Below are positions 1 through 64,000 of a stretch of DNA of 64,000 nt, one piece after another. Both the position numbers and the translations under genes were made by a program. Origin of the DNA: Chitinophagaceae bacterium (GTDB lineage: Bacteria; Bacteroidota; Bacteroidia; Chitinophagales; Chitinophagaceae). Location of the stretch: positions 1-64,000 of the forward strand of contig JAIETM010000001.1 in assembly GCA_019745155.1 (NCBI GenBank). Reading direction: 5' to 3'. Every line of letters begins with the position of its first letter. The stretch's first letter is position 1. The notes under the pieces are model-generated. The model saw only the letters and a list, made by a program, of their open reading frames with translations. It was not told the origin of the DNA and did no database searches.

Positions 1-996
1 TTTCAATTATTGGCTCAATATAATTTCAGTGCATTAGACGCACGCATTGATGCCATGAAAAAAGAGTTGGGCGGTTTTGCTTCAGTTGTAGTTGCTAAAG
101 ATGGCAAAGTCATTTACAAAAAGAACTTAGGCGAAGACTTTAATGAGCGCACACAAGTACAAATTGCCAGTAGCAGCAAATGGTTAACAGCTGCTATGGT
201 ACTAGCTCTGGTAGATGCTGGAAAACTATCATTAGATGATAAAGTCTCTCAATATATTCCTGATTTTACCAAGTACAATAAAAGCTATATCACGATCAGA
301 CACTGCCTCAGCCATCAAACCGGCATTAAGCAGGAACCGATCAAACTAGCTGCTTTCTTACTTCGAAAGAAATATGAAACCTTGGAACAAGAAGTGAATG
401 AATTTGTATCAAAAAGAGAGATTGACTACAACCCGGGCGAAGCCTTTTTCTATGGTAATGTGGGCATGAATATTGCTGCTCGTGTTTGTGAGGTGGTGAT
501 GAAAAGAGGCTTTGAACAAATCATGGGCGAAAAGATTTTACGTCCCCTCGCTATGCGCTCTACCAATTTCAGCGATGAGAATGGTAACGCACCCAATCCT
601 TCTGGTGGTGCAGTTTCCTCCTCGTTAGACTACACCAATTTCTTAACCATGATTTTGAACAAGGGCATGTTTAATGGTAAGCGCGTATTGAGTGAAGCAT
701 CTGTAGAAGAATTGATCCGTTCACAAACAAATAATATTCCTGTTAAATACACACCCAAAATAGCGGAGGGTTATACTTATTCATTGGGCGCATGGGTGCA
801 AGAAAAAGATGCAGCTAATAAAACATTTATCATTAGTGCACCCGGACTATTAGGCACTTGGCCGATGATTGATTTCTGTCGGAAATACTCCTTCGTAATT
901 GTCACAAAAAGCTTATTAACTGATCAGAAAAAAGAATCTTATCAGCAACTGATACAACTGATTAACGATCAGATTGCTGTACAATCCTGCAACTAA
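1..996 (+). CDS. Serine hydrolase, beta-lactamase (class C / PBP-like) family, 5' truncated
   Basis: The reading frame is open from the first base of the window (F-Q-L precede the first possible TTG codon at 10), so the N-terminus, probably with a signal peptide, lies outside. Counting from codon 10, the SxxK nucleophile motif S-S-S-K is at residues 54-57 and the YxN motif (Y-G-N) at 148-150, as in class C beta-lactamases, esterases and DD-peptidases of this fold. These enzymes act on peptidoglycan, beta-lactams or small esters; the substrate cannot be told from sequence. The hydrophilic C-terminus ends just before a small membrane-protein gene on the same strand. Confidence 0.85.
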   Translation, partial: FQLLAQYNFSALDARIDAMKKELGGFASVVVAKDGKVIYKKNLGEDFNERTQVQIASSSKWLTAAMVLALVDAGKLSLDDKVSQYIPDFTKYNKSYITIRHCLSHQTGIKQEPIKLAAFLLRKKYETLEQEVNEFVSKREIDYNPGEAFFYGNVGMNIAARVCEVVMKRGFEQIMGEKILRPLAMRSTNFSDENGNAPNPSGGAVSSSLDYTNFLTMILNKGMFNGKRVLSEASVEELIRSQTNNIPVKYTPKIAEGYTYSLGAWVQEKDAANKTFIISAPGLLGTWPMIDFCRKYSFVIVTKSLLTDQKKESYQQLIQLINDQIAVQSCN

Positions 997-1000
997 AATC

Positions 1001-1339
1001 ATGTACGAGCATAAGAAACAGCCATTAGCCAGTAGAAACACTTTTTATAATAGAGTGTTGACCAATATGATCTGGTCTATGCTCTTAATTATCATTTGCT
1101 TGCTAATTGGTGTTTTGGGATATCACTACACAGCCAATATAGATTGGCTGGATGCCTTACACAATGCAAGCATGATTCTAAGCGGCATGGGGCCAGTAGT
1201 AGAAATTACAACGGTTGCAGGAAAATGGTTCTCTTCCTTTTATGCCCTATTTAGTGGCATTATGTTTATTACCAATATCGGTATACTACTTGCACCTGCA
1301 GCGCATCGCTTTTTTCACAAACTGCATGTAGAAGAATAG
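1001..1339 (+). CDS. Small membrane protein resembling a two-helix ion-channel pore module without the K+ filter
   Basis: A 112-residue protein. The ATG at 1001 lies five bases after the upstream stop and is preferred over a TTG at 974 inside the upstream gene. It has two hydrophobic helices (about residues 23-44 and 78-98) separated by a segment W-L-D-A-L-H-N-A-S followed by L-S-G-M-G-P. The layout (TM, pore-helix-like stretch, glycine-containing loop, TM) is that of Ion_trans_2 potassium channels, but the TxGYG selectivity filter is replaced by SGMGP, so K+ conduction is not supported. It ends one base before queG and is probably co-transcribed. Function unknown. Confidence 0.65.
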   Translation: MYEHKKQPLASRNTFYNRVLTNMIWSMLLIIICLLIGVLGYHYTANIDWLDALHNASMILSGMGPVVEITTVAGKWFSSFYALFSGIMFITNIGILLAPAAHRFFHKLHVEE

Positions 1340-1340
1340 C

Positions 1341-2270
1341 ATGTCAGGCAACAATTATCATCAGCTCATTAAGCAAAAAGCAAAAGCTTTTGGATTTGAC
1401 TATTGCGGCATTAGCAAAGCAGTTGCTTTAGATGAGGATGCAAAGCGTTTAGAACAGTGGCTACAACAAGACCTGCACGGCTCCATGCAATACATGGAGA
1501 ACTATTTTGATTTACGGATAGATCCCAGAAAATTATTCCCGGGTGCAAAATCAGTCATCACTTTTCTAAAAAACTACTACCCAGAGCAACAACAAACCAC
1601 AGAGGGGCCAAAGATTTCCAAATACGCGTACGGGCAGGATTACCATGATGTCATCAGGCATCAGTTGAAGGGCTTACTTCACGAGCTACAAACGAGTATT
1701 GGCCAGTTTAACGGAAGAGGTTTTGTAGATAGTGCGCCAGTTTTGGAGCGAAGCTGGGCGCAACGTAGTGGACTTGGCTGGGTGGGCAAAAATGGCAACT
1801 TAATCAATAAACAATCTGGCTCCTTTTTTTTCATTGCCACACTGATAGTTGATCTTGAGTTGGAATTTGATGATGCATACGCAAAGGACTTTTGCGGTTC
1901 TTGTACCAGATGCATTGATGCCTGCCCTACTGAAGCAATACTTCCGAATAAAGTTGTTGATGGCAGCAAGTGTATCAGCTATTTTACCATTGAATTAAAA
2001 GACCTGCTGATTCCTGATAACATGAGGGGACAGTTTGATAACTGGATGTTCGGTTGCGATACTTGCCAGGATGTCTGCCCTTGGAATCGTTTCAGCAAAC
2101 CACATCAGGAAATAGGGTTCACCCCTATTCCAGAAATACTCAACTTACGGACGGCTGATTGGGAGGAGATGACCGAAACTCAATTCAAGGAAATTTTTAG
2201 AAAGAGTCCTTTGAAGCGAAGCAAGTATGCCGGCATTCAACGCAACCTCAAGTTTATACAAACCACATGA
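1341..2270 (+). CDS. queG: Epoxyqueuosine reductase QueG
   Basis: A 309-residue cobalamin- and Fe-S-dependent enzyme that reduces epoxyqueuosine to queuosine at position 34 of GUN-anticodon tRNAs. Two 4Fe-4S binding groups are visible: C185-x2-C188-x2-C191-x3-C195 followed by P, and C239-x2-C242-x3-C246-P, plus C211. The conserved aspartate region G-F-V-D-S-A-P-V-L-E (D130), which houses the proposed proton donor, is present. Length fits the short bacterial QueG. The stop overlaps the next start by four bases (ATGA), indicating translational coupling. Confidence 0.95.
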   Translation: MSGNNYHQLIKQKAKAFGFDYCGISKAVALDEDAKRLEQWLQQDLHGSMQYMENYFDLRIDPRKLFPGAKSVITFLKNYYPEQQQTTEGPKISKYAYGQDYHDVIRHQLKGLLHELQTSIGQFNGRGFVDSAPVLERSWAQRSGLGWVGKNGNLINKQSGSFFFIATLIVDLELEFDDAYAKDFCGSCTRCIDACPTEAILPNKVVDGSKCISYFTIELKDLLIPDNMRGQFDNWMFGCDTCQDVCPWNRFSKPHQEIGFTPIPEILNLRTADWEEMTETQFKEIFRKSPLKRSKYAGIQRNLKFIQTT

Positions 2271-2782
2271 TTCGCTTTAACGCCATCATTGAGAAATTTG
2301 CTAAGCAGGGAGAAAAGACCGGCTGGACTTATGTACTGATTCCTGCAGCGATTGCGGTTAAGTTAAATCCAGGTAAGAAAACATCCTTCCGTGTAAAAGG
2401 GAAACTAGATCAATATGTTATACAAGGTATTGCATTAATGCCTATGGGCGAAGGTGATTATATCTTACCCCTGAAAGCAGATATCAGAAAAGCAATCCAC
2501 AAAAAACAGGGCGATACACTTTCCCTTCAACTGGAATTAGATAGTGCTAAGATTTCCGTTCCAGAAGACTTAGCAATTTGCTTAGAAGACGAACCAAAAG
2601 CTAAAGCATTTTTTTACGATAAGCTTCCCGGCTCACACAGAAACTATTTCATTAAATGGATAGATAGTGCAAAAACCGAGGCCACTAGAAGCAAACGCAT
2701 TGCTATGACCATTGATGCTTTGTGTAAAGGCTGGCACTACGGACAAATGATTCGGGCTTCGCAAGGCAAACCACTGGAATAA
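2267..2782 (+). CDS. DUF1905 plus YdeI/OmpD-associated (OmdA) domain protein
   Basis: A 171-residue soluble protein overlapping queG by ATGA. The N-terminal half (F-N-A-I-I-E-K, G-W-T-Y-V-L-I-P, F-R-V-K-G-K-L-D, L-P-L-K-A-D-I-R) fits the DUF1905 barrel. The C-terminal half (A-F-F-Y-D-K-L-P-G-S-H-R-N-Y-F-I-K-W-I, then T-R-S-K-R-I) matches the OmdA/YdeI helical domain. These families are widespread in Bacteroidota without a settled biochemical role. The gene meets the convergent gene at 2783 head-on with no space for a terminator. Confidence 0.8.
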   Translation: MIRFNAIIEKFAKQGEKTGWTYVLIPAAIAVKLNPGKKTSFRVKGKLDQYVIQGIALMPMGEGDYILPLKADIRKAIHKKQGDTLSLQLELDSAKISVPEDLAICLEDEPKAKAFFYDKLPGSHRNYFIKWIDSAKTEATRSKRIAMTIDALCKGWHYGQMIRASQGKPLE

Positions 2783-3355
2783 TTACAATTGCCAACCTAA
2801 TTTGATACTCAGTCTTTTGAATTGTTCGCGCACATTTGTGGTTGTTTGTTCAGGCGTACTTGGCCATGGACGAATCCAATTCCATGCATCATAGGCATAA
2901 CGCATTTCTTTTGCCGAATAACCAAACTGTAGCAATAACCCTTTATCTTTTTTATTTGTGAGCCTGAATGCAATACCCGCATCCCAAAATAGTGTTGTTC
3001 GATAGTTTTTATTCGTAACACCCCACATATTGCTACCCTTTTGTTGATCCGTAGCCCATGGAGCCGATACACCCAGGTCAAGGTATAACCACGGCATGGC
3101 TTGTTGCTGAATCGGATGCATCCTGAAAGCTGCAAAGACAGGAACTGTTCTGGTGTGATAATAGTCTATACCCAGCCCTGCGCCGATGAAATAATTTTTC
3201 TTTTTGATACCATGAATGGATTGAATCTGAAAAGCTTCTCCGGAAGAACCAGACAAGACACCCAATTGATGAATAGCACTATACTGCCATCTTTTCTTTT
3301 GAGCAAACAAGGACAAAACACTTAAAGAAAGTACTAATAATAACAAGAATCGCAT
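2783..3355 (-). CDS. Hypothetical secreted protein, probable outer-membrane beta-barrel
   Basis: A 190-residue protein with a signal peptide (M-R-F then a long Leu/Val/Ser stretch, cut near F-A-Q). The mature part alternates hydrophobic and polar residues with many aromatics and ends W-Q-L, typical of a small outer-membrane barrel whose last strand ends in an aromatic or hydrophobic residue. No enzyme motif is seen. It lies four bases downstream of the LVIVD lipoprotein gene on the same strand, so the two are probably one cell-envelope operon. Confidence 0.6.
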   Translation of the reverse strand: MRFLLLLVLSLSVLSLFAQKKRWQYSAIHQLGVLSGSSGEAFQIQSIHGIKKKNYFIGAGLGIDYYHTRTVPVFAAFRMHPIQQQAMPWLYLDLGVSAPWATDQQKGSNMWGVTNKNYRTTLFWDAGIAFRLTNKKDKGLLLQFGYSAKEMRYAYDAWNWIRPWPSTPEQTTTNVREQFKRLSIKLGWQL

Positions 3356-3359
3356 AAAC

Positions 3360-4640
3360 TTATTTTGAAGGATAACCGATTTTACTAAGCAATGAAAAGC
3401 GATTATTCACACCAAGGCGATACTGATATAAACCATCTTTGGCTACCAACATTACCAGATCGCCTGATACAATTACATCATAGGTTTCCATACCTGTAGC
3501 AATATCAAGTAATTGAATATTACGCTTATCACGCACATCGTACCACTTTAAGCCGGCTTTACCATCACAGATAAATAGATCATCACCTTGCACTGCAAGT
3601 CCGTGCGGATTGGTCATAGGATAGGTTTTCACCAATACTGGTGCAGAAAGATTGCGCACGTCCAGAATATCCAACTGATTAGTCGCATTGGTACAGGTTG
3701 TACCACTTCTCAATGTTACGTAGGCAAAATCGTCATCCGCCACAACGGGATCACAAGCTCTTGCATGACTAAACATGCCTGTGCGAATAGGCGCAGCTGG
3801 ATTGCTTAATCCATAAATAAACATACCGGTAGCAGAACCAATAAAAAGATTTTGTTTGAAAGGGTAAATGGTTTCAATGCCCCAGCCAATTTCTTGGTTC
3901 CCCTTGAATACTGGCAAAGACGGATTTGAAATATCAAAAGTATTCAAGGCATTTGTGGTAACCGTATACAAGTAGGGTTCAACCAAAGCGAATCTGGCCA
4001 TGGAACCACTTTGTCCTGATGAAGGTGGCCTGCTTGCATTTGCACGAATACCACTGAATGAAGCTGCCATCATATCAAAAATTACCACATCTTTTCTATC
4101 CTTACCAAAGAATCCTGTTGAACCACACTCCTCTTTAACAGTCGTATCTCTACGAATCCATTCGGTAATAATTTTATTGGTATCGCTTGCCACAAAACCA
4201 TTAGCCCACATCCTAAAGGGGAATACGCCTGGCTGATATTGCTTCACTTTTACATTAGTTGGATCACTGATATCAATTGTGACCATATCTGCATATAAAT
4301 CCGCATACAAGAAATTGCCTGACACCGCCAAATCCTGATTACCTGGTATTGCAATAAAATATTTGTTGACTGGCGTAGCAGGATTGCTGTTATCAATAAT
4401 ATGAATCCCCTTATCTATTTCATTCAGAAAAATATAATTGCCTTTAACAAAGAACTTACCCGGTTCCTCAATAGGCCGAGGTGTAGCTGAGCCAATTGCA
4501 TTCCTTACTTGCTGTGTTGTTTGATATACTGGCGTAAACACTGCATAAGTTTTCCAACAAGTATCTTTCATACATGCGCTGAATGACAAGACAAATAAAC
4601 ACAAGGCAAGCAACCTTGATAATTTCTGAAGGGCTTTCAT
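3360..4640 (-). CDS. LVIVD-repeat beta-propeller lipoprotein
   Basis: A 426-residue predicted lipoprotein: signal peptide with lipobox L-S-F-S-A-C near residue 23. The body repeats units of the form G-x-x-I-I-D-x-S-N-P-A-T-P-V, I-D-I-S-D-P-T-N-V, F-D-I-S-N-P-S-L-P-V and L-D-V-R-N-L-S-A-P-V, the LVIVD repeat of cell-surface proteins, which should close into a propeller. Such proteins are surface-exposed in Bacteroidota and of unknown binding function. It follows the beta-barrel/sigma partner gene after six bases and is probably in the same transcript. Confidence 0.8.
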   Translation of the reverse strand: MKALQKLSRLLALCLFVLSFSACMKDTCWKTYAVFTPVYQTTQQVRNAIGSATPRPIEEPGKFFVKGNYIFLNEIDKGIHIIDNSNPATPVNKYFIAIPGNQDLAVSGNFLYADLYADMVTIDISDPTNVKVKQYQPGVFPFRMWANGFVASDTNKIITEWIRRDTTVKEECGSTGFFGKDRKDVVIFDMMAASFSGIRANASRPPSSGQSGSMARFALVEPYLYTVTTNALNTFDISNPSLPVFKGNQEIGWGIETIYPFKQNLFIGSATGMFIYGLSNPAAPIRTGMFSHARACDPVVADDDFAYVTLRSGTTCTNATNQLDILDVRNLSAPVLVKTYPMTNPHGLAVQGDDLFICDGKAGLKWYDVRDKRNIQLLDIATGMETYDVIVSGDLVMLVAKDGLYQYRLGVNNRFSLLSKIGYPSK

Positions 4641-4646
4641 ATCGTT

Positions 4647-6050
4647 TTATTGTATAGTGAAGGATAAATTGGCTGATTGGAAAAATGCCTTTCTACTCAG
4701 TACTGATTGATGCATGTTTCGTAGTCCCAATTCAAACTGCGGTCCTACCCAAATCTTCTTACCCTTTTTTATTGGGATAGCGTATTGCATACCCAATGAA
4801 CTATTGAGCAAAAAGCGCTGGTATTGCTGATTACTTACATAAAACACATTACTGCCTTCATTATAATGCAATGCCTTAGCTCCTAATAATACAGCAGGAA
4901 GTAAGGAGAGATTTGCACGCCACTTCTTAGAAGTTAAAGGCTGCACATATAAAGTAACTGGCATTTGCAACAAATGAAACTGATGCTGATACGTATAGCC
5001 TGTGCCGGGTCTATAAAACGCAGTAACACTATTCACTGTGTTGATACGATTATCTCTAGCCTGAAACACTGTATCTACTTTTGCACCCGTAATCAAATCC
5101 ATAGAGGCAAAGCGATATTGTAGTCCAGCAGATAATTGCCATTGTTTATTGTTGATCAGAAATATCCCAGCACCCAACGAGAAACTATACCCAACTTTGT
5201 ACTGCAAATTACCTGGCGAAATAGCTATACCACTGATATTACCCGAGCCAAGCACAGGTGAAGCACTACCACCAAACTGCATGTCCTGGGCCGTAGCCAA
5301 ACCCAATATCTTGTTGGGTTGAATATCGCTAATGCCGACTTGCGTAGAAAAATACCATTGGAACTTTTTTCTATCGCTCGTTTTCTTTTGCACTGTATCT
5401 GTTACAGTTACTTTTACAGAATCACTATGCTGATCAAGAGAAGAGATGACTGATTTACTTTCTATACTAGACAAAGAATCAGTTTTTATCTCTGTATTAT
5501 CCACAAGCCCATCTTGCACATTCGTAGTGATTGCTGGATTTTCAATAGCTAAGTTATTTTCAGCTACAGTCTTTCTTCCTTCTTCATGCTGCATTAATGG
5601 GCTTTGATTATACTTACTAACTAACTGTTGTTTAACATATGATTGAGTGGATATACTTTTTTTCTTTGTTACAAGAGTGGATATTGATTGAGCCTGATTA
5701 TTTGTCTGCTCTGTATGATACCCTTTTTCTTGTGCACTAGTTTTTTGTTGATCAACGATTGGAGCTCCTATTTTGTCATCCAGCTTAATGCTTGACTGAT
5801 TTGCTTGTTTGTTCGCAGGGGTTGATTCTTTTTTTACCAATGCGGCTTCTGTAGCGTCATCACTTTGCATAAATATCCAGGTGCTTGCCATCATCACTGC
5901 AAATATTGAAGCGGCAGTCCACCAGAAAATAATTCTCCTTTTGCGCTCCTTACGGATACGTTCAGCCACGGCATCCCATACAGCCTTGTCAGGCTGCAGC
6001 GACCATTGCTTCAGTTCGCCACCGGCGAATTGTTCCAGATCATTGGGCAT
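4647..6050 (-). CDS. Sigma-factor-linked membrane protein with C-terminal outer-membrane beta-barrel-like domain
   Basis: A 467-residue protein encoded directly after an ECF sigma factor, overlapping it by 11 bases. It has a short N-terminal cytoplasmic part (residues 1-38, ending R-K-E-R-K-R-R), one transmembrane helix (about 39-60), and a long Ser/Thr/Gln-rich linker (about 65-225). A C-terminal region rich in barrel-like strands begins at F-Q-W-Y-F-S-T-Q-V-G and ends S-F-T-I-Q. Position and topology suggest a membrane partner of the sigma factor, perhaps an anti-sigma-like sensor, but no zinc-finger anti-sigma motif is visible. The proposed role is inference. Confidence 0.65.
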   Translation of the reverse strand: MPNDLEQFAGGELKQWSLQPDKAVWDAVAERIRKERKRRIIFWWTAASIFAVMMASTWIFMQSDDATEAALVKKESTPANKQANQSSIKLDDKIGAPIVDQQKTSAQEKGYHTEQTNNQAQSISTLVTKKKSISTQSYVKQQLVSKYNQSPLMQHEEGRKTVAENNLAIENPAITTNVQDGLVDNTEIKTDSLSSIESKSVISSLDQHSDSVKVTVTDTVQKKTSDRKKFQWYFSTQVGISDIQPNKILGLATAQDMQFGGSASPVLGSGNISGIAISPGNLQYKVGYSFSLGAGIFLINNKQWQLSAGLQYRFASMDLITGAKVDTVFQARDNRINTVNSVTAFYRPGTGYTYQHQFHLLQMPVTLYVQPLTSKKWRANLSLLPAVLLGAKALHYNEGSNVFYVSNQQYQRFLLNSSLGMQYAIPIKKGKKIWVGPQFELGLRNMHQSVLSRKAFFQSANLSFTIQ

Positions 6051-6603
6051 AAGACCTCCTGTTTTCGTTGTCTGATTGCTGTATCCATTGCATCAAAAGC
6101 TTTCTGGCTCTGGCATATTGGCTGCGCGATGTACCCTCTTCTATCCCAAGCATTTTACCAATCTCCGGATGCGTATAGCCTTCTACTGCATGCAGGTTAA
6201 AAATGGTTTGATAACCGATGGGCAATTGCCTGATTAGTTTCGCCAAATCAGCAGCCTGCAATTTCAACTGCACATCATCTGGTGCCACTACATGTAACTC
6301 CTGTTTATCCTCAATAAAAACTAGCTCCTGCTGATAGTTTCGATGCTTTTTCAAAAAGCTCAAGGCGCTATTCACCATAATACGCCTGATCCAAGCACCC
6401 AAATCGCCCTCTTCCCTATACTGATGCAAGAATCTAAATACCCGAACAAAGCCTTCCTGTAATACATCCTGTGCATCCTCCATACTCTTGGTGTATCGGT
6501 AGCAGAGTCCCAACATATTGGGCGCAAAGAGATCGTACAACGCTTTTTGCGCAGCTGGCTTCCCTTTCAGGCACTCTTTAACCAATTGTTGATGCAGACT
6601 CAT
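6040..6603 (-). CDS. ECF-type RNA polymerase sigma factor
   Basis: A 187-residue sigma-70 family protein. Region 2 is recognisable as the L-C-Y-R-Y-T-K...D-A-Q-D-V-L-Q-E-G-F-V-R-V-F stretch (about residues 33-57). Region 4 is the C-terminal helix-turn-helix (L-P-I-G-Y-Q-T-I-F...E-I-G-K-M-L-G-I...S-R-S-Q-Y-A-R-A-R). It directs RNA polymerase to a specific promoter set, usually for envelope functions. The downstream overlapping gene encodes its likely membrane partner, followed by an LVIVD lipoprotein and a small barrel, so the operon as a whole looks envelope-related. Confidence 0.92.
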   Translation of the reverse strand: MSLHQQLVKECLKGKPAAQKALYDLFAPNMLGLCYRYTKSMEDAQDVLQEGFVRVFRFLHQYREEGDLGAWIRRIMVNSALSFLKKHRNYQQELVFIEDKQELHVVAPDDVQLKLQAADLAKLIRQLPIGYQTIFNLHAVEGYTHPEIGKMLGIEEGTSRSQYARARKLLMQWIQQSDNENRRSYAQ

Positions 6604-6683
6604 TCAGCAGGTTCAGTTAGCTTGACTCCATATTAAATGCAAGCGTTGCATGACAAGTACAATGCCGCGAAAATATTGCACCC

Positions 6684-6691
6684 TATTTTTG
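6684..6691 (+). promoter_or_regulatory. Promoter -7 element (TATTTTTG) of bioA
   Basis: An exact match to the Bacteroidota -7 consensus TAnnTTTG, four bases before the bioA ATG at 6696. With the usual start a few bases after the box, the transcript would be leaderless or nearly so. No good TTG -33 element is seen at the normal distance. Confidence 0.55.
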
Positions 6692-6695
6692 CGCC

Positions 6696-7976
6696 ATGTC
6701 CGAATCAATTATTTCCAGAGATAGAAAATATGTTTGGCACCCTTTTACCCGACAAAAGCAAATGCCAGACCCGATTGCTATTGTTAAGGGCAAGGACAGC
6801 CTGCTGATGGATGCCGACGGCAATAACTATATTGACGCTATCAGTAGCTGGTGGGTGAATCTGCATGGACATGCGCATCCCTACATCGCAGAAAAAATCT
6901 ATGCACAAGCTCTGGAACTAGAGCAGGTCATTTTTGCGGGCTTTACACACGAACCAGCGGTAACACTAGCAGAAAGATTATTATCTATCCTACCCGGAAA
7001 CTTGGCCAAAGTGTTTTTTAGCGACAATGGTTCTACTTCTACAGAAGTAGCACTAAAAATGTCCATTCAATATTGGTGGAATCAAGGCCAGCACAATCGA
7101 AAAAAAATCCTGGCTTTTAGAAACGCTTATCATGGCGACACCTTCGGTGCGATGAGTGTAAGCGATCGTGGTGTATTCACCTTAGCCTTTCATGAACACC
7201 TTTTTGAAGTTGTTTTCATTGATACACCTACAAGTGAGAACCTCGCGCATTCCTGTGAGATGATAGCCCAACAGGGGAAAGATATTGCTGCTTTTATCTA
7301 TGAACCATTGGTGCAAGGTGCAGGTGGTATGTGTATGTATGCAGCAGAACATTTGGATACATTATTGCCTGCAGCAAGAGAGCAGGGCATTATCTGCATT
7401 GCAGATGAGGTGATGACAGGTTTTGGGAGAACAGGTAAACTATTTGCTAGCGAGTACATGCACCATACACCAGATATCATCTGTTTGAGTAAGGGCATTA
7501 CCGGTGGCTTTATGCCCTTGGGCGTTACCGCTTGCGCCGCCTTTATTTATGAGGCTTTCGTGCAAGACGATCAATTGAAGACATTTTTCCATGGTCATTC
7601 TTTCACTGCCAACCCACTGGCCTGTGCTGCGGCCAATGCCAGTCTGGACCTTTTGTTAACTGAAAAGTGCACACAACAAAGAATATGGTTAGGACAAGAA
7701 ACCAATGAAATGGCGATAAAAATGGAGAGACTGGCACAGGAAACGCAAAAGATTGCAAGTGTCAGACGATTGGGCACCATCCTGGCTTTTGATATCAATC
7801 AGGGGCAAACCGGCTATTTAAATGCTGTAAGTCAGGCAGTTACCAAAGAAGCCCTTCAAGCCGGACTCTATATAAGGCCTTTGGGCAATACCGTCTATAT
7901 CATGCCTCCTTACTGCCTAAAAGATGCGGAATTTTGCAGGATTTCACAGTTTTTAGAGAATATTGTTAACAAATAA
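6696..7976 (+). CDS. bioA: Adenosylmethionine-8-amino-7-oxononanoate aminotransferase (biotin synthesis)
   Basis: A 426-residue class III PLP aminotransferase that transfers the amino group of S-adenosylmethionine to KAPA, giving DAPA, in biotin synthesis. Seen: the BioA hallmark S-W-W (51-53), Y-H-G (145-147) for PLP stacking, D237-E238-V in the PLP site, and the Schiff-base lysine K266 in L-S-K-G-I-T-G-G-F-M-P-L. Length is normal. No other bio gene is adjacent. The gene is divergent from the sigma factor gene. Confidence 0.95.
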   Translation: MSESIISRDRKYVWHPFTRQKQMPDPIAIVKGKDSLLMDADGNNYIDAISSWWVNLHGHAHPYIAEKIYAQALELEQVIFAGFTHEPAVTLAERLLSILPGNLAKVFFSDNGSTSTEVALKMSIQYWWNQGQHNRKKILAFRNAYHGDTFGAMSVSDRGVFTLAFHEHLFEVVFIDTPTSENLAHSCEMIAQQGKDIAAFIYEPLVQGAGGMCMYAAEHLDTLLPAAREQGIICIADEVMTGFGRTGKLFASEYMHHTPDIICLSKGITGGFMPLGVTACAAFIYEAFVQDDQLKTFFHGHSFTANPLACAAANASLDLLLTEKCTQQRIWLGQETNEMAIKMERLAQETQKIASVRRLGTILAFDINQGQTGYLNAVSQAVTKEALQAGLYIRPLGNTVYIMPPYCLKDAEFCRISQFLENIVNK

Positions 7977-8056
7977 TTGCGAAATCCATCAACATAAACC
8001 AGCTTTTTTGCGTTTTTTGTTGTCTATTCAGCATTAAAACCAAAAACTGCTTGCTT

Positions 8057-11000
8057 ATGAAGTATGCGACTCTACCGCAGAAGAGGCACATTATGCAATT
8101 TTTTGCAGCCGCCTCCCTGCTCTTGATCAGCTTTGCGTTACCAGCGCAGGTTGTGATCAAAGGAAAAGTAACCGACGCCGGAGGCAATGCCTTACCAGGA
8201 GCTTCTGTTACCATTAAAAACACAACAATTGGTGCCGCAGCCGGAACCAACGGTGCTTATCAACTAACAGCTAACTTAAAACCCGGTCAGTACACAATCG
8301 TTTTCTCTTCAGTGGGCTATAAAACACTAGAGAAAAACTTTACTGCCGCTGGTGCTACAAGTGAAGTTGAACTGAATGCCAGCCTGAAAGAAGATGCTTC
8401 TGGCCTTGACGAAGTAGTAGTAACAGGTACTTCTGCCGGTACTACGAAAAAGCAGTTAGGTAGCTATGTAGCAACTGTGAAAGCATCAGATCTGAACAAA
8501 GGTGCTCCTTCTAACGCATTGCAAGCACTACAAGGCAAGACACCAGGTGCTGTTATCACGCAAAACAGTGGTGATCCTGCTGGTGGTTTAAGTGTACGCC
8601 TCAGAGGTGTAAGCTCCGTAAACTCCTCATCAGAACCCTTGTATATTGTAGATGGAGTAATTGTCAACAACAATACACCGAGAGTAACCAACACACAAGG
8701 CAACTATGATGGTGCCAATTTTGTGGGTGTGGTTGGTCAGAACAGAATGGTGGATATTAACCCTGCTGACATTGAGCGTGTTGAAATTTTGAATGGTGCT
8801 GCTGCCGCCGCCATTTACGGTTCAAGAGCCAACAGTGGTGTTATACAAATTTTTACGAAGCGAGGAGCAAGCGGTGCACCACAAGTAAGCTTTAGCACTA
8901 ATGTGATGTTCAGTGGCTTAAGAAAAAGACTGGATGTGAATCAGGCACCAAATAAATTCGGTGGAGCAACTGATGGACCTGGTGCTCAAACGCAAGATAT
9001 CCTTAGCCCGAATCTTGTGAATACAACACCCGTTACACGCTATGATTATCAGGATTTAATTTTCCGAGATGCCATGGGAACAGATAATAATGTATCTGTC
9101 AGTGGCGGTACAGAAAATACCAAGTACTTCTTTTCTGGCTCGTACTTCTACAATCAAGGTATCATCAGAAACACAGACTTCCAACGTTTTAGTTTCAGAA
9201 GTAATATTGACCAAAAAATTACCAAATGGTTGAGTGTAAACATGGGCCTGAACTATGTAAACAGCAGTGCTAATGAAAAGCCTGATGGCAACTCTTTCTT
9301 CAGCCCGATGAACGCAGTTACTATCCTCGGCAATTTCCATGATTTAAAACGTAGAGATGCGTTGGGTAATTTACAAACCATTGGTAACCTTGGACGTGTA
9401 AACCCAATCTCTGTTATTGAAGATTTCAAACAGAAGAATGTAACCAACCGCATCATTACCAATTTTGGCATGAAGTTGAAACCTATGAAAAACCTGTCTG
9501 TTGACTATACCATGGGTATTGATAACTATGCGCAAAATGGTACCACTTTCATGCCGCCATTCAACTACAATGTTAACGCAGCATTCTTCGGTGGTGGTAC
9601 TACTTCTACAGACCCAACATTGAATGGTTATGCCAGTGCCGGCTCTTCAAACTTTTTTGGCATCAACCACGATTTGAATGCAACTTATACAGCAACGATC
9701 AGCAAGAACATCGGTTCTGTTACACAAGTAGGGTTCTCTCAGCAATACGAACGAAATAGTTTCGTCATGCTTCAAGGTCGTGGTCTAGCCCCATTTGTAG
9801 AAACTGTAAATGGTGCAAGTACCATCATCCCAGGTAGTGATTCAAGGTCAGAGCTGTCAATCAATGGTGTGTTTCTACAGCAGAATTTCAAATTCAAAAA
9901 CCAACTGTTTGTTACTGCAGCAATCAGACGTGATGGCTCATCCGTTTTCGGTCCTGAAAAGAGAAATCAGGTATATACCAAGGCTAACGCAGGTTATGTT
10001 TTATCCGAAACTGATTTCTGGCAGAAACTTAACGTAAGCAAGTGGTGGGATCTGGCTAAAGTAAGGGTAGCTTATGGTGAAAGTGGCAACCTTACAGGTA
10101 TTGGTGCTTATGATCGCTTTAACGTATACTCAGCATCATCTTTCAATACCAGAACTGCATTAAACACAAGCAGTACTTTGGCGAATACCAATGTTGGTCC
10201 TGAAAGGCAAAAAGAAATCGAATTTGGTCTTGACTTCGCTTTCCTGAACAACAGAATCAACTTGAATTTAAACGTGTATGATAAGCGTGTGAACGACATG
10301 TTACTCAACCGCTTCATCGCACCATCTGCGGGTTTCTCTACACTGTTGGACAATATCGGCAACCTGAAAAATACTGGTTATGAAATCATGCTTTCTGGCA
10401 CACCTGTGAAGAAAAAGGATTTCAGCTGGACAATTACTGGTATCTATAACAGAAATAGAAACGAGGTATTGAATATTGGCGCATCATTGATTCAGTTTGC
10501 TACCAATGGTGGTGCACCAGTAGCTTTGATCCAAGGACAACCAGTTGGTGTATTTTACGGTACATTCTTTGCAACCGCTCCTGGCGGTAGCTTCTCTAAG
10601 AATAGCATCGGCCTGCCTAATCATAACGGACTGGTGTTAAGCCCTGGCGGTATCCCCAGACAAGCTTACGGTATTCAAAACAGCGTAACCAGTTTCACTC
10701 AACAAAGCTTCCTGCCAGGCGGACCTGCAGGACAAGGCATTCCGGTTGGTACTCCTTTGAGGAAAGTGATCGGCAATCCTAATCCATTGTATACTGCAAC
10801 CTTGATCAACGAATTCACTTACAAGAAATTCAATGTGCGCGTACAGATAGACGCCACCAAGGGTAACGCTGTATTCAATGCAGACTTCAGAACCAGACAA
10901 GGTGTGGGTAATGGTAAAATTGCTGAAATGGAACATCGCGGTCAGCTGCCAAGAGGCTATATCAGTGCATATAATCCGAATGCAGCATTCGCTACTGGTA

Positions 11001-11269
11001 TTTACGGTATTGAAGAGTGGCGCGTTGATGATGGAAGCAATGTGCGCATCCGTGAACTCTCTGTAAGTTATAGTGTAGGTAAACTTGGTAAAATCGTTAG
11101 AGACTTAAGTGTAAACTTCACGGGTAGAAACTTGATCGTATGGACCAAATATATTGGCTATGATCCTGAAGTGAATGCCGGAGGTCAGAGTACTTTATTA
11201 AGAGGTATCGACTTTGGCGCTGTGCCCATTCCGAGAACCCTCAGTTTCGGACTCCAAGCTAAATTTTAA
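8057..11269 (+). CDS. SusC/RagA family TonB-linked outer-membrane protein
   Basis: A 1070-residue TonB-dependent transporter that forms the barrel of a SusCD nutrient-uptake complex. It has a signal peptide ending near A-L-P-A-Q; a carboxypeptidase-regulatory-like domain (V-I-K-G-K-V-T-D-A-G-G through about residue 100); a plug domain with L-Q-G-K-T-P-G-A and the family signature L-Y-I-V-D-G-V; then a large barrel ending in L-Q-A-K-F. The ATG at 8057 is preferred to a TTG two codons earlier. The SusD partner follows after 23 bases. The ligand cannot be inferred because no hydrolase or regulator is adjacent. Confidence 0.95.
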   Translation: MKYATLPQKRHIMQFFAAASLLLISFALPAQVVIKGKVTDAGGNALPGASVTIKNTTIGAAAGTNGAYQLTANLKPGQYTIVFSSVGYKTLEKNFTAAGATSEVELNASLKEDASGLDEVVVTGTSAGTTKKQLGSYVATVKASDLNKGAPSNALQALQGKTPGAVITQNSGDPAGGLSVRLRGVSSVNSSSEPLYIVDGVIVNNNTPRVTNTQGNYDGANFVGVVGQNRMVDINPADIERVEILNGAAAAAIYGSRANSGVIQIFTKRGASGAPQVSFSTNVMFSGLRKRLDVNQAPNKFGGATDGPGAQTQDILSPNLVNTTPVTRYDYQDLIFRDAMGTDNNVSVSGGTENTKYFFSGSYFYNQGIIRNTDFQRFSFRSNIDQKITKWLSVNMGLNYVNSSANEKPDGNSFFSPMNAVTILGNFHDLKRRDALGNLQTIGNLGRVNPISVIEDFKQKNVTNRIITNFGMKLKPMKNLSVDYTMGIDNYAQNGTTFMPPFNYNVNAAFFGGGTTSTDPTLNGYASAGSSNFFGINHDLNATYTATISKNIGSVTQVGFSQQYERNSFVMLQGRGLAPFVETVNGASTIIPGSDSRSELSINGVFLQQNFKFKNQLFVTAAIRRDGSSVFGPEKRNQVYTKANAGYVLSETDFWQKLNVSKWWDLAKVRVAYGESGNLTGIGAYDRFNVYSASSFNTRTALNTSSTLANTNVGPERQKEIEFGLDFAFLNNRINLNLNVYDKRVNDMLLNRFIAPSAGFSTLLDNIGNLKNTGYEIMLSGTPVKKKDFSWTITGIYNRNRNEVLNIGASLIQFATNGGAPVALIQGQPVGVFYGTFFATAPGGSFSKNSIGLPNHNGLVLSPGGIPRQAYGIQNSVTSFTQQSFLPGGPAGQGIPVGTPLRKVIGNPNPLYTATLINEFTYKKFNVRVQIDATKGNAVFNADFRTRQGVGNGKIAEMEHRGQLPRGYISAYNPNAAFATGIYGIEEWRVDDGSNVRIRELSVSYSVGKLGKIVRDLSVNFTGRNLIVWTKYIGYDPEVNAGGQSTLLRGIDFGAVPIPRTLSFGLQAKF

Positions 11270-11292
11270 CCGACACACTTAAACCTTATATC

Positions 11293-12600
11293 ATGAAAAG
11301 AATGAAAAATATATCGACCCTCTTTGGTTTAGGTGCTATTTTACTATTTGCATCTTGTACCAAGGAATATAAGAATCCCAATGCTGCGTCTGAACCAGAT
11401 GTACTCTCATCTCCCAAAGGACTAATGGGTGTTGCAGTTGGTGTTCAACGTACGTATGCTTTAACTGTTCATCCAAGTATGATGAGTGCAGTAGGCCTTA
11501 CAACAGGTGAAACATTTGTTGTAAACGTAGGTAACGTATCAGAAGCAAACCTTGGAAACGGTGGTGCCGCTGTAGATGGCAATAATGGTTTATTAGGTAG
11601 TATCTGGATCAGTAATTGCAAAGCAATCTATGACGCTAACACCGTCATTAATGCTGCTCAAAAACTGAATGATGGAGGCTACAGAAGTGGCTTAATTGCT
11701 TATGCGACTATTTTCAAAGCATTGGCTATCGGTAATCTTAGCTTATTATGGGAAAATATTCCAGACACCGTTGGCTCACCTGTATCTACACCAGCTAGCT
11801 TTATCAATAGAGCAACAGGATACAACAGAGCTGTAGCTGCAATAGATCGCGCTTTGGCCTCAATCAGCGCTGCGCCAATTTCCGCTCAGTTTTTATCCGA
11901 TGCGCCCGCTGGCTTGGATATTGTAAACGCCTTGCAAGCATTAAAAGCCAGATATGCTTTATATGCAGGCAACACAACCACTGCCCTTGCAGCTGCCAAT
12001 GCAGTTGATATTACTAGAACTTCAGTGATGAACTATGAAGCACTGAACCCCAATCCAGTCTTTGTAACTGTTACTTCTTCAAATAACGTATATCAGCCAG
12101 TTGACTCTACGCTGGGTCTACCACTGAGCATACGTCCTGCATTAACTGATGCTCGTGTTCCATTCTATACTACTGTTGCAACATCCGGTGCACCAAGATT
12201 TCGTATGAATGGTTTTTGGAACAGTACAACAAGATCAATTCCAGTTTACTTACCTGATGAAGTTCGCCTAATCAGAGCGGAGTGTCTTCTTCGCCAAGCG
12301 ACTCCAGATTTAACAACCGCGAAAGCCATTATTGACGCAGTACTTCAGCAAACACCAGCACAAGACCCATTAGGCGTTGGTGCCAATATTGCTGCGGGTT
12401 ATACTGGAACAGTTGACGCTGCGAGTATGCTCACTGAAGTGTATAGAAACCGTTGTATTGAACTCTACATGAGTACGAACAAGCTGGAAGATATGCGCAG
12501 ATTCGGCAGACCCAACAGCGAAATGAAACGCCGCAATATGCCTTATCCCTTCCGCGAAAGAGATAATAACCCCAATACACCTGCCGACCCAACCTTCTAA
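11293..12600 (+). CDS. SusD/RagB family outer-membrane lipoprotein
   Basis: A 435-residue surface lipoprotein that acts as the lid of the SusC channel. Lipobox L-L-F-A-S-C lies near residue 22. The C-terminal part contains the typical SusD stretch with L-P-D-E-V-R-L-I-R-A-E-C-L-L-R and Y-R-N-R-C-I-E-L-Y followed by L-E-D-M-R-R-F-G-R. It is somewhat shorter than classical SusD (about 500-550) and rich in Ala/Asn/Thr. It is the last gene of the susCD unit and is followed by a strong bidirectional terminator. Confidence 0.92.
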   Translation: MKRMKNISTLFGLGAILLFASCTKEYKNPNAASEPDVLSSPKGLMGVAVGVQRTYALTVHPSMMSAVGLTTGETFVVNVGNVSEANLGNGGAAVDGNNGLLGSIWISNCKAIYDANTVINAAQKLNDGGYRSGLIAYATIFKALAIGNLSLLWENIPDTVGSPVSTPASFINRATGYNRAVAAIDRALASISAAPISAQFLSDAPAGLDIVNALQALKARYALYAGNTTTALAAANAVDITRTSVMNYEALNPNPVFVTVTSSNNVYQPVDSTLGLPLSIRPALTDARVPFYTTVATSGAPRFRMNGFWNSTTRSIPVYLPDEVRLIRAECLLRQATPDLTTAKAIIDAVLQQTPAQDPLGVGANIAAGYTGTVDAASMLTEVYRNRCIELYMSTNKLEDMRRFGRPNSEMKRRNMPYPFRERDNNPNTPADPTF

Positions 12601-12625
12601 CTTTCGTTAGTTATTTGGGATGGTA

Positions 12626-12651
12626 AAGAGGCGCTCGTTTGAGCGCCTCTT
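12626..12651. terminator. Bidirectional intrinsic terminator between susD and the convergent SRPBCC gene
   Basis: An 11-bp perfect inverted repeat, AAGAGGCGCTC (12626-12636) and GAGCGCCTCTT (12641-12651), with a GTTT loop. T-rich sequence follows on both strands. It serves the susD end on + and the SRPBCC/permease operon on -. Confidence 0.85.
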
Positions 12652-12654
12652 GTT

Positions 12655-13137
12655 TTATTGTTCAGTAACAGATTTTAGTGTACTAAGATTCTGTTCCATC
12701 ATGACACCTAGAATCTTATCATTCATCATAGAACCTAATCGCTCCCAAGGCATCCAGCCAATATGCTGTTCAAACTGCCATTGTACTGTGGTAATACTCC
12801 CTAAAGGAATGATACGCATCGTACTCGTCTGCGGCGAACCACTTCTACCCGTCCAAAGCGTAACATAGGTAGTGTCATTCTGCAACTGCATCGTTACACG
12901 ATTGTTACCAATCTGCGCATCTGCTGCATTAAAGACATGCACACTGGTATCACCCATACCGGCTACCCAAGTTTTCCAACGATCGATACCATGGGTAAAC
13001 TGTCTTACTTTTTCCGGCGCTGCAGCTATATCTACTGCACGAGAAACAATTACACGAGAAGGCAATAACAAACCAATAGCTGTTGCCAACGCAAAAAGTA
13101 TCACAGCACTAATCAAAGCAAATCTGATCAAACGCAT
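12655..13137 (-). CDS. SRPBCC (START/Bet v 1-like) protein with N-terminal membrane anchor
   Basis: A 160-residue protein. Residues 5-25 form a hydrophobic helix. The rest begins V-S-R-A-V-D-I-A-A-A-P-E-K-V-R-Q-F and includes W-K-T-W and G-W-M-P-W-E-R-L, the pattern of polyketide-cyclase/SRPBCC ligand-binding folds. The ligand is unknown. It starts one base after the stop of the ABC-2 permease gene, so the two are almost certainly co-transcribed. Confidence 0.75.
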   Translation of the reverse strand: MRLIRFALISAVILFALATAIGLLLPSRVIVSRAVDIAAAPEKVRQFTHGIDRWKTWVAGMGDTSVHVFNAADAQIGNNRVTMQLQNDTTYVTLWTGRSGSPQTSTMRIIPLGSITTVQWQFEQHIGWMPWERLGSMMNDKILGVMMEQNLSTLKSVTEQ

Positions 13138-13138
13138 C

Positions 13139-14245
13139 TTATTCCCATTTAAAGGTTTTCACTGCAACCGCATATACCACTACTATCCAAGCACCCAATA
13201 TGGCCAACTCCTGCCAGCAACTCCATAAACTAGCACCCTCAAAAGCAATATTGCGCATGGCATTATTGAAATGCGTTAACGGTAATACTTTACAGATGGG
13301 TTGTAACCAAGAAGGAAAACTCTCAATAGAAAAGAAAGTACCTGCCAACAAAAACTGAGGCAAGGTAATGAGGTTAGCAAAAGGCGGGATAGTGCTTTCA
13401 TTCTTAGCCAATCCGCTTACGATAAAACCAAACCCCATGAATAGAATGAGCGCGTAAAAGCTCAGGAACATAATCTCTAGAAAAGTGATCCATCCATGCA
13501 CCAGTGTAAACTTGAACGCGAAATGTCCAACACCGATGATGATGATGGAAGTGATCATTTGGAAAGTAACGCGACTTAAAGCTTCCCCTAAAACAATGTA
13601 TGCACGTCTGATTGGTGTTGCATAAAAACGCTTCAACACCAATTGCTGACGTAGGTTAAAGAATAGAAATGCTACCCCAAAGACACCTGCACTTAGTAAA
13701 GAAAAACCCAACTGTCCCGGCAATATAAAATCAATGGTACGATATACTCGTCCGGGTATCTTAACAATATCCTTATTAATTGTTGCAATAGTTGGTGCAG
13801 GATCAAACATGGATTTGTCCACCCCAGAAATAATTGCACCCAAAATAGATTGTAACACCTGCAAGTTCTGCGGGTTTACGGCTTCAGAACTTTTCAAGTC
13901 GATGATGTATGCAGGATTGCGCTGACCAGTACGGCGAATATTGATGACTGCCGTAATTCTACCCTTTTCTAAGTCTTCCTGCAAAGCCTGGGGTGTTTTA
14001 GTACGGATATTCAATCCGGGCACCTGCTTCATAGCTGCATACACAGGATTGATGGTATCCGATTGCGCATCGAATGCCACACTTAATGATACTTTACCTC
14101 CACCACCAATAAAACCGAAAACAAGAATAAAGATGAGTGGAAAACCGATGCTAAATACCACAGAAGACGGACTTCTGAAAACAGCACGTAAGCTGGCTTT
14201 GGAAATGGCCAGCATGGCTTTTAACTGACTGTATTGCGGTTGCAT
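13139..14245 (-). CDS. ABC-2 type transporter permease
   Basis: A 368-residue membrane protein with an N-terminal TM helix (about 26-47) containing G-F-P-L-I-F-I-L-V-F-G-F, a periplasmic loop of about 120 residues, then five TM helices in the C-terminal half, the layout of YhhJ/NodJ-like ABC-2 permeases. It would export a lipid, polysaccharide or drug with a partner ATPase, but no ATPase is encoded next to it. The ATG at 14245 has an exact TAnnTTTG box four bases upstream. Confidence 0.85.
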   Translation of the reverse strand: MQPQYSQLKAMLAISKASLRAVFRSPSSVVFSIGFPLIFILVFGFIGGGGKVSLSVAFDAQSDTINPVYAAMKQVPGLNIRTKTPQALQEDLEKGRITAVINIRRTGQRNPAYIIDLKSSEAVNPQNLQVLQSILGAIISGVDKSMFDPAPTIATINKDIVKIPGRVYRTIDFILPGQLGFSLLSAGVFGVAFLFFNLRQQLVLKRFYATPIRRAYIVLGEALSRVTFQMITSIIIIGVGHFAFKFTLVHGWITFLEIMFLSFYALILFMGFGFIVSGLAKNESTIPPFANLITLPQFLLAGTFFSIESFPSWLQPICKVLPLTHFNNAMRNIAFEGASLWSCWQELAILGAWIVVVYAVAVKTFKWE

Positions 14246-14249
14246 GAGG

Positions 14250-14257
14250 CAAATCTA
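14250..14257 (-). promoter_or_regulatory. Promoter -7 element (TAGATTTG) of the ABC-2 permease operon
   Basis: An exact TAnnTTTG match on the minus strand, separated by four bases (CCTC) from the ATG at 14245, giving a predicted leaderless mRNA. Confidence 0.5.
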
Positions 14258-14284
14258 CTGTTTATGCCATGCCCAGCAAAAGGA

Positions 14285-16051
14285 TCAGAAGCGCAGCTGA
14301 ATGTTGTAAGGCAAACGGGCTTGTGTTACGCCCACCATTTCTTGTACTTTTTTCCATTCCTTCAGCAATTTGTATTGGTCTTCGCCAATTTCCTCACGAA
14401 TGGCTTTGGCCTTGGTGTTTTGCTGGAATGATTTAAAGATTTGATCAAACACATTGATCTTATCAGGATAAGTTCTGATTTGATAAGAGCTGGTCTTAGC
14501 CATTTTTGCAGCAGAAGCAATAGCATCCTGCAGCGTACCATTTCTATCCACCAAGCCAATCTTTGTAGCAGCAGCCCCTGTCCAAACCCTACCCTGCGCA
14601 ATGCTATCCACATACTCAACAGATAGCTTTCTACCACCAGCTACGCGTGTTTTGAATGTGTGGTAAATAGAGTCAATACTATTTTGAACAAATCGCTTCT
14701 CCATCTCAGTAAGCGGGCGATCAATACTGCCCATATCCGCATAAGGTGCAGTCTTAACACCATCACCAGTGATACCTAATTTGTTTTTCAAGAATGCCTG
14801 CATATTGGGAATGATTCCAAACACACCGATAGAACCAGTTAAGGTACTTGGGTTCGCAAATACAGAATCTGCAGCGCATGCAATATAATAACCGCCGGAA
14901 GCTGCATAATCACCCATACTGACGATAACAGGCTTCTTCTTTTTGATTAAAGTAATCTCACGCCAAATCACATCACTCGCCAAAGCACTGCCACCGGGAG
15001 AATTCACACGGAACACTACCGCTTTGATGCCATCGTCTAGGCGAATCTTTCTCAACAATGTGCGGAAACGATCACTCGCAATCACACGGTCGTCTTCCGA
15101 CTTACCATCAACAATATCACCATCAGCATACACTAGTGCAATTTTATCAGTGCCGCTATAAGGATTATAGCTCACCGCTTTGGCATAATCTGCAAAAGAC
15201 ACAAAATTGATGCGCTCATTGTCCAACTTCAGCTTATTGCTTAATGCAGTCTTTACTTCATCATCATACTTCACGCCATCTATCAACTGATATTTTACTG
15301 CATCATGCGCCGATTGTACCACACCTGTAACAGCTAGCTTACGCAAAATTGCCGTATCCATTTTTCTGCCATCAGCAGCTGCTTGCAGAAAACGGCCATA
15401 CATATCATTCAGAAAAGCCAAAGTCTGTACCTTATTGGCATCGGTCATTTTGTATTCGCGGAAAGGCTCAGTAGCACTCTTGAATTTACCTGCATAGAAT
15501 ATTTGTGGTTCTATCTCCAGCTTTTCCAATGTGCCTTTGAAGAAAAGTAAATTGGCAGAGAAACCAGACCACTCTAATCCACCTTGTGGGTGACAATAAA
15601 TTTTATCTGCTACTGCAGCCACATAGTATGCGCTTTGTGCGATGGTCTCTGAATAGGCATAAATGAATTTCTTACTCTTCTTAAAATTCAGCAATGCCTG
15701 ACGCAGTTCCTCAGATGCAGCCATTGAATTGCCATTAGACCCACATTTGATATAGATACCTTTTACCTGATCATCCTTTGCCGCATAATTCACCATTTGT
15801 ACCATATCTAACAATGCAGGCGTATGCTCAACATCTGAATCTGCAAACTCCTCAAAAGGATCTTCCATATCCTGTTCACGGAATTCTTTTGACAGATCTA
15901 AGACCAATACCGCATTACTACCGATAGTGGTTGTTTTCTCTGTTGAAGAAGCCAGACTTCCAAACAGGAAGAAAAAGAAACCAAAAATCAGTGTGGTGAA
16001 CACGATCATCGCCAGCAAGGCGGCAAAAAAAGATTTGAAAAAACTCTTCAT
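14285..16051 (-). CDS. sppA: Signal peptide peptidase SppA, 67K type
   Basis: A 588-residue membrane-anchored serine protease that degrades cleaved signal peptides in the periplasm. An N-terminal TM helix (about 5-32) precedes two tandem ClpP-like domains. The Ser-Lys dyad is visible: K150 in V-A-A-V-A-D-K-I-Y and S385 in D-Y-A-A-S-G-G-Y-Y-I. The frame is open further upstream to 16225, but that part overlaps the divergent folK gene and is not protein-like. The ATG at 16051 begins the classic M-K-S-F-F-K-S-F-F and has a well-placed promoter. Confidence 0.93.
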   Translation of the reverse strand: MKSFFKSFFAALLAMIVFTTLIFGFFFFLFGSLASSTEKTTTIGSNAVLVLDLSKEFREQDMEDPFEEFADSDVEHTPALLDMVQMVNYAAKDDQVKGIYIKCGSNGNSMAASEELRQALLNFKKSKKFIYAYSETIAQSAYYVAAVADKIYCHPQGGLEWSGFSANLLFFKGTLEKLEIEPQIFYAGKFKSATEPFREYKMTDANKVQTLAFLNDMYGRFLQAAADGRKMDTAILRKLAVTGVVQSAHDAVKYQLIDGVKYDDEVKTALSNKLKLDNERINFVSFADYAKAVSYNPYSGTDKIALVYADGDIVDGKSEDDRVIASDRFRTLLRKIRLDDGIKAVVFRVNSPGGSALASDVIWREITLIKKKKPVIVSMGDYAASGGYYIACAADSVFANPSTLTGSIGVFGIIPNMQAFLKNKLGITGDGVKTAPYADMGSIDRPLTEMEKRFVQNSIDSIYHTFKTRVAGGRKLSVEYVDSIAQGRVWTGAAATKIGLVDRNGTLQDAIASAAKMAKTSSYQIRTYPDKINVFDQIFKSFQQNTKAKAIREEIGEDQYKLLKEWKKVQEMVGVTQARLPYNIQLRF

Positions 16052-16074
16052 AGTTGCTTTATACAGGATGAAAG

Positions 16075-16106
16075 TAAAGATATTTGGCCCCTTTAGCACA
16101 CCCAAA
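16075..16106 (-). promoter_or_regulatory. sppA promoter
   Basis: On the minus strand, TTTG (complement of 16103-16106), a 20-base spacer and TATCTTTA (16075-16082), one mismatch from TAnnTTTG. The spacing is within the Bacteroidota -33/-7 range. The box lies about 23 bases before the sppA ATG and supports the shorter sppA start. Confidence 0.5.
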
Positions 16107-16109
16107 CGT

Positions 16110-16607
16110 ATGAACAGGGCATATCTACTGACAGGCGGCAATTTAGGTAAGAGATGGGATAACCTGCTAACCGCGTTTAAACATATCGGCGATAGATGCG
16201 GGAAAATTGTGTCACAATCGGTCATTTACGAGACTGCCGCCTGGGGTAAGCAGGATCAACAGGCATTTCTTAATCAGGTACTGATTGTTGAAACCAGTTT
16301 ATCCCCCGAAACACTCATGCAAACCTTGTTGGATATAGAACAGACCATGGGTCGTGTACGAGAGGAAAAATTTGGCCCGCGCATCATCGATATTGACATA
16401 TTGTTTATTGATGATATGATACTGGACGCACCCATTTTGCAGCTGCCTCATCCTGCCATTGCGGAAAGACGCTTTGTATTAGTGCCTTTACAGGAATTAG
16501 CACCCAATTTCATTCACCCCGTTTATCAACAAACGATCAGTGATTTACTGGCGGCTTGTCCCGACCGCTTAGATGTGAAAAAGTTTTCTCCGCCTACGCA
16601 GATTTGA
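16110..16607 (+). CDS. folK: 2-amino-4-hydroxy-6-hydroxymethyldihydropteridine diphosphokinase
   Basis: A 165-residue HPPK of folate synthesis that transfers diphosphate from ATP to 6-hydroxymethyl-7,8-dihydropterin. Recognised from the N-terminal Y-L-L-T-G-G-N-L-G and the signature F-G-P-R-I-I-D-I-D-I-L-F-I-D containing the metal-binding aspartates, followed by L-P-H-P. The ATG at 16110 starts the family's usual N-terminus. The open frame upstream overlaps sppA antisense and is rejected. The gene is divergent from sppA. Confidence 0.95.
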   Translation: MNRAYLLTGGNLGKRWDNLLTAFKHIGDRCGKIVSQSVIYETAAWGKQDQQAFLNQVLIVETSLSPETLMQTLLDIEQTMGRVREEKFGPRIIDIDILFIDDMILDAPILQLPHPAIAERRFVLVPLQELAPNFIHPVYQQTISDLLAACPDRLDVKKFSPPTQI

Positions 16608-16611
16608 CGGC

Positions 16612-16619
16612 TATTTTTG
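16612..16619 (+). promoter_or_regulatory. Promoter -7 element (TATTTTTG) of the deoxynucleoside kinase gene
   Basis: An exact TAnnTTTG match just after the folK stop and 16 bases before the ATG at 16636. The kinase can therefore be transcribed independently of folK. Confidence 0.45.
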
Positions 16620-16635
16620 AGCCCGAAGCAGCAAG

Positions 16636-17268
16636 ATGAAACATCACTTTATTACTGTAGAAGGGAATATTGGCGCCGGTAAGACTACACTCACACATCT
16701 GCTGGCCAAACATTTTAATGCCAGAATCATTCTGGAAGAATTTGCAGACAATCCTTTTCTGCCCAAGTTTTACGAAAATCCCCAACAATACGCTTTTCCA
16801 TTAGAATTATTCTTCATGGCAGAGCGCTACAAACAGCTGAAAGACATGATTCATACCAAGGACATGTTTCAAAGCATTACCATCTCTGATTATCTGTTTA
16901 CCAAATGTTTGCTTTTCGCGAAAGTAAACTTGCCTGAAGAAGAGTTCAGACTCTATCAGAAACTCTTTGATATCATTCACCAACAGTTGGTTTTTCCAGA
17001 CATTCTAATCTACCTGCATGCGCCAGTGCACAAATTGCAGCAGAATATCAGAAAGCGTAACAGAGAGTATGAACAATCCATTCCTGATGAGTATCTCTAC
17101 AATATTCAGGAAACTTATACCAGCTACATTAAGCAACACAATATCAAAACCATTTTCATTGATGCCAGCAATGCTGATTTTTTGGGCAATGAAAAGCACC
17201 TGCAAGTAGTGTTGGATGCTTTGGATAAGGACTACGATGAAGGCCAGCACTATTTTACCCTACCCTGA
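16636..17268 (+). CDS. Deoxynucleoside kinase (dNK/dCK-dGK family)
   Basis: A 210-residue nucleotide-salvage enzyme. The P-loop G-N-I-G-A-G-K-T is at residues 10-17; the L-E-E-F region follows; the ERS-like stretch is M-A-E-R-Y-K; and the lid arginines are in I-R-K-R-N-R-E-Y-E. It phosphorylates deoxyadenosine, deoxyguanosine or deoxycytidine; specificity cannot be assigned by eye. The stop TGA overlaps the next ATG (TGATG), so the MFS gene is translationally coupled. Confidence 0.9.
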   Translation: MKHHFITVEGNIGAGKTTLTHLLAKHFNARIILEEFADNPFLPKFYENPQQYAFPLELFFMAERYKQLKDMIHTKDMFQSITISDYLFTKCLLFAKVNLPEEEFRLYQKLFDIIHQQLVFPDILIYLHAPVHKLQQNIRKRNREYEQSIPDEYLYNIQETYTSYIKQHNIKTIFIDASNADFLGNEKHLQVVLDALDKDYDEGQHYFTLP

Positions 17269-18515
17269 TGAGTCAAAACCCAAACAAGTATGATGCTTTT
17301 GCCGCCATGCGGATTGCGGAATACCGCAACCTGATGATTGGCCGCTTTCTCTTCATCATGGGTTTGCGCATGATGGGTACTTTGGTTGGCTGGTGGATTT
17401 ATGAACTCACAAACGAACCCTTTGCTATCGGATTGATCGGCTTGGCCGAAGTGATTCCTGCTGTGTCATTATCGCTTTATGCAGGACACGTAATCGATAT
17501 CAGTGAAAAGAGAAAACTCTTGCTACGCGGTGTAGCTGCTTACCTAGCTTGTACTTTGGTTTTATTAGCACTCTCTTTTTCTGTTAGTGAGGAATGGGTA
17601 TATGCGAAAACAGCCGCAATAGTCATCTACTGTGTGATATTCTTTACAGGTGTTTTCCGCTCTTTCACCGGACCAACATTTGGCACCATGGTGGCCTATA
17701 TTGTTCCGCGCGACTTACTACAAAACGCGACTACCTGGAACCAAGGCACATGGCTAACTGCATCTGTAACTGGCCACGCTGTAGCTGGCTTTCTGATTGC
17801 AGGCTTAGGCAATACAGGCACTTTAACTGTGATTGCCACACTCGTGGCGATTGGCTTTGTTTTCATGACCAGACTAAAACCCAAACCAGCTTTGAATGAA
17901 CCGGGCGAGCAAAAGACTTGGGAAAGCGTGAAAGAAGGTTTGCGTTTTGTATTCAATACCAAAGAAGTGCTAGGCGCACTTTCTCTCGACTTATTCGCTG
18001 TGCTTTTTGGTGGCGCTGTGGCCATGATTTCGGTGTTTGCTAAAGATATTCTGAAAGTGGGGCCTGTTGGGTTTGGTTGGCTGAATGCCGCATCCGACCT
18101 AGGCGCCATCATGATCATTATTTATCTCACATTCTTCCCCTTGCGTAAACAACAGGGCAAGAAATTATTCTTTGCCGTAGCCGGATTCGGTGCCTGCATC
18201 ATTGTCTTTGCACTATCGCGTGAGTTCTGGTTATCCTTTGCCGTATTGGTCTTGAGCGGCATCCTCGATGGCATTAGCGTAGTGGTGCGCGGCACTATTC
18301 TGCAATTGCGTACACCTGATCAAGTACGTGGACGTGTTATGAGTGTGAACTCCATGTTCATCAACTCCAGCAATGAATTGGGACAGTTTGAAAGTGGCGT
18401 TACTGCGAAATTGTTAGGCGTAGTGCCATCTGTAATTTTTGGCGGCAGCATGACTTTACTGGTAGTCATCATCACTTGGTTTAAAGCACCCAAGCTGCGC
18501 AAAATGGAATATTGA
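17268..18515 (+). CDS. MFS transporter
   Basis: A 415-residue polytopic membrane protein with about 11-12 hydrophobic segments and a central cytoplasmic loop (around L-K-P-K-P-A-L-N-E-P-G-E-Q). It resembles the MFS_3/EntS-like exporters, with a motif-A-like sequence G-H-V-I-D-I-S-E-K-R-K near the N-terminus and R-G-R-V-M-S-V-N in the C-terminal half. Coupled to the deoxynucleoside kinase; a link in nucleoside handling is possible but unproven. It ends one base before the convergent YkgJ-like gene. Confidence 0.88.
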   Translation: MSQNPNKYDAFAAMRIAEYRNLMIGRFLFIMGLRMMGTLVGWWIYELTNEPFAIGLIGLAEVIPAVSLSLYAGHVIDISEKRKLLLRGVAAYLACTLVLLALSFSVSEEWVYAKTAAIVIYCVIFFTGVFRSFTGPTFGTMVAYIVPRDLLQNATTWNQGTWLTASVTGHAVAGFLIAGLGNTGTLTVIATLVAIGFVFMTRLKPKPALNEPGEQKTWESVKEGLRFVFNTKEVLGALSLDLFAVLFGGAVAMISVFAKDILKVGPVGFGWLNAASDLGAIMIIIYLTFFPLRKQQGKKLFFAVAGFGACIIVFALSREFWLSFAVLVLSGILDGISVVVRGTILQLRTPDQVRGRVMSVNSMFINSSNELGQFESGVTAKLLGVVPSVIFGGSMTLLVVIITWFKAPKLRKMEY

Positions 18516-19007
18516 TTATCGTTCCATTTTCTCCATCATCTTTTCCAGCACATAATAAGTAATCGCACAGAAGCTGCTATTCTTCAAGGTGATCTGCGGA
18601 CGCTTCAATAACACATCTTCATCCGTATAAGGAAATCTACTGCAATCAGAAGGACGAATATCATAGATACTGCAGGTATTGTCTTCATTTAAAAAATGAC
18701 ATGGTGTTGATTGCAAAACATAATCTCCTTCGTTATCCAACTTTAGATAAGTTTCAATAAAATCGCCCTCACGCATTTTCAAATACTTACTAATGCGTTT
18801 GATATCCGGTGTTTTAAAACGTGGCGAATAGTTCTTACAACAAGCAGCACAGCCCAGACAATCCACTTGCTCATAAGCGGCATCATTCAGATCAGGCAAT
18901 GCACGCAGAAATTTGTTCTTGTCCGCACGTTGCAACATTTGCTTATACAGCTTCTGCCTTTCTGCCGAACGCTTCTGCCAATTGCCTTCAAGAATTTTAT
19001 CTGCCAT
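18516..19007 (-). CDS. YkgJ family cysteine-cluster protein
   Basis: A 163-residue protein with the CxxCxxCC arrangement C-L-G-C-A-A-C-C (about residues 50-57) and later C-H-F, C-S-I-Y and C-S-R-F-P-Y cysteines, the pattern of the UPF0153/YkgJ family thought to bind zinc or an iron-sulfur cluster. Biochemical role unknown. It is transcribed away from the CapA-like gene. Confidence 0.85.
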   Translation of the reverse strand: MADKILEGNWQKRSAERQKLYKQMLQRADKNKFLRALPDLNDAAYEQVDCLGCAACCKNYSPRFKTPDIKRISKYLKMREGDFIETYLKLDNEGDYVLQSTPCHFLNEDNTCSIYDIRPSDCSRFPYTDEDVLLKRPQITLKNSSFCAITYYVLEKMMEKMER

Positions 19008-19123
19008 ACTGCTTTGTGTGTTTGCGAAACTACAACTATCCGCATTATCCTGTATTTTGCCGCCGCTTGGTCAATTATCGCTCATATCAACCCGTTATCA
19101 CCATCAGTCGGAAGGGCTGGTTA

Positions 19124-20440
19124 TTGGTAAAAACCATTCGATTCCTATACCATCTGCTATATCTATTGCGCATCGTTCGTTTTCCAAAACCTTGGCGAGA
19201 ACACCATGAGGATCCAGCACGCATGAATACCAAGATGCAGTTGTATCTAGGCTATAAATACTATTTCAAAGCAATGGTGGAAGATGAAGCAGGAAGTGGT
19301 ATCAAAGCTGCTTTACTGAATAGCGAGCTGAAACTGCATACACCCGCTGATTTTTACATAAGCAATACCTACACCCTACATGCCGGTGGCGATTTGATTC
19401 CTTACACGGCCATCACACCAGACACCTGTAAGCATTTATGGAACCATGTAGGCGATTTCTTTTTTGATGCTGATTTGGTGGTAGCCAATCTGGAGAGTCC
19501 GGCTGATTTCTCCAAACCTTATTCGGCAGCACCAGAAGTAATGTTGAATGATATGTACTTCAATATTGATGCTGCTACCTGGAATATCTTCAAAGGCAAT
19601 GGACAGTACAAAGGATATGACCTTGTGTCGATTGCCAATAACCACAGCTTAGATCAAGGTGAAGAAGGCTTGCAAAACACCATTGCTTTTTTGAATAAAC
19701 AAGGGGTTGCCTGGACCGGCGCAGCAGAATCAGCAATAGGCATCAATACAGTGCCTGTTCTTGAAAGAAAAGGCATCAAAACGGGTTTTATCGCAGCAAC
19801 TTTCTCGCTCAATAAAATGCAAGTGCCACCACATCAGCCCTGGCTTTGCAACCATATTTTATTGAACGAAGAAAATCCGGACATCAGCAGACTGATTGAT
19901 CAGGCAAATACAGCAAGAGCCAACGGTGCAGATTGTGTAGTCGCCATGTTGCACATGGGCTGTGCTTATCAAGCATTCCCGGGATCCATTGTTCGCAATA
20001 ATATTCATCGCATCTGCGACACAAGCAATGCTGACATCATTATCGCCGGGCACCCGCATCACCCCCAACCTATTGAATTGTACACTTCAACTGTTACAGG
20101 AAAGCAACATGTGATCATTTACTCCTTGGGTGATTTTATCGCCTATGATATTTTCAAATGGGGACATTTGACTTTATTACTACATCTGGAAATCAGCAAG
20201 GGTATCCGAAATGGACAGACAGAAACAAGGGTCACTCGTATCGGCATTAAGCCGGCATATATGCATGCACAAATCAGCAATGAATCAGTGCAATCGCTTG
20301 AACTGCTAGATTATCAGCAAGTGAAGCAATCACCCAAAACTTTTTTAAAGGATGCACAGTCGCAAAAAGAATTTGCTGAACTGACTGATTTTTTTGAGCG
20401 TTTTGTATTGCCGCCGCATCAACAGCATCTGCTTATGTAA
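19124..20440 (+). CDS. CapA family (poly-gamma-glutamate capsule synthesis type) metallophosphatase-like protein
   Basis: The CapA/PGA_cap domain runs from A-D-F-Y-I-S-N-T-Y-T-L-H-A-G-G-D-L-I to near the end. Motifs of the calcineurin-like fold are visible: G-G-D (metal ligands), N-L-E-S-P, A-N-N-H-S-L-D-Q-G, M-L-H-M-G and G-H-P-H-H-P-Q-P. The role may be in surface polymer handling but is not defined. The start is uncertain: TTG 19124 keeps a protein-like basic/hydrophobic N-terminus (L-L-R-I-V-R-F-P-K-P-W-R-E), while the first ATG is at 19223. The frame open further left is antisense to YkgJ and rejected. Confidence 0.8.
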   Translation: MVKTIRFLYHLLYLLRIVRFPKPWREHHEDPARMNTKMQLYLGYKYYFKAMVEDEAGSGIKAALLNSELKLHTPADFYISNTYTLHAGGDLIPYTAITPDTCKHLWNHVGDFFFDADLVVANLESPADFSKPYSAAPEVMLNDMYFNIDAATWNIFKGNGQYKGYDLVSIANNHSLDQGEEGLQNTIAFLNKQGVAWTGAAESAIGINTVPVLERKGIKTGFIAATFSLNKMQVPPHQPWLCNHILLNEENPDISRLIDQANTARANGADCVVAMLHMGCAYQAFPGSIVRNNIHRICDTSNADIIIAGHPHHPQPIELYTSTVTGKQHVIIYSLGDFIAYDIFKWGHLTLLLHLEISKGIRNGQTETRVTRIGIKPAYMHAQISNESVQSLELLDYQQVKQSPKTFLKDAQSQKEFAELTDFFERFVLPPHQQHLLM

Positions 20441-21053
20441 GCAGGTTGCGCAACAAGGGCCATAAGAGTACCACCGCAAAAACAAGAAAGACAATACCCA
20501 GCACCAGATCTAATCTGCGCATGAACTTTTCACTGATATAGGTTTTGATTTTTGCTGCACCCAGGGCAATCAACATTTCCATGCCGAAAATGCTCAGCAA
20601 TGCTCCCACATAAAACCACCAGCGCTCACCAAGCGTATAATGATTCACATTAATCAGCAAAGCCGAAATAGACAACCAACTAATATAATTACCCGGGTTC
20701 AGCGCATTCAACATAAACCCTTTGGACGCCAAAAGCCAAGGGGAATTATAGACAGGAACTGCAAATTGCGGCTTACTATGCTTTCGAATATTGCCAATAC
20801 CCATGATTACCAGGAGCAAAGCCCCGCCGAGACGAACCAGGTTTTCCGCATAACCGCCAGAAGGAAACAAATTAGCATTGAAATAGCTCAGTACTATCAG
20901 CAATATATCTGAACTGATTACCCCTGCAGCAATGAAAATGCTGCTTTTAAAGCCATTGGCGATACTATTCTGCACCAGAAAAAAGAAGACCGTTCCCAGC
21001 ATACTGCTGAGTATCACGCCAATACCTAAGCCATACAACAATGCATAGACCAT
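20433..21053 (-). CDS. LysE/RhtB family exporter
   Basis: A 206-residue protein with about six TM helices, containing G-V-I-L-S-S-M-L-G-T-V near the N-terminus and G-F-M-L-N-A-L-N-P-G-N-Y-I-S-W, the LysE-family hallmark (N-P-K/G-x-x-x-W region). It probably exports amino acids or related small metabolites. The ATG at 21053 is chosen over an upstream TTG at 21119 because it gives the normal family length and has an exact TAGTTTTG promoter box eight bases upstream. It converges with and overlaps the CapA gene by eight bases. Confidence 0.82.
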   Translation of the reverse strand: MVYALLYGLGIGVILSSMLGTVFFFLVQNSIANGFKSSIFIAAGVISSDILLIVLSYFNANLFPSGGYAENLVRLGGALLLVIMGIGNIRKHSKPQFAVPVYNSPWLLASKGFMLNALNPGNYISWLSISALLINVNHYTLGERWWFYVGALLSIFGMEMLIALGAAKIKTYISEKFMRRLDLVLGIVFLVFAVVLLWPLLRNLLT

Positions 21054-21061
21054 AATCTGAA

Positions 21062-21069
21062 CAAAACTA
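21062..21069 (-). promoter_or_regulatory. Promoter -7 element (TAGTTTTG) of the LysE-family gene
   Basis: An exact TAnnTTTG match on the minus strand, eight bases before the ATG at 21053. It supports that start and a very short leader. Confidence 0.45.
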
Positions 21070-21102
21070 ACCTTTCGATAGGGATTATTTCCTCCATTCA
21101 GA

Positions 21103-21110
21103 TATTTTTG
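21103..21110 (+). promoter_or_regulatory. Promoter -7 element (TATTTTTG) of the sterol desaturase family gene
   Basis: An exact TAnnTTTG match 18 bases before the ATG at 21129. It lies back-to-back with the LysE-family promoter. Confidence 0.45.
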
Positions 21111-21128
21111 CAACCGCAAGTAACCGAG

Positions 21129-21974
21129 ATGATTCAGTCGTACAGAGAAACCCTACTCTTTCTGATCTCCACACCGCTCTATGTATTTTTCATAGCAGCA
21201 GAAGTCATTGCGTCTAATATTCACAATAACGGCCGTTATAGTAAGAAAGGCACCATTGAGCATTTCTACATCATGCTCATTAATATCGTGATTGATCTAG
21301 CCATGCGCGGTGTAGCACTAATTGCTTTACTGTGGTGCTTCAACCATCGCGTACTGGAAATAAATAATCCTATTGCTTATTGGGTTGTTTTATTCATTCT
21401 GCAGGATCTCGCATTTTATACCATGCATTATGTGGATCATAAAGTGCGCTTATTCTGGGCTGTGCATATCACCCATCATTCTTCAGAAGAGTTCAATCTG
21501 GCTGTTGGCTTTAGGTCATCTGTCTTTGAGCCGGTTTACCGTTTTATTTATTTTATTCCCCTAGCATTTTTAGGGTTACAACCCTTGGACATCTTCTTCG
21601 TCTTCTCCCTTACTCAGCTGTACGGCATATTCATCCATACGCAGTATGTAAAAAAACTAGGCTTTCTGGAATGGTTTATGGCAACCCCATCGCACCACCG
21701 TGTGCACCATGGCAAGAACCCTCAATACATCGACCGAAATATGGGCATGTTCCTAATTATCTGGGACAGGCTATTTGGCACTTTTACCGAGGAAACGGAA
21801 CCTGTGGAGTATGGTGTGACCAAAGCGTCCAAAAACAGCCGTCCTGATGAAGTAATCCTGCACGAATTCAGGAATATGTTCAACGATGTACGCCAAGCTC
21901 CCGATCTGAGAACCAAACTGATGTACATCTTTGGCCCGCCCGGCTGGCAGCCTTCCAACAAAAGAGATCAATAA
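21129..21974 (+). CDS. Sterol desaturase / fatty acid hydroxylase family membrane di-iron enzyme
   Basis: A 281-residue membrane protein with about four or five hydrophobic helices and the three histidine clusters of the FA_hydroxylase superfamily: H-Y-V-D-H, H-I-T-H-H-S-S and H-R-V-H-H-G. It would use a di-iron centre to oxidise a lipid; the substrate is unknown. The ATG at 21129 is used; the frame open from 21108 would overlap the divergent promoter. Confidence 0.88.
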
Positions 21975-22042
21975 GCCAAATTTTTACATCCACAGGCTGT
22001 TCACAGATTCAACAAAAGGCTGTTTATCCCGTTGTAGTGGCT

Positions 22043-22050
22043 TACCTTTG
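22043..22050 (+). promoter_or_regulatory. Promoter -7 element (TACCTTTG) of gcvP
   Basis: An exact TAnnTTTG match 25 bases before the gcvP ATG at 22076. Confidence 0.45.
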
Positions 22051-22075
22051 CACCACCAAAAAAGGCCGCCATTCT

Positions 22076-24958
22076 ATGAATCTTTTCGAACACCAGCGTA
22101 CCGAGTTTCAACGTAGACATATTGGCCCTAACGCAGCCGATACACAGCAAATGCTGGAGACCATTGGTATGGGCTCCATGGAAGAACTGATCAGCAAAAC
22201 AGTACCCGACAGCATCCGCATCAAAAAGCCTTTGAATGTGCCTGCTGCCATGGGCGAGTTTGAATACTTGCAACACTTGCAGGGTATTGCTGCTAAAAAT
22301 CAATTGTTTAAAAATTATATCGGACAGGGTTATTACGATACCATCACACCCAGTGTGATTCTGCGTAATATTTTTGAAAACCCAGGTTGGTATACCCAAT
22401 ACACGCCCTATCAGGCGGAAATTTCTCAGGGTCGTTTAGAGAGCCTGTTGAATTATCAGACCATGATCGCAGACCTCACTGGCCTGCCTATGTCAAACGC
22501 TTCACTGTTGGATGAAGCTACTGCTGCTGCTGAAGCAATGGCCATGCTCTTCCACCACGTGAATAAGACAGACAATCCTACTCAGCCGAAGTTTTTTGTA
22601 GATAATTCCACTTTCCCTCAGACGATTGATGTATTGGAAACACGTGCGTTGCCAATTGGTATTGAGTTGGTTTACGGCGATTATGCAACAGCTATTATCG
22701 ACAACACCTATTTCGGTGCCTTGATTCAATACCCTAACAGCAAGGGCTCTGTAGAAGACTACCGCAGCTTTATTGAAAAAGTACATGGCGTAGGTGGTTT
22801 TGTCGTGATGGCAACAGACCTGCTGGCATTGACTTTATTGACAACTCCAGGTGAATTGGGCGCTGATGTAGCAATTGGCTCTGCTCAACGCTTTGGTGTA
22901 CCAATGGGCTTTGGCGGTCCGCACGCAGCATTCTTTGCAACAAAAGATGATTTCAAAAGAGGTATGCCAGGCCGTTTGATTGGCGTAAGCATCGATGCAC
23001 AAGGCAATCGCGCTTTGCGTATGGCTTTGCAAACACGCGAACAACACATCAAGCGCGAAAAAGCTACTTCGAATATTTGTACTGCACAAGCATTGCTGGC
23101 TAATATGGCTGCGATGTATGCAGTATTCCATGGTCCGGATGGATTAAAGAAAATCGCTTCACGTGTAGCTACTTTAACAGCAACATTGGCTGCTGAATTG
23201 AAGACGCTTGGTTACACGATCGTCAACAATCATTTCTTCGATACTTTGACCATTGCTACAGATGCTGCAACAATTCGTAATCAAGCATTGGCAACAGGTA
23301 TCAATTTCCATTATGCTGATGCCAACCATGTTAGCATCTCATTGGATGAAACCACCACTGCAGCAGACCTGTTGGATATTCTCTTTGTATTTGCTTCAGC
23401 AAAAGGCTTTAGCGACGCAGCATTTAGCTTAGATCAAGAGGCGGTAAACCTGAGTGGTATTCCTGCTTATGCTACAAGAACATCTAATTACCTCACGCAC
23501 CCTGTGTTCAACACACACCATAGTGAGAGTCAGATGATGCGTTATATCAAGCAACTGGAGAACAAAGACCTTTCGCTGAATACCAGCATGATCACCTTAG
23601 GTAGCTGTACCATGAAGTTAAATGCAGCTACAGAAATGATTCCCGTGAGCTGGCCTGCTTTCAGCAAACTGCATCCCTTCACGCCTGCTGATCAAACCAA
23701 GGGTTATCAGCAAATCATCGAAGAACTCGGTCAATACCTTTGTGAAGTAACAGGTTTCGCAGCCTGCAGCCTGCAGCCCAATAGTGGTGCGCAAGGTGAA
23801 TACGCTGGTTTGTTAACCATCATGGCTTACCACAAAGCCAATGGCGATACACATAGAAACGTGGTATTGATTCCAATCTCTGCACATGGTACCAACCCAG
23901 CCTCAGCTGTTATGGCGGGCATGAAAGTGGTGGTAGTGAAATGTGATGACCACGGTAACATTGACGTAGCTGATCTGAAAGAAAAAGCTGCAGCGAATAA
24001 AGATGTATTGGCTGGCTTAATGGTGACTTATCCATCTACACACGGTGTATTTGAAGAGAGCATCCGCGATATCTGCGCAACAATACATGAATATGGCGGA
24101 CAAGTATATATGGATGGTGCCAACATGAATGCACAGGTTGGTTTAACCAGCCCGGGTATGATTGGTGCCGATGTTTGTCACCTCAACCTGCACAAAACAT
24201 TTGCTATTCCACATGGTGGTGGTGGTCCTGGCATGGGCCCTATCTGCGTAGCCGCGCATTTGGCTCCACACCTGCCCGGTCACTACGTATTGGCAGACGG
24301 CACTGCTAAGCGTGCCAATGCTGCAGTAAGTGCTGCACCATTTGGTAGTGCCAGCATCTTGCTTATCAGCTATGGTTATATCCGCATGCTGGGTGCTGAT
24401 GGTATTAGAATGGCTACTGAATATGCGATTCTGAACGCTAACTACATGAAAGTACGTTTGGAGAAATATTACAAGATTCTATACACTGGTAGCAACGGAA
24501 CAGCTGCGCACGAATTCATCGTTGACTTGCGTCCGTTGAAACAAACTTCAGGTGTTGAAGCAGAAGATATTGCCAAGCGTTTGATTGATTATGGCTTCCA
24601 CGCACCAACCATGAGTTTCCCTGTTGCGGGCACCATCATGATTGAACCTACAGAAAGTGAGGACAAACCTGAGTTGGATCGCTTCTGCGATGCCCTGATC
24701 AGCATTTATGAAGAAATCCAGGATATCGAATCAGGCAAAGCCGATAAGGCCAACAACCCGCTGAAGCATGCGCCACACACACAAGCCGTGGTATGCGCTG
24801 ATAGCTGGGATCGCCCTTACAGCAGACAAACAGCAGCTTTCCCATTGTATTATGTTACCCAGAACAAATTCTGGCCAAGCGTGGCAAGGGTAAACAATAC
24901 TCATGGCGATAGAAACCTGGTTTGTACCTGCGAGCCGGTAGAGAGCTATATGAACTAA
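22076..24958 (+). CDS. gcvP: Glycine dehydrogenase (decarboxylating), P-protein of the glycine cleavage system
   Basis: A 960-residue single-chain P-protein (fused alpha-beta form), PLP-dependent, that decarboxylates glycine and passes the aminomethyl group to the lipoyl H-protein. The N-terminus R-H-I-G-P, the glycine-rich [10 protein letters not shown] and the PLP lysine in [12 protein letters not shown] are clear. The ATG at 22076 starts the family's M-N-L-F-E-H-Q...F-Q-R-R-H-I-G-P; the longer frame from 22037 would begin upstream of the promoter. gcvT and gcvH are not adjacent. Confidence 0.97.
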
Positions 24959-24982
24959 GCATAAAACGCTGAAATATTGTTA

Positions 24983-25010
24983 AGTCCCGCTGTTGGCGGG
25001 ACTTTTTCTT
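24983..25010 (+). terminator. Intrinsic terminator of gcvP
   Basis: An 8-bp perfect stem AGTCCCGC (24983-24990) and GCGGGACT (24996-25003) with a five-base loop, followed by TTTTCTT, about 25 bases after the gcvP stop. Confidence 0.88.
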
Positions 25011-25093
25011 GCCCATACCCCTAACTTACAGGGTATGCTTGAGGCCCAAGCAATGGCTTTTCTTTGTTATTTTGTGCCCGAAACTGAATAAAC

Positions 25094-25735
25094 ATGATGC
25101 GTTCGATAACCATTGGCGTTTTTTTCAGCACGATTTTACTCGTGGGCTGTCTTGGCAGCAAGAAGAGTAAACCTGTGCCTGTGCAGCCTCCTGCACAACA
25201 GGCACCTACTTTCACTCCCCCTGAAGAAAAAGCTGTTTTTGTTCCCTTCACCAGGGAGATGTATGACAGATTGGTGGATGAAGGTATTGACATCAAGAAA
25301 GTGCAGTTCTTTATTGATCAAAAAATTGTGCTGAGCCGTTACCTGGATAGTGCCAAGACTTTGGTATCTGCAGGTATCATCAAAATGAGTAAGGGTAAAA
25401 TCGTGAACGAGATTGTTATCCCTGCTTACACTCCAGGCGTATGTGAAGTCATCGAAGATGATGGTTTACGCATCAGCTTCGACAGACAAGGAGGCTCTAT
25501 TAAATTCCTGAATGACGAAACCTACTCACCAAAGTTTTTCATCTTCACTGGTACCAATTGGAATAATGGTACTGCAGAAGTGGAATATGCAGATAAAACG
25601 TATCGCGCTTCTTGTGCTAACTGCGGCAGCGTTGCAGAAGCCAAACTGGTGGTGAAGCAAAGCGAGATGGATAAAATGGATAAAAAAACCAGAACGCTTA
25701 CCGGACGAAAAGTTGATAACGGTAACGGAAACTAA
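25094..25735 (+). CDS. Hypothetical lipoprotein
   Basis: A 213-residue protein with a lipoprotein signal (lipobox L-L-V-G-C, cysteine near residue 19), then a Pro/Gln-rich linker (about 25-50) and a globular domain ending in a Lys/Thr-rich tail. A C-A-N-C pair lies near residue 176. No known domain is recognised. It stands alone between terminators, so it is probably transcribed by itself. Confidence 0.7.
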   Translation: MMRSITIGVFFSTILLVGCLGSKKSKPVPVQPPAQQAPTFTPPEEKAVFVPFTREMYDRLVDEGIDIKKVQFFIDQKIVLSRYLDSAKTLVSAGIIKMSKGKIVNEIVIPAYTPGVCEVIEDDGLRISFDRQGGSIKFLNDETYSPKFFIFTGTNWNNGTAEVEYADKTYRASCANCGSVAEAKLVVKQSEMDKMDKKTRTLTGRKVDNGNGN

Positions 25736-25741
25736 TCATAA

Positions 25742-25768
25742 AAAAGAGGCTGTTGAACAGCCTCTTTT
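25742..25768. terminator. Bidirectional intrinsic terminator
   Basis: A 12-bp perfect inverted repeat AAAAGAGGCTGT (25742-25753) and ACAGCCTCTTTT (25757-25768), loop TGA, between the convergent lipoprotein and K+ channel genes. The A and T runs serve both strands. Confidence 0.9.
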
Positions 25769-25771
25769 CAT

Positions 25772-26782
25772 TTAGATATCATCCACATTGTGCTTCATAC
25801 TCGATATCTGTGCTTTGTTTCCTAGCACAATCACCTTCATACCTTGTTCAATCAATATCTCGTTAGGTGGATTAATGATGAATCTACCATAAGCATCTTT
25901 TACACCGATACAAGTAACGCCTGTTTTCTTCCAATCCATAATCACTTTCAAACTCTTCCCTCTAATCTCAGGTGGTAGTTTTTCGTAGCCGACTGATTCG
26001 ATATTGATACTCTCTCCTTCTTCGCCACTTAGGTAATCAATAAACTCCACCACATCAGGCTTGCTCACCAAGGTAGCCATATGATTACCACCAATACGAT
26101 CCGGCAGAATAACATGTTCTGCACCAGCTTTGCGCAATTTGGGTACCGCATTAGCAGAAGTAGCTCTACTGATGATGCGGATATTCGGGTTCAGTTCTCT
26201 TGCGGTCAACACGATAAATACATTATCTGCATCTGTAGGCAAAGCACAAATCAAACTTTTCGCGCGATGAATTCCTGCACGCAGTAAGGTTGTCTCATCT
26301 GTTGCATCTCCTTTGATATAGAGCAAATTGGGATCATGCAGCAAAAAGCCATCGATATTTTCCTCGCGATGATCTATCACCACAAAGTCTTCTCGGTGAC
26401 TACGCAATGTCTTGCCAGCTTGTTGACCATTACGGCCAAACCCACAGATAATAACATGCTCATTGAGCTTATCCAATGCACTCATGATCTTTCTGTTTTT
26501 AAGGTAATACTGCATTTCTCCGCTTACCAAAAAAGACGTGAGTCGCGTAAGCGCATAAGTAAACGTAGAAAATGAAGTGATGATGAAAACGATATTAAAA
26601 ATCCGACCGGCATCAGAGAGCGGCTTTACTTCCAAATAACCGATTGATGCGATGGTGATGACGGTCATGTATAAAGCATCCAGAAAACTGTAAGACTCGA
26701 TGAGCATGAAGCCGATAGTGCCCAAAGCCATAATGAAAAAGATGGCTAAAACCCAAACAAAAAGAAAATAAGGACGCTTCAT
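25772..26782 (-). CDS. Potassium channel protein with RCK (TrkA-N/TrkA-C) regulatory domains
   Basis: A 336-residue protein with two TM helices flanking a pore helix (L-D-A-L-Y-M-T-V-I-T-I-A-S-I-G-Y-L-E-V, about residues 34-53). A TrkA-N Rossmann domain follows (V-I-I-C-G-F-G-R-N-G, then H-V-I-L-P-D-R-I-G-G), then a TrkA-C domain to the end. The layout is MthK/Kch-like. The filter reads S-I-G-Y-L-E instead of T-V-G-Y-G-D, so the second filter glycine is Leu. The ATG at 26782 is used because the frame further upstream adds a non-conserved leader. Confidence 0.85.
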   Translation of the reverse strand: MKRPYFLFVWVLAIFFIMALGTIGFMLIESYSFLDALYMTVITIASIGYLEVKPLSDAGRIFNIVFIITSFSTFTYALTRLTSFLVSGEMQYYLKNRKIMSALDKLNEHVIICGFGRNGQQAGKTLRSHREDFVVIDHREENIDGFLLHDPNLLYIKGDATDETTLLRAGIHRAKSLICALPTDADNVFIVLTARELNPNIRIISRATSANAVPKLRKAGAEHVILPDRIGGNHMATLVSKPDVVEFIDYLSGEEGESINIESVGYEKLPPEIRGKSLKVIMDWKKTGVTCIGVKDAYGRFIINPPNEILIEQGMKVIVLGNKAQISSMKHNVDDI

Positions 26783-26869
26783 ATTGGTTGATAAAATAAA
26801 TATAGGGCAATTCAGCTTGCCTGCAGACAAGAGATTGCGGATGGATTGTACATTCGCAAAAAAATCATC

Positions 26870-27304
26870 ATGAGCGTTGCAGATAAACTAGCACAAATGC
26901 GTGCAGAAAAGGCCGCAGCCAACTTAGCAGAGGGACAAGCATTTTTAGCAGCTAACAAGCAAAATGCAGGGGTAGTAGAAACTGCCAGTGGTTTACAATA
27001 TGAGGTCTTGACCATGGGTGAAGGTGAGAAGCCATGGCCTACACACACGGTAACCTGTCATTACCACGGCACTTTGATTGACGGCACTGTATTCGACAGC
27101 TCCGTACAACGCGGACAGCCGGCCTCATTCCCTTTAAACATGGTGATTAAGGGCTGGACTGAAGGCTTACAACTGATGCCTGTGGGTAGTAAATTCCGTT
27201 TCTTTATTCCGCCACATCTGGGTTATGGAGAAAGACAAGTTAGTGCACAGATCGGGCCAAACAGTACTTTGATTTTTGATGTAGAGTTGATCAGCTTTAA
27301 ATAA
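26870..27304 (+). CDS. FKBP-type peptidyl-prolyl cis-trans isomerase
   Basis: A 144-residue cytoplasmic PPIase with a short helical N-terminus (residues 1-35, M-S-V-A-D-K-L...A-F-L-A-A-N-K-Q) followed by an FKBP domain: H-Y-H-G-T-L-I-D-G-T-V-F-D-S-S, V-I-K-G-W-T-E-G-L-Q-L-M, I-P-P-H-L-G-Y-G and L-I-F-D-V-E-L. It catalyses proline isomerisation in protein folding. There is no signal peptide. The ATG at 26870 gives the normal family start. Confidence 0.93.
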   Translation: MSVADKLAQMRAEKAAANLAEGQAFLAANKQNAGVVETASGLQYEVLTMGEGEKPWPTHTVTCHYHGTLIDGTVFDSSVQRGQPASFPLNMVIKGWTEGLQLMPVGSKFRFFIPPHLGYGERQVSAQIGPNSTLIFDVELISFK

Positions 27305-27353
27305 GCAGTAGCAAACACTCAATTGACAATAGTCAATAATCAATCAACAATAT

Positions 27354-29228
27354 TTAGCCTAAGATTTCACTGAGCTCCAACCAACGGAGCTCTTTTTGTT
27401 CCAGCTCGGCAGAGATTTCACCGATACGTTTACTAAGCAAGTGTAACTTTTCATAATCCAATTCAGGATTGGCTAATTGTGCTTCCGCAGCTGCTTTTTC
27501 AGCTTCTAAAGCAGGTATCTCTTTTTCAAGTAATTCAAATTCTCGCTTTTCTTTGAACCCGGCTTTCTTCTTTTCAACCGATGAGGTTGAAGCAGTTGTA
27601 TTAATCAGCTGTTGTTGCTCTTTCTCAACCTGCTCCGTTCTTTTTTGCTCGAGACGATATTGTGTATAGTTGCCCGGAAAATCGCGAATGACGCCATCCC
27701 CTTCAAACACAAACATATGATCTACCAAACGATCCATGAAGTAACGATCGTGCGATACAATCAACACACAGCCTGGATAATCGGATAAAAAGTTTTCCAA
27801 TACGGCTAGCGTAGGTAGATCTAAATCATTCGTCGGCTCATCTAAAATCAAAAAATTTGGATTGCGGAAAAGGACTGTGAGTAACTGTAATCGCTTTTTC
27901 TCGCCTCCACTCAACGCAGACAAGTAGGTGTATTGCTTATCTGGTGTAAACAAAAATAATTCCAAGAATTGCGCAGCACTCAAACTGCCGCCTTTCGCCA
28001 AAGGAAAGCTCTCTGCAAAGGTCTTCACGTATTCAATCACCCGCATGTCTTCCTTAATCACCAGACCCTGCTGCGAGAAATTGCCGAAGACTACTGTATC
28101 GCCAATATTGATCTTCCCACTATCTGCAGGCTCCAGACCTTGCAGAATATTTAAGAAAGTAGACTTACCCACCCCATTCTTACCTATCACACCAATACGC
28201 TCGCCCTTGCTGAATGTATAATCGAAGCCTTTGAGGATGGGCTTATCGCCATAAGACTTATACAATTTCTTCAGCTCAGCTACTTTACCGCCTAAACGAC
28301 TCATCTTCATGTCCAACTGCAGCTGTGCATCTTCAATGCGCTGCTTGGCCTTGGCTTCTACCTCATAAAAATTATCTTGACGAGATTTACTCTTAGTAGT
28401 TCTGGCTTTAGGCTGCTTGCGCATCCATTCCAATTCCTTTCGATACGTATTACGCGCTTTTTCAATACTGGCCTGCTCACTTTCGATACGCGCAGCTTTC
28501 TTGTCGAGATAGTTCTCGTAATCACCCTTATACACAAACATATCTTCCCGCTCCAACTCCCATATCTCTTCACAAACAGCATCCAGAAAATAGCGGTCGT
28601 GCGTAACCAATAAGAGCGTCACATTCTCCTGATTAAGGTAATGTTCTAACCACTCAATCATTTCTACATCCAGGTGGTTAGTAGGCTCATCCATCATCAG
28701 CAAAGTGTGCTTATGATCGAAGCCGATATCAATCAAAGTCTTAGCCAATGCCACGCGTTTACGCTGACCGCCACTCAATGCAGCGACGGGTTGCTTCAGG
28801 TGATGAATATTCAGCTTACCCAAAATCTGCTTCACTTTGGCCTCAAAATCCCAGGCGCCCAGTTCATCCATCTGCACAATAGCCTCTGCCAAAGCGTGCC
28901 CATCCTGACTATCTACAGCAGCTTCGTATTGACGAATCACCTGCATGATGGGATGGTTACTATGAAAAAGGTTTTCCAATACGGTTTTAGCCTCATCAAA
29001 CTGTGGCTCCTGCTCAAACAAGGCAACAGTTACATCTTTATGGATCCAGAGTTTACCTGCATCAGGCGTTTCTTTACCGGCCAAAATGCGCAACAATGTG
29101 CTCTTACCCACGCCATTACGCGCTACCAAGGCAATTTTATCGCCCTCATTGATGTGAAAGGAAATATTGTTGAAACAGGCGGCAATGCCATAACTCTTGA
29201 CCAAACCCTCGGCGGAAACATAATGCAT
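27354..29228 (-). CDS. ABC-F family ATP-binding cassette protein (Uup-like)
   Basis: A 624-residue soluble protein with two ABC ATPase domains and no membrane segment. Walker A motifs R-N-G-V-G-K-S and K-N-G-V-G-K-S, signatures L-S-G-G-Q-R-K-R and L-S-G-G-E-K-K-R, Walker B M-M-D-E-P-T-N-H-L-D and I-L-D-E-P-T-N-D-L-D, and a charged coiled-coil C-terminus (about 545-620) as in Uup. ABC-F proteins act on ribosomes or on DNA junction tolerance (Uup). An exact TATCTTTG promoter box lies four bases before the ATG. Confidence 0.93.
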   Translation of the reverse strand: MHYVSAEGLVKSYGIAACFNNISFHINEGDKIALVARNGVGKSTLLRILAGKETPDAGKLWIHKDVTVALFEQEPQFDEAKTVLENLFHSNHPIMQVIRQYEAAVDSQDGHALAEAIVQMDELGAWDFEAKVKQILGKLNIHHLKQPVAALSGGQRKRVALAKTLIDIGFDHKHTLLMMDEPTNHLDVEMIEWLEHYLNQENVTLLLVTHDRYFLDAVCEEIWELEREDMFVYKGDYENYLDKKAARIESEQASIEKARNTYRKELEWMRKQPKARTTKSKSRQDNFYEVEAKAKQRIEDAQLQLDMKMSRLGGKVAELKKLYKSYGDKPILKGFDYTFSKGERIGVIGKNGVGKSTFLNILQGLEPADSGKINIGDTVVFGNFSQQGLVIKEDMRVIEYVKTFAESFPLAKGGSLSAAQFLELFLFTPDKQYTYLSALSGGEKKRLQLLTVLFRNPNFLILDEPTNDLDLPTLAVLENFLSDYPGCVLIVSHDRYFMDRLVDHMFVFEGDGVIRDFPGNYTQYRLEQKRTEQVEKEQQQLINTTASTSSVEKKKAGFKEKREFELLEKEIPALEAEKAAAEAQLANPELDYEKLHLLSKRIGEISAELEQKELRWLELSEILG

Positions 29229-29232
29229 GCGG

Positions 29233-29240
29233 CAAAGATA
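29233..29240 (-). promoter_or_regulatory. Promoter -7 element (TATCTTTG) of the ABC-F gene
   Basis: An exact TAnnTTTG match with four bases (CCGC) to the ATG at 29228, giving a predicted leaderless transcript. Confidence 0.5.
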
Positions 29241-29306
29241 GCTGCGTAAAGCCCTTCACCCCAACAAAGCCCTGAACTTTGTACCTTCGCAGCCGTTATT
29301 ACAACC

Positions 29307-30533
29307 ATGAAACAGTTTCAAGTTCCCAATATATACAGAAGCAACCTGATCAGTGCGATAAAGCAGAAACGTAAGCAGGAAGACAAGCTGAAAAAGGATT
29401 TTAGTCCCACCCTGCTGGATCTTGGCCCCGTGCATATTTATCTGGCCCGTCACTTTGGTTTTTGCTATGGCGTAGAAAACGCTATTGAAATTGCTTTCAG
29501 AACCATTGAAGAAAATCCCGGCAAGCGCATTTTTCTGCTGAGTGAAATGATCCATAATCCTCAAGTGAATGCAGATTTGCAGGCAAGAGGTGTGCAGTTC
29601 TTACAAGACACTTATGGCAAACAGTTGATTCCTTTTGACACCATAACCGCTGATGATGTGGTTTTGATTCCGGCTTTTGGTACCACATTAGAAATAGAAA
29701 AACTCCTGAACGAAAAAGGTATTCCAACCGAAAAGTATAATACCACTTGTCCCTTCGTAGAAAAAGTTTGGAACCGTAGTGAGCAGATCGCAGGTAAAGG
29801 TTACACGATTGTAGTACACGGCAAACCCAAGCACGAAGAAACTAGAGCTACATTCTCGCACGCTGCATCACACACGCCAACGGTGATTGTGAATGATATG
29901 GATGATACGATTGTATTGGCTGAATTCATTACAGGCCAAAGACCAGCATCAACATTTCAAAGCGTATTCTCAGGCAGATGCTCTGAAGGATTTGATCCTG
30001 AAAAAGACTTGCAAAAAATTGGTGTAGTGAATCAAACTACACAGCTGGCAACAGACACGCAAGCCATTGCGGATTACCTGAAAGCAGTGATGATTAAACA
30101 TTATGGCTTGACTAAAGAAAATATTGACACTCGTTTTGCTGATACACGCGACACACTGTGTTATGCCACCAATGATAACCAAACTGCAGTAACAGGCATG
30201 TTGGATACTCCTGCCGACATCGCAATGGTGATTGGTGGTTATAACAGCAGCAATACCTCACACTTGGTGGAACTTTGCGAGCAGAAAATGCCAACCTATT
30301 TTGTAGATAGTGCTGAGAAAATTATCGATAAAAACCAATTGATTCATTGCAACTGGCGCACCAAGGAAACAAGCGAAATAACCAATTGGTTACCTGCTCA
30401 AAAGCCTGTGCGTATTTTGGTTACCAGCGGGGCAAGTTGTCCGGATGCATTGGTAGAAGCTGTTATCAGCAAGATTGCCGGATTCTATGCTGATGCACGT
30501 CAGCCACAGGAATTAATGGAAGCTTTTGCTTAG
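29307..30533 (+). CDS. ispH: 4-hydroxy-3-methylbut-2-enyl diphosphate reductase
   Basis: A 408-residue enzyme of the MEP pathway that makes IPP and DMAPP with a 4Fe-4S cluster. The three cluster cysteines are visible: C53 in H-F-G-F-C-Y-G-V, C148 in N-T-T-C-P-F-V and C378 in T-S-G-A-S-C-P-D. It is the long form (about 400 residues) with an N-terminal extension of about 40 residues seen in Bacteroidota and cyanobacteria, versus about 315 in E. coli. It converges with the DUF5103 gene with only three bases between stops. Confidence 0.95.
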   Translation: MKQFQVPNIYRSNLISAIKQKRKQEDKLKKDFSPTLLDLGPVHIYLARHFGFCYGVENAIEIAFRTIEENPGKRIFLLSEMIHNPQVNADLQARGVQFLQDTYGKQLIPFDTITADDVVLIPAFGTTLEIEKLLNEKGIPTEKYNTTCPFVEKVWNRSEQIAGKGYTIVVHGKPKHEETRATFSHAASHTPTVIVNDMDDTIVLAEFITGQRPASTFQSVFSGRCSEGFDPEKDLQKIGVVNQTTQLATDTQAIADYLKAVMIKHYGLTKENIDTRFADTRDTLCYATNDNQTAVTGMLDTPADIAMVIGGYNSSNTSHLVELCEQKMPTYFVDSAEKIIDKNQLIHCNWRTKETSEITNWLPAQKPVRILVTSGASCPDALVEAVISKIAGFYADARQPQELMEAFA

Positions 30534-30536
30534 GTA

Positions 30537-31781
30537 TTATCGTCTGCCAAATCTGGAATTAATACTCTGCACTGCCATTAACTCATCATGCCTGCCCGTG
30601 AAAGAACGGAAATACACGAAGATGGTATAATCATTTTCTGTTTCCCAGAAATTACCTTCTGAAGGTGTGAAATCAACTTGCTTGCCATCATAGACGCCAT
30701 ATTGATACCAGTAATAGCCTTGCTTCAATGGAAGCTTTGTTGCGTACATACCGCTGGCAGAATCATACATTAAGCGATTGGCAGGTGTAGGTGTTGTTCC
30801 GGAAAAGTCAGACAAAATATGTAGCGTTCTACCCTTGGTCAATTGTTCAGCAGCATATCGAAACTCGACTTGCGCATAATCGGTCTGCCACCATGGATTC
30901 AATGATTCAGAAGAAGCAATATCCGACCAACCATTCCTGTCTGCATAAAACGCATAGCGTAACGCAGGTCTGGGTAAATCAGGTTTTAGCACTATATCAA
31001 ACCCATCTGCTGTCCTTTTAGCCGATTCCATTCGATCACTTACAAAACGGTAGCTTCTCAAATCCACCCAACGATATTCTTTCATACCGGGGAAAACCAA
31101 ATCCTGCTCTGTATTAAACTCTAATACATTGCCTCTTTGAAACAATGGTTTTACAACCCGCATATTCGACCAAATGCGGTTCTGTAACACATACACACTC
31201 AATTGTTGTTGCGGGCTCATAATATTCATATTGCCGGTATTCAAAGCCAATTGAATACGCTGATGCGTTCTGAAGACTTCCGGCTGAAAAGGCTGCAAGA
31301 CCTGCGCAGCAATACTGATACGACTGTCCACTACCATCATTCTGCAAGTAAATGCAGGCTTATTGGGATCGCCATCCATAAATACTTTCAATAAATAATT
31401 ACCGCTCTTATTCGGCATACAATTGCGCTCTGGCAACATTGTTTGATAATGCACATACTTGCTAACAGCAATGGATGAAGGCCTAAACTGCAGTATGCGC
31501 TGTTGGGTAAACCCACTGATATAATCGAAAGTGCTGAGCATGGCAGGCGACCAATCCGCATTGCAGAGTTGAAATGTATATGCGTAATTGCGCACCTGTG
31601 CATCCATATCATCGAAATGTAGTTCAAGCTGCTCACCACTATTTAATGAAATAATCGGCAAGCCACCTTGATTGTTTTGCTGAAACAGTCGCACAGAACG
31701 AATACTGCTTTTCAATACCTGATCAGGCTGAGCCTGAGCCAAATTCATCAATAACAGAAAAAATAACAGACAACGCATCAT
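30537..31781 (-). CDS. DUF5103 domain secreted protein
   Basis: A 414-residue protein with a signal peptide (ends A-Q-A-Q near residue 18). The sequence F-Q-L-C-N-A-D-W-S-P, F-D-Y-I-S-G-F and N-Y-L-L-K-V-F, with a C-terminal Y-W-Y-Q-Y-G-V-Y-D-G and T-E-N-D-Y-T-I-F-V-Y-F-R, matches the DUF5103 family restricted to Bacteroidota, predicted all-beta and periplasmic or surface-located. Function unknown. It is divergent from the LolC-like permease gene. Confidence 0.85.
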   Translation of the reverse strand: MMRCLLFFLLLMNLAQAQPDQVLKSSIRSVRLFQQNNQGGLPIISLNSGEQLELHFDDMDAQVRNYAYTFQLCNADWSPAMLSTFDYISGFTQQRILQFRPSSIAVSKYVHYQTMLPERNCMPNKSGNYLLKVFMDGDPNKPAFTCRMMVVDSRISIAAQVLQPFQPEVFRTHQRIQLALNTGNMNIMSPQQQLSVYVLQNRIWSNMRVVKPLFQRGNVLEFNTEQDLVFPGMKEYRWVDLRSYRFVSDRMESAKRTADGFDIVLKPDLPRPALRYAFYADRNGWSDIASSESLNPWWQTDYAQVEFRYAAEQLTKGRTLHILSDFSGTTPTPANRLMYDSASGMYATKLPLKQGYYWYQYGVYDGKQVDFTPSEGNFWETENDYTIFVYFRSFTGRHDELMAVQSINSRFGRR

Positions 31782-31822
31782 GTGTTAAAAATAACCAATC
31801 TGCAAATGAAACCCAGATTGAT

Positions 31823-31854
31823 TTTGCTGCTATGCTGCGCAGGCAGTAGCTTTG
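31823..31854 (+). promoter_or_regulatory. Promoter of the LolC/FtsX-type permease
   Basis: TTTG (31823-31826), a 20-base spacer, then an exact TAGCTTTG (31847-31854): a full match to the Bacteroidota -33/-7 promoter. It ends eight bases before the GTG at 31863 and overlaps the longer open frame, so it argues for the downstream GTG start. Confidence 0.65.
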
Positions 31855-31862
31855 AAACAATC

Positions 31863-33095
31863 GTGAATATTTCATTTTACATAGCGCGCCGCTTGGCGGT
31901 TAAGGGACAAAAAAGATTCTCTGCATTTATTATTCGTTTGTCCATCACTGCCACTGCCATCAGCGTAGCGGCTATGATTCTTACACTTGGCTTTGTAAAT
32001 GGATTTCAGCAGGCTGTTAGTGAGAAGATTTTTAGTTTCTGGGGACATATCCGTGTGCAACATTATCAGGCCGATAGAATTTTTACTGCAGAAGCAGCGC
32101 CCATTACCAGTAATGATACGGTTGTACAAATCATCCGTAACCAAGCGGGTGTAAAAAACATTCAAAGCTTTGCCACAAGATCAGCTGTACTGGAGCACAA
32201 ACAAGAAATAGAAGGCGTATTGTTCAAAGGTGTAGGCAAAGATTATGACAGTGCGCAACTCAAACCCTTTCTGAAAGCCGGACGCTGGCTGCAATACAAT
32301 GACAGCAGTTATAGTAAGGAAATTCTGGTGTCTGCACAAACAGCTGCCCTGATGAACCTGCAAGTGAAAGACACTATTAAGGTGTATTTCATTTCTGAGG
32401 AAACTGGCAGCAGCACTTATCGCAAACTGGTTGTTGCTGGTTTATATAGAACAGGTGTGGAAGAATTTGACAAGCTTTTCGCCATCGGTGATATCAGATT
32501 GATTCAATTGCTGAATAACTGGACCAGCCAACAAATTGGGGGCTATGAAATTTTCCTGAGTGATTACAGACAAATGGATAGTACCAATCAACAATTGATA
32601 GATCAACTACCCATTGAATGGAGTAGTAAAACCACCAAGGAATTTTATCCAAATATCTTCGATTGGCTGGGTGTGCAGGATATTAATCGCAATGTGATTT
32701 TCATCATCATGGCCATCATTGCCATCATCAACCTGATTACATGTCTGTTGATTCTGGTACTGGAACGAACCAAAATGATTGGCACATTGAAATCAATTGG
32801 TGCCAGCGACTGGATGATTCAGAAAGTATTTCTCTATCATGCAACGTTGATTACCCTGAAAGGCATTGGTATTGGCTTGATTGGCGGACTAGGCATTTGC
32901 ATACTGCAACAACAAACTGGCTTCATCAAACTAGACGAAGTGAATTACTATGTGGCCACGGCGCCAGTCTTGATCCACTATGGAGAAGTATTGCTGGTGT
33001 GTATAGCCACAGCACTTATTTGCTATCTCGCCTTGATCATTCCAACATTACTGATCAGAAAAATGCAGCCAGTTAAAGCATTGCAGTTTCGCTAG
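31863..33095 (+). CDS. LolC/LolE/FtsX-type ABC transporter permease
   Basis: A 410-residue permease (from GTG 31863) with an N-terminal TM helix (after N-I-S-F-Y-I-A-R-R-L), a large periplasmic MacB-like domain, and three TM helices in the last 160 residues, as in the LolC/E and FtsX family. The likely role is lipoprotein release from the inner membrane or a related envelope task with an ATPase encoded elsewhere. The frame is open to an ATG at 31782/31806, but the promoter above and the family N-terminus favour the GTG. The stop overlaps the convergent methyltransferase gene by four bases. Confidence 0.88.
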   Translation: MNISFYIARRLAVKGQKRFSAFIIRLSITATAISVAAMILTLGFVNGFQQAVSEKIFSFWGHIRVQHYQADRIFTAEAAPITSNDTVVQIIRNQAGVKNIQSFATRSAVLEHKQEIEGVLFKGVGKDYDSAQLKPFLKAGRWLQYNDSSYSKEILVSAQTAALMNLQVKDTIKVYFISEETGSSTYRKLVVAGLYRTGVEEFDKLFAIGDIRLIQLLNNWTSQQIGGYEIFLSDYRQMDSTNQQLIDQLPIEWSSKTTKEFYPNIFDWLGVQDINRNVIFIIMAIIAIINLITCLLILVLERTKMIGTLKSIGASDWMIQKVFLYHATLITLKGIGIGLIGGLGICILQQQTGFIKLDEVNYYVATAPVLIHYGEVLLVCIATALICYLALIIPTLLIRKMQPVKALQFR

Positions 33096-33817
33096 TGCAG
33101 TAAATGAGACACAAGGATACCTGTTGCCACACCGGCATTCAGGGATTCTGCACCACCATTTCCCGGAATACTTATGGGCTGGTTGATATATGGCAGTAAA
33201 TGTTCTCTGATGCCTTTAGATTCATTTCCGATAATCAGCAAAGAAGGCTGATCGATTTTTGTTGCATATACCGACTGACCATTTAGGAGCGCACCCAATA
33301 CAGGCATTGTTTGCTTTGCAAGAAATGCAGAAAGGTCTTCATACCAAATATTCACGCGCAAGAAACTACCCATCGTCGCCTGCACCACTTTGGGATTGTA
33401 ACAATCTACCGTATCCAAGCTGCAGACAATCTCCGTGATACCAAACCAATCTGCAATACGAATGATGGTGCCCAGATTGCCTGGGTCTTGTATACCGTCT
33501 AAAACAAGTGTTATTTTTTGATCCAGTTCTGGCGCAGCGCTTGGCCAATACTGGCGTGCTACTGCCACTACTTGCTGGGGTGTTTGCAGGGTGCTGATCT
33601 TTTCCAGTTCAAAAGCCGAAACCCTTGTCAGTATTGAAGCATCTCTGAGCTTAGGCGACTGCCAATCGTCAGTTGCATAGACATTTGTTACATCAAAATG
33701 GCTATTGAGTAATTCATCAACGATTTTAGGACCTTCAGCTAGAAACATGCCTGTGGCCTGCCTTTGTTTTTTCTGGCATAAACTTTGGATATATTTGAGC
33801 TCATTCTTACTCAACAT
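33092..33817 (-). CDS. TrmH/SpoU family RNA 2'-O-methyltransferase
   Basis: A 241-residue SPOUT methyltransferase. It starts M-L-S-K-N-E-L-K-Y-I-Q-S-L like YsgA/RlmB relatives, with an N-terminal substrate-binding domain (F-L-A-E-G-P-K-I-V-D-E). The SPOUT knot motifs follow: L-D-G-I-Q-D-P-G-N-L-G-T-I-I-R, I-I-G-N-E-S-K-G-I and S-L-N-A-G-V-A-T-G-I-L. It methylates a ribose in rRNA or tRNA; the target is not defined. An ATG four codons upstream (33829) is a possible alternative start. Confidence 0.9.
   Translation of the reverse strand: MLSKNELKYIQSLCQKKQRQATGMFLAEGPKIVDELLNSHFDVTNVYATDDWQSPKLRDASILTRVSAFELEKISTLQTPQQVVAVARQYWPSAAPELDQKITLVLDGIQDPGNLGTIIRIADWFGITEIVCSLDTVDCYNPKVVQATMGSFLRVNIWYEDLSAFLAKQTMPVLGALLNGQSVYATKIDQPSLLIIGNESKGIREHLLPYINQPISIPGNGGAESLNAGVATGILVSHLLH
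33763..33797 (+). promoter_or_regulatory. Promoter of the BamA/TamA-like gene
   Basis: TTTG (33763-33766), a 23-base spacer (slightly long) and an exact TATATTTG (33790-33797), within the 5' part of the opposite methyltransferase gene. Confidence 0.4.
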
Positions 33818-33850
33818 GCGATCATGCATTTAACTGGCAAAACATCCTTC

Positions 33851-36181
33851 ATGCTTCGTTTGGTCTACGCATTGGTGTTTGCCATATTTTTCTTTGCCTG
33901 TTCTCCTGTCAAAAACTTCCCGGTCAATCAACCCTTTATTTTCGATAACAAGGTGATTCTGGAGGGGAACCTGACCAAAGATGAGAAAAAACGCTTAACC
34001 ACAGAACTAGATAATTATTGGTATGATAGCGTAAAGGCAAGAAAAGCTACCGTATTGCTGTTTTTCTACAGCTTAAAGAATCCTCCAGCTTTTGATACCA
34101 CCAATATCACACGTAGTAAGAAACTGATGAATGACTACCTAAACTCACAAGGGTATTATTATGCCAGTTTCAAAGATTCCATTCGCATTGATACCGTAAA
34201 AGAACAGCAACGCGTATTCGCCAGCATGAAGATTAGCACGGGTAAGAATATTCGATTCGATTCCATTGGCTATCAACTCAACGATTCCACCTTACAAGCA
34301 TTAACTGTAAAGGACCTACCAGCTTCCAGCATTAAAAAAGGTTTGCCCTACTCTAAACAGGCAATCAGTCAGGAACTGGACAGACTTACACTACTCTATC
34401 GCAACAATGGCTACCTGAAACTGTATAAAGATGATTTACGTGCAGAGGTAGATACCATCGACAAACAGTTGATGACGCTTTCTCTTGATCCTTTTGAACA
34501 AGCCAATGCCATTGAAACAGCGGCAAAAAAGCGAAAAGAGAATCCAACTTGGGATGTGCTCTTCAAAAGCAAGCCACTGAAGGATTCTACCAAATTGATT
34601 CAATACAAGATTGGCAATATCTACTACTATCCTGAAACCGCTATTACAGACCCGATAGACAGTATCACTGTAAGACCAAAAACTGGAGGTAAATATTTTC
34701 AGGAATACACCATTTTTGATAAAGAGAATAAGTTCCTGTTAGCGCCATTGAAAGAGCATACTTATTTCAAAAAGGGTGATCTCTACAATGAAAAAACATT
34801 TATCAAAACATTGAATAGCCTCAGCCAGATTGGTGCCTGGCAGAATGTAGACGGTCGTACACTCATTCGCGATAAGGATACAGTTGACATGCATGTATTT
34901 CTCGTGCCTAACTTAAAACAGAACTATTCTATTGATCTTGAAGGCAGTCGCAACACTGGTTTAGGAAGTTTTATTACAGGTAATTTCCTTGGTGTATCTA
35001 CCAACTTCACTTACCGAAATAGAAATGTATGGAAACGTGCTATTCAATCTGCAACAAGCTTAAGAGCAGGTGTTGAATTAACACTCTCTGATACAGCGCA
35101 GTTATTGCAAAGTACCCAGTTCAGTATTAGTCAATCTTATAGTTTCCCAAGACTGATTCTTCCTTTCCGTATCAAAGCAGCAAACAAACTTGATGATGCA
35201 AGAACACTGCTATCGGTAAATGGTGCCTACACAGACAGAAGAGATATCTTCCGTTTGCGTTCTCTAGTAGGTAGCTGGGGCTACGAGTGGAAGAAAGGCA
35301 ATACTGTTTGGCTGTATAAACCTTTGAATTTGGAATTGTACGGACTAGAACGCTTGTCGGGACTAGATTCTCTGCTCAATAAGAATCCATTCTTAAAATA
35401 CACATTCAACAATGGCAATGTGGTGAGCCAGTCATTCGGCTGGATCAAAACCATGACTGGTAAGCGTAGCTTGTACAATAGTCATTACCTACGTTTTGGT
35501 GCTGAAGAGTCGGGCTTTCTTACTGGACTTTTCCCTTCTTTATATAACCAGATTTTTAGATTCATCAAGGGCGAAGCTGAATATCGTTTCTCACACAAGA
35601 AACCGAAAACAGAATTCGCTTATCGGGCATTTTTGGGTATAGGTTGGAATTATAGTGATGATGCATCAACAGGTAGAGTAATGCCCTTCTTCAAACAATT
35701 TGCAGCTGGTGGTCCTAACAGTATGCGTGCCTGGCAGATCAGACAATTGGGATTGGGCTCTTCTAGATTTTATGATTCATCTCAAATCAATTTCCGTGAG
35801 AGGTTTGGTGATATGCAATTCGAGTTCAATCTGGAGTATCGTTACACTATTTGGAATATCGGCTCATTTAAAATTGGTGGCGCCATCTTCAGTGATATTG
35901 GCAATATCTGGAACCTCAGAAAAGACAGCAACCTGCCTAATGGCGAATTCAACTTCAGCAGAATGTGGAGCGATATGGCTATAGGTGTAGGTACGGGTAT
36001 TCGCTTTGATTTCTCTTATTTCCTCATTCGATTGGATGCAGGTTATAAACTCAAGGACCCCGCAAGACCATACAATGGTGGCTGGGCAAGGTTAGACAGA
36101 CTAGCACTTACCGAAACAAGACCTAATGGTGTAGAAGTACGTAATGCTGCTTTACAGCTGGGTATTGGTCTGCCCTTCTGA
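33851..36181 (+). CDS. BamA/TamA family outer-membrane protein with lipoprotein-type signal
   Basis: About 776 residues from the ATG at 33851 (an in-frame ATG at 33824 is also possible). The N-terminus is a signal sequence ending F-F-F-A-C-S, so a lipid anchor is likely. POTRA-like segments follow (about 90-350), then a 16-strand-type barrel with the Omp85 loop signature and C-terminal A-L-Q-L-G-I-G-L-P-F. Omp85 proteins insert or translocate proteins or lipids at the outer membrane. A lipoprotein-type signal on an Omp85 protein is a Bacteroidota feature. Its end overlaps truB antisense by 30 bases. Confidence 0.85.
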   Translation: MLRLVYALVFAIFFFACSPVKNFPVNQPFIFDNKVILEGNLTKDEKKRLTTELDNYWYDSVKARKATVLLFFYSLKNPPAFDTTNITRSKKLMNDYLNSQGYYYASFKDSIRIDTVKEQQRVFASMKISTGKNIRFDSIGYQLNDSTLQALTVKDLPASSIKKGLPYSKQAISQELDRLTLLYRNNGYLKLYKDDLRAEVDTIDKQLMTLSLDPFEQANAIETAAKKRKENPTWDVLFKSKPLKDSTKLIQYKIGNIYYYPETAITDPIDSITVRPKTGGKYFQEYTIFDKENKFLLAPLKEHTYFKKGDLYNEKTFIKTLNSLSQIGAWQNVDGRTLIRDKDTVDMHVFLVPNLKQNYSIDLEGSRNTGLGSFITGNFLGVSTNFTYRNRNVWKRAIQSATSLRAGVELTLSDTAQLLQSTQFSISQSYSFPRLILPFRIKAANKLDDARTLLSVNGAYTDRRDIFRLRSLVGSWGYEWKKGNTVWLYKPLNLELYGLERLSGLDSLLNKNPFLKYTFNNGNVVSQSFGWIKTMTGKRSLYNSHYLRFGAEESGFLTGLFPSLYNQIFRFIKGEAEYRFSHKKPKTEFAYRAFLGIGWNYSDDASTGRVMPFFKQFAAGGPNSMRAWQIRQLGLGSSRFYDSSQINFRERFGDMQFEFNLEYRYTIWNIGSFKIGGAIFSDIGNIWNLRKDSNLPNGEFNFSRMWSDMAIGVGTGIRFDFSYFLIRLDAGYKLKDPARPYNGGWARLDRLALTETRPNGVEVRNAALQLGIGLPF

Positions 36182-36862
36182 TGCACGGATGGTTTTGATT
36201 TCTTCTGCAAACTGTTCAATCGTATACGCATCGTTCACAGAAAATATCCCAATACGTGTTCTGCGCAAGCCACTGAGATAACCGCCTACGCCCAAAGCTT
36301 TACCATAATCGTGCGCCAGACTTCTGATATAAGTACCTGTTGAGCAAACCACTTTGAAATAGACTTTGGGCAATTCAATTTTCTCAATGGTAAACTCACT
36401 AATTCGAATTGGTCTGGGGTCCAATACAACATCCTCTCCTTTTCGTGCAGCAATGTAGACTGGTTGTCCATTACGCTTGATTGCAGAATGACTTGGAGGT
36501 ACTTGCATGATATCGCCCGTAAACTGCTTTGTTGCTTCATGCAACATCGCTTCTGTGAGCGCGCTAATATCTTGCTGATTTACTGGTGCACTCTCAAGAT
36601 CATAAGTAGGTGTAGTAGCACCAAGGGTGATGGAACCTGTATATTCCTTTTCCATACCCATGTATTCATTAATCTTCTTCGTAAACTTTCCAGTACACAC
36701 AATCAGCAAACCTGTTGCCAAAGGATCCAAAGTGCCTGCATGACCTACCTTGGATACTTTAGTAAGTATTCTGATCTTCTTGACAATATCGAAGGAAGTC
36801 CAGTCGAGTGGTTTATCGAGTAATAAAACCCGACCTTCCAGAAATGAGGGAATTGGTTGCAC
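36152..36862 (-). CDS. truB: tRNA pseudouridine(55) synthase TruB
   Basis: A 236-residue enzyme converting U55 of tRNA to pseudouridine. The catalytic aspartate D46 is in H-A-G-T-L-D-P-L-A-T-G. Also seen: L-D-K-P-L-D-W-T-S-F and E-Y-T-G-S-I-T-L-G. It starts with GTG at 36862, four bases after an exact TACATTTG promoter box. The C-terminal PUA part is short, as in many Bacteroidota. The 3' end overlaps the BamA-like gene in the opposite direction. Confidence 0.95.
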   Translation of the reverse strand: MQPIPSFLEGRVLLLDKPLDWTSFDIVKKIRILTKVSKVGHAGTLDPLATGLLIVCTGKFTKKINEYMGMEKEYTGSITLGATTPTYDLESAPVNQQDISALTEAMLHEATKQFTGDIMQVPPSHSAIKRNGQPVYIAARKGEDVVLDPRPIRISEFTIEKIELPKVYFKVVCSTGTYIRSLAHDYGKALGVGGYLSGLRRTRIGIFSVNDAYTIEQFAEEIKTIRASEGQTNTQL

Positions 36863-36866
36863 GGCG

Positions 36867-36874
36867 CAAATGTA
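36867..36874 (-). promoter_or_regulatory. Promoter -7 element (TACATTTG) of truB
   Basis: An exact TAnnTTTG match followed by CGCC and the GTG start at 36862, giving a predicted leaderless transcript with a GTG initiation codon. Confidence 0.5.
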
Positions 36875-36883
36875 CAGTGCTGC

Positions 36884-37249
36884 TTAGATATCGCGGAATA
36901 AACCTTGTTCCTTCAATGCTTCCGTACCAATCACAGACCAAAATATCACTACCAGTGCTAGGAACAGTATTGAAATAATCAAGCCAATAATGCCACATAT
37001 CTTACCAGCTTTCAGGTTGGCCAATGAACCCGCTGTGTACTGCTGCGGATAAGCCGCATATAATTTAGCATCCTTACCTGCCAGATAGATCGCAATAGCA
37101 CCAAAAACGATACCTAAACCGTAACAAAAACAGGATAGTATGGAAAGGATACCCATGACCAATACAGCTGTTGCATTGGGTAATGCATATTGATAACTGG
37201 GTTGCTCTTGTGCTGGTTGATACTCGTAATTGGTTTCCTGCATATCCAT
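36884..37249 (-). CDS. Small DUF4190-like (CCC-motif) membrane protein
   Basis: A 121-residue protein with a Tyr/Gln/Pro-rich cytoplasmic N-terminus (about 1-22) and two TM helices. The first carries I-L-S-C-F-C-Y-G-L-G-I-V-F-G-A-I-A-I, the second follows G-K-I-C-G-I-I-G-L-I-I-S-I-L-F. This pattern is common in Bacteroidota next to DUF2752 genes, as here (one base apart). Function unknown. Confidence 0.75.
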   Translation of the reverse strand: MDMQETNYEYQPAQEQPSYQYALPNATAVLVMGILSILSCFCYGLGIVFGAIAIYLAGKDAKLYAAYPQQYTAGSLANLKAGKICGIIGLIISILFLALVVIFWSVIGTEALKEQGLFRDI

Positions 37250-37250
37250 A

Positions 37251-37574
37251 TCAGGTATTTTGGAAATGATGAAAAATTCTGGTTACGTAAGATAATAAGA
37301 TTAATGCTGTTACAAACAGATAGCCCGATTGAATCCATGAAGCACCGGTTGTAAACTGTTTGCGTATGTGCAATAAAACAAACAAGAGCAAACCCAATAA
37401 TGGGATCAAGCCTGGATACATTTCAAAACTCAATAACCATTCACCTTTCATGAATGCCAGTAATGATCTTTGAAAACCACAGCCCGGACAAGGCAAGTAA
37501 AACCATGCTTTGAAGGGACAAGGCAGTTGATGCTGCTCTAGCCAATGCACTGCGGATGTCCACAGAATCAACAT
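37251..37574 (-). CDS. DUF2752 membrane protein
   Basis: A 107-residue protein with three hydrophobic helices and the DUF2752 signature C-P-F-K-A...L-P-C-P-G-C-G-F-Q-R-S near residues 19-41. Function unknown. It sits between proS and the DUF4190-like gene on the same strand with tight spacing. Confidence 0.85.
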   Translation of the reverse strand: MLILWTSAVHWLEQHQLPCPFKAWFYLPCPGCGFQRSLLAFMKGEWLLSFEMYPGLIPLLGLLLFVLLHIRKQFTTGASWIQSGYLFVTALILLSYVTRIFHHFQNT

Positions 37575-37583
37575 GGTTCAAGA

Positions 37584-39062
37584 TTAGTAGGCTCTTGCAA
37601 ATAATACTCTTTGCGAGGAAGGTTTACCTGTAAGGATACAAGCGCCAGCTTCTTCAGTATTATTCAAGGGTATACAACGAATAGTTGCTTTGCTCAACTC
37701 TTTGATCTTCTCTTCTGTTTCTGGCGTACCATCCCAATGTGCTGCTACAAAGCCACCTTTGGTATCGAGGGTTTGCACAAACTCATCCCATGTATTCGCA
37801 GGTGTGATGTGCTCATCACGGTAAGATTTTGCTCTGTTGAACAAATTCTGCTGAATATCTTCCAGTAACTGTTGAATATGTTGCGCAAAACCATCCAAGC
37901 TCACAGATGATTTTTCCTTCGTATCTCGACGAGCCACTTCAGCTACATTGTTCTCTAAATCCTTCGGACCCAAAGCCACACGCACAGGCACGCCCTTCAA
38001 TTCATATTCAGCGAATTTCCAACCTGGTCTGGCGTTATCACTATCATCATACTTCACTGTGATACCTAATGCTTTTAATTGCTTCACCAATTCCTGCACT
38101 TTCGCATCAATCACTTGCTTCTGTTCTTCACCACGATAAATCGGTACAATTACCACTTGCACAGGGGCAATCTTGGGCGGCAATACCAAACCATTATCAT
38201 CGCTATGTGCCATTACTAAAGCACCGATCAAACGTGTACTCACACCCCAGCTAGTAGCCCAAACATAATCCAGCTTGTTTTCTTTATCGCTGAACTTCAC
38301 ATCAAATGCTTTAGCGAAATTCTGACCAAGGAAATGCGAAGTACCTGCTTGCAAAGCTTTACCATCCTGCATCAATGCCTCAATACAGTAAGTATCCTCA
38401 GCACCTGCAAAACGTTCGTTCGGCGATTTTACCCCCTTCACCACAGGTAATGCCATCCAGTTCTCTACAAAATCGGCATACACATCCAACATCTTCTTGG
38501 TTTCTACAATCGCTTCTTCAGCAGTAGCATGCGCTGTATGTCCTTCTTGCCAAAGAAACTCAGCTGTACGCAAGAAAAGACGCGTGCGCATTTCCCAGCG
38601 CACTACGTTGGCCCACTGGTTTACCAGAATAGGTAAATCTCGGTAGGATTGAATCCATGTCTTATAGGTATTCCAGATAATCGCTTCGCTGGTTGGACGA
38701 ACCACGAGTTCTTCTTCCAGTTTTGCTTCAGGATCAACAATGAGTTTTCCCTTGTTATTTGGATCTGCTTTCAGGCGATAATGCGTTACCACTGCGCACT
38801 CTTTTGCGAAGCCTTCAGCATTCTTTTCCTCTGCTTCAAATAAACTTTTCGGCACGAAGAGCGGGAAATAGGCATTCACGTGACCAGTGTCTTTGAACAT
38901 CTTGTCCAGCACATCACGCATATTCTCCCAAAGGGCAAAACCATAGGGTTTAATGACCATACAACCACGCACAGCACTATAATCGGCTAAACCGCTTTTC
39001 AGAATCAGGTCGTTATACCATTGGGAATAATCCTGGGCCCTGGAGGTAATTTCCTTGCTCAT
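37584..39062 (-). CDS. proS: Prolyl-tRNA synthetase, archaeal/eukaryotic type
   Basis: A 492-residue class II synthetase charging tRNA-Pro. The start [17 protein letters not shown] and [15 protein letters not shown] identify the type 3 (archaeal/eukaryotic-like) form lacking the INS editing domain. Motif 2 region [21 protein letters not shown] and the [11 protein letters not shown] region are intact. It ends with the characteristic C-terminal tyrosine (A-R-A-Y). Confidence 0.96.
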
Positions 39063-39200
39063 GTAATTCTTTTAAGATTTCTTTAACATTTCAATCTTCC
39101 TGTTTGCTATCTATGGCAAACTATTTGGATTTGATAAACGGAAGACGGAAGCGTCGCAAATGTATGTAACTTCACCATCACATCACCTAAAACAGTGGCC

Positions 39201-39950
39201 ATGAAAACCAATTTATTACCCCTCCTTTTAGCCGCCTCACTGCTGAGCAGTTGTGCTACTTATCAATCAGGTCAAACACCTGATGACGTGTACTACTCTC
39301 CTGGCAGAGATGCTATTGCGAGAACCGAAAAAGAGGAGTATGAGGAATCTTACGTAAAAGACGACAACTACTTGCGTCGCCGCGTAAGTAATCGCTACAG
39401 ATGGGGCAGTATCGACGATTTTGGTTACTGGAATGATCCAAGATTTGATGTTCGTTTCGGCAATTGGAATTCATGGAACACAATGGGCTGGAATACCATG
39501 GGTTGGAACAGTTGGGGATGGAATAGCTGGAACAGACCTACTTTCGGCTGGGGTTTAGGTGGCAATGGTTGGGGCAGTCCACTGATACTGGTCAACAACT
39601 TCAAGAATCCAAGCAGAGGTACCAACGCAGGCTCAAGCGCTACAGCTTATCGCAACAGAAATTACAATAACGATAATTATCTGGTAAAAGATGCCAAAAC
39701 GGGCATTTCCTCAACAGGAAATAATCAGAATGCCGGCTTCGGTAATATGGTACGTCGCGTTTTCTCTAGCTCTAGCACAAGCGGCAGTAACAACAGCAGT
39801 TGGGATCGTTCAGCACGAACTTTCTCCTCAGGCAGTAGTTCATCTTATAGTGGTGGCTTAAGCAGTAGTGCAGGTGGTACCAGCGGTGGTACAACCAATA
39901 GCACAGCAACAAGTAGTAGTGCAGGCGGCAGAGGTGGCAGAGGCAACTAA
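39201..39950 (+). CDS. Trp/Asn/Gly-rich hypothetical lipoprotein
   Basis: A 249-residue protein. The lipobox L-L-S-S-C is near residue 19. A charged region (about 30-70) is followed by a W-N-rich block of repeated G-W-N-[ST]-[MW]-G/W units (about 88-120), and a Ser/Gly-rich C-terminal half ending G-G-R-G-G-R-G-N. It is probably an outer-membrane or surface lipoprotein of low complexity with no known domain. It lies 71 bases upstream of a FadL-like gene and may share its transcript. Confidence 0.65.
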   Translation: MKTNLLPLLLAASLLSSCATYQSGQTPDDVYYSPGRDAIARTEKEEYEESYVKDDNYLRRRVSNRYRWGSIDDFGYWNDPRFDVRFGNWNSWNTMGWNTMGWNSWGWNSWNRPTFGWGLGGNGWGSPLILVNNFKNPSRGTNAGSSATAYRNRNYNNDNYLVKDAKTGISSTGNNQNAGFGNMVRRVFSSSSTSGSNNSSWDRSARTFSSGSSSSYSGGLSSSAGGTSGGTTNSTATSSSAGGRGGRGN

Positions 39951-40021
39951 TCCAAGAAACAGACAGGAATAACAGCACCCATAAACTGGGACTGTACACC
40001 TATACCCATTCAACAGAACAA

Positions 40022-41554
40022 ATGAAAAGAATTATCGCAATAGCAGGTTTGATCTGTGCACTTCAGGTAAATGCACAATCTGTAGATGAAGCCATCCGAT
40101 ACAGTTGGTTTATACAGCAAGGTACTGCGCGTACTATTGCAACCGGCGGTGTGATGGCATCACTTGGTGGCGATATCACTGCAGCACACGTAAACCCTGC
40201 AGGTATTGGTCTTTTCAAAACTGGCGAGTTTGTGATAACACCGGGTATGGGATTCAATGGTAATAAATTCAATTACAGAGGCAACGATACCAGTGTGCGC
40301 AAATCAGGATTTGGTATGGGTGCTAGCGGTATCATTCTTGGTGGCGGTAGCAAGTATCAAGGCAGTAAATGGACAAGCACTGCTATCTCCTTCTCAGTAA
40401 ATCAATTAGCGAATTACAATAACCGTATACAGTTTCAGGGAATAAATAATGTAAGCTCATTCACCGAACAATACCTAGAGGAACTCACCCGCGACAGAGC
40501 TGACACCAACGCAGCTTTATTTAATTATGTTTTTGGTTCTTCATTGGCATTCCGTACGTTTTTAATAGACACCCTGCGCGGACCAGGTGGCAATTTTATT
40601 GGCTATCAAAGTTTGGTTCCATTGAGCACTGGTGTAAAGCAATACTATGATGCTACTACTACTGGTGGCTACAACGAACTGGCTTTAGCCATGGCTGGCA
40701 ATATGGATGATAAACTCTATGTAGGTGGTACACTGACCATTCCCATCATCAACTATTCACGCGACCTAACTTATAGCGAATACGACGCAACAAACAACAC
40801 CAATAATGATTTTGCCTTCTTTCAGTTCAGAGAGAAACTCACCAGCAGAGGTGCAGGCATTGGTGCCAAATTGGGCATGATTTATAAGCCACAGGAATCA
40901 TTTAGAATTGGTGTTGCTTTTCATACACCACAATTACTGGGCTTCCGCGATGAAATACGCGCATGGCTCACTGCAAACACAGAAAACTATGCAGGCCTGC
41001 GTTCAGAGAGCAGCGATCGCTTACGCGATAATGCACCAGGCAAGCGTGAATACAATGTGATTACACCATTACGCGCCATTGTAAGCGCCAGCTATGTGTT
41101 CCGTGAAGTGAATGACACCAGAATGCAGAAAGGTTTTATCAGTGCTGATGTGGAATATGTACAATACAATGCCACTCGCTATAATGCCATTGACCAAAGC
41201 AATAACCAGCTGAATAATTATTACGAACTACTCAATCAGACCATCAAGGACTATTACAAGGGCAATATCAATGCACGCATGGGTGGCGAATTAAAATTCA
41301 ACACTTTTATGGTACGTGCTGGTGCAGCGTATTATGGCAGCCCCTATAGAAGTGCTGATTTAAAAGCAGACAGATTCTTAGTATCCGGTGGCTTGGGCTA
41401 TAGAAACAAGGGCATGTTTATCGATCTGTCTTATGCGCATCTCTTTAACAATGCAGTACAAATGCCTTATGCCTTGAATGACAAAGCCAACACTTTTGCT
41501 GTACAGAAAGGGAGCATCGGTAATTTGGTGATGACACTTGGCTTTAAATTCTAA
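40022..41554 (+). CDS. FadL/OmpP1-like outer-membrane transport protein
   Basis: A 510-residue protein with a signal peptide (ends L-Q-V-N-A-Q). The mature part has R-T-I-A-T-G-G-V-M-A-S-L-G-G-D-I-T-A-A-H-V-N-P-A-G-I-G, the N-terminal hatch pattern of the OmpP1/FadL family, then beta-strand-rich sequence ending L-V-M-T-L-G-F-K-F. FadL-type proteins import hydrophobic molecules; the ligand here is unknown. The 3' end overlaps convergent miaA by 11 bases. Confidence 0.78.
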   Translation: MKRIIAIAGLICALQVNAQSVDEAIRYSWFIQQGTARTIATGGVMASLGGDITAAHVNPAGIGLFKTGEFVITPGMGFNGNKFNYRGNDTSVRKSGFGMGASGIILGGGSKYQGSKWTSTAISFSVNQLANYNNRIQFQGINNVSSFTEQYLEELTRDRADTNAALFNYVFGSSLAFRTFLIDTLRGPGGNFIGYQSLVPLSTGVKQYYDATTTGGYNELALAMAGNMDDKLYVGGTLTIPIINYSRDLTYSEYDATNNTNNDFAFFQFREKLTSRGAGIGAKLGMIYKPQESFRIGVAFHTPQLLGFRDEIRAWLTANTENYAGLRSESSDRLRDNAPGKREYNVITPLRAIVSASYVFREVNDTRMQKGFISADVEYVQYNATRYNAIDQSNNQLNNYYELLNQTIKDYYKGNINARMGGELKFNTFMVRAGAAYYGSPYRSADLKADRFLVSGGLGYRNKGMFIDLSYAHLFNNAVQMPYALNDKANTFAVQKGSIGNLVMTLGFKF

Positions 41555-42461
41555 TTCCTTTTTCGGATAGATAGGCAAGCACAGCTTCAACACCATCTGG
41601 TGAAAACCACTTGTACTTCTCATCTTTTTTAAACCAAGTCATTTGTCGCTTGGCATAATTTCTCGTATGCTGCTTGATCTTCTCTACGGCAAAATCAAGC
41701 GTCCATTTACCTTCTAAATAATCAAATAATTCAGTGTAACCTACTGTCTGCAATGCCGGCAAGTTTGCATACAACTGAACGGCTTGCACTTCTTGCAATA
41801 AGCCTGCTTGTATCATCGCATCCACTCTTTGATTGATTCGTTCATATAGCACTTCTATAGGCAATTCAATACCAATGTAGACGATATTGAAATCGTGTGC
41901 TGCCTGACTGCCTTTTTGAAAACTGATAATTGATTGTCCTGTTGCTTCCAAGACTTCTAATGCACGTTGCAACCTGCGCGGATTTTGTTGCTCTGCTATC
42001 GCCCAAAATGCCGGATCGCGCTGTGCTATTTCCTGCTGCAGCCATACGATTCCCTCTCGAGCATAACGCTGTGTAATAGCATCACGAATATTTTGTGGAA
42101 CAGGTGGTATTTCATCCAATCCTTCACACAATGCTTTGATGTATAACCCAGTTCCTCCAGCCATTACCACTACTTTGTGCTGCTGAAACAGCTGCTTGAG
42201 TTGGTTTGACGCATACGCTGCAAAATCTACTGCAGAGAAATTATCCTGAACACTGTGTGAAGCAATAAAATAATGCGGTACTGTTGCGAGTTCTGCTTCA
42301 CTTGGTCTAGCTACTCCTATATTGAGTTCACGATAACACTGACGCGAATCAGCTGAGATAATTGCTGTCTGAAAATATTCTGCTACACGAATAGCCATAG
42401 CAGTTTTTCCAACAGCTGTTGGGCCCGCAATGACAATTAATGTATGTTCCTTATAGCTCAT
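41544..42461 (-). CDS. miaA: tRNA dimethylallyltransferase MiaA
   Basis: A 305-residue enzyme that isopentenylates A37 of tRNAs reading codons that start with U. P-loop G-P-T-A-V-G-K-T near the N-terminus, then D-S-R-Q-C-Y-R-E-L-N-I-G and G-G-T-G-L-Y-I-K-A-L, and R-Q-M-T-W-F-K in the C-terminal part. The ATG at 42461 is five codons into the open frame and is the family start. An intrinsic terminator ends only a few bases upstream of it. Confidence 0.95.
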   Translation of the reverse strand: MSYKEHTLIVIAGPTAVGKTAMAIRVAEYFQTAIISADSRQCYRELNIGVARPSEAELATVPHYFIASHSVQDNFSAVDFAAYASNQLKQLFQQHKVVVMAGGTGLYIKALCEGLDEIPPVPQNIRDAITQRYAREGIVWLQQEIAQRDPAFWAIAEQQNPRRLQRALEVLEATGQSIISFQKGSQAAHDFNIVYIGIELPIEVLYERINQRVDAMIQAGLLQEVQAVQLYANLPALQTVGYTELFDYLEGKWTLDFAVEKIKQHTRNYAKRQMTWFKKDEKYKWFSPDGVEAVLAYLSEKGIRI

Positions 42462-42464
42462 GCA

Positions 42465-42488
42465 CAAAAAAGCCACCCTGCGGTGGCT
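42465..42488 (-). terminator. Intrinsic terminator between the pRiA4b-like gene and miaA
   Basis: On the minus strand AGCCACC (42482-42488), loop GCAG, GGTGGCT (42471-42477), then six T residues. A complete Rho-independent terminator that ends about four bases before the miaA ATG. Confidence 0.8.
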
Positions 42489-42494
42489 ATAGTT

Positions 42495-43037
42495 TTAATC
42501 TTCATCGCCGCCTACATCTTCTAACCCGGCTTCTTCTCCTTCCTCACCAAAACCATCAGCAGCTTCAGATAAATCATATTTCTCTTCAATATCGGCAAAA
42601 CGATCGCCCAGCAAACTCTTGGTACCGTATTGCTGCGGACCGATGCCCTCTTTTCTGCTAACAGATGGATAGCTGGCCTTAGCACTCTCTTCCTTACTCA
42701 CGTTAATCAATTCTACCAAAAAAGTCCAGTTCTTCGCAAAATCATATATATAGATAAACTTCTGGTTGGTATCTCTGATCTCACTACCAATAGTCGTGTC
42801 TGCCATTAGCAAAGGCTCTGCTACATAATCCTTATCATAACGCTCCAAACTAATTTCGCGACCACGTTGCCAATGATCATTACTACGATAGAAAGTTGCC
42901 TGATGCTTGGAATCAAATTCGTATCCTTTGAGAATGGTCTCGTGTAATTCTTTAAACGACTGAGTATGTCTGATTACCACATCGCGGTAAACAGCGTCGT
43001 CTTCTTCCAGATAAACCCTGAATTTAAGAATGGCCAT
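42495..43037 (-). CDS. Plasmid pRiA4b ORF-3-like family protein
   Basis: A 180-residue protein with the N-terminal F-R-V-Y-L-E-E-D-D-A-V-Y-R-D-V-V-I, Q-S-F-K-E-L-H-E-T-I-L-K-G-Y-E-F-D and F-I-Y-I-Y-D-F-A-K-N-W-T-F-L-V-E-L typical of the PRiA4_ORF3 (IS1096 passenger TnpR-like) family, and an acidic Glu/Asp/Gly tail (about 150-180). It is a chromosomal family member; no transposase is near. Function unknown. Confidence 0.8.
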   Translation of the reverse strand: MAILKFRVYLEEDDAVYRDVVIRHTQSFKELHETILKGYEFDSKHQATFYRSNDHWQRGREISLERYDKDYVAEPLLMADTTIGSEIRDTNQKFIYIYDFAKNWTFLVELINVSKEESAKASYPSVSRKEGIGPQQYGTKSLLGDRFADIEEKYDLSEAADGFGEEGEEAGLEDVGGDED

Positions 43038-43069
43038 GTGTACAGGTGGATTAAAGCGGCAAAATACAA

Positions 43070-44488
43070 CTATTCAACCGGATAGAGATTCAATTCGGCA
43101 GCTTTCTGCACCATGAAACTGTGTGCAGCTGTGTATTCATTGGGAATATCGCCATCCAGAATCGCTTCTCTGATAGCATCTTTGATAATACCTACCTGCT
43201 TACCCGGTGTAAGGCCAAAGGTCTTCATAATTAATTCACCTGTAATAGGCGGCTGCCAATTACGCATACGATCCTTCTCCTCTACTTCCTGCATACGAGC
43301 ACGTACCATTTCAAAGTTGCGGAGATAGCGAACTACTTTCACTTTGTTCTTACTGGTGATATCAGCTTCGCACAAAGTCATCAATGCGTCTACATCATCG
43401 CCGGCATCAAACAATAATCTGCGAATAGCACTATCTGTAATATTTTCTTTCGTCAGCGAAATAGGCCTTAAATGCAATTCTACTAGCTTCTGAACGAATC
43501 GCATTTTCTCATTCAATGGCAGCTTAAGTTTTGCAAATATTTTGGGCACCATCCGCGCACCAACTACTTCATGACCATGGAAAGTCCAGCCATGCCCTTC
43601 TTCAAATTTTTTGGTAGCAGGTTTACCAATATCATGCAACAATGCTGCCCAACGTAGCCAAAGATCATCCGTATTGACAGCAATATTATCCAGTACCTGC
43701 AGTGTATGATAAAAATTATCCTTATGGCCTTTCCCGTCGATATATACTGCGCCATGCAAATCCATCATCTGCGGGAAGATGAGTTTGAGTAAGCCTGTCT
43801 TGTATAACAAATCCCAACCTATGGAAGGCTTAGGCGCTAACATGATTTTATTGAGCTCATCGGTAATGCGCTCCTGCGATACAATGCGTAAGCGTGCTGC
43901 ATTTTCTTGAATCGCCAAATAGGTATTGGGTTCAATACGATAACCAAGTTGTGTAGCAAAACGAATGGCGCGCATCATGCGCAAAGGATCATCACTGAAT
44001 GTTTGTGCAGGATCTAACGGTGTTTGCAATTTTTGCTCTTGCATATGTTGCACACCATTGAAAGGATCTACTAACGTACCATAATCGGCACTATTCAAAC
44101 TAATGGCCAATGCATTCACCGTGAAATCGCGACGCAACTGATCATCTTCTAATGTGCCCGCTTCTACTGCAGGTTTTCTGCTATTTTCTGCATAGCTCTC
44201 TTTTCTGGCACCCACAAACTCAATCTCTAAATCCGGCAACTTGATTTGGGCTGTACCAAAGTTTTTGAAGTAAGACACGTGAGGTCTAGGATGAAAACGA
44301 TCAGCTACAGCATGTGCCAATGCGATGCCATCACCTAAACAAACAATATCTGCATCCTTGGTATTTCTACCGATGAGCTTATCGCGCACAAATCCCCCGA
44401 TCAAATACACCGGCAACTGCAATGCAGCAGCAGCTTCGGCTATTTGCCGACAAATAAAGGCTTCTCGCTCTGTCAGGGGTATCTGCAT
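43070..44488 (-). CDS. CCA tRNA nucleotidyltransferase / poly(A) polymerase family protein with HD domain
   Basis: A 472-residue class II nucleotidyltransferase. The head has [13 protein letters not shown] and D-A-D-I-V (metal-binding DxD), D-F-T-V-N-A-L-A and the [10 protein letters not shown] motif. A C-terminal HD domain has [10 protein letters not shown]. It adds or repairs the tRNA 3' CCA end. The start has an exact TACATTTG box five bases upstream, followed by CACAC and ATG. Confidence 0.92.
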
Positions 44489-44493
44489 GTGTG

Positions 44494-44501
44494 CAAATGT
44501 A
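44494..44501 (-). promoter_or_regulatory. Promoter -7 element (TACATTTG) of the CCA-adding enzyme gene
   Basis: An exact TAnnTTTG match five bases before the ATG at 44488, giving a predicted leaderless transcript. Confidence 0.5.
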
Positions 44502-44515
44502 GTTGTGAAAGCGGG

Positions 44516-45511
44516 TTAAGACAAAACAGCCAATAACTGACTGGTTTGTATCTGCATCGCACAATTGAAATGACCTTTGGGACAAGCTTTTTGTCCGTGC
44601 AAGCCGCAAGGCCTGCAATCCAATACTGTAGGCACTTCTATAATATGGCTCTGACTGGATAATGGCCCAAAACCAAATGCCGGAATAGTAGAACAATAGA
44701 CAGCTGTAACTGGCGCATCTACAGAGGAAGCAAAGTGCATGGGCGCTGAATCATTTACATAATTCATCAAAGCGCCTTTCATCAAAGCCGCTGATGCCAA
44801 AAAGCTGAATTGTCCGCACAGATTGGTGATGGCTTTACCGGAACAAGCGGCTATCATCTCATCACACATGGCTTTATCGCCAGGTGCGCCAATTAGGTAG
44901 ATCTGTAGATGATCAGGTAGTGCCTGCATCAGATCAATCCATTTGGATACAGGAAATTGCTTGGTAAACCATACTGAAGCTGGTGCAATACACACATAAG
45001 GTCTTTCTGCATAAGGAGCAACTTTCGCTTGATCTGCAGCTGTGGGATATAATCTAGGTTTAGCTGGCTGATCATCTGTGCAAAAAGCAATGAGTTCGTG
45101 ATTTCGTTGATACTCATGTAAGGATGCTTCAGCAGTGCTGATGCGGTGTTTGATTGTTTTAGTAAACATCCAACTAAGTGGATTCTTATCAAAACCCACA
45201 GTCATTTTCGCACCTGAAAAAGCTGTCAGAAAGCCTGTAGCAGCAAAGCGCTGTACATTTACGACTAAATCGTATTTACGTGCACGAATCTGCTTCAATA
45301 ATTGCCAGAGGTGACGGTATTTGTTTTGCTGTTTTTGCCAGATCAGTACTTCATGCAAGAATGGATGCTGCTGAAACATAGCTTCATTACCCTTACGCAC
45401 AAGAATATCTATGGCTGCATCAGGCTGGTGTTGATGCAACTTCTCTACCAGTCCTGTTGCAAGGACTGCATCACCAATAAAAGCTGTTTGAATAATCAGG
45501 ATGCGTTGCAT
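44516..45511 (-). CDS. Glycosyltransferase family 9 (lipopolysaccharide heptosyltransferase-like)
   Basis: A 331-residue GT-B enzyme: N-terminal I-L-I-I-Q-T-A-F-I-G-D-A-V-L-A-T and D-I-L-V-R-K-G-N as in heptosyltransferases; C-terminal V-C-I-A-P-A-S-V-W-F-T-K-Q-F, G-A-P-G-D-K and V-N-D-S-A-P-M-H-F-A-S, the donor-binding end. It probably adds a sugar to lipid A core. A C-R-P-C-G-L-H-G and C-P-K-G-H-F-N-C cysteine cluster lies near the C-terminus, common in this family. Confidence 0.92.
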   Translation of the reverse strand: MQRILIIQTAFIGDAVLATGLVEKLHQHQPDAAIDILVRKGNEAMFQQHPFLHEVLIWQKQQNKYRHLWQLLKQIRARKYDLVVNVQRFAATGFLTAFSGAKMTVGFDKNPLSWMFTKTIKHRISTAEASLHEYQRNHELIAFCTDDQPAKPRLYPTAADQAKVAPYAERPYVCIAPASVWFTKQFPVSKWIDLMQALPDHLQIYLIGAPGDKAMCDEMIAACSGKAITNLCGQFSFLASAALMKGALMNYVNDSAPMHFASSVDAPVTAVYCSTIPAFGFGPLSSQSHIIEVPTVLDCRPCGLHGQKACPKGHFNCAMQIQTSQLLAVLS

Positions 45512-45515
45512 CGCG

Positions 45516-45523
45516 CAAAGCTA
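45516..45523 (-). promoter_or_regulatory. Promoter -7 element (TAGCTTTG) of the GT9 gene
   Basis: An exact TAnnTTTG match followed by CGCG and the ATG at 45511, giving a predicted leaderless transcript. Confidence 0.5.
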
Positions 45524-45545
45524 ACCAAATATGCGGCAGGCATAT

Positions 45546-45752
45546 TTATTCATATTCCAGTTCATTGCTGAAAAACTCCCAATCGAATAACAATACTGAT
45601 TCCATGAAACGATGTGGAGATTTCCGCTTTCCGGGTTTATCACTATGCATACGCTGAGAAGCAATGGCATGTCTGTCGATACCCAATTGAAGAATCGTCT
45701 GGATAAAGCTGGTCATTTTTTCGGGTGGTATGTCAAGTATAACCTTGGTCAT
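45546..45752 (-). CDS. Small conserved-looking hypothetical protein
   Basis: A 68-residue protein starting M-T-K-V-I-L-D-I-P-P-E-K-M, with a helix-rich middle and an acidic/aromatic end (W-E-F-F-S-N-E-L-E-Y-E). The opening V-I-L-D-I-P-P-E-K resembles small Bacteroidota antitoxin-like proteins, but no toxin partner is adjacent. Another ATG lies three codons upstream (45761); the frame further left is antisense to dapD and rejected. Function unknown. Confidence 0.55.
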   Translation of the reverse strand: MTKVILDIPPEKMTSFIQTILQLGIDRHAIASQRMHSDKPGKRKSPHRFMESVLLFDWEFFSNELEYE

Positions 45753-45884
45753 AATATGCATGACAAATGCACCATTAATTTGTTCAAAAAAGTTTAATTT
45801 TCCAATTAAAATAGTTAAACAACTGTTCTTCAATCTTTTAGTATAGAATTTGGCGCTGAGGGTATAATCTATTGTTGCTACACG

Positions 45885-45892
45885 TATGTTTG
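45885..45892 (+). promoter_or_regulatory. Promoter -7 element (TATGTTTG) of dapD
   Basis: An exact TAnnTTTG match 15 bases before the dapD ATG at 45908; it favours this start over the frame opening at 45872. Confidence 0.5.
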
Positions 45893-45907
45893 CACAAATT
45901 TTTTTAC

Positions 45908-46720
45908 ATGGAATTACAAGCATTAATAGCTGCCGCATGGGCTGATAGGGCTTTACTGAAAGAGGAAAACTATAGCAATGCCGTTCGCGCTGTTATTGAG
46001 GAAGTGGATAAGGGCAGATTGCGTGTTGCCAGTCCGACAGACAATGGCTGGGTGGTGAATGAATGGGTAAAACAAGCCATTCTGATGTATTTCGGCATTC
46101 AGCAAATGCAAACATGGGAACTACCCCCATTTGAATTTTACGATAAAATGCTGCTGAAGAGCAACTATAAAGAATTAGGCGTAAGAGCTGTACCACATGC
46201 TGTAGCACGTTATGGCGCTTATCTAGCTAAGAATGTGGTATTGATGCCTAGCTATGTGAATATTGGTGCGTATGTTGATGAGGGAACTATGGTGGATACA
46301 TGGGCTACAGTGGGCAGCTGTGCACAAATTGGCAAAGGCGTTCACCTAAGCGGTGGTGTTGGCATCGGCGGTGTGTTGGAGCCTTTGCAAGCTAGTCCGG
46401 TAATTATTGAAGATGGTTGTTTCCTCGGAAGCCGTAGCATTGTTGTAGAAGGCGTAGTGGTAGAAAAGGAAGCTGTACTGGGCGCCAACGTGGTATTAAC
46501 ACAGTCTACAAAAATCATTGACGTAAGCGGTGCTGAACCGATCGAGTACAAGGGCCGTGTACCAGCAAGAAGCGTTGTTATCCCAGGCACTTATACCAAG
46601 AAATTCCCTGCGGGCGAATACCAGGTGAGCTGTGCACTGATTATTGGTCAGCGCAAACCTAGTACCGACTTAAAAACAAGCTTGAATGATGCACTGCGTG
46701 ATTTTAATGTGAGTGTATAA
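45908..46720 (+). CDS. dapD: 2,3,4,5-tetrahydropyridine-2,6-dicarboxylate N-succinyltransferase
   Basis: A 270-residue trimeric left-handed beta-helix enzyme of the succinylase lysine/DAP pathway. Hexapeptide repeats run from about residue 105 to 210 (V-L-M-P-S-Y-V-N-I-G-A-Y-V-D-E-G-T-M, V-H-L-S-G-G-V-G-I-G-G-V-L-E-P). The conserved W-V-V-N-E-W-V-K-Q-A-I-L region precedes them. DAP feeds both peptidoglycan and lysine. It is followed by a good terminator. Confidence 0.96.
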   Translation: MELQALIAAAWADRALLKEENYSNAVRAVIEEVDKGRLRVASPTDNGWVVNEWVKQAILMYFGIQQMQTWELPPFEFYDKMLLKSNYKELGVRAVPHAVARYGAYLAKNVVLMPSYVNIGAYVDEGTMVDTWATVGSCAQIGKGVHLSGGVGIGGVLEPLQASPVIIEDGCFLGSRSIVVEGVVVEKEAVLGANVVLTQSTKIIDVSGAEPIEYKGRVPARSVVIPGTYTKKFPAGEYQVSCALIIGQRKPSTDLKTSLNDALRDFNVSV

Positions 46721-46739
46721 TCTGCTTTAATATTCTGTA

Positions 46740-46774
46740 AAAAGCCCTGCATCAATATGGATAGCGGGGCTTTT
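46740..46774 (+). terminator. Intrinsic terminator of dapD
   Basis: AAAAGCCCTGC (46740-46750) pairs with GCGGGGCTTTT (46764-46774) through an 11-bp stem with one G-U pair; a T run closes the stem. Confidence 0.82.
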
Positions 46775-46880
46775 GTTATTCGATACATTCATTTTGATAG
46801 CTAATCGAACTCGCTTGTACTGAAACCTCACTCACTAAAAACTAGAATACATAAGCATAAAAAAAGCCCAAACCAGACAA

Positions 46881-47423
46881 TCATTTAAACCTTGCTTTAT
46901 CTATTACTAACTGTTTCAAGATGGCTTTCCAGTCTTGGTTTGTTTTGTCCGGTATTGCTTCCAGAATATGTTGAACTATCTTTCTGCAATAATCAATATT
47001 AGCAGCAGATGCGCATTGTACACAACTGGTATGACTTAGCAGCACAAATTGCCCGATGCGGAAAACACTCCCACCTTTATTGAGACTATCACATGTGGAA
47101 CCCGCATATATGCTTCTTGACAAGGCTTCAACAGCTTCAATACTGCTTTGCGGATATACTGTAAGCGCTATTGATGGATTCCAATAAGCTTTAGCAACAG
47201 GATCTAATATACCCTCAGTTCGCCAGAAAATAATTTGACCTAGTGCACCAAGAGAATCAATGCCTGGGGTAAACTGATAGCGCCATGGCTTGATGGTTTT
47301 ATTGAAATAAGTTTCTTGTGTGGAACGAAAATAATTGCCCTGCGATATTTCTCCAGAAGATTGCGCATGCACTATATTCCATCCACAAACCAATAACAGT
47401 ACCCTTATGATCTTTATGCTCAT
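46881..47423 (-). CDS. Hypothetical secreted protein
   Basis: A 180-residue protein with a signal peptide (V-L-L-L-V-C-G-W-N-I-V-H-A-Q). It has four cysteines in the mature part, including S-C-V-Q-C and Y-C near residues 133-146, which could form disulfides. No known domain is recognised. It is the last gene before the repeat array and stands alone. An inverted repeat TTTGTACT-N6-AGTACAAA (47442-47463) lies just upstream and could be a regulatory site. Confidence 0.55.
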   Translation of the reverse strand: MSIKIIRVLLLVCGWNIVHAQSSGEISQGNYFRSTQETYFNKTIKPWRYQFTPGIDSLGALGQIIFWRTEGILDPVAKAYWNPSIALTVYPQSSIEAVEALSRSIYAGSTCDSLNKGGSVFRIGQFVLLSHTSCVQCASAANIDYCRKIVQHILEAIPDKTNQDWKAILKQLVIDKARFK

Positions 47424-47550
47424 CCAGTTTAACTTTCAAAGTTTGTACTATACAAAGTACAAAAATTCTCTACCATCGTAATACAATCAAGAGACAATAC
47501 ATCATGTCTTTGAATGATGTCTAAAAAGGGATCTTACAATAAACAAATAC

Positions 47551-47572
47551 TTGTTGGTCGCGGGACCAACAA
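47551..47572. repeat. Hairpin at the left end of the repeat region
   Basis: TTGTTGGTC (47551-47559) and GACCAACAA (47564-47572) form a 9-bp stem with a four-base loop. A second, shorter hairpin, ACATCAT / ATGATGT, lies at 47499-47520. Confidence 0.6.
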
Positions 47573-47634
47573 AAGCTAGTCGCCCCTTACAAACCGAAGC
47601 TTCAGGGCAGGTCTTGTACAAGGGTGAGGTCAAC

Positions 47635-48060
47635 GGATTACCTGCGGTGATCCCAACGTTCTACGAGGGGCTTACACAAAGCCCTTCCCGCGCCTTCGGC
47701 GAAACTGCTACAATTGAAATATCCCCCCCTCTCCTTTGGAGAGGGTTGGGGTGAGGTCAATGGATTACCTGCGGTGATCCCAATTTTCTACGAGGGGCTT
47801 ACACAAAGCCCTTCCCGCGCCTTTGGCGCAGGGGGCGTTTTGCATCTTTCGAATATTATAAAAAGGATTACCTACAGTGATCCCAATGTTCTACGAGGGT
47901 CTTACCCAAAGCCCTTCCTGCGCATTCGGCGCAGGGGGCGTTTTGCATCGTTCGAATATTATAAAAAGGATTACCTGCGGTGATCCCAACGTTCTACGAG
48001 GGGCTTACACAAAGCCCTTCCCGCGCCTTTGGCGCAGGGGGCGTTTTGCATCGTTCGCTA
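47635..48060. repeat. Array of about four palindrome-rich direct repeats (103-104 bp unit)
   Basis: Four copies begin with GGATTACCT at 47635, 47762, 47865 and 47969. The spacings are 127, 103 and 104 bp. Each copy carries two short stems: GGGCTT-ACACA-AAGCCC and GCGCC-TTT-GGCGC (with variants). Copies 2 to 4 continue into GGGGGCGTTTTGCAT and, in 2 and 3, GAATATTATAAAAA. Copy 1 instead is followed by a different palindrome, CCCTCTCC-TTT-GGAGAGGG (47727-47745), of the kind scattered through many Bacteroidota genomes. The array lies between unrelated genes and covers most of the 47,424-48,263 gene-free stretch. Short open frames across it are not protein-like. Confidence 0.85.
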
Positions 48061-48124
48061 TCGAAAGCAAGCTTTCTTCGCTCACAATGCAAAACGCCCT
48101 TCCAACTTCGTTGGAAGGGCGTTT
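48039..48124. repeat. Nested hairpin structure ending the repeat array
   Basis: Three stems: GGGCGTTTTGCAT (48039-48051) with ATGCAAAACGCCC (48087-48099); inside it GAAAGC-AA-GCTTTC (48063-48076); and a 15-bp perfect stem AAACGCCCTTCCAAC (48092-48106) with its complement at 48110-48124 and loop TTC. The first and third stems share bases and so are mutually exclusive. Confidence 0.75.
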
Positions 48125-48263
48125 GTGCCCCCAACTGTACAATTCTCGAACCACTTTATACCGGATTTGACAAGACTTGCGAATCTTATGATTGCATAAG
48201 ACTTTGACAAGTCTTTTTTATTGCCTGATTTTAAGCGATTTATAAACCATAAAATTGAGAACT

Positions 48264-49364
48264 ATGAAAATTGATAAAAGCTACATGGATTTTATCCTGT
48301 CTATTAAACAGCAAATTGTGCAGAGCCGGTACGTGGCGGCCAGGCTGGCTAACCGGGAGCAACTGATGCTGTACTTTAAAACCGGGTTGATGATTTCTGA
48401 AAAGATTAAGGCCCAGAAATGGGGGGCCAAAGTACTTGACCAGATTTCAGCAGACCTACAAAAGGAACTGCCCGGACTAAAAGGTTTTTCGCCGGGCAAT
48501 TTGAAGAAAATAAGGCTGTTCGCCGAGGCTTATGCACCTCATCTGGCAATTGGTTCGACAGCGTCGAACCAATTTGGGCAGGCTGGTGTTGAAGAACCGT
48601 TTTCAATTAGTTCGACACTGTCGAACCTAATTGAAAATAAGACATTTTATGAAGCATTTACAGGCATCAGCTTCTCCCACCATTTTACAATTATAACCAA
48701 AATAAAGGGCTGGGAATCCCGCATTTTCTATGTCCAGTCTGCGGCGGTCAATTTTTGGTCGCTGACGGTGCTGGAACACCATATTGAGAATGACCTGTAC
48801 GGCAAGGAAGGTAAACTGCCCAATAATTTTGATGGCACATTGGCAGAAAATTTAAAGCCATCGGCACTAAAAGTTTTTAAAGATGAATACCTGCTGGATT
48901 TTATTGCCGGTGATGAGCTGGATGATGAACGGCACATAGAGCAACAAGTTGTTTTAAACATCCGAAATTTTATACTGCAAATGGGCAAAGGCTTTTGCTT
49001 TATTGGCAACCAATACAGGCTTGAAGTAGATGGCGATGAATTTTTTATTGACCTGCTCTTTTTTAACCGGCACCTGCAATGCCTGGTGGCTTTTGAACTA
49101 AAGAAAGGAAAATTTAAACCTGCCGATGCCGGGCAGCTTAATTTTTACCTGAATGTGCTGGATGAAAAAGTAAAACAGCAGCAGGAAAACAGCAGCATTG
49201 GTATTGTGCTTTGCAAGGAGAAAAATAATACAGTTGTTGAGTTTGCTATTAAAAGTTTTGACAAAGCTATGGGCGTGGCCACATACAAAACCTCAAAGCA
49301 TACTCCTGAGAATATAAAGAACTTACTACCAAACCCGAATAGTATTGCCAATTTAATCAAATAA
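48264..49364 (+). CDS. YhcG-type PDDEXK nuclease domain protein (DUF1016)
   Basis: A 366-residue protein. The N-terminal DUF1016 domain (about 1-100) has L-M-L-Y-F-K-T-G-L-M-I-S-E-K and G-F-S-P-G-N-L-K-K-I-R-L-F. The C-terminal PDDEXK domain (about 190-340) has D-L-Y, Y-L-L-D-F-I, F-C-F-I-G-N-Q-Y-R-L-E-V-D-G-D-E-F-F-I-D-L-L-F-F and V-A-F-E-L-K-K-G-K-F-K-P (the ExK core). This family is linked to recombination of mobile elements and restriction-like loci. The linker between the domains is encoded by two large palindromes. The ATG at 48264 is preferred over an ATG three codons upstream. Confidence 0.85.
   Translation: MKIDKSYMDFILSIKQQIVQSRYVAARLANREQLMLYFKTGLMISEKIKAQKWGAKVLDQISADLQKELPGLKGFSPGNLKKIRLFAEAYAPHLAIGSTASNQFGQAGVEEPFSISSTLSNLIENKTFYEAFTGISFSHHFTIITKIKGWESRIFYVQSAAVNFWSLTVLEHHIENDLYGKEGKLPNNFDGTLAENLKPSALKVFKDEYLLDFIAGDELDDERHIEQQVVLNIRNFILQMGKGFCFIGNQYRLEVDGDEFFIDLLFFNRHLQCLVAFELKKGKFKPADAGQLNFYLNVLDEKVKQQQENSSIGIVLCKEKNNTVVEFAIKSFDKAMGVATYKTSKHTPENIKNLLPNPNSIANLIK
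48548..48574. repeat. Palindrome 1 inside the YhcG-type gene
   Basis: A 12-bp perfect inverted repeat AATTGGTTCGAC (48548-48559) and GTCGAACCAATT (48563-48574) with a three-base loop, inside the coding sequence. Confidence 0.85.
48601..48636. repeat. Palindrome 2 inside the YhcG-type gene
   Basis: TTTCAATTAGTTCGACA (48601-48617) pairs over 17 bp with the segment 48619-48636 with one bulged C. It shares the GTTCGACA core with palindrome 1. Confidence 0.85.
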
Positions 49365-49368
49365 CTCT

Positions 49369-49677
49369 TTACTCTTCTTTGCCTGAATTAGATGCCCGTA
49401 TAACTTCAGGAAGAGTAGTGGCTAATGTCCGTAGAATTAAAGGAGCGGATAGGCCAATATGGAAGTACACAATCTTATTAAGCTTTTGTGCATCATCAAA
49501 GTAAACATATCCAAGTATTACACTTAACGCAATATTGAAGATTATAGCCAAATAGTACAAGATTGATTTAAAATCAGGACGTCTGTCTTTGGGTGCATTC
49601 ATGCCATCAATCAAATAAAGAATTTGAACAGCGGCTCCCCCAAGTCCGGAAATAAAAACTGGTTCTGGTATAGACAT
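49369..49677 (-). CDS. Small three-helix membrane protein, last gene of the Argonaute operon
   Basis: A 102-residue protein with three predicted TM helices (about 6-24, 38-60, 71-90) and a charged loop P-K-D-R-R-P-D-F-K. No known domain. It starts five bases after the winged-helix-like gene and is the last gene of the minus-strand operon. Small membrane proteins at the end of defence operons often act as membrane-damaging effectors; here that is inference. It converges with the YhcG gene, four bases between stops. Confidence 0.6.
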   Translation of the reverse strand: MSIPEPVFISGLGGAAVQILYLIDGMNAPKDRRPDFKSILYYLAIIFNIALSVILGYVYFDDAQKLNKIVYFHIGLSAPLILRTLATTLPEVIRASNSGKEE

Positions 49678-49682
49678 AGTAA

Positions 49683-49955
49683 TTAATCTATTCGGTTCTT
49701 AAATGTTCCTATAATCCTGTCCATTAAGGGCGCCTTATTTCTAAATAAACGCCTTGAAGTAAATAATGGCTCTCCGGCCTTTTTTCTATAAGAAGACCTT
49801 ACAAATTCCCCGGAATTAGTTATTACATTGACAACAATATTAGGGTCAATTTTCGTTTGCACCGATATTTCATCAAGTGTTTTCCAGTAATCACCTTCTG
49901 CTTTGTCAAAAAAAGTTATTATCGCTTCTTTTGCCGTATTTATTTTATCAGACAT
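49683..49955 (-). CDS. Small winged-helix-like hypothetical protein
   Basis: A 90-residue protein. The central part T-L-D-E-I-S-V-Q-T-K-I-D-P-N-I-V-V-N-V-I-T-N followed by F-V-R-S-S...G-E-P-L-F-T-S looks like a winged helix-turn-helix with a beta-wing. The C-terminus is basic (R-R-L-F-R-N-K). It could bind nucleic acid. It lies between the zincin-like gene (58 bases away) and the membrane protein gene (5 bases), so it belongs to the Argonaute operon. No family assignment. Confidence 0.55.
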   Translation of the reverse strand: MSDKINTAKEAIITFFDKAEGDYWKTLDEISVQTKIDPNIVVNVITNSGEFVRSSYRKKAGEPLFTSRRLFRNKAPLMDRIIGTFKNRID

Positions 49956-50013
49956 AGAGCCAATATTTATTAATTTAATTTCACTAATCCATCACATCTA
50001 AATATATCACTTT

Positions 50014-51147
50014 TTACAAGGTTGTTTTAAATTGAGCAACGGCTGTCTTTTCCCACTCATAGAAATTTTCAGGGTCTGCCCAAAATTGTTTCCAGGAATT
50101 ATTCAACAGTTCACACACTTTACCTTTTGATTCAGGCGAAATGATGTCGCAGCCAATTTGTTTTGTACCAACAAGACAAAATTCTGCAGCCAATTTAAGT
50201 AATTTATCAGGTACAGCTACAGGAAATCCTGTCGGTTTTTTATGGTCAACTATAACCTTGAATTCTTCCCATTTAGCTTCTATCTCTTTTTTAACATCCT
50301 TGAACCCAACTAACTCCAAACCATACAAAATTGCTTTCATTCTGGCTTCGCCTGGTGGATGTGATGATTTTTGAAATGTCGGAATTTTGTAAACCTCCCA
50401 TGACATTTTTGTACACATGTGTATGTTTGACCAGATATACGCCGGACCCAAAGTGTATGTTGCAAATAAATCACAGAACAGCTCAACTGACCACTTTTCA
50501 ACCCATGATTCTTTCCAAACATGAATTGAATCAAATTCTGCCTGATTCGTTTTATTAAGCTCCCGCCTTTTTATTTCATCATCAAAGTACTTTCTCACTT
50601 CAACATTAAATAAACCCAGGTTATTTTGCATTGCATCCAGCTTTGGATTTTCTAAATACAAAAGCGGATGGCCTAACTCATGATAAATGTCAGGAATGTG
50701 TAACACAAATTCCGATTCTAAAAGTGGTATGCAAATAAGATTGTAGTCAGGATAAATGTGATAATATTTCTGTGATAAACACGATGCTACAGGTGTCTGC
50801 AGCGGATAATTTATTTCCTGGCAAATTTGATATACAAGTTTATTTACAAACTCATCGTCAGCGGCTTTTCTGCTCATAGCGGCGATGACTACATTTTCAA
50901 TATCAGACATTCGGCCAGAAAGTTGCTTGAACTTAGAAAATTTCTGCCTTATACTTTTGGGGTCATTGTAGTCATCATCATTGTACAAATAATCAAGTTC
51001 AGATATAATTTGTTCAATTTCCCTGTTTGCGATTGTTGCTAATGATGGAAAATACACTCCAAGCTCTCTTGCACCGGGTATTTTTGACATCAAGACCCGA
51101 CCTTTGGCAATAGCCTCTCTGATTGCGCCGTTAATATAATTCTTCAT
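50014..51147 (-). CDS. HExxH zinc-metallopeptidase-like protein in the Argonaute operon
   Basis: A 377-residue soluble protein. A zincin motif H156-E157-L-G-H160 is preceded by P-D-I-Y. About 60 residues on, W-S-V-E222-L-F-C-D226-L-F-A-T-Y supplies a candidate third zinc ligand (E222), an order seen in gluzincin-type peptidases. S-H-P-P-G-E-A-R (261-268) is a further conserved-looking motif. The N-terminal 150 residues are helical. Substrate unknown. The gene follows the 121-residue helical protein by three bases. Metallopeptidases paired with XRE regulators (ImmA-ImmR type) cleave the regulator; this possibility is inference. Confidence 0.65.
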   Translation of the reverse strand: MKNYINGAIREAIAKGRVLMSKIPGARELGVYFPSLATIANREIEQIISELDYLYNDDDYNDPKSIRQKFSKFKQLSGRMSDIENVVIAAMSRKAADDEFVNKLVYQICQEINYPLQTPVASCLSQKYYHIYPDYNLICIPLLESEFVLHIPDIYHELGHPLLYLENPKLDAMQNNLGLFNVEVRKYFDDEIKRRELNKTNQAEFDSIHVWKESWVEKWSVELFCDLFATYTLGPAYIWSNIHMCTKMSWEVYKIPTFQKSSHPPGEARMKAILYGLELVGFKDVKKEIEAKWEEFKVIVDHKKPTGFPVAVPDKLLKLAAEFCLVGTKQIGCDIISPESKGKVCELLNNSWKQFWADPENFYEWEKTAVAQFKTTL

Positions 51148-51150
51148 AAG

Positions 51151-51516
51151 TTAATCGCCTATTATCTTTGCCAAAACTTCACTATTCTCAACATCCAAAG
51201 CTTCTGTTATCATTTCAATTTTAGGTATAACTGTTTCTGTGTTTTTATTCTTGATATCTTCAATTAGTGTACTAAAGAAAACATCTGGTCTTTTGTTAAA
51301 GTTCCGCAGCTCCCGTTCAATTATACTTGCCAGCATTTGAAACTGAGGTTCAGCATTATTTACATCAGTGAGTTTGGATACAAAATCAATGAGCTGTTCC
51401 TGCCGTGCTTCTGTAATTTCAGGGTGTATTTTGGCCTTCACAATAAAATCATTGAGTATATCCAGATACTTACTCGTAATGCGAAAAGAATTTGTATTTA
51501 TACCAATATTGCTCAT
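51151..51516 (-). CDS. Small helical protein between Argonaute and the metallopeptidase-like gene
   Basis: A 121-residue, mostly alpha-helical acidic protein without a known domain (opening M-S-N-I-G-I-N-T-N-S-F-R-I-T-S-K-Y-L). The ATG at 51516 is used because it lies 16 bases after the Argonaute stop; the frame open to 51582 would overlap the Argonaute gene and lacks support. Three bases separate it from the metallopeptidase-like gene. It may be an adaptor or immunity partner, which is inference. Confidence 0.6.
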   Translation of the reverse strand: MSNIGINTNSFRITSKYLDILNDFIVKAKIHPEITEARQEQLIDFVSKLTDVNNAEPQFQMLASIIERELRNFNKRPDVFFSTLIEDIKNKNTETVIPKIEMITEALDVENSEVLAKIIGD

Positions 51517-51532
51517 AGTTGTATGTTTAATG

Positions 51533-53980
51533 TTATGAATGAATAGTTTTAAGAACATCAAGTGCTTCCAAATCAAAATCACTGCCGAGTATATTAATTC
51601 GTCTGTCAGTTATTTTAATTGTCAATGGGTACCTTGAGCAATCATCTGGTTTTGTGTAGGCCAGGCATGACAAATAATAGATGTCTTCCAGAATGTGCTC
51701 TATATCCATGTTTCCAAAAGGGAATTTAATATATAACGGATTAGAGCTTCCATTATGTTTAAACTCCCGTCCTGTTGTACAAAGAAAAGCCTCCCGGTTA
51801 TTTATCTTAACCCAGGAGCCAATTTCAGGATTTAATACCGAACCGTTGTCATTGTCGCTATGCAATACATCATATTCTTTGAGTACTTCAAAAAGCCTTA
51901 ATTGAAGTATTGAGTGTTTAGGTATCTCAACAATATTAATAGAAACATCGTCAGGCAAAATGCCCTTTTCTTTCAATAATTGAATAGCCTTAAATATTCC
52001 AGTACGTTCAACTGCAAATAATTTTCCATCACGGTGTATAACTATCTTTTTTAAAGGGTTAGCCGTATTATTTTTCTGTACAGTAATATACCTGACAAGC
52101 ATTTTAACAATTTGGCTTTCTGATAAACGTTCTTTATTCTTAGATTTATCGAATTTGGTAAGTATGTTTTTTGAATATTTATCAATGAAGGTGAACCCGG
52201 CTATATGTTTTTTTACATCAATACCAATTGTTAAGTCTGCGTGTAAAGGTGAATTTAAAACATAGGGCCATCTTTCATTATTCAGAAGTACTTGATTGAT
52301 TGCAACACCTTTCACATAGCCATCGTATTTACCTTTTAATTCTCTTCTTATTATATAACCTTTCTGTCCATTAGTTTCGGTGTATAAAAAACATTCTTCC
52401 AAAGTATCGCTGTGCATGATACTTGCAGTAATATTGTATTCTTCGAGGCACTCAGATACTACTAATGCGGCTAAATCATCATGCTGGCGTTGTTCCTTTT
52501 CTACGCCTGATGGAAGCATAATGAGTGCATAACCGCCGCTATTCTTTTTTATATTCTCCTCCATCTTTTGTAATATTTCAAACCCAATTGCCACCGCATT
52601 CCTCTTATTCCTGTTGTCATAAGTAATCACAACGGGATTCCATCCATCTTCTGTAGGATGAGTTTTATTTACCTGCGACCTTAAATGACCAAGAAAATGT
52701 TTCTCATTACCAAACATATTATATACGGTCTGTGGGACTAAATAATACTGTGTTTCAAATATTGCATTCGTATAAAAACCAGCAGTATCATCAAATAACA
52801 ATGCCTTTCGCTTTTTTCCAAGGTCTTCTAGAAATGTATGAATAGAGTTTTCTGTGTTTCGTACTGACAAAGACACATTATTACCAAACAGCGAGTCAGG
52901 AGCCAGAAATTTCTTCTTTTCAACACAAATTGGTTGAGTACTTACTTGCAATTTGATTTTACCATACATCAATCTTCGGAAGTAGTTATTATGAATGATG
53001 CGAATTAACCTTCTTCTTGGAAAAGGATTTATAATTGACTTATGATGCACTTTTTGCACTACAGGGTCTTCGGTATCATATACTTTATAACAGAGTGCTG
53101 CCACTGCGGCTCTCTCTTGCCCATCATTTGTTCTATATAACAACACGGCTGCATCATCCGGAAGATTGGCTACTTCAGGCGGCATAGACTGCCCAAACTT
53201 TTCCTGAATATCCTGTAGCAATGTTACCACCTTGCCATCAGCTTCCCGGGTGAACTTATAATTAGATACATTTAAGTCGCTAAATTCAACTGGCCGTATT
53301 TCATATCTGACTCCACCGTATTGATACACATAATGTGATTTGCTTACCTTTTGCGATTTAAATTCATTTCTTGTTAAACGGGCATTTAGCGGATATAGCG
53401 ATATGTATTTCTTCGTTATGTCCAGTTCAAAACCAAATCCGTTGCCTGGCAATTCGGTTACCCTTGAATAAAAACCAGTATAAATGCCTACAGGATTTCT
53501 TTGTTCTTTAGCAATTACATTAAAGAACCCGTCTCCGGAGCCTGGCTGCCAAAGGCCTTCATTCTTTGTAAGTTCTGATTGGCTATCAAATTGTAAGAAC
53601 CTCAGAATAACTTTTTTAGTTTCTTCATCATAATTGACAAAATCCAATCTTATAGGATTGCCGCTCTTTTTAAAATATACAACATCGCCGTGTTTTACGG
53701 TGTATTCATCAGGTACTTTATTAGTAATATCATCATCTGCCCTTATAACGAGATGAGGCTTTTTATCCTTTGTAACAACAGTAACCGGATGCCTGAGTTT
53801 ATAAGCCAGGCTTTTGATTATGTATTGAATATTAATATCAAAATCGTCATTGGCATCATCATCAGCCTTTGACTCTTTTAATCCAATTATTTCATACAAA
53901 AAATAATCAGCAGACAATAGATTACAATTTTCAATCTTGAAAATGTTCGTCTCGTACTGCGTACTTATTGGCTGTTTCAT
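51533..53980 (-). CDS. Long prokaryotic Argonaute (PIWI domain) with apparently complete catalytic tetrad
   Basis: An 815-residue protein, full length for long pAgos. The PIWI domain (about 580-800) shows the RNase H-like core: T-I-G-I-D588-V-K-K, candidate glutamate finger E621 (R-L-S-E-S-Q), I-V-I-H-R-D651-G-K, and D792 in L-T-I-K-I-T-D-R-R. Spacing between the first three agrees with known catalytic pAgos. S-N-P-L-Y-I-K-F is also typical. The MID region (about 450-575) is divergent; the usual glutamine of G-I-P-S-Q is not seen. The expected role is guide-directed cleavage of invading nucleic acid. The ATG at 53980 overlaps the end of the nuclease gene by 50 bases; an ATG at 54061 would overlap more. 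Confidence 0.85.
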   Translation of the reverse strand: MKQPISTQYETNIFKIENCNLLSADYFLYEIIGLKESKADDDANDDFDINIQYIIKSLAYKLRHPVTVVTKDKKPHLVIRADDDITNKVPDEYTVKHGDVVYFKKSGNPIRLDFVNYDEETKKVILRFLQFDSQSELTKNEGLWQPGSGDGFFNVIAKEQRNPVGIYTGFYSRVTELPGNGFGFELDITKKYISLYPLNARLTRNEFKSQKVSKSHYVYQYGGVRYEIRPVEFSDLNVSNYKFTREADGKVVTLLQDIQEKFGQSMPPEVANLPDDAAVLLYRTNDGQERAAVAALCYKVYDTEDPVVQKVHHKSIINPFPRRRLIRIIHNNYFRRLMYGKIKLQVSTQPICVEKKKFLAPDSLFGNNVSLSVRNTENSIHTFLEDLGKKRKALLFDDTAGFYTNAIFETQYYLVPQTVYNMFGNEKHFLGHLRSQVNKTHPTEDGWNPVVITYDNRNKRNAVAIGFEILQKMEENIKKNSGGYALIMLPSGVEKEQRQHDDLAALVVSECLEEYNITASIMHSDTLEECFLYTETNGQKGYIIRRELKGKYDGYVKGVAINQVLLNNERWPYVLNSPLHADLTIGIDVKKHIAGFTFIDKYSKNILTKFDKSKNKERLSESQIVKMLVRYITVQKNNTANPLKKIVIHRDGKLFAVERTGIFKAIQLLKEKGILPDDVSINIVEIPKHSILQLRLFEVLKEYDVLHSDNDNGSVLNPEIGSWVKINNREAFLCTTGREFKHNGSSNPLYIKFPFGNMDIEHILEDIYYLSCLAYTKPDDCSRYPLTIKITDRRINILGSDFDLEALDVLKTIHS

Positions 53981-54923
53981 AACTATTTGTTTTACATATT
54001 TTCTGAAATGGACACCTTTGACAATGCTCAATGTATTCTGTGGTGGAAAAATTATCCGCACTCAATTGACTGTACTTTTTATTAGCCCCGGCTATGTGCA
54101 TCCTGATTATGGCAGAAGACATATTCTCTCCGAAGGCTTCAATTTTATCATCTGTTACATCATAATCCCTTTTTATCCGGTCTTTGTGAAGCAATTGATA
54201 TTCGGTCAGTTTATAATCCTGAATTTTCCATTTAGAAATATTTGCAGGAAAATCTGCATGAGGTTTTATTGTACCTACTTTATAAAGTGCCACTGCATAG
54301 GCAATTAACTGTTCATCGTATGAAGCCGTACCGTAGGTATGTACTTTCCAGTCAAAAATATGCGGCGGACCATCATCGAAAAAAGCAATAAAGTCAGGTA
54401 TTGCTTTTACACTAAACCGGTCAAAATTGTAAATCAATGGCCTTTGACTAATTACATATTTGGCAGTTTTCAGGTAATCAATAAAATTTTTGTCGTCAAG
54501 AATATTTGTAAGAGCAGTAATGATATCATCTTTAGCCTGATTGATTTCTCCGTCAGAAATACCCTCTCCAAGCTCACATTCAAAAAAGGCATTAAATTCA
54601 GGATTATTTGTTAGTACAGCATCCGGCTTACGATAGTTTTTAGAAACAGCATACTCTAATTGTACATCAAACATTGCAAGTGCCTGTTCAATAAAATAAT
54701 CTTTCTTTACCGGGTATTTATTATTGATTGCCAGTACCAGGTATTTGCTTAAAATGTTATCTACTATTGTACCCCTCCAGGCTTGAACAGTCTGCAACTT
54801 TGAAAGTAATGTTACTTCCCGCCGAAACAAATCATTCTTTACCCGGCTATCTGCTACAATATTCTTGTAGAACCACAACCGTTCACACTGAACAAACTGC
54901 TTATATCCTGTAACTGAAATCAT
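53931..54923 (-). CDS. Cas4-like Fe-S cluster PD-(D/E)XK nuclease (RecB family)
   Basis: A 330-residue protein. The nuclease core is I-P-D177-F...F-D191-W-K193 with the QxxxY-type motif Q205-L-I-A-Y. Four cysteines are placed as in Cas4/AddB-type iron-sulfur nucleases: C13 in V-Q-C-E-R-L-W-F-Y, and C301-x2-C304-x5-C310 near the C-terminus. Cas4-like enzymes are exonucleases; near Argonaute they may process guides or targets. The gene overlaps the XRE regulator by ATGA and Argonaute by 50 bases. No CRISPR array or cas1/cas2 is present in the window. Confidence 0.85.
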   Translation of the reverse strand: MISVTGYKQFVQCERLWFYKNIVADSRVKNDLFRREVTLLSKLQTVQAWRGTIVDNILSKYLVLAINNKYPVKKDYFIEQALAMFDVQLEYAVSKNYRKPDAVLTNNPEFNAFFECELGEGISDGEINQAKDDIITALTNILDDKNFIDYLKTAKYVISQRPLIYNFDRFSVKAIPDFIAFFDDGPPHIFDWKVHTYGTASYDEQLIAYAVALYKVGTIKPHADFPANISKWKIQDYKLTEYQLLHKDRIKRDYDVTDDKIEAFGENMSSAIIRMHIAGANKKYSQLSADNFSTTEYIEHCQRCPFQKICKTNSYETANKYAVRDEHFQD

Positions 54924-55264
54924 TTTTTCCGATTTCTGATAAACTTTAAATAATTAAGTAATTCCAATTCTTCATCATCTGAAATATCGCCAACCCTGTA
55001 GGCAATAGATGTTTTACCCGACTCACTTTTCACTTTTTCCTTCCGTTCAGGAACAGGATAGCCTACTTTCTCCATAAGCAAATCATAACTTACACCATAT
55101 ATTTCAGAAAGTTTGTGAAGCGTTAACGGAGAAGGTTGTTTTACTTTTCCTGATTCAAGCTGGCTTAAATAAGCATTTGAAACATCAGCCTGTTTCTCTA
55201 CTTCCCGAAGGGTCATATTTTTTGCTTCTCTCAAAGCCCTGAAGTAGTCACCATAATTTTGCAT
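54920..55264 (-). CDS. XRE family transcriptional regulator of the Argonaute operon
   Basis: A 114-residue protein with an HTH_3 domain (about residues 6-64): F-R-A-L-R-E-A-K-N-M-T-L-R-E-V-E-K-Q-A-D-V-S-N-A-Y-L-S-Q-L-E-S-G. A short charged tail ends I-R-N-R-K-K. It is the first gene of the operon, overlapping the nuclease gene by ATGA. Two 20-bp operators in its promoter suggest autoregulation. Confidence 0.88.
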   Translation of the reverse strand: MQNYGDYFRALREAKNMTLREVEKQADVSNAYLSQLESGKVKQPSPLTLHKLSEIYGVSYDLLMEKVGYPVPERKEKVKSESGKTSIAYRVGDISDDEELELLNYLKFIRNRKK

Positions 55265-55282
55265 GAGTTTAAATTTATCGGT

Positions 55283-55334
55283 TTGCTAAGTATTGCAAGC
55301 AAATATACAAAGTGTTGCTTGATATTGCGAGCAA
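55283..55334 (-). promoter_or_regulatory. Promoter and twin operators of the Argonaute operon
   Basis: Two sites of the form TTGCT-N10-AGCAA at 55283-55302 and 55315-55334, start-to-start 32 bp (about three helical turns). The minus-strand -7 box TATATTTG (complement of 55300-55307) overlaps the first site and lies between the two. A dimeric XRE repressor bound here would block the promoter. Confidence 0.7.
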
Positions 55335-55412
55335 TATTTTTAGAAATTTTGTTGCTTTTCGAAATCTTTAATACAACTAATTGATATTTAATTGATTGAT
55401 AGGGGCAGAACG

Positions 55413-57179
55413 TTATAATTTATGAGTGTCAGTTGTGCTTGAAATAAAATTTCTGACAAATTTTTCTGCGCTAATAAAATTAATTCGCTTTTGCTCAAGC
55501 AGCTTTTTTAACTCAGCTATAAGCCTGAATTGCAACTTAAAATTTATACTTCCTTTTGTTTTGGAATACTCCTGTTTTACTGTTGGCATAATCCTGTTAT
55601 CAATTTCTGCCAGATAATAAGACGCCGCCGCAGTAATTCTTGATTCGAGCAGTTGATATTTATCCCCTTGTTTTAGTTTGCAGATACCGCTTACCTCGTC
55701 TGTAAATTTAAGTGAAGTAGTAATACAGTTTTTAACTCTTACAACTACTTCCGTAATTGCAGCATAGTTGTTTAGAAAATTATCATTCTGAGAAAAAAAA
55801 GCAGATAACTCTTCCCATCTAAAATGCCCTCTGATTTTTCGTTCTGCAAACAATGCCTGCTCATTCAAAAGAATTTCGTTTAGTTTATCTCCGTGTAGTG
55901 AATGTGATAAAGTACCGGCAGCAAAAGCTGAATTATTAATAATTTGAAGGTTAACCTGAGAACTTAAAGACAAACCCTGTAAAGATTTTAATCGGCTTAA
56001 AGCAACATAAGCCTGTCCCGGAACAAAAACATTTTCTAAATCCAAAACTGCATTTTCAAAAGTTAGTCCCTGGCTTTTATGAATTGTAATTGCCCAAGCT
56101 AATTTAACAGGGAACTGTTTGAAAGTACCTATTACTTCAGGGCTTACAGTATTTGTTGATTCATTAAACACATATTTTATTTTGGACCAAACTTCCTTTT
56201 CAATTTGTATAAATTTCCCATCGTCAAGAAGTACAGATAATCTCTCAGGTTCTATGATTTTTACCAACCCTGTTTTTCCATTATAGTATTTTTTATCTTT
56301 TTCCTTGTCATTACGCAATAACATTATTCTTGCGTCAATTTTTAATGTTAAACAATTCTCAGTGGGGAAAGACACTTCATCAAAGTCACCATCAACCTCT
56401 GCCCACAATGAGTGCTCTTGGGTGGTAAGCGTTTTAAGCTCTTTTTCATTTATTGAATCAACTTTAGAATTGTGAGTCGTAAGGATAACAGCACTTTTAT
56501 GATTTACAGCATCAGGTTTGTAATAAGTGTTGATTAACTCAACTTCTCTTTGAGAACAATTACCTGTTCGCATGAGATTCAGCAATTCAATGAAGCTATC
56601 ATCTGATTGCCGATAGACTTGCGTAAGTTCGAGAAATAGTGGTGGTGCTTTTTTTACAGATAGTGCGTTTAAGAAATTAATTCCATTGTAATAAGATTTT
56701 ATCTGCATCCACTCTTCATCTGCAATGATTGGTGAAAGTTGGCATAGGTCTCCCACAAATAGAACCTGGACCCCGCCAAATGGCACATCTTCTTTCGTCC
56801 TCGTTTTCCTAAGCACATAGTCAATAGCATCTAATGTATCAGCTCTTAACATGGATACTTCATCAATAATTAGCAGTTCAAGTTCCTTAATTAGTCTCTT
56901 TTTATTACTATCTATTGAAGTTCCTGGCTGGCTTTTTCCCGGAAGAAAGGGCCCAAGAGGTAAGCTAAAGAAAGAATGAATGGTGACTCCATTTGCATTG
57001 ACAGCCGCAATGCCAGTAGGTGCAACAATTATATATTTCTTAGCAATGTTTTGCCAAAGTGTATTCAGAAAAGTTGTTTTACCGGTTCCGGCTTTCCCTG
57101 TAAGAAAAACAGATTTATCTGTAGTATTAATAAATTCGGAAGCAAGTTTAAAAGTATCATTAATTTCTATTGTATTCAT
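55413..57179 (-). CDS. PIF1-like superfamily 1 DNA helicase
   Basis: A 588-residue helicase. Walker A G-K-A-G-T-G-K-T (28-35), A-P-T-G-I-A-A (53-59), Walker B I-I-D-E-V-S-M (104-110), G-D-L-C-Q-L-S-P (143-150), I-H-K-S-Q-G-L-T-F (366-374) and Y-V-A-L-S-R (391-396). The last 180 residues are an extra C-terminal region without a recognised domain. PIF1 relatives unwind 5'-3', and mobile elements often carry one. It has its own promoter-like sequence and is separated from the XRE gene by 148 bases, so membership of the Argonaute system is not shown. Confidence 0.9.
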   Translation of the reverse strand: MNTIEINDTFKLASEFINTTDKSVFLTGKAGTGKTTFLNTLWQNIAKKYIIVAPTGIAAVNANGVTIHSFFSLPLGPFLPGKSQPGTSIDSNKKRLIKELELLIIDEVSMLRADTLDAIDYVLRKTRTKEDVPFGGVQVLFVGDLCQLSPIIADEEWMQIKSYYNGINFLNALSVKKAPPLFLELTQVYRQSDDSFIELLNLMRTGNCSQREVELINTYYKPDAVNHKSAVILTTHNSKVDSINEKELKTLTTQEHSLWAEVDGDFDEVSFPTENCLTLKIDARIMLLRNDKEKDKKYYNGKTGLVKIIEPERLSVLLDDGKFIQIEKEVWSKIKYVFNESTNTVSPEVIGTFKQFPVKLAWAITIHKSQGLTFENAVLDLENVFVPGQAYVALSRLKSLQGLSLSSQVNLQIINNSAFAAGTLSHSLHGDKLNEILLNEQALFAERKIRGHFRWEELSAFFSQNDNFLNNYAAITEVVVRVKNCITTSLKFTDEVSGICKLKQGDKYQLLESRITAAASYYLAEIDNRIMPTVKQEYSKTKGSINFKLQFRLIAELKKLLEQKRINFISAEKFVRNFISSTTDTHKL

Positions 57180-57219
57180 TGGACAAGAAGAGTTTTTTGT
57201 GGGTGTTGCAGGCGATTTG

Positions 57220-57272
57220 CAAATTTAAACTACAATTGTTAATCCAATAAATCACATATTACATACTGTGAT
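57220..57272 (-). promoter_or_regulatory. Promoter and inverted repeat upstream of the PIF1-like gene
   Basis: On the minus strand TTG, a 17-base spacer, and TAAATTTG (complement of 57220-57227), an exact TAnnTTTG. Just upstream lies ATCACA-N10-TGTGAT (57251-57272), a possible operator. Confidence 0.4.
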
Positions 57273-57302
57273 ATCATCATGTGGTTCCAGCATGTTTTTT
57301 GA

Positions 57303-59267
57303 CTACTCGGCTATTTTCTCCGCCTTCAACCTCCCCACTTCTTCGCCAATCAATTTTTTAATGTCCATCTTCACCTGGTAATAATTATCAAGCACTTGCT
57401 GTTGGGTAACATTAGTAACCGCAGGAATATCCCGGTACTTGCTCACTTCTGTATTTAGTTTATCATGGTCGTTGATAATTTCGGAATGAAACATCTTAAG
57501 TTTTATTTTCTCCAACGGGTCGTCGGCAACCATACCCACAAACTCACCAGAAGAAAGGGCGGCAATTTTGCTGGCGGGTATAGCAGCATCTAATTGTTTA
57601 CTGTGGCTGATGGATGCGTCCATCCGGTTGATGGAAACACTCTGCCGGTCCTGCATTATTTTTCCGAACCGTTCACTTAGCAGTTTAGAAGTTTCTCCCA
57701 TTACCTGGCCGCTGATAATGTTGCCGGTGATGTTTACAATTACATCTGCTTGTTCCCTACCATAATCTTTTTTGAGCTGACTAAAATCCTGCATGGCTAA
57801 TGTTGTTGCAACTTTATTGCTTCTTGCAGTGGCAATCAGGCTGTCAATATTGTTGAAGTAGATAGTTGGAAATTCATCAAACACCAAACTGCATTTTTGC
57901 ATACCCTTTTTGTTTACCTGCCTCACCAACCTGGAAACATACAATGATAACACGGCTCCATAAATCTGCTGCTTCTCCGGGTTGTTGCCCACACAAACAA
58001 TTTTTGGATGCTTTGGGTTGTTGATGTCTAATGTAAAATCATTGCCGGATAATACCCAATACAACTGCGGTGCAGCAAGCCTTGCCATCCCAATTTTTGC
58101 AGAAGCAACCTGTCCTTCCAATTGCTCCATTGCATCGTTTTGATATGCGGTAATGAAGGGATTAACCAGCACTTCAATTTCAGGCTGTGTGTTAAGCACC
58201 GGAAACAGTTCATCATATTCTGCCTGCATCAGTTCAATTACATGCGGCAGGGTGCAATATTTTCCATCATTGTATTTTCGTAAGAACCAAATAACAGCCG
58301 TAACAAAATTGATGGGTGATTCCACAAAGAAATCTCCCTGCTTGTTTATCCACTCCCTGTTCAACCCTAATAGTATGGTTCTTGCACTTTCTGTTGCATC
58401 GGTGATATCATTCATGCTGTTTGGGTCAAGAGGATTGCAGCGGTGCGATACAGAAAGATTATCAAAGTTGATAACATAGAAAGATGGCTTTACCGAATAG
58501 TTGTCTTTGTTTTGTTGGAGCCAGTTGTAAACAATCCTGCTCAAATCATCGTATTTAAAATCATATACAAACATGGCAAAACCTTTTTCAATGTGCTGCT
58601 TAATTACATGCTGAATTACAAACCAACTCTTACCGGCACCGGGGCTACCAATAACCAACAAGCCCCGAAAAGGATTGATGATATTTATCCAGCTTTTTCT
58701 TACCCTGGCTTTCAGGTTGTAGCGGGCAGGCAGGTTGATGGAAAATTCATTGGAGATAAGGCGTTCTTCCTGCGGAAAAGTTTCGTTTAGTGAATTGAAA
58801 ACATCGTCACCCAAATTTAATTTGATTAAGCGGCTGAGTAAATTGCCACCTGCAAGTATCAGTAAAAAGCCAATACCGGTGGCTGTGATATAAGCGAAGG
58901 CTACTGTCTGTACATCGTACTGTAGTTTAAAATAAAGCTGGCTGGAGAAATAGAGCAACAAGCCAATGAGTAAATATGCTGCAATACTTTTCCAGTTTAT
59001 TTTTTCATCTTTTTTACCCTGAGCACCAAACAAAGAAATTACCAGCAGCCCCAATGCCATAAATTTTGATGTAAGTTGATTTTGAAATAGTCCTGTGTTA
59101 GAAATATTTTTCATCAGCCTGTCGGTGATGGTGCTTGTAATTTCCCATTGCTCAAATGCTACATAGCAGTAATAATAAAAATGCAGCAGTAAAATAAAAA
59201 TGCTGGCAAATCTTGTCAGGTCAACTATTTTCCGAAGCCCCTGTTCATTTTCTCCTGTGTGTGACAT
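57303..59267 (-). CDS. Type IV coupling protein (TraG/VirD4-like, YWFCY-type)
   Basis: A 654-residue ATPase that links a relaxosome to a conjugation channel. The N-terminus has TM helices, the first containing F-Y-Y-Y-C-Y-V-A-F-E-Q-W, the Bacteroidota YWFCY-type domain, and further ones up to about residue 145. Walker A G-S-P-G-A-G-K-S is at 207-214. Walker B L-V-F-D-E-F-P-T lies further on. It follows the relaxase gene by 16 bases and forms a mobilisation operon with it. It is usually called MobC or TraG in Bacteroides elements. Confidence 0.9.
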   Translation of the reverse strand: MSHTGENEQGLRKIVDLTRFASIFILLLHFYYYCYVAFEQWEITSTITDRLMKNISNTGLFQNQLTSKFMALGLLVISLFGAQGKKDEKINWKSIAAYLLIGLLLYFSSQLYFKLQYDVQTVAFAYITATGIGFLLILAGGNLLSRLIKLNLGDDVFNSLNETFPQEERLISNEFSINLPARYNLKARVRKSWINIINPFRGLLVIGSPGAGKSWFVIQHVIKQHIEKGFAMFVYDFKYDDLSRIVYNWLQQNKDNYSVKPSFYVINFDNLSVSHRCNPLDPNSMNDITDATESARTILLGLNREWINKQGDFFVESPINFVTAVIWFLRKYNDGKYCTLPHVIELMQAEYDELFPVLNTQPEIEVLVNPFITAYQNDAMEQLEGQVASAKIGMARLAAPQLYWVLSGNDFTLDINNPKHPKIVCVGNNPEKQQIYGAVLSLYVSRLVRQVNKKGMQKCSLVFDEFPTIYFNNIDSLIATARSNKVATTLAMQDFSQLKKDYGREQADVIVNITGNIISGQVMGETSKLLSERFGKIMQDRQSVSINRMDASISHSKQLDAAIPASKIAALSSGEFVGMVADDPLEKIKLKMFHSEIINDHDKLNTEVSKYRDIPAVTNVTQQQVLDNYYQVKMDIKKLIGEEVGRLKAEKIAE

Positions 59268-59283
59268 AACATTGTTTTATTTT

Positions 59284-60555
59284 CTACAAATTTGGTTTCT
59301 TCTTTTTGCGTCTCTTTTTAAGCAGGCTGTAAGGTGTGTTGTCGTATTGCTCTTTGGTGGATAGCAACACATCCAATGAGTTTTCAGCTTTCGCAGTAAC
59401 AGGAATTGTTTTATCCTGTTGCTTTTGCTGAACCATTTCTTTTTTAGCAGAACCACCGGAACTGCCGCCTTTCGTCTCATCTTTTGTTAGAGATTTTTCA
59501 TTCCCTGTTGCCAACCTGCTTTGCAAGGCTGCAGCACTGTAACCTTTTCCTAAATCGCTACCGTTAAAAACAACTTTGTTTTGGTTGTCAACAAATGTTA
59601 TTCCGTATAATCTGCCTTCAATATTTTGACGAAGCACTGTATAGATGTTTTTCTGTTTCAAATGCTCCATCAATTCTTTCATGGTGGAAGGCGATTGCGA
59701 AAGACAATCATCCAGTTTAGATTTTACAAATGGTTTTAGTGATTCTTTTGCTGTTTCATTATCTGGAAATTTGGTTTCCAAATTATCTAAAATAGGCTTG
59801 CATGAAATTGAACTTGCTTTGATAGGAACACCTGCTTTATTTCCTGTAGCATCCAGAATACGATAAACCAATCCACGATTCTTGTAAATCCTTCCTTCTT
59901 CCTTACCTCTGTCTGCAACTACATTGAACTGTTTGAGTGCTGAATTAAATTCAGGTAAGGATGTAAACTTGTATTGACTGAAAACTGCACTCACTACATT
60001 GGAAATACTTCTTTTAGTTTCAACCTTTCCATAAACCGCTTTTTCTGCATCAACAGCTTTAATTCCAGGGCTTCTCGCTTGCTGCTGCCTTTCTGCTTTT
60101 ATCAAACCATATATTTTCTCAATTTCTTTTCTTGCTTTTTCACTTTGATTTCTTCCGATGTTGTGGGTGTTAATCCTGCTGCCATCATGTTTGATGGTAG
60201 TACTCACAATGTGAATGTGTGGATGCCCGGCATCTTCGTGTTTGTAAACGAGATAAGGTTGTTCACCAAACCCGATTTTACTCATGTAGTCTGATGCAAT
60301 CTGCAGTAACTTGTTTTCTGCCAGCTTTTCAGATGGGTCAAAGTTTAATGATATATGCAGGGTTTTAGTAGTAGCTCTATCATTCAAACTATTCAGTCTT
60401 TCAAAACCATTTAATTTTTGATGGAAATTCATATTCTTTGCATCGTTTAAATAATTGGCTGCATGTAGGCAAACAGCATTTCCTTTCTGCACTTTCTTTT
60501 CGTTGTAGTTGAGTGCAGCTTCAATACTTTTTGGTGTAGTTATTTTTGCAACCAT
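59284..60555 (-). CDS. Relaxase / mobilisation nuclease (MobP/VirD2-like, Bacteroidota MobB type)
   Basis: A 423-residue DNA nickase. The N-terminal tyrosine region A-L-N-Y-N-E-K-K-V (Y17) is the candidate nicking residue. H67 in T-L-H-I-S-L and the metal-binding H-P-H-I-H (111-115, G-H-P-H-I-H-I-V-S-T) are characteristic. The C-terminal third is charged and Ser/Lys-rich. It nicks oriT and carries the strand into the recipient. It overlaps the MobC-like gene by 16 bases. Confidence 0.92.
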   Translation of the reverse strand: MVAKITTPKSIEAALNYNEKKVQKGNAVCLHAANYLNDAKNMNFHQKLNGFERLNSLNDRATTKTLHISLNFDPSEKLAENKLLQIASDYMSKIGFGEQPYLVYKHEDAGHPHIHIVSTTIKHDGSRINTHNIGRNQSEKARKEIEKIYGLIKAERQQQARSPGIKAVDAEKAVYGKVETKRSISNVVSAVFSQYKFTSLPEFNSALKQFNVVADRGKEEGRIYKNRGLVYRILDATGNKAGVPIKASSISCKPILDNLETKFPDNETAKESLKPFVKSKLDDCLSQSPSTMKELMEHLKQKNIYTVLRQNIEGRLYGITFVDNQNKVVFNGSDLGKGYSAAALQSRLATGNEKSLTKDETKGGSSGGSAKKEMVQQKQQDKTIPVTAKAENSLDVLLSTKEQYDNTPYSLLKKRRKKKKPNL

Positions 60556-60944
60556 TGCTCGTAGAGTTGATTCATTCTTGATTTTATTTCTTCCACTTTG
60601 CTGAGTAATATTTTTTGCAAGCCGTCATACTGCTGTACCCAAACCCTGAACTCTGGTATCTTATCCAGCAAGTGAAGTTTGTGTACCGCCTGGTTAAAAT
60701 TGTTGCCGATGGCATTCAGTTCTTTTTTCAGGTTCAGCATATCTAATAAAAAATCATCGGCACTTTCGTTTCTATATTTTACCATAACAGGTTTTTGCAA
60801 AGCCACTTTCCGCAAGTAAGCACTGGTGTCTTTTTCGGTAGTTTTTTCTTGCAACTTTGTAAGCTGTTTTATCTCTGCTTCATTCATCCTCACCACCACC
60901 ATTTTACTCCTCACTTCACTTTCCAACTTCTTCATGGTTTTCAA
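60540..60944 (-). CDS. MobC-like relaxosome accessory protein (MbpA/MobA type)
   Basis: A 134-residue basic helical protein. Ribbon-helix-helix-like N-terminus (V-V-V-R-M-N-E-A-E-I-K-Q-L), then L-K-K-E-L-N-A-I-G-N-N-F-N-Q-A-V-H-K-L, the hallmark of the MobC family. It helps the relaxase recognise oriT. It is the first gene of the mob operon and the predicted oriT lies directly upstream. An ATG three codons in is an alternative start. Confidence 0.85.
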   Translation of the reverse strand: MKTMKKLESEVRSKMVVVRMNEAEIKQLTKLQEKTTEKDTSAYLRKVALQKPVMVKYRNESADDFLLDMLNLKKELNAIGNNFNQAVHKLHLLDKIPEFRVWVQQYDGLQKILLSKVEEIKSRMNQLYEQWLQK

Positions 60945-60961
60945 TTTTCTGTTTCAATACC

Positions 60962-61023
60962 CCGAAACGACTTCGGAGTGAAGGGCAAGATGCCTCAAAC
61001 GTATAACGTTTGTACATCTTGCC
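60962..61023. other. Probable oriT region
   Basis: Nested inverted repeats just upstream of the mob genes: GGCAAGATG (60984-60992) with CATCTTGCC (61015-61023), enclosing CAAACG (60996-61001) with CGTTTG (61007-61012). CCGAA/TTCGG at 60962-60976 is next to it and a GGGC...GCCC repeat follows at about 61036-61050. Location, structure and adjacent relaxase genes fit an oriT; the nic site is not identified. Nothing else is seen up to 61197. Confidence 0.55.
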
Positions 61024-61197
61024 ATGTGCAAGACCGGGCACATTAAGCCCTTGTAAAGTTTATCGTTTGAGAATATTCTAAGACCTTGCAAATTCATAGA
61101 AAAACAGGTGTAAAATCTGTACCAGTATTACTGTTTGCATGGCTAATATTTAGTCAGGCAAAAGCATCAACGACTGCTAACTATCAGTATTTAAAAT

Positions 61198-61917
61198 CTA
61201 ATTTTGGGGATGAGCAGTATTGCTTTTCAGAATTTCGAGTAATTCATTGAGTTTATCATCAATTATCAGAATTTCTTTTGTTGCATATTCTTTGCGTTTT
61301 GCATCAAAATCCCAGTTGTATTCCAGCAATTCTTTTAGTGAATTATAATAGTGTAAATACGTGTCAAATTCATCCATATCGTATTCCGGATAATTGAAAT
61401 CCGCAATCAGGTGACCAGCCGCATCATAATGAAGAAATTGACTCAAACTTCTTTGCTGGTCCTGTAACGAATATCTTTCAAACAACACATCATGCAATAA
61501 GCCCTTTTGATGAAGCCCTGCACCGCCTGAAAGCATACCCGTAATTAATTCAATTTTAAAAGCAGGGTTTTGTAAAACAACCTTTGAAGATGTATTTTCT
61601 TTTGAATAGAGAATTTCAATTGTTGTATTGAGCGGCAGTTGAATTTGGTGTGGCAAAAGCTCTTTCAGGATTTGATTAAAATCCCAGGATAACTGATGAA
61701 CAAATGACTCCCCCACAACCGGTATTTCATGTATATAGATTGGCGTTGATAATACAGGTAAATCTGTAATCATTTTACCAGATGAAAGGCGGTCAAAGCC
61801 TTTGTTAATTCCGATGTACCAGGAGTCTTTAAAGTATACATGCAGCGACTTCAGTATCATGTATGGGAGCAGCCCATTTATGAGTGCAGTAAAATGCTTT
61901 GAATCCTTTAAAATCAT
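61198..61917 (-). pseudogene. C-terminal part of a split AlbA_2 gene, or separate partner protein
   Basis: A 239-residue open frame from an ATG at 61917. The frame is open and protein-like for at least 27 codons upstream of that ATG (L-T-Y-F-R-T-L-L-N-A-D-D-A-E before M-I-L-K-D-S-K), up to a stop near 62,000, without any ATG, GTG or TTG. The overlap lies exactly where the preceding AlbA_2 gene ends. A -1 shift near 61,955 would join W-E-T-M-S to L-T-Y-F-R into one protein of about 440 residues. It is probably a frameshifted gene. No domain of its own is recognised. Confidence 0.55.
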
Positions 61918-61955
61918 TTCAGCATCATCGGCATTTAACAGGGTTCTGAAATAGG

Positions 61956-62531
61956 TTAGCTCATAGTTTCCCAGGGTGTAATGCCTCCAATCATATCAAG
62001 CTGTTTACTCAACTCAAAACCTATTCTAAAGTCAAAAGCATAATTAGGTTCCCCTGTATTTTGAAAAAGCCATTGTAGCTGGCCATCTGTTACTAATCGT
62101 TTGCCATGACTGGTCCGTATGTAGTAAATACGATTGTTTATTTCATGGTTACTTCTTTTTTCTATATAAGCATGAGGAATACTTTTTCGTTTAGGTACAT
62201 AAACAACAAAAAACTTCGCTTCCGTTTCCTCAATGTATTCAGTGGTTATTTCAATAACGGGACTGATATTATCGAAGCAAATGCTATGTATTTTTCCTTT
62301 CAATTTGTCCACATCAATATCCTTGTCAAACTCAAAATGACCGCCATCACTTACTCCAAAAATCAGCTTGCCACCGTTTCGGTTAGCAAATGCCACAATT
62401 TCACAGGCAATATCCTTTCGGTTTTTGTCATTCATTTGAGTGATTTTATCAAAAGATTTTAATTCAATATCAGTTCGTTCTCTTTCTTTTGATTGTATTA
62501 ACTGTTTTAATACGCCGGACGTTATTTTCAT
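61956..62531 (-). CDS. AlbA_2 (Schlafen-type) ATP-binding / DNA-binding domain protein, probably truncated by frameshift
   Basis: A 191-residue protein with the AlbA_2 domain (about 12-150): R-T-D-I-E-L-K-S-F, E-I-V-A-F-A-N-R-N-G-G-K-L-I-F-G-V, and R-I-Y-Y-I-R-T-S-H-G-K-R. Such proteins are often regulators or defence components in mobile elements. The ORF ends W-E-T-M-S and the following frame continues as coding (see the entry at 61198), so the annotated stop may be a frameshift. The ATG at 62531 gives a clear start. Confidence 0.75.
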   Translation of the reverse strand: MKITSGVLKQLIQSKERERTDIELKSFDKITQMNDKNRKDIACEIVAFANRNGGKLIFGVSDGGHFEFDKDIDVDKLKGKIHSICFDNISPVIEITTEYIEETEAKFFVVYVPKRKSIPHAYIEKRSNHEINNRIYYIRTSHGKRLVTDGQLQWLFQNTGEPNYAFDFRIGFELSKQLDMIGGITPWETMS

Positions 62532-62592
62532 GAGCTAAAATTTATTATCAAGATTCATAAATTTAGCATGTAAGTGGTAAATAAAAAAAGGG

Positions 62593-62642
62593 GCTATAAT
62601 AACCCCTCATCAGCAAAGCTATAATAACCCCTCATCAGCAAA
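62593..62642. repeat. 25-bp tandem duplication at the stop codon of the JAB gene
   Basis: Two identical 25-bp units (62593-62617 and 62618-62642); the second encodes the end S-F-A-D-E-G-L-L-stop of the JAB protein and the first is in its 3' untranslated region. A partial third copy follows. Confidence 0.85.
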
Positions 62643-63092
62643 GCTATAATACCCTTCACTGGTGATAATGATGTGGTCAATCACCCGAATATCATGGTAA
62701 GAAGCGGCGACTTTTAATTTTTGTGTTAATTCTTCATCTGCCCGGCTTGGTTTTAAGTTTCCTGAAGGATGATTGTGTGAAAGGATGATTGATACGGCTA
62801 AAGATTTAATAGCAGCAGCCAGTATCAATCTTGGGTCGGCTACAGTACCTGTTAAACCGCCTGAAGATGCTTCATAAACACCAATTACTTTATTACCCCT
62901 GTTCAGCAGCAGCACTTTAAATTGCTCCTGCATCTCAATAGTGTTTTCATCCCATAGTTCCTTTAGTAATTCATAGCAATCTTTAACGCTATTAATCTTT
63001 GGCCGTTGGGATGGCTTTACTGTTGTTTTGTAAATCAATTCTACTTCTGCCACTCTTGTCCATTCCGGAAATTGCATTGCTAACTGTTCCAT
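62619..63092 (-). CDS. RadC-like JAB/MPN domain protein
   Basis: A 157-residue protein with the JAMM motif: E57 (M-Q-E-Q-F-K-V), then H106-N-H108-P-S-G-N-L-K-P-S-R-A-D119. The fold is the RadC/JAB metallo-isopeptidase-like domain. Many mobilisable Bacteroidota elements carry such a gene; the substrate is unknown. It lacks the N-terminal HhH of chromosomal RadC. The stop lies inside a tandem duplication. Confidence 0.9.
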   Translation of the reverse strand: MEQLAMQFPEWTRVAEVELIYKTTVKPSQRPKINSVKDCYELLKELWDENTIEMQEQFKVLLLNRGNKVIGVYEASSGGLTGTVADPRLILAAAIKSLAVSIILSHNHPSGNLKPSRADEELTQKLKVAASYHDIRVIDHIIITSEGYYSFADEGLL

Positions 63093-63394
63093 AACATTTC
63101 ATTTTAAAGATTTAAAAATTAATTATGGAACTTCACCCGCCTTTTGACGACTAAGGCAATGAAGCAACGGAATAAATAGTATCTCTGATAATGTGGGAGC
63201 AGCTTTCTTTATGCCGGAATTTCATTGCCGCCACGGAGACAAAAGGGGAACTTTGTGGGAGAATTAATGAAGAAAAATAATTCTCAAATAAGATTGAAAG
63301 GAGTAATAAGTCAGGGCTATTTGTTAAAACAATTGCAGCCAATATTAAGGCCGCAATGAAATCTGAATAAGTATTTCTGCAGATTATAAGTTGG
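63093..63394. other. Intergenic stretch without convincing gene
   Basis: About 300 bases between the JAB gene and the truncated MFS gene. Both strands contain only short open frames (up to 63 codons) of non-protein-like composition. No strong terminator or palindrome was seen. Confidence 0.5.
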
Positions 63395-64000
63395 TCAGGA
63401 AATTTCTTTTGTTGCTATTGGAGGTTTTGTATTGCCAAACACTTTTGTATTTCCTGTTGCTGTATGTTGCTTATGTTTATTTGTTATCCAATTCCATATT
63501 TTCAACGAACCATCCGTTCTGCATCTCATCCTGTAACGAATTATAAAAGCAGATGCCAGCGTTAACATACCAATGAAAATGATTGAAGCATTAATGCTTA
63601 TTAAGTCTGCTATTATTCCTGTAAGTATTGCACCAATAGCATAACCTAAATCTCTCCACAAACGAAAGATGCCGATACTTTTTGCCCTGTCTTGCGGATT
63701 TGTATTTTCTGCAACTGTTGCAAGGAATGTTGGATATACCATTGCTGTACCCCATCCTAAAATGGAAGAGAGAATAATAAAATGTAACATAGTATTGGCC
63801 CAAACCAAAACAATCAAAGCAATGGCCTGTAAAAACATGCCTATGTAGAGCATATCTTTTTTACAAAACTTATCAGCCATTCTTCCGGTAAACAATTGAC
63901 CGATGCCCCAAACGGCTGGATATATTGCTGTAACAATTCCAATTTCACCAATAGTAAAACCTTTAGTTGCAAGCAGGATTGGAAAAATGCCCCATGCCAT
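63395..64000 (-). CDS. MFS transporter, N-terminal part outside the window
   Basis: The last 201 residues of an MFS protein; the frame runs through the right edge. At least five TM helices are visible, with a motif-A-like G-R-M-A-D-K-F-C-K-K-D loop and a hydrophilic tail (K-H-K-Q-H-T-A-T-G-N-T-K). The substrate cannot be judged. It could be cargo of the island or chromosomal sequence beyond it. Confidence 0.8.
   Translation of the reverse strand: MAWGIFPILLATKGFTIGEIGIVTAIYPAVWGIGQLFTGRMADKFCKKDMLYIGMFLQAIALIVLVWANTMLHFIILSSILGWGTAMVYPTFLATVAENTNPQDRAKSIGIFRLWRDLGYAIGAILTGIIADLISINASIIFIGMLTLASAFIIRYRMRCRTDGSLKIWNWITNKHKQHTATGNTKVFGNTKPPIATKEIS

Follow-up and report, generated by a model that had tools for sequence, protein, structure and literature searches.

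The zincin-like protein encoded on the minus strand at positions 50014..51147 of the window (the 64,000-nucleotide stretch of Chitinophagaceae DNA analyzed here) occurs with near constancy in Argonaute operons of a known class. Recognized by its motifs and a structural model, it is a 377-amino-acid (377-aa) product of an ORF with an ATG start and carries the motifs of M48-like metallopeptidases. The operon class has already been published, and both the zincin and the small helical protein encoded beside it go unnamed in the passages on these operons in PMC9360449. Our preferred reading, to which we give slightly less than an even chance, is that the zincin is a regulatory protease acting on the helix-turn-helix (HTH) regulator encoded with it.

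The Operon and Its Predicted Metallopeptidase

The sequence-only reading had placed the zincin in an Argonaute operon, and this is confirmed. Five tightly spaced genes follow one another on the minus strand in the order XRE, nuclease, Argonaute, 121-aa protein, and zincin, with spacings of -4, -47, 16, and 3 bp (the second becomes -50 with the ATG at 53980, one codon earlier, as the Argonaute start). The first encodes a 114-aa XRE (Cro/C1-type) regulator made up of an HTH and a short conserved tail (54920..55264), the second a Cas4-like PD-(D/E)XK nuclease with four conserved cysteines (53931..54923; PADLOC Aga_Cas4-like_Nuc, E 2.9e-116), and the third a long Argonaute of the PliAgo/RslAgo (D-R) kind with conserved DEDD residues (51533..53980), whose putative start is the first ATG of an ORF that opens with GTG at 54061. 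The gene next upstream of the zincin (51151..51516) encodes a small, all-helical partner of 121 aa with five predicted helices. This protein is modeled as five helices with a pLDDT of 87.7, and Foldseek returned nothing for it from the PDB at E 0.001. Kinship with Csm2 was considered and dropped: two of 64 members matched, with a best E of 0.016, and the structural match (Z 7.0, rmsd 4.4, 101 residues aligned) stood amid unrelated bundles.

The Argonaute matches the PADLOC pAgo_II model with 1024.8 bits and the PliAgo structures 7r8k, 7r8f, and 7r8h with E-values of 4e-108 to 1e-107; it is not matched by the Pfam Piwi model. Its closest plasmid relative (46.1% identity over 98%) belongs to an operon of Runella slithyformis, whose locus in our set (L009) encodes WP_013921749.1, the RslAgo of PMC9360449. 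Another locus (L099) is from Pedobacter nyackensis, the species of PnyAgo in the same paper. Residues D615, E644, D678, and D819, numbered in the 842-aa ORF, are conserved in 83 or 84 of 84 Argonautes, and we assign them to the putative DEDD catalytic tetrad. A nuclease and an HTH regulator precede the gene, as in the PliAgo group. The window Argonaute is a D-R pAgo of the PliAgo/RslAgo type, for which DNA-guided RNA cleavage is predicted.

In the main text of PMC9360449, the "D-R" Argonautes, which are guided by DNA and cut RNA, fall into two groups, the operons within each group being alike in gene composition; a nuclease is named, as are an HTH regulator for the first group and a sigma70 factor for the second, and the discussion leaves the natural role of these Argonautes open. 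The terms "protease" and "metallo" are absent from that main text, and neither protease nor peptidase occurs in the main text of the surveys PMC6299218 and PMC2743648, the former of which mentions unnamed orthogroups that could conceal the zincin gene. The text of PMC3506569 names a zincin for the Lit protein only. When the open-access literature (no preprints) was searched for an Argonaute paired with a metalloprotease, zincin, metallopeptidase, or M48, no such partner was evident by title or abstract start among the matches listed; to that extent, the searches and these main texts agree with the earlier statement that no pAgo partner of this type had been described.

The two motifs that first drew attention to the gene are present in the 377-aa ORF: HELGH (156-160), within DIYHELGH, supplies H156, E157, and H160, and the later ELFCD (222-226), within WSVELFCD, supplies E222 and D226. 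A third motif, HPPGEAR (263-269), lies 3' of the other two. Conservation of these motifs goes beyond chance, because H156, E157, H160, E222, D226, H263, P264, and R269 are invariant in a 70-row alignment and because HExxH, E-x-x-[CSA]-D, and HPxxxxR are all present in 90 of 92 zincin ORFs (the window included, some records repeated), the remaining two being truncated by contig ends. The scan patterns that brought in most of these ORFs spanned the HExxH and GPAY stretches, so that the selection favored HExxH to some degree; neither of the other two motifs was in the patterns. Between the window zincin and that of L023, dN is 0.036 and dS is saturated at 4.4. The gene is present as a single copy in its own genome, and no relatives were found in phage and viral collections.

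The structural model (mean pLDDT 95.8, pTM 0.93) predicts long helices up to residue 111 and a small sheet at 120-141, with HExxH in a helix at 152-164, ExxxD in a helix at 207-233, and HP just before a helix at 266-279. A Foldseek search of the PDB and of viral models gave nothing at E 0.001. A second aligner listed ZMPSTE24 (4aw6; Z 7.6, rmsd 6.9, 196 aligned), with unrelated helical rows scoring alike, and Ste24p (Z 7.3, rmsd 8.7, 206 aligned), with helical-bundle rows scoring alike; these matches, and that to neprilysin (Z 7.5, rmsd 4.4, 174 aligned), are a hint only. Family M13, which neprilysin brought into consideration, was rejected on its profile values (local P 0.065, global P 0.86).

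Against M48 profiles, the zincin gave a local P of 1e-4 and a global P of 9.7e-8 (probability 91.7); against M78 profiles, it gave a local P of 4.9e-5, over HExxH and the Glu motif, and a global P of 0.22. The three motifs are in register in the global M48 alignment, at low per-column confidence, and HExxH, ExxAD, and HPxxxxR occur in this order in all 27 M48 proteins scored. Comparison proteins were taken from related genomes, with templates cropped around HExxH and the L071 fusion removed from the zincin alignment; the loci given, out of those fetched, were 27 of 30 for M48, all 19 for M13 (of which 18 were retained), and 17 of 18 for M78 (of which 11 were retained, the others having no HExxH in the stretch taken). 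In 40 column shuffles of the M48 comparison, the highest values were 5.96 (global) and 20.7 (local), compared with observed values of 41.4 and 38.4; an earlier set of 20 shuffles included one value of 132.7, presumably from a misread column. As yardsticks, the families compared among themselves gave P 3.7e-5 (M48 and M13), 4.5e-5 (M48 and M78), and 0.016 (M13 and M78).

Searches of Pfam, NCBIfam, and PADLOC yielded no convincing match. Over 70 zincin members, the best Pfam values ranged from 0.0025 to 0.08, each seen in one or two members; the M48 model PF01435 matched none of the 70 at E 0.1, and the ImmA-family (M78) model PF06114 matched neither these nor the window zincin. We discounted a PADLOC BrxB match (E 0.0025) over residues 51-133, which probably reflects helical content. 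Because no curated M48 model matches, we describe the protein as M48-like and stop short of assigning it to M48. It has in common with M48 peptidases the order HExxH, ExxxD, HPxxxxR at similar spacing, and differs from them in the missing Pfam M48 match, in having no membrane segment by hydropathy, in helical N- and C-terminal parts of its own, and in the lack of a significant Foldseek match. The three conserved motifs, the confident model, and the conserved operon lend good support to the proposal that this is an active metallopeptidase in an Argonaute operon; it would be a cytosolic, catalytically competent enzyme with M48-type catalytic motifs, from which we infer proteolytic activity. At L071 (419-2764), a zincin is fused to a second part with its own HEFLH, a later DYDAD, and, by eye, no HPxxxxR, which is perhaps a second, different zincin domain.

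Several genes flank the operon. A 90-aa protein (49683..49955, minus strand) and a 102-aa protein with hydrophobic segments (49369..49677, minus strand) are encoded as an optional, paired add-on 3' of the zincin in eight loci belonging to both regulator groups (the window, L021-L023, L025-L027, and L088); a Vibrio plasmid that is not among the five zincin plasmids encodes a protein related to the 102-aa one (40% over 83%). A convergent DUF1016/YhcG nuclease-like gene (48255-49364) adjoins the operon. On its other side, the gene for a Pif1-like helicase (55413..57179, minus strand) is a frequent neighbor of these operons in Bacteroidota, being near the Argonaute operon in the window and in 20 other loci (L016, L021-L031, L081, L087, L088, L090, L092, L093, L097, and L099; the count omits L014, a repeat, and L042, which is weak). 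Its placement varies, upstream or downstream and on either strand, which suggests more than one inherited order. Sets of multiubiquitin or ubiquitin-like, ThiF (E1-like), and DUF6527 genes lie beside Argonaute or zincin operons in L009 and L012 (by annotation) and in L017 and L044 (by eye).

Occurrence with and without Argonaute

With a 12-row alignment as query, 87 stretches were confirmed in species genomes, and 79 loci were kept from them; with five plasmid loci, seven genome loci, and the window, these make 92 loci, or 86 without record repeats (near-copies remain). By their record titles, the zincin loci span at least ten phyla. Gene sets were counted in the 76 of these 86 loci with at least 4.3 kb of upstream DNA, the XRE being sought by one phmmer pass only and the other genes by iterated profiles. 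By script, the small protein adjoins the zincin in 74 of the 76; Argonaute is present in 71, the nuclease in 72, and all four of these genes in 68 (the Argonaute of L054, split over two ORFs, was counted as present). Of the two loci without a scripted small protein, L060 is a miss caused by an overlapping ORF start and L020 has an unmatched 149-aa ORF in that place.

Co-inheritance with Argonaute is tight. Single-sequence searches of 395 genomes of the phylum, own genome included, found the zincin in eight and Argonaute in seven, and all seven Argonaute-positive genomes have the zincin; the same five plasmids carry both genes. Samples that start from Argonaute are small. A profile search of the 395 genomes added two weak matches, one unrelated by eye and the other a distant zincin of 468 aa (genome G016; L191, 6945-8351) with HELGH, EIYCD, GPAY, and SHPPFKIR. 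The gene for the latter adjoins one for a dCTP deaminase-like protein (PF22769) and one that weakly matches a histidine-kinase-type ATPase, and the stretch has no Argonaute match.

The evolutionary distances of the two proteins also run in parallel. With repeats, near-copies, and odd ORFs removed, 66 loci were available for the zincin-Argonaute comparison, which gave r = 0.952 (at most 0.115 in 500 permutations), and 43 for partial correlations, which gave 0.55 for this pair at full length and 0.30 with equal columns. Both the co-inheritance, small as the samples are, and these correlations favor a role as effector, in which a D-R Argonaute bound to a foreign transcript would activate the zincin, which would cut a partner (such as a pro-form of the nuclease or the small protein) or host proteins and so stop the infection. 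Precedents are described in the texts on Craspase (PMC9729208) and on nucleases activated by a partner protease (PMC12799240). We nevertheless consider this role rather unlikely, because five loci, and further ones from Chloroflexota, keep the zincin and small protein in the absence of Argonaute, and because an Argonaute that keeps its catalytic residues would have less need of a borrowed effector. A protease that matures the Argonaute or nuclease constitutively, with no part in signaling, would also account for the shared operon and the strong co-inheritance; the five Argonaute-less loci make this quite improbable, as does the finding, in the main text of PMC9360449, that RslAgo and three further D-R Argonautes are active nucleases when made in E. 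coli without the zincin.

The five loci in question (L032, L058, L077, L061, and L091/L017) have the regulator, small protein, and zincin without the nuclease-Argonaute pair. L061, with its near-twin L062, retains a 109-aa nuclease remnant, and L091/L017 encode a 136-aa protein in place of nuclease and Argonaute; for L017, the idea that this is a GIY-YIG protein was dropped, the likeness being by eye only and Pfam giving no match. The active-site motifs are intact in these loci except in L077, which is cut by a contig end. On the zincin tree, the five are separate tips amid Argonaute-bearing relatives (the contig-edge row L071, labeled as without Argonaute, is left out of this count). L061 and L058 are near neighbors with the Argonaute-bearing L063 between them, an arrangement explained equally well by two losses or by a loss and a regain. 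An Argonaute profile at E 0.001, which found three of three positive controls, found none in the genomes of L058, L061, L062, L077, and L091, these five being metagenome assemblies by title and possibly incomplete. The L032 genome contains one distant Argonaute by profile; in four of the five loci, the available genome shows no such Argonaute.

Among 370 genomes of the phylum of L058, there are seven zincin matches at E 1e-6, six of them without Argonaute in the available DNA and one (L204) with the full operon. L205 and L206 encode the small protein and zincin with no Argonaute or nuclease, and XRE had no match in their available DNA; one genome has two fragments (L207, L208); and L209 and L210 are distant zincins with no small-protein match. 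L210 keeps all three motifs, the second motif is EFVSD in L205 and EFVGD in L206, and L209 has YPPLDCR instead of HPxxxxR. On the other hand, seven Chloroflexota loci with Argonaute are among those of the earlier scan (L034, L036, L037, L038, L040, L041, and L044). The pairs in L205 and L206 each face what seems by eye to be the same three-gene set, with one receiver-domain-like and one kinase-ATPase-like gene; Pfam gave no match for the L205 set.

Retention of the small protein and zincin where Argonaute is absent, their near-inseparability elsewhere, and the probable autoregulation by XRE described below would suit a toxin-antitoxin system, with the small protein neutralizing a toxic protease, XRE regulating itself, and the pair stabilizing the defense locus. 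We hold this to be very unlikely: the pair usually lies within a large conserved operon, and L041, L054, L059, L063, and L076 are on records titled chromosome, where stabilization is less needed.

The Regulator and a Possible Role for the Protease

Two operator-like sites lie upstream of the XRE start codon on the minus strand: site 1, TTGCTTGCAATACTTAGCAA, at 55283..55302, and site 2, TTGCTCGCAATATCAAGCAA, at 55315..55334, spaced 32 bp from it. Site 1, the XRE-proximal one, is overlapped by a promoter-like box, TATATTTG, which we take to resemble the Bacteroidota -7 element. The exact pattern TTGCT-N10-AGCAA occurs nowhere in the window beyond these two sites, and its one-mismatch form is no commoner than chance over the whole window (seven found, 5.6 expected). 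With at most one mismatch, it is found within 150 bp upstream of XRE in 35 of 51 XRE loci, 16 having none, and XRE-proximal sites are 133 times as dense as those in the remainder of the loci. Nineteen of the 51 have two sites, 17 with a spacing of 32 bp and two with 19 bp. The Argonaute-less loci of the XRE type (L032, L058, L061, and L077) have at least one site each, in L032 and L061 only with a mismatch. A tighter pattern has one exact match in the whole genome, upstream of XRE, and one-mismatch matches at further places; XRE may have further targets there.

Because such sites precede its gene, XRE is probably an autorepressor of its own operon, with the sites as candidate operators. We read it as an HTH with a short tail and no evident sensor domain, and it would therefore need a releaser from outside; as the only recognized protease in the operon, the zincin is the natural candidate. 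Under the regulatory reading that we prefer, the zincin and the 121-aa helical protein would act together as a protease module, and XRE would repress the operon through the two operators just upstream of its gene. Infection would lead to release or activation of the zincin through the helical partner, possibly by Argonaute on finding a foreign transcript. The zincin would then cut or remove the operon's HTH regulator, which is XRE in this group and, in the sister group, the HTH partner of the sigma factor; with that regulator gone, the nuclease-Argonaute operon would be switched on. We are guessing at the trigger, at the HTH protein being the substrate, and at the part of the small protein as an adaptor or an inhibitor.

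Besides the conserved motifs, the confident model, the near-constant small protein, and the operator-like sites, further observations incline us toward this mechanism. The Argonaute-less loci keep the regulator together with the small protein and zincin. Both regulator groups encode an XRE-like HTH protein, since the gene between sigma factor and nuclease in the sigma group is XRE-like (hhalign probability 84, P 7.8e-6, over the HTH part only). Each kind has its own conserved tail, the likeness of the tails being judged by eye, and the 19 "sigma-group HTH" proteins include one clear misfit, the transposon-type gene of L083. Finally, XRE distances at full length link most directly to the zincin, with a partial r of 0.25 against 0.02-0.06 for XRE with the other three proteins (43 loci); full-length zincin distances depend directly on Argonaute, the small protein, and XRE.

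Other observations weigh against it. When all proteins are reduced to 95 random columns, the XRE-zincin link exceeds that of XRE with Argonaute in only 70 of 100 repeats, that with the nuclease in 64, and that with the small protein in 69; with equal columns, the strongest link is between small protein and zincin, and the XRE-zincin preference is weak. To this are added the 16 XRE loci without a site, the chance-level frequency of the one-mismatch pattern in the window as a whole, the lack of an XRE match in L205 and L206, the lack of a PF06114 match, and three loci with upstream sequence present (L011, L044, and L083) that have Argonaute and zincin and no regulator found by one phmmer pass.

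Comparison with Known Systems

With the D-R pAgo operons of the PliAgo and PnyAgo groups, as these are set out in the main text of PMC9360449, the window shares the kind of Argonaute, the PD-(D/E)XK nuclease, and an HTH or sigma70 regulator. The genes named there are the nuclease, the regulator, and the sigma factor; the small protein and the zincin go unnamed. D-R Argonautes are known as RNA cutters that can be programmed. A protease and a helical partner in nearly every D-R operon seen make the natural role of D-R Argonautes testable. Useful handles are a catalytic residue to mutate, candidate operators at the promoter, and the purified relatives RslAgo and PnyAgo.

In the ImmA-ImmR and IrrE-DdrO systems, a zinc protease is encoded together with a short XRE regulator and releases the repression that the latter exerts. 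The sequence-only reading had suggested an ImmA-ImmR logic for the window. The short XRE, the paired operator-like sites, and the sets of regulator, small protein, and zincin without Argonaute speak for this logic; family kinship of the protease with ImmA is not apparent, given the lack of a PF06114 match and the M48 type of the third motif, although locally its first two motifs align with M78 as well as with M48. The window resembles both systems in having a zinc protease encoded with a short XRE that probably controls its own operon. It differs from them in the absence of a match to the M78 model, in the extra small protein, and in the nuclease and Argonaute genes that stand between regulator and protease; cleavage of the regulator is hypothetical here.

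In type III-E CRISPR systems, according to the text of PMC9729208, Csx30, a protein bound to the sigma factor RpoE, is cut by a protease that RNA triggers. The window differs from this Craspase in that an Argonaute replaces the CRISPR effector, the zincin motifs are not those of a caspase-like CHAT protease, and the regulator is an XRE with no sigma factor in the operon; activation by RNA is hypothetical here. A full Argonaute counterpart of Craspase, in which a foreign transcript would act on the zincin via the small protein, the HTH regulator would be cut as a transcriptional alarm, and the module would have been borrowed by Argonaute-less systems, seems to us unlikely. We know of no other protease signal under the control of an Argonaute, and this one would be the first if the protease does answer to it. 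The likeness to Craspase (PMC9729208) lies in an RNA-targeting, guided effector encoded with a protease, and extends in the sister group to a sigma factor: there, the genes for a sigma factor, a protease, and an RNA-targeting Argonaute stand in a single row. Because the Craspase protease is both triggered by RNA and directed at sigma-bound Csx30, and because the sigma group has a like gene row, regulation of the operon by the zincin and triggering of the zincin by Argonaute can both hold together.
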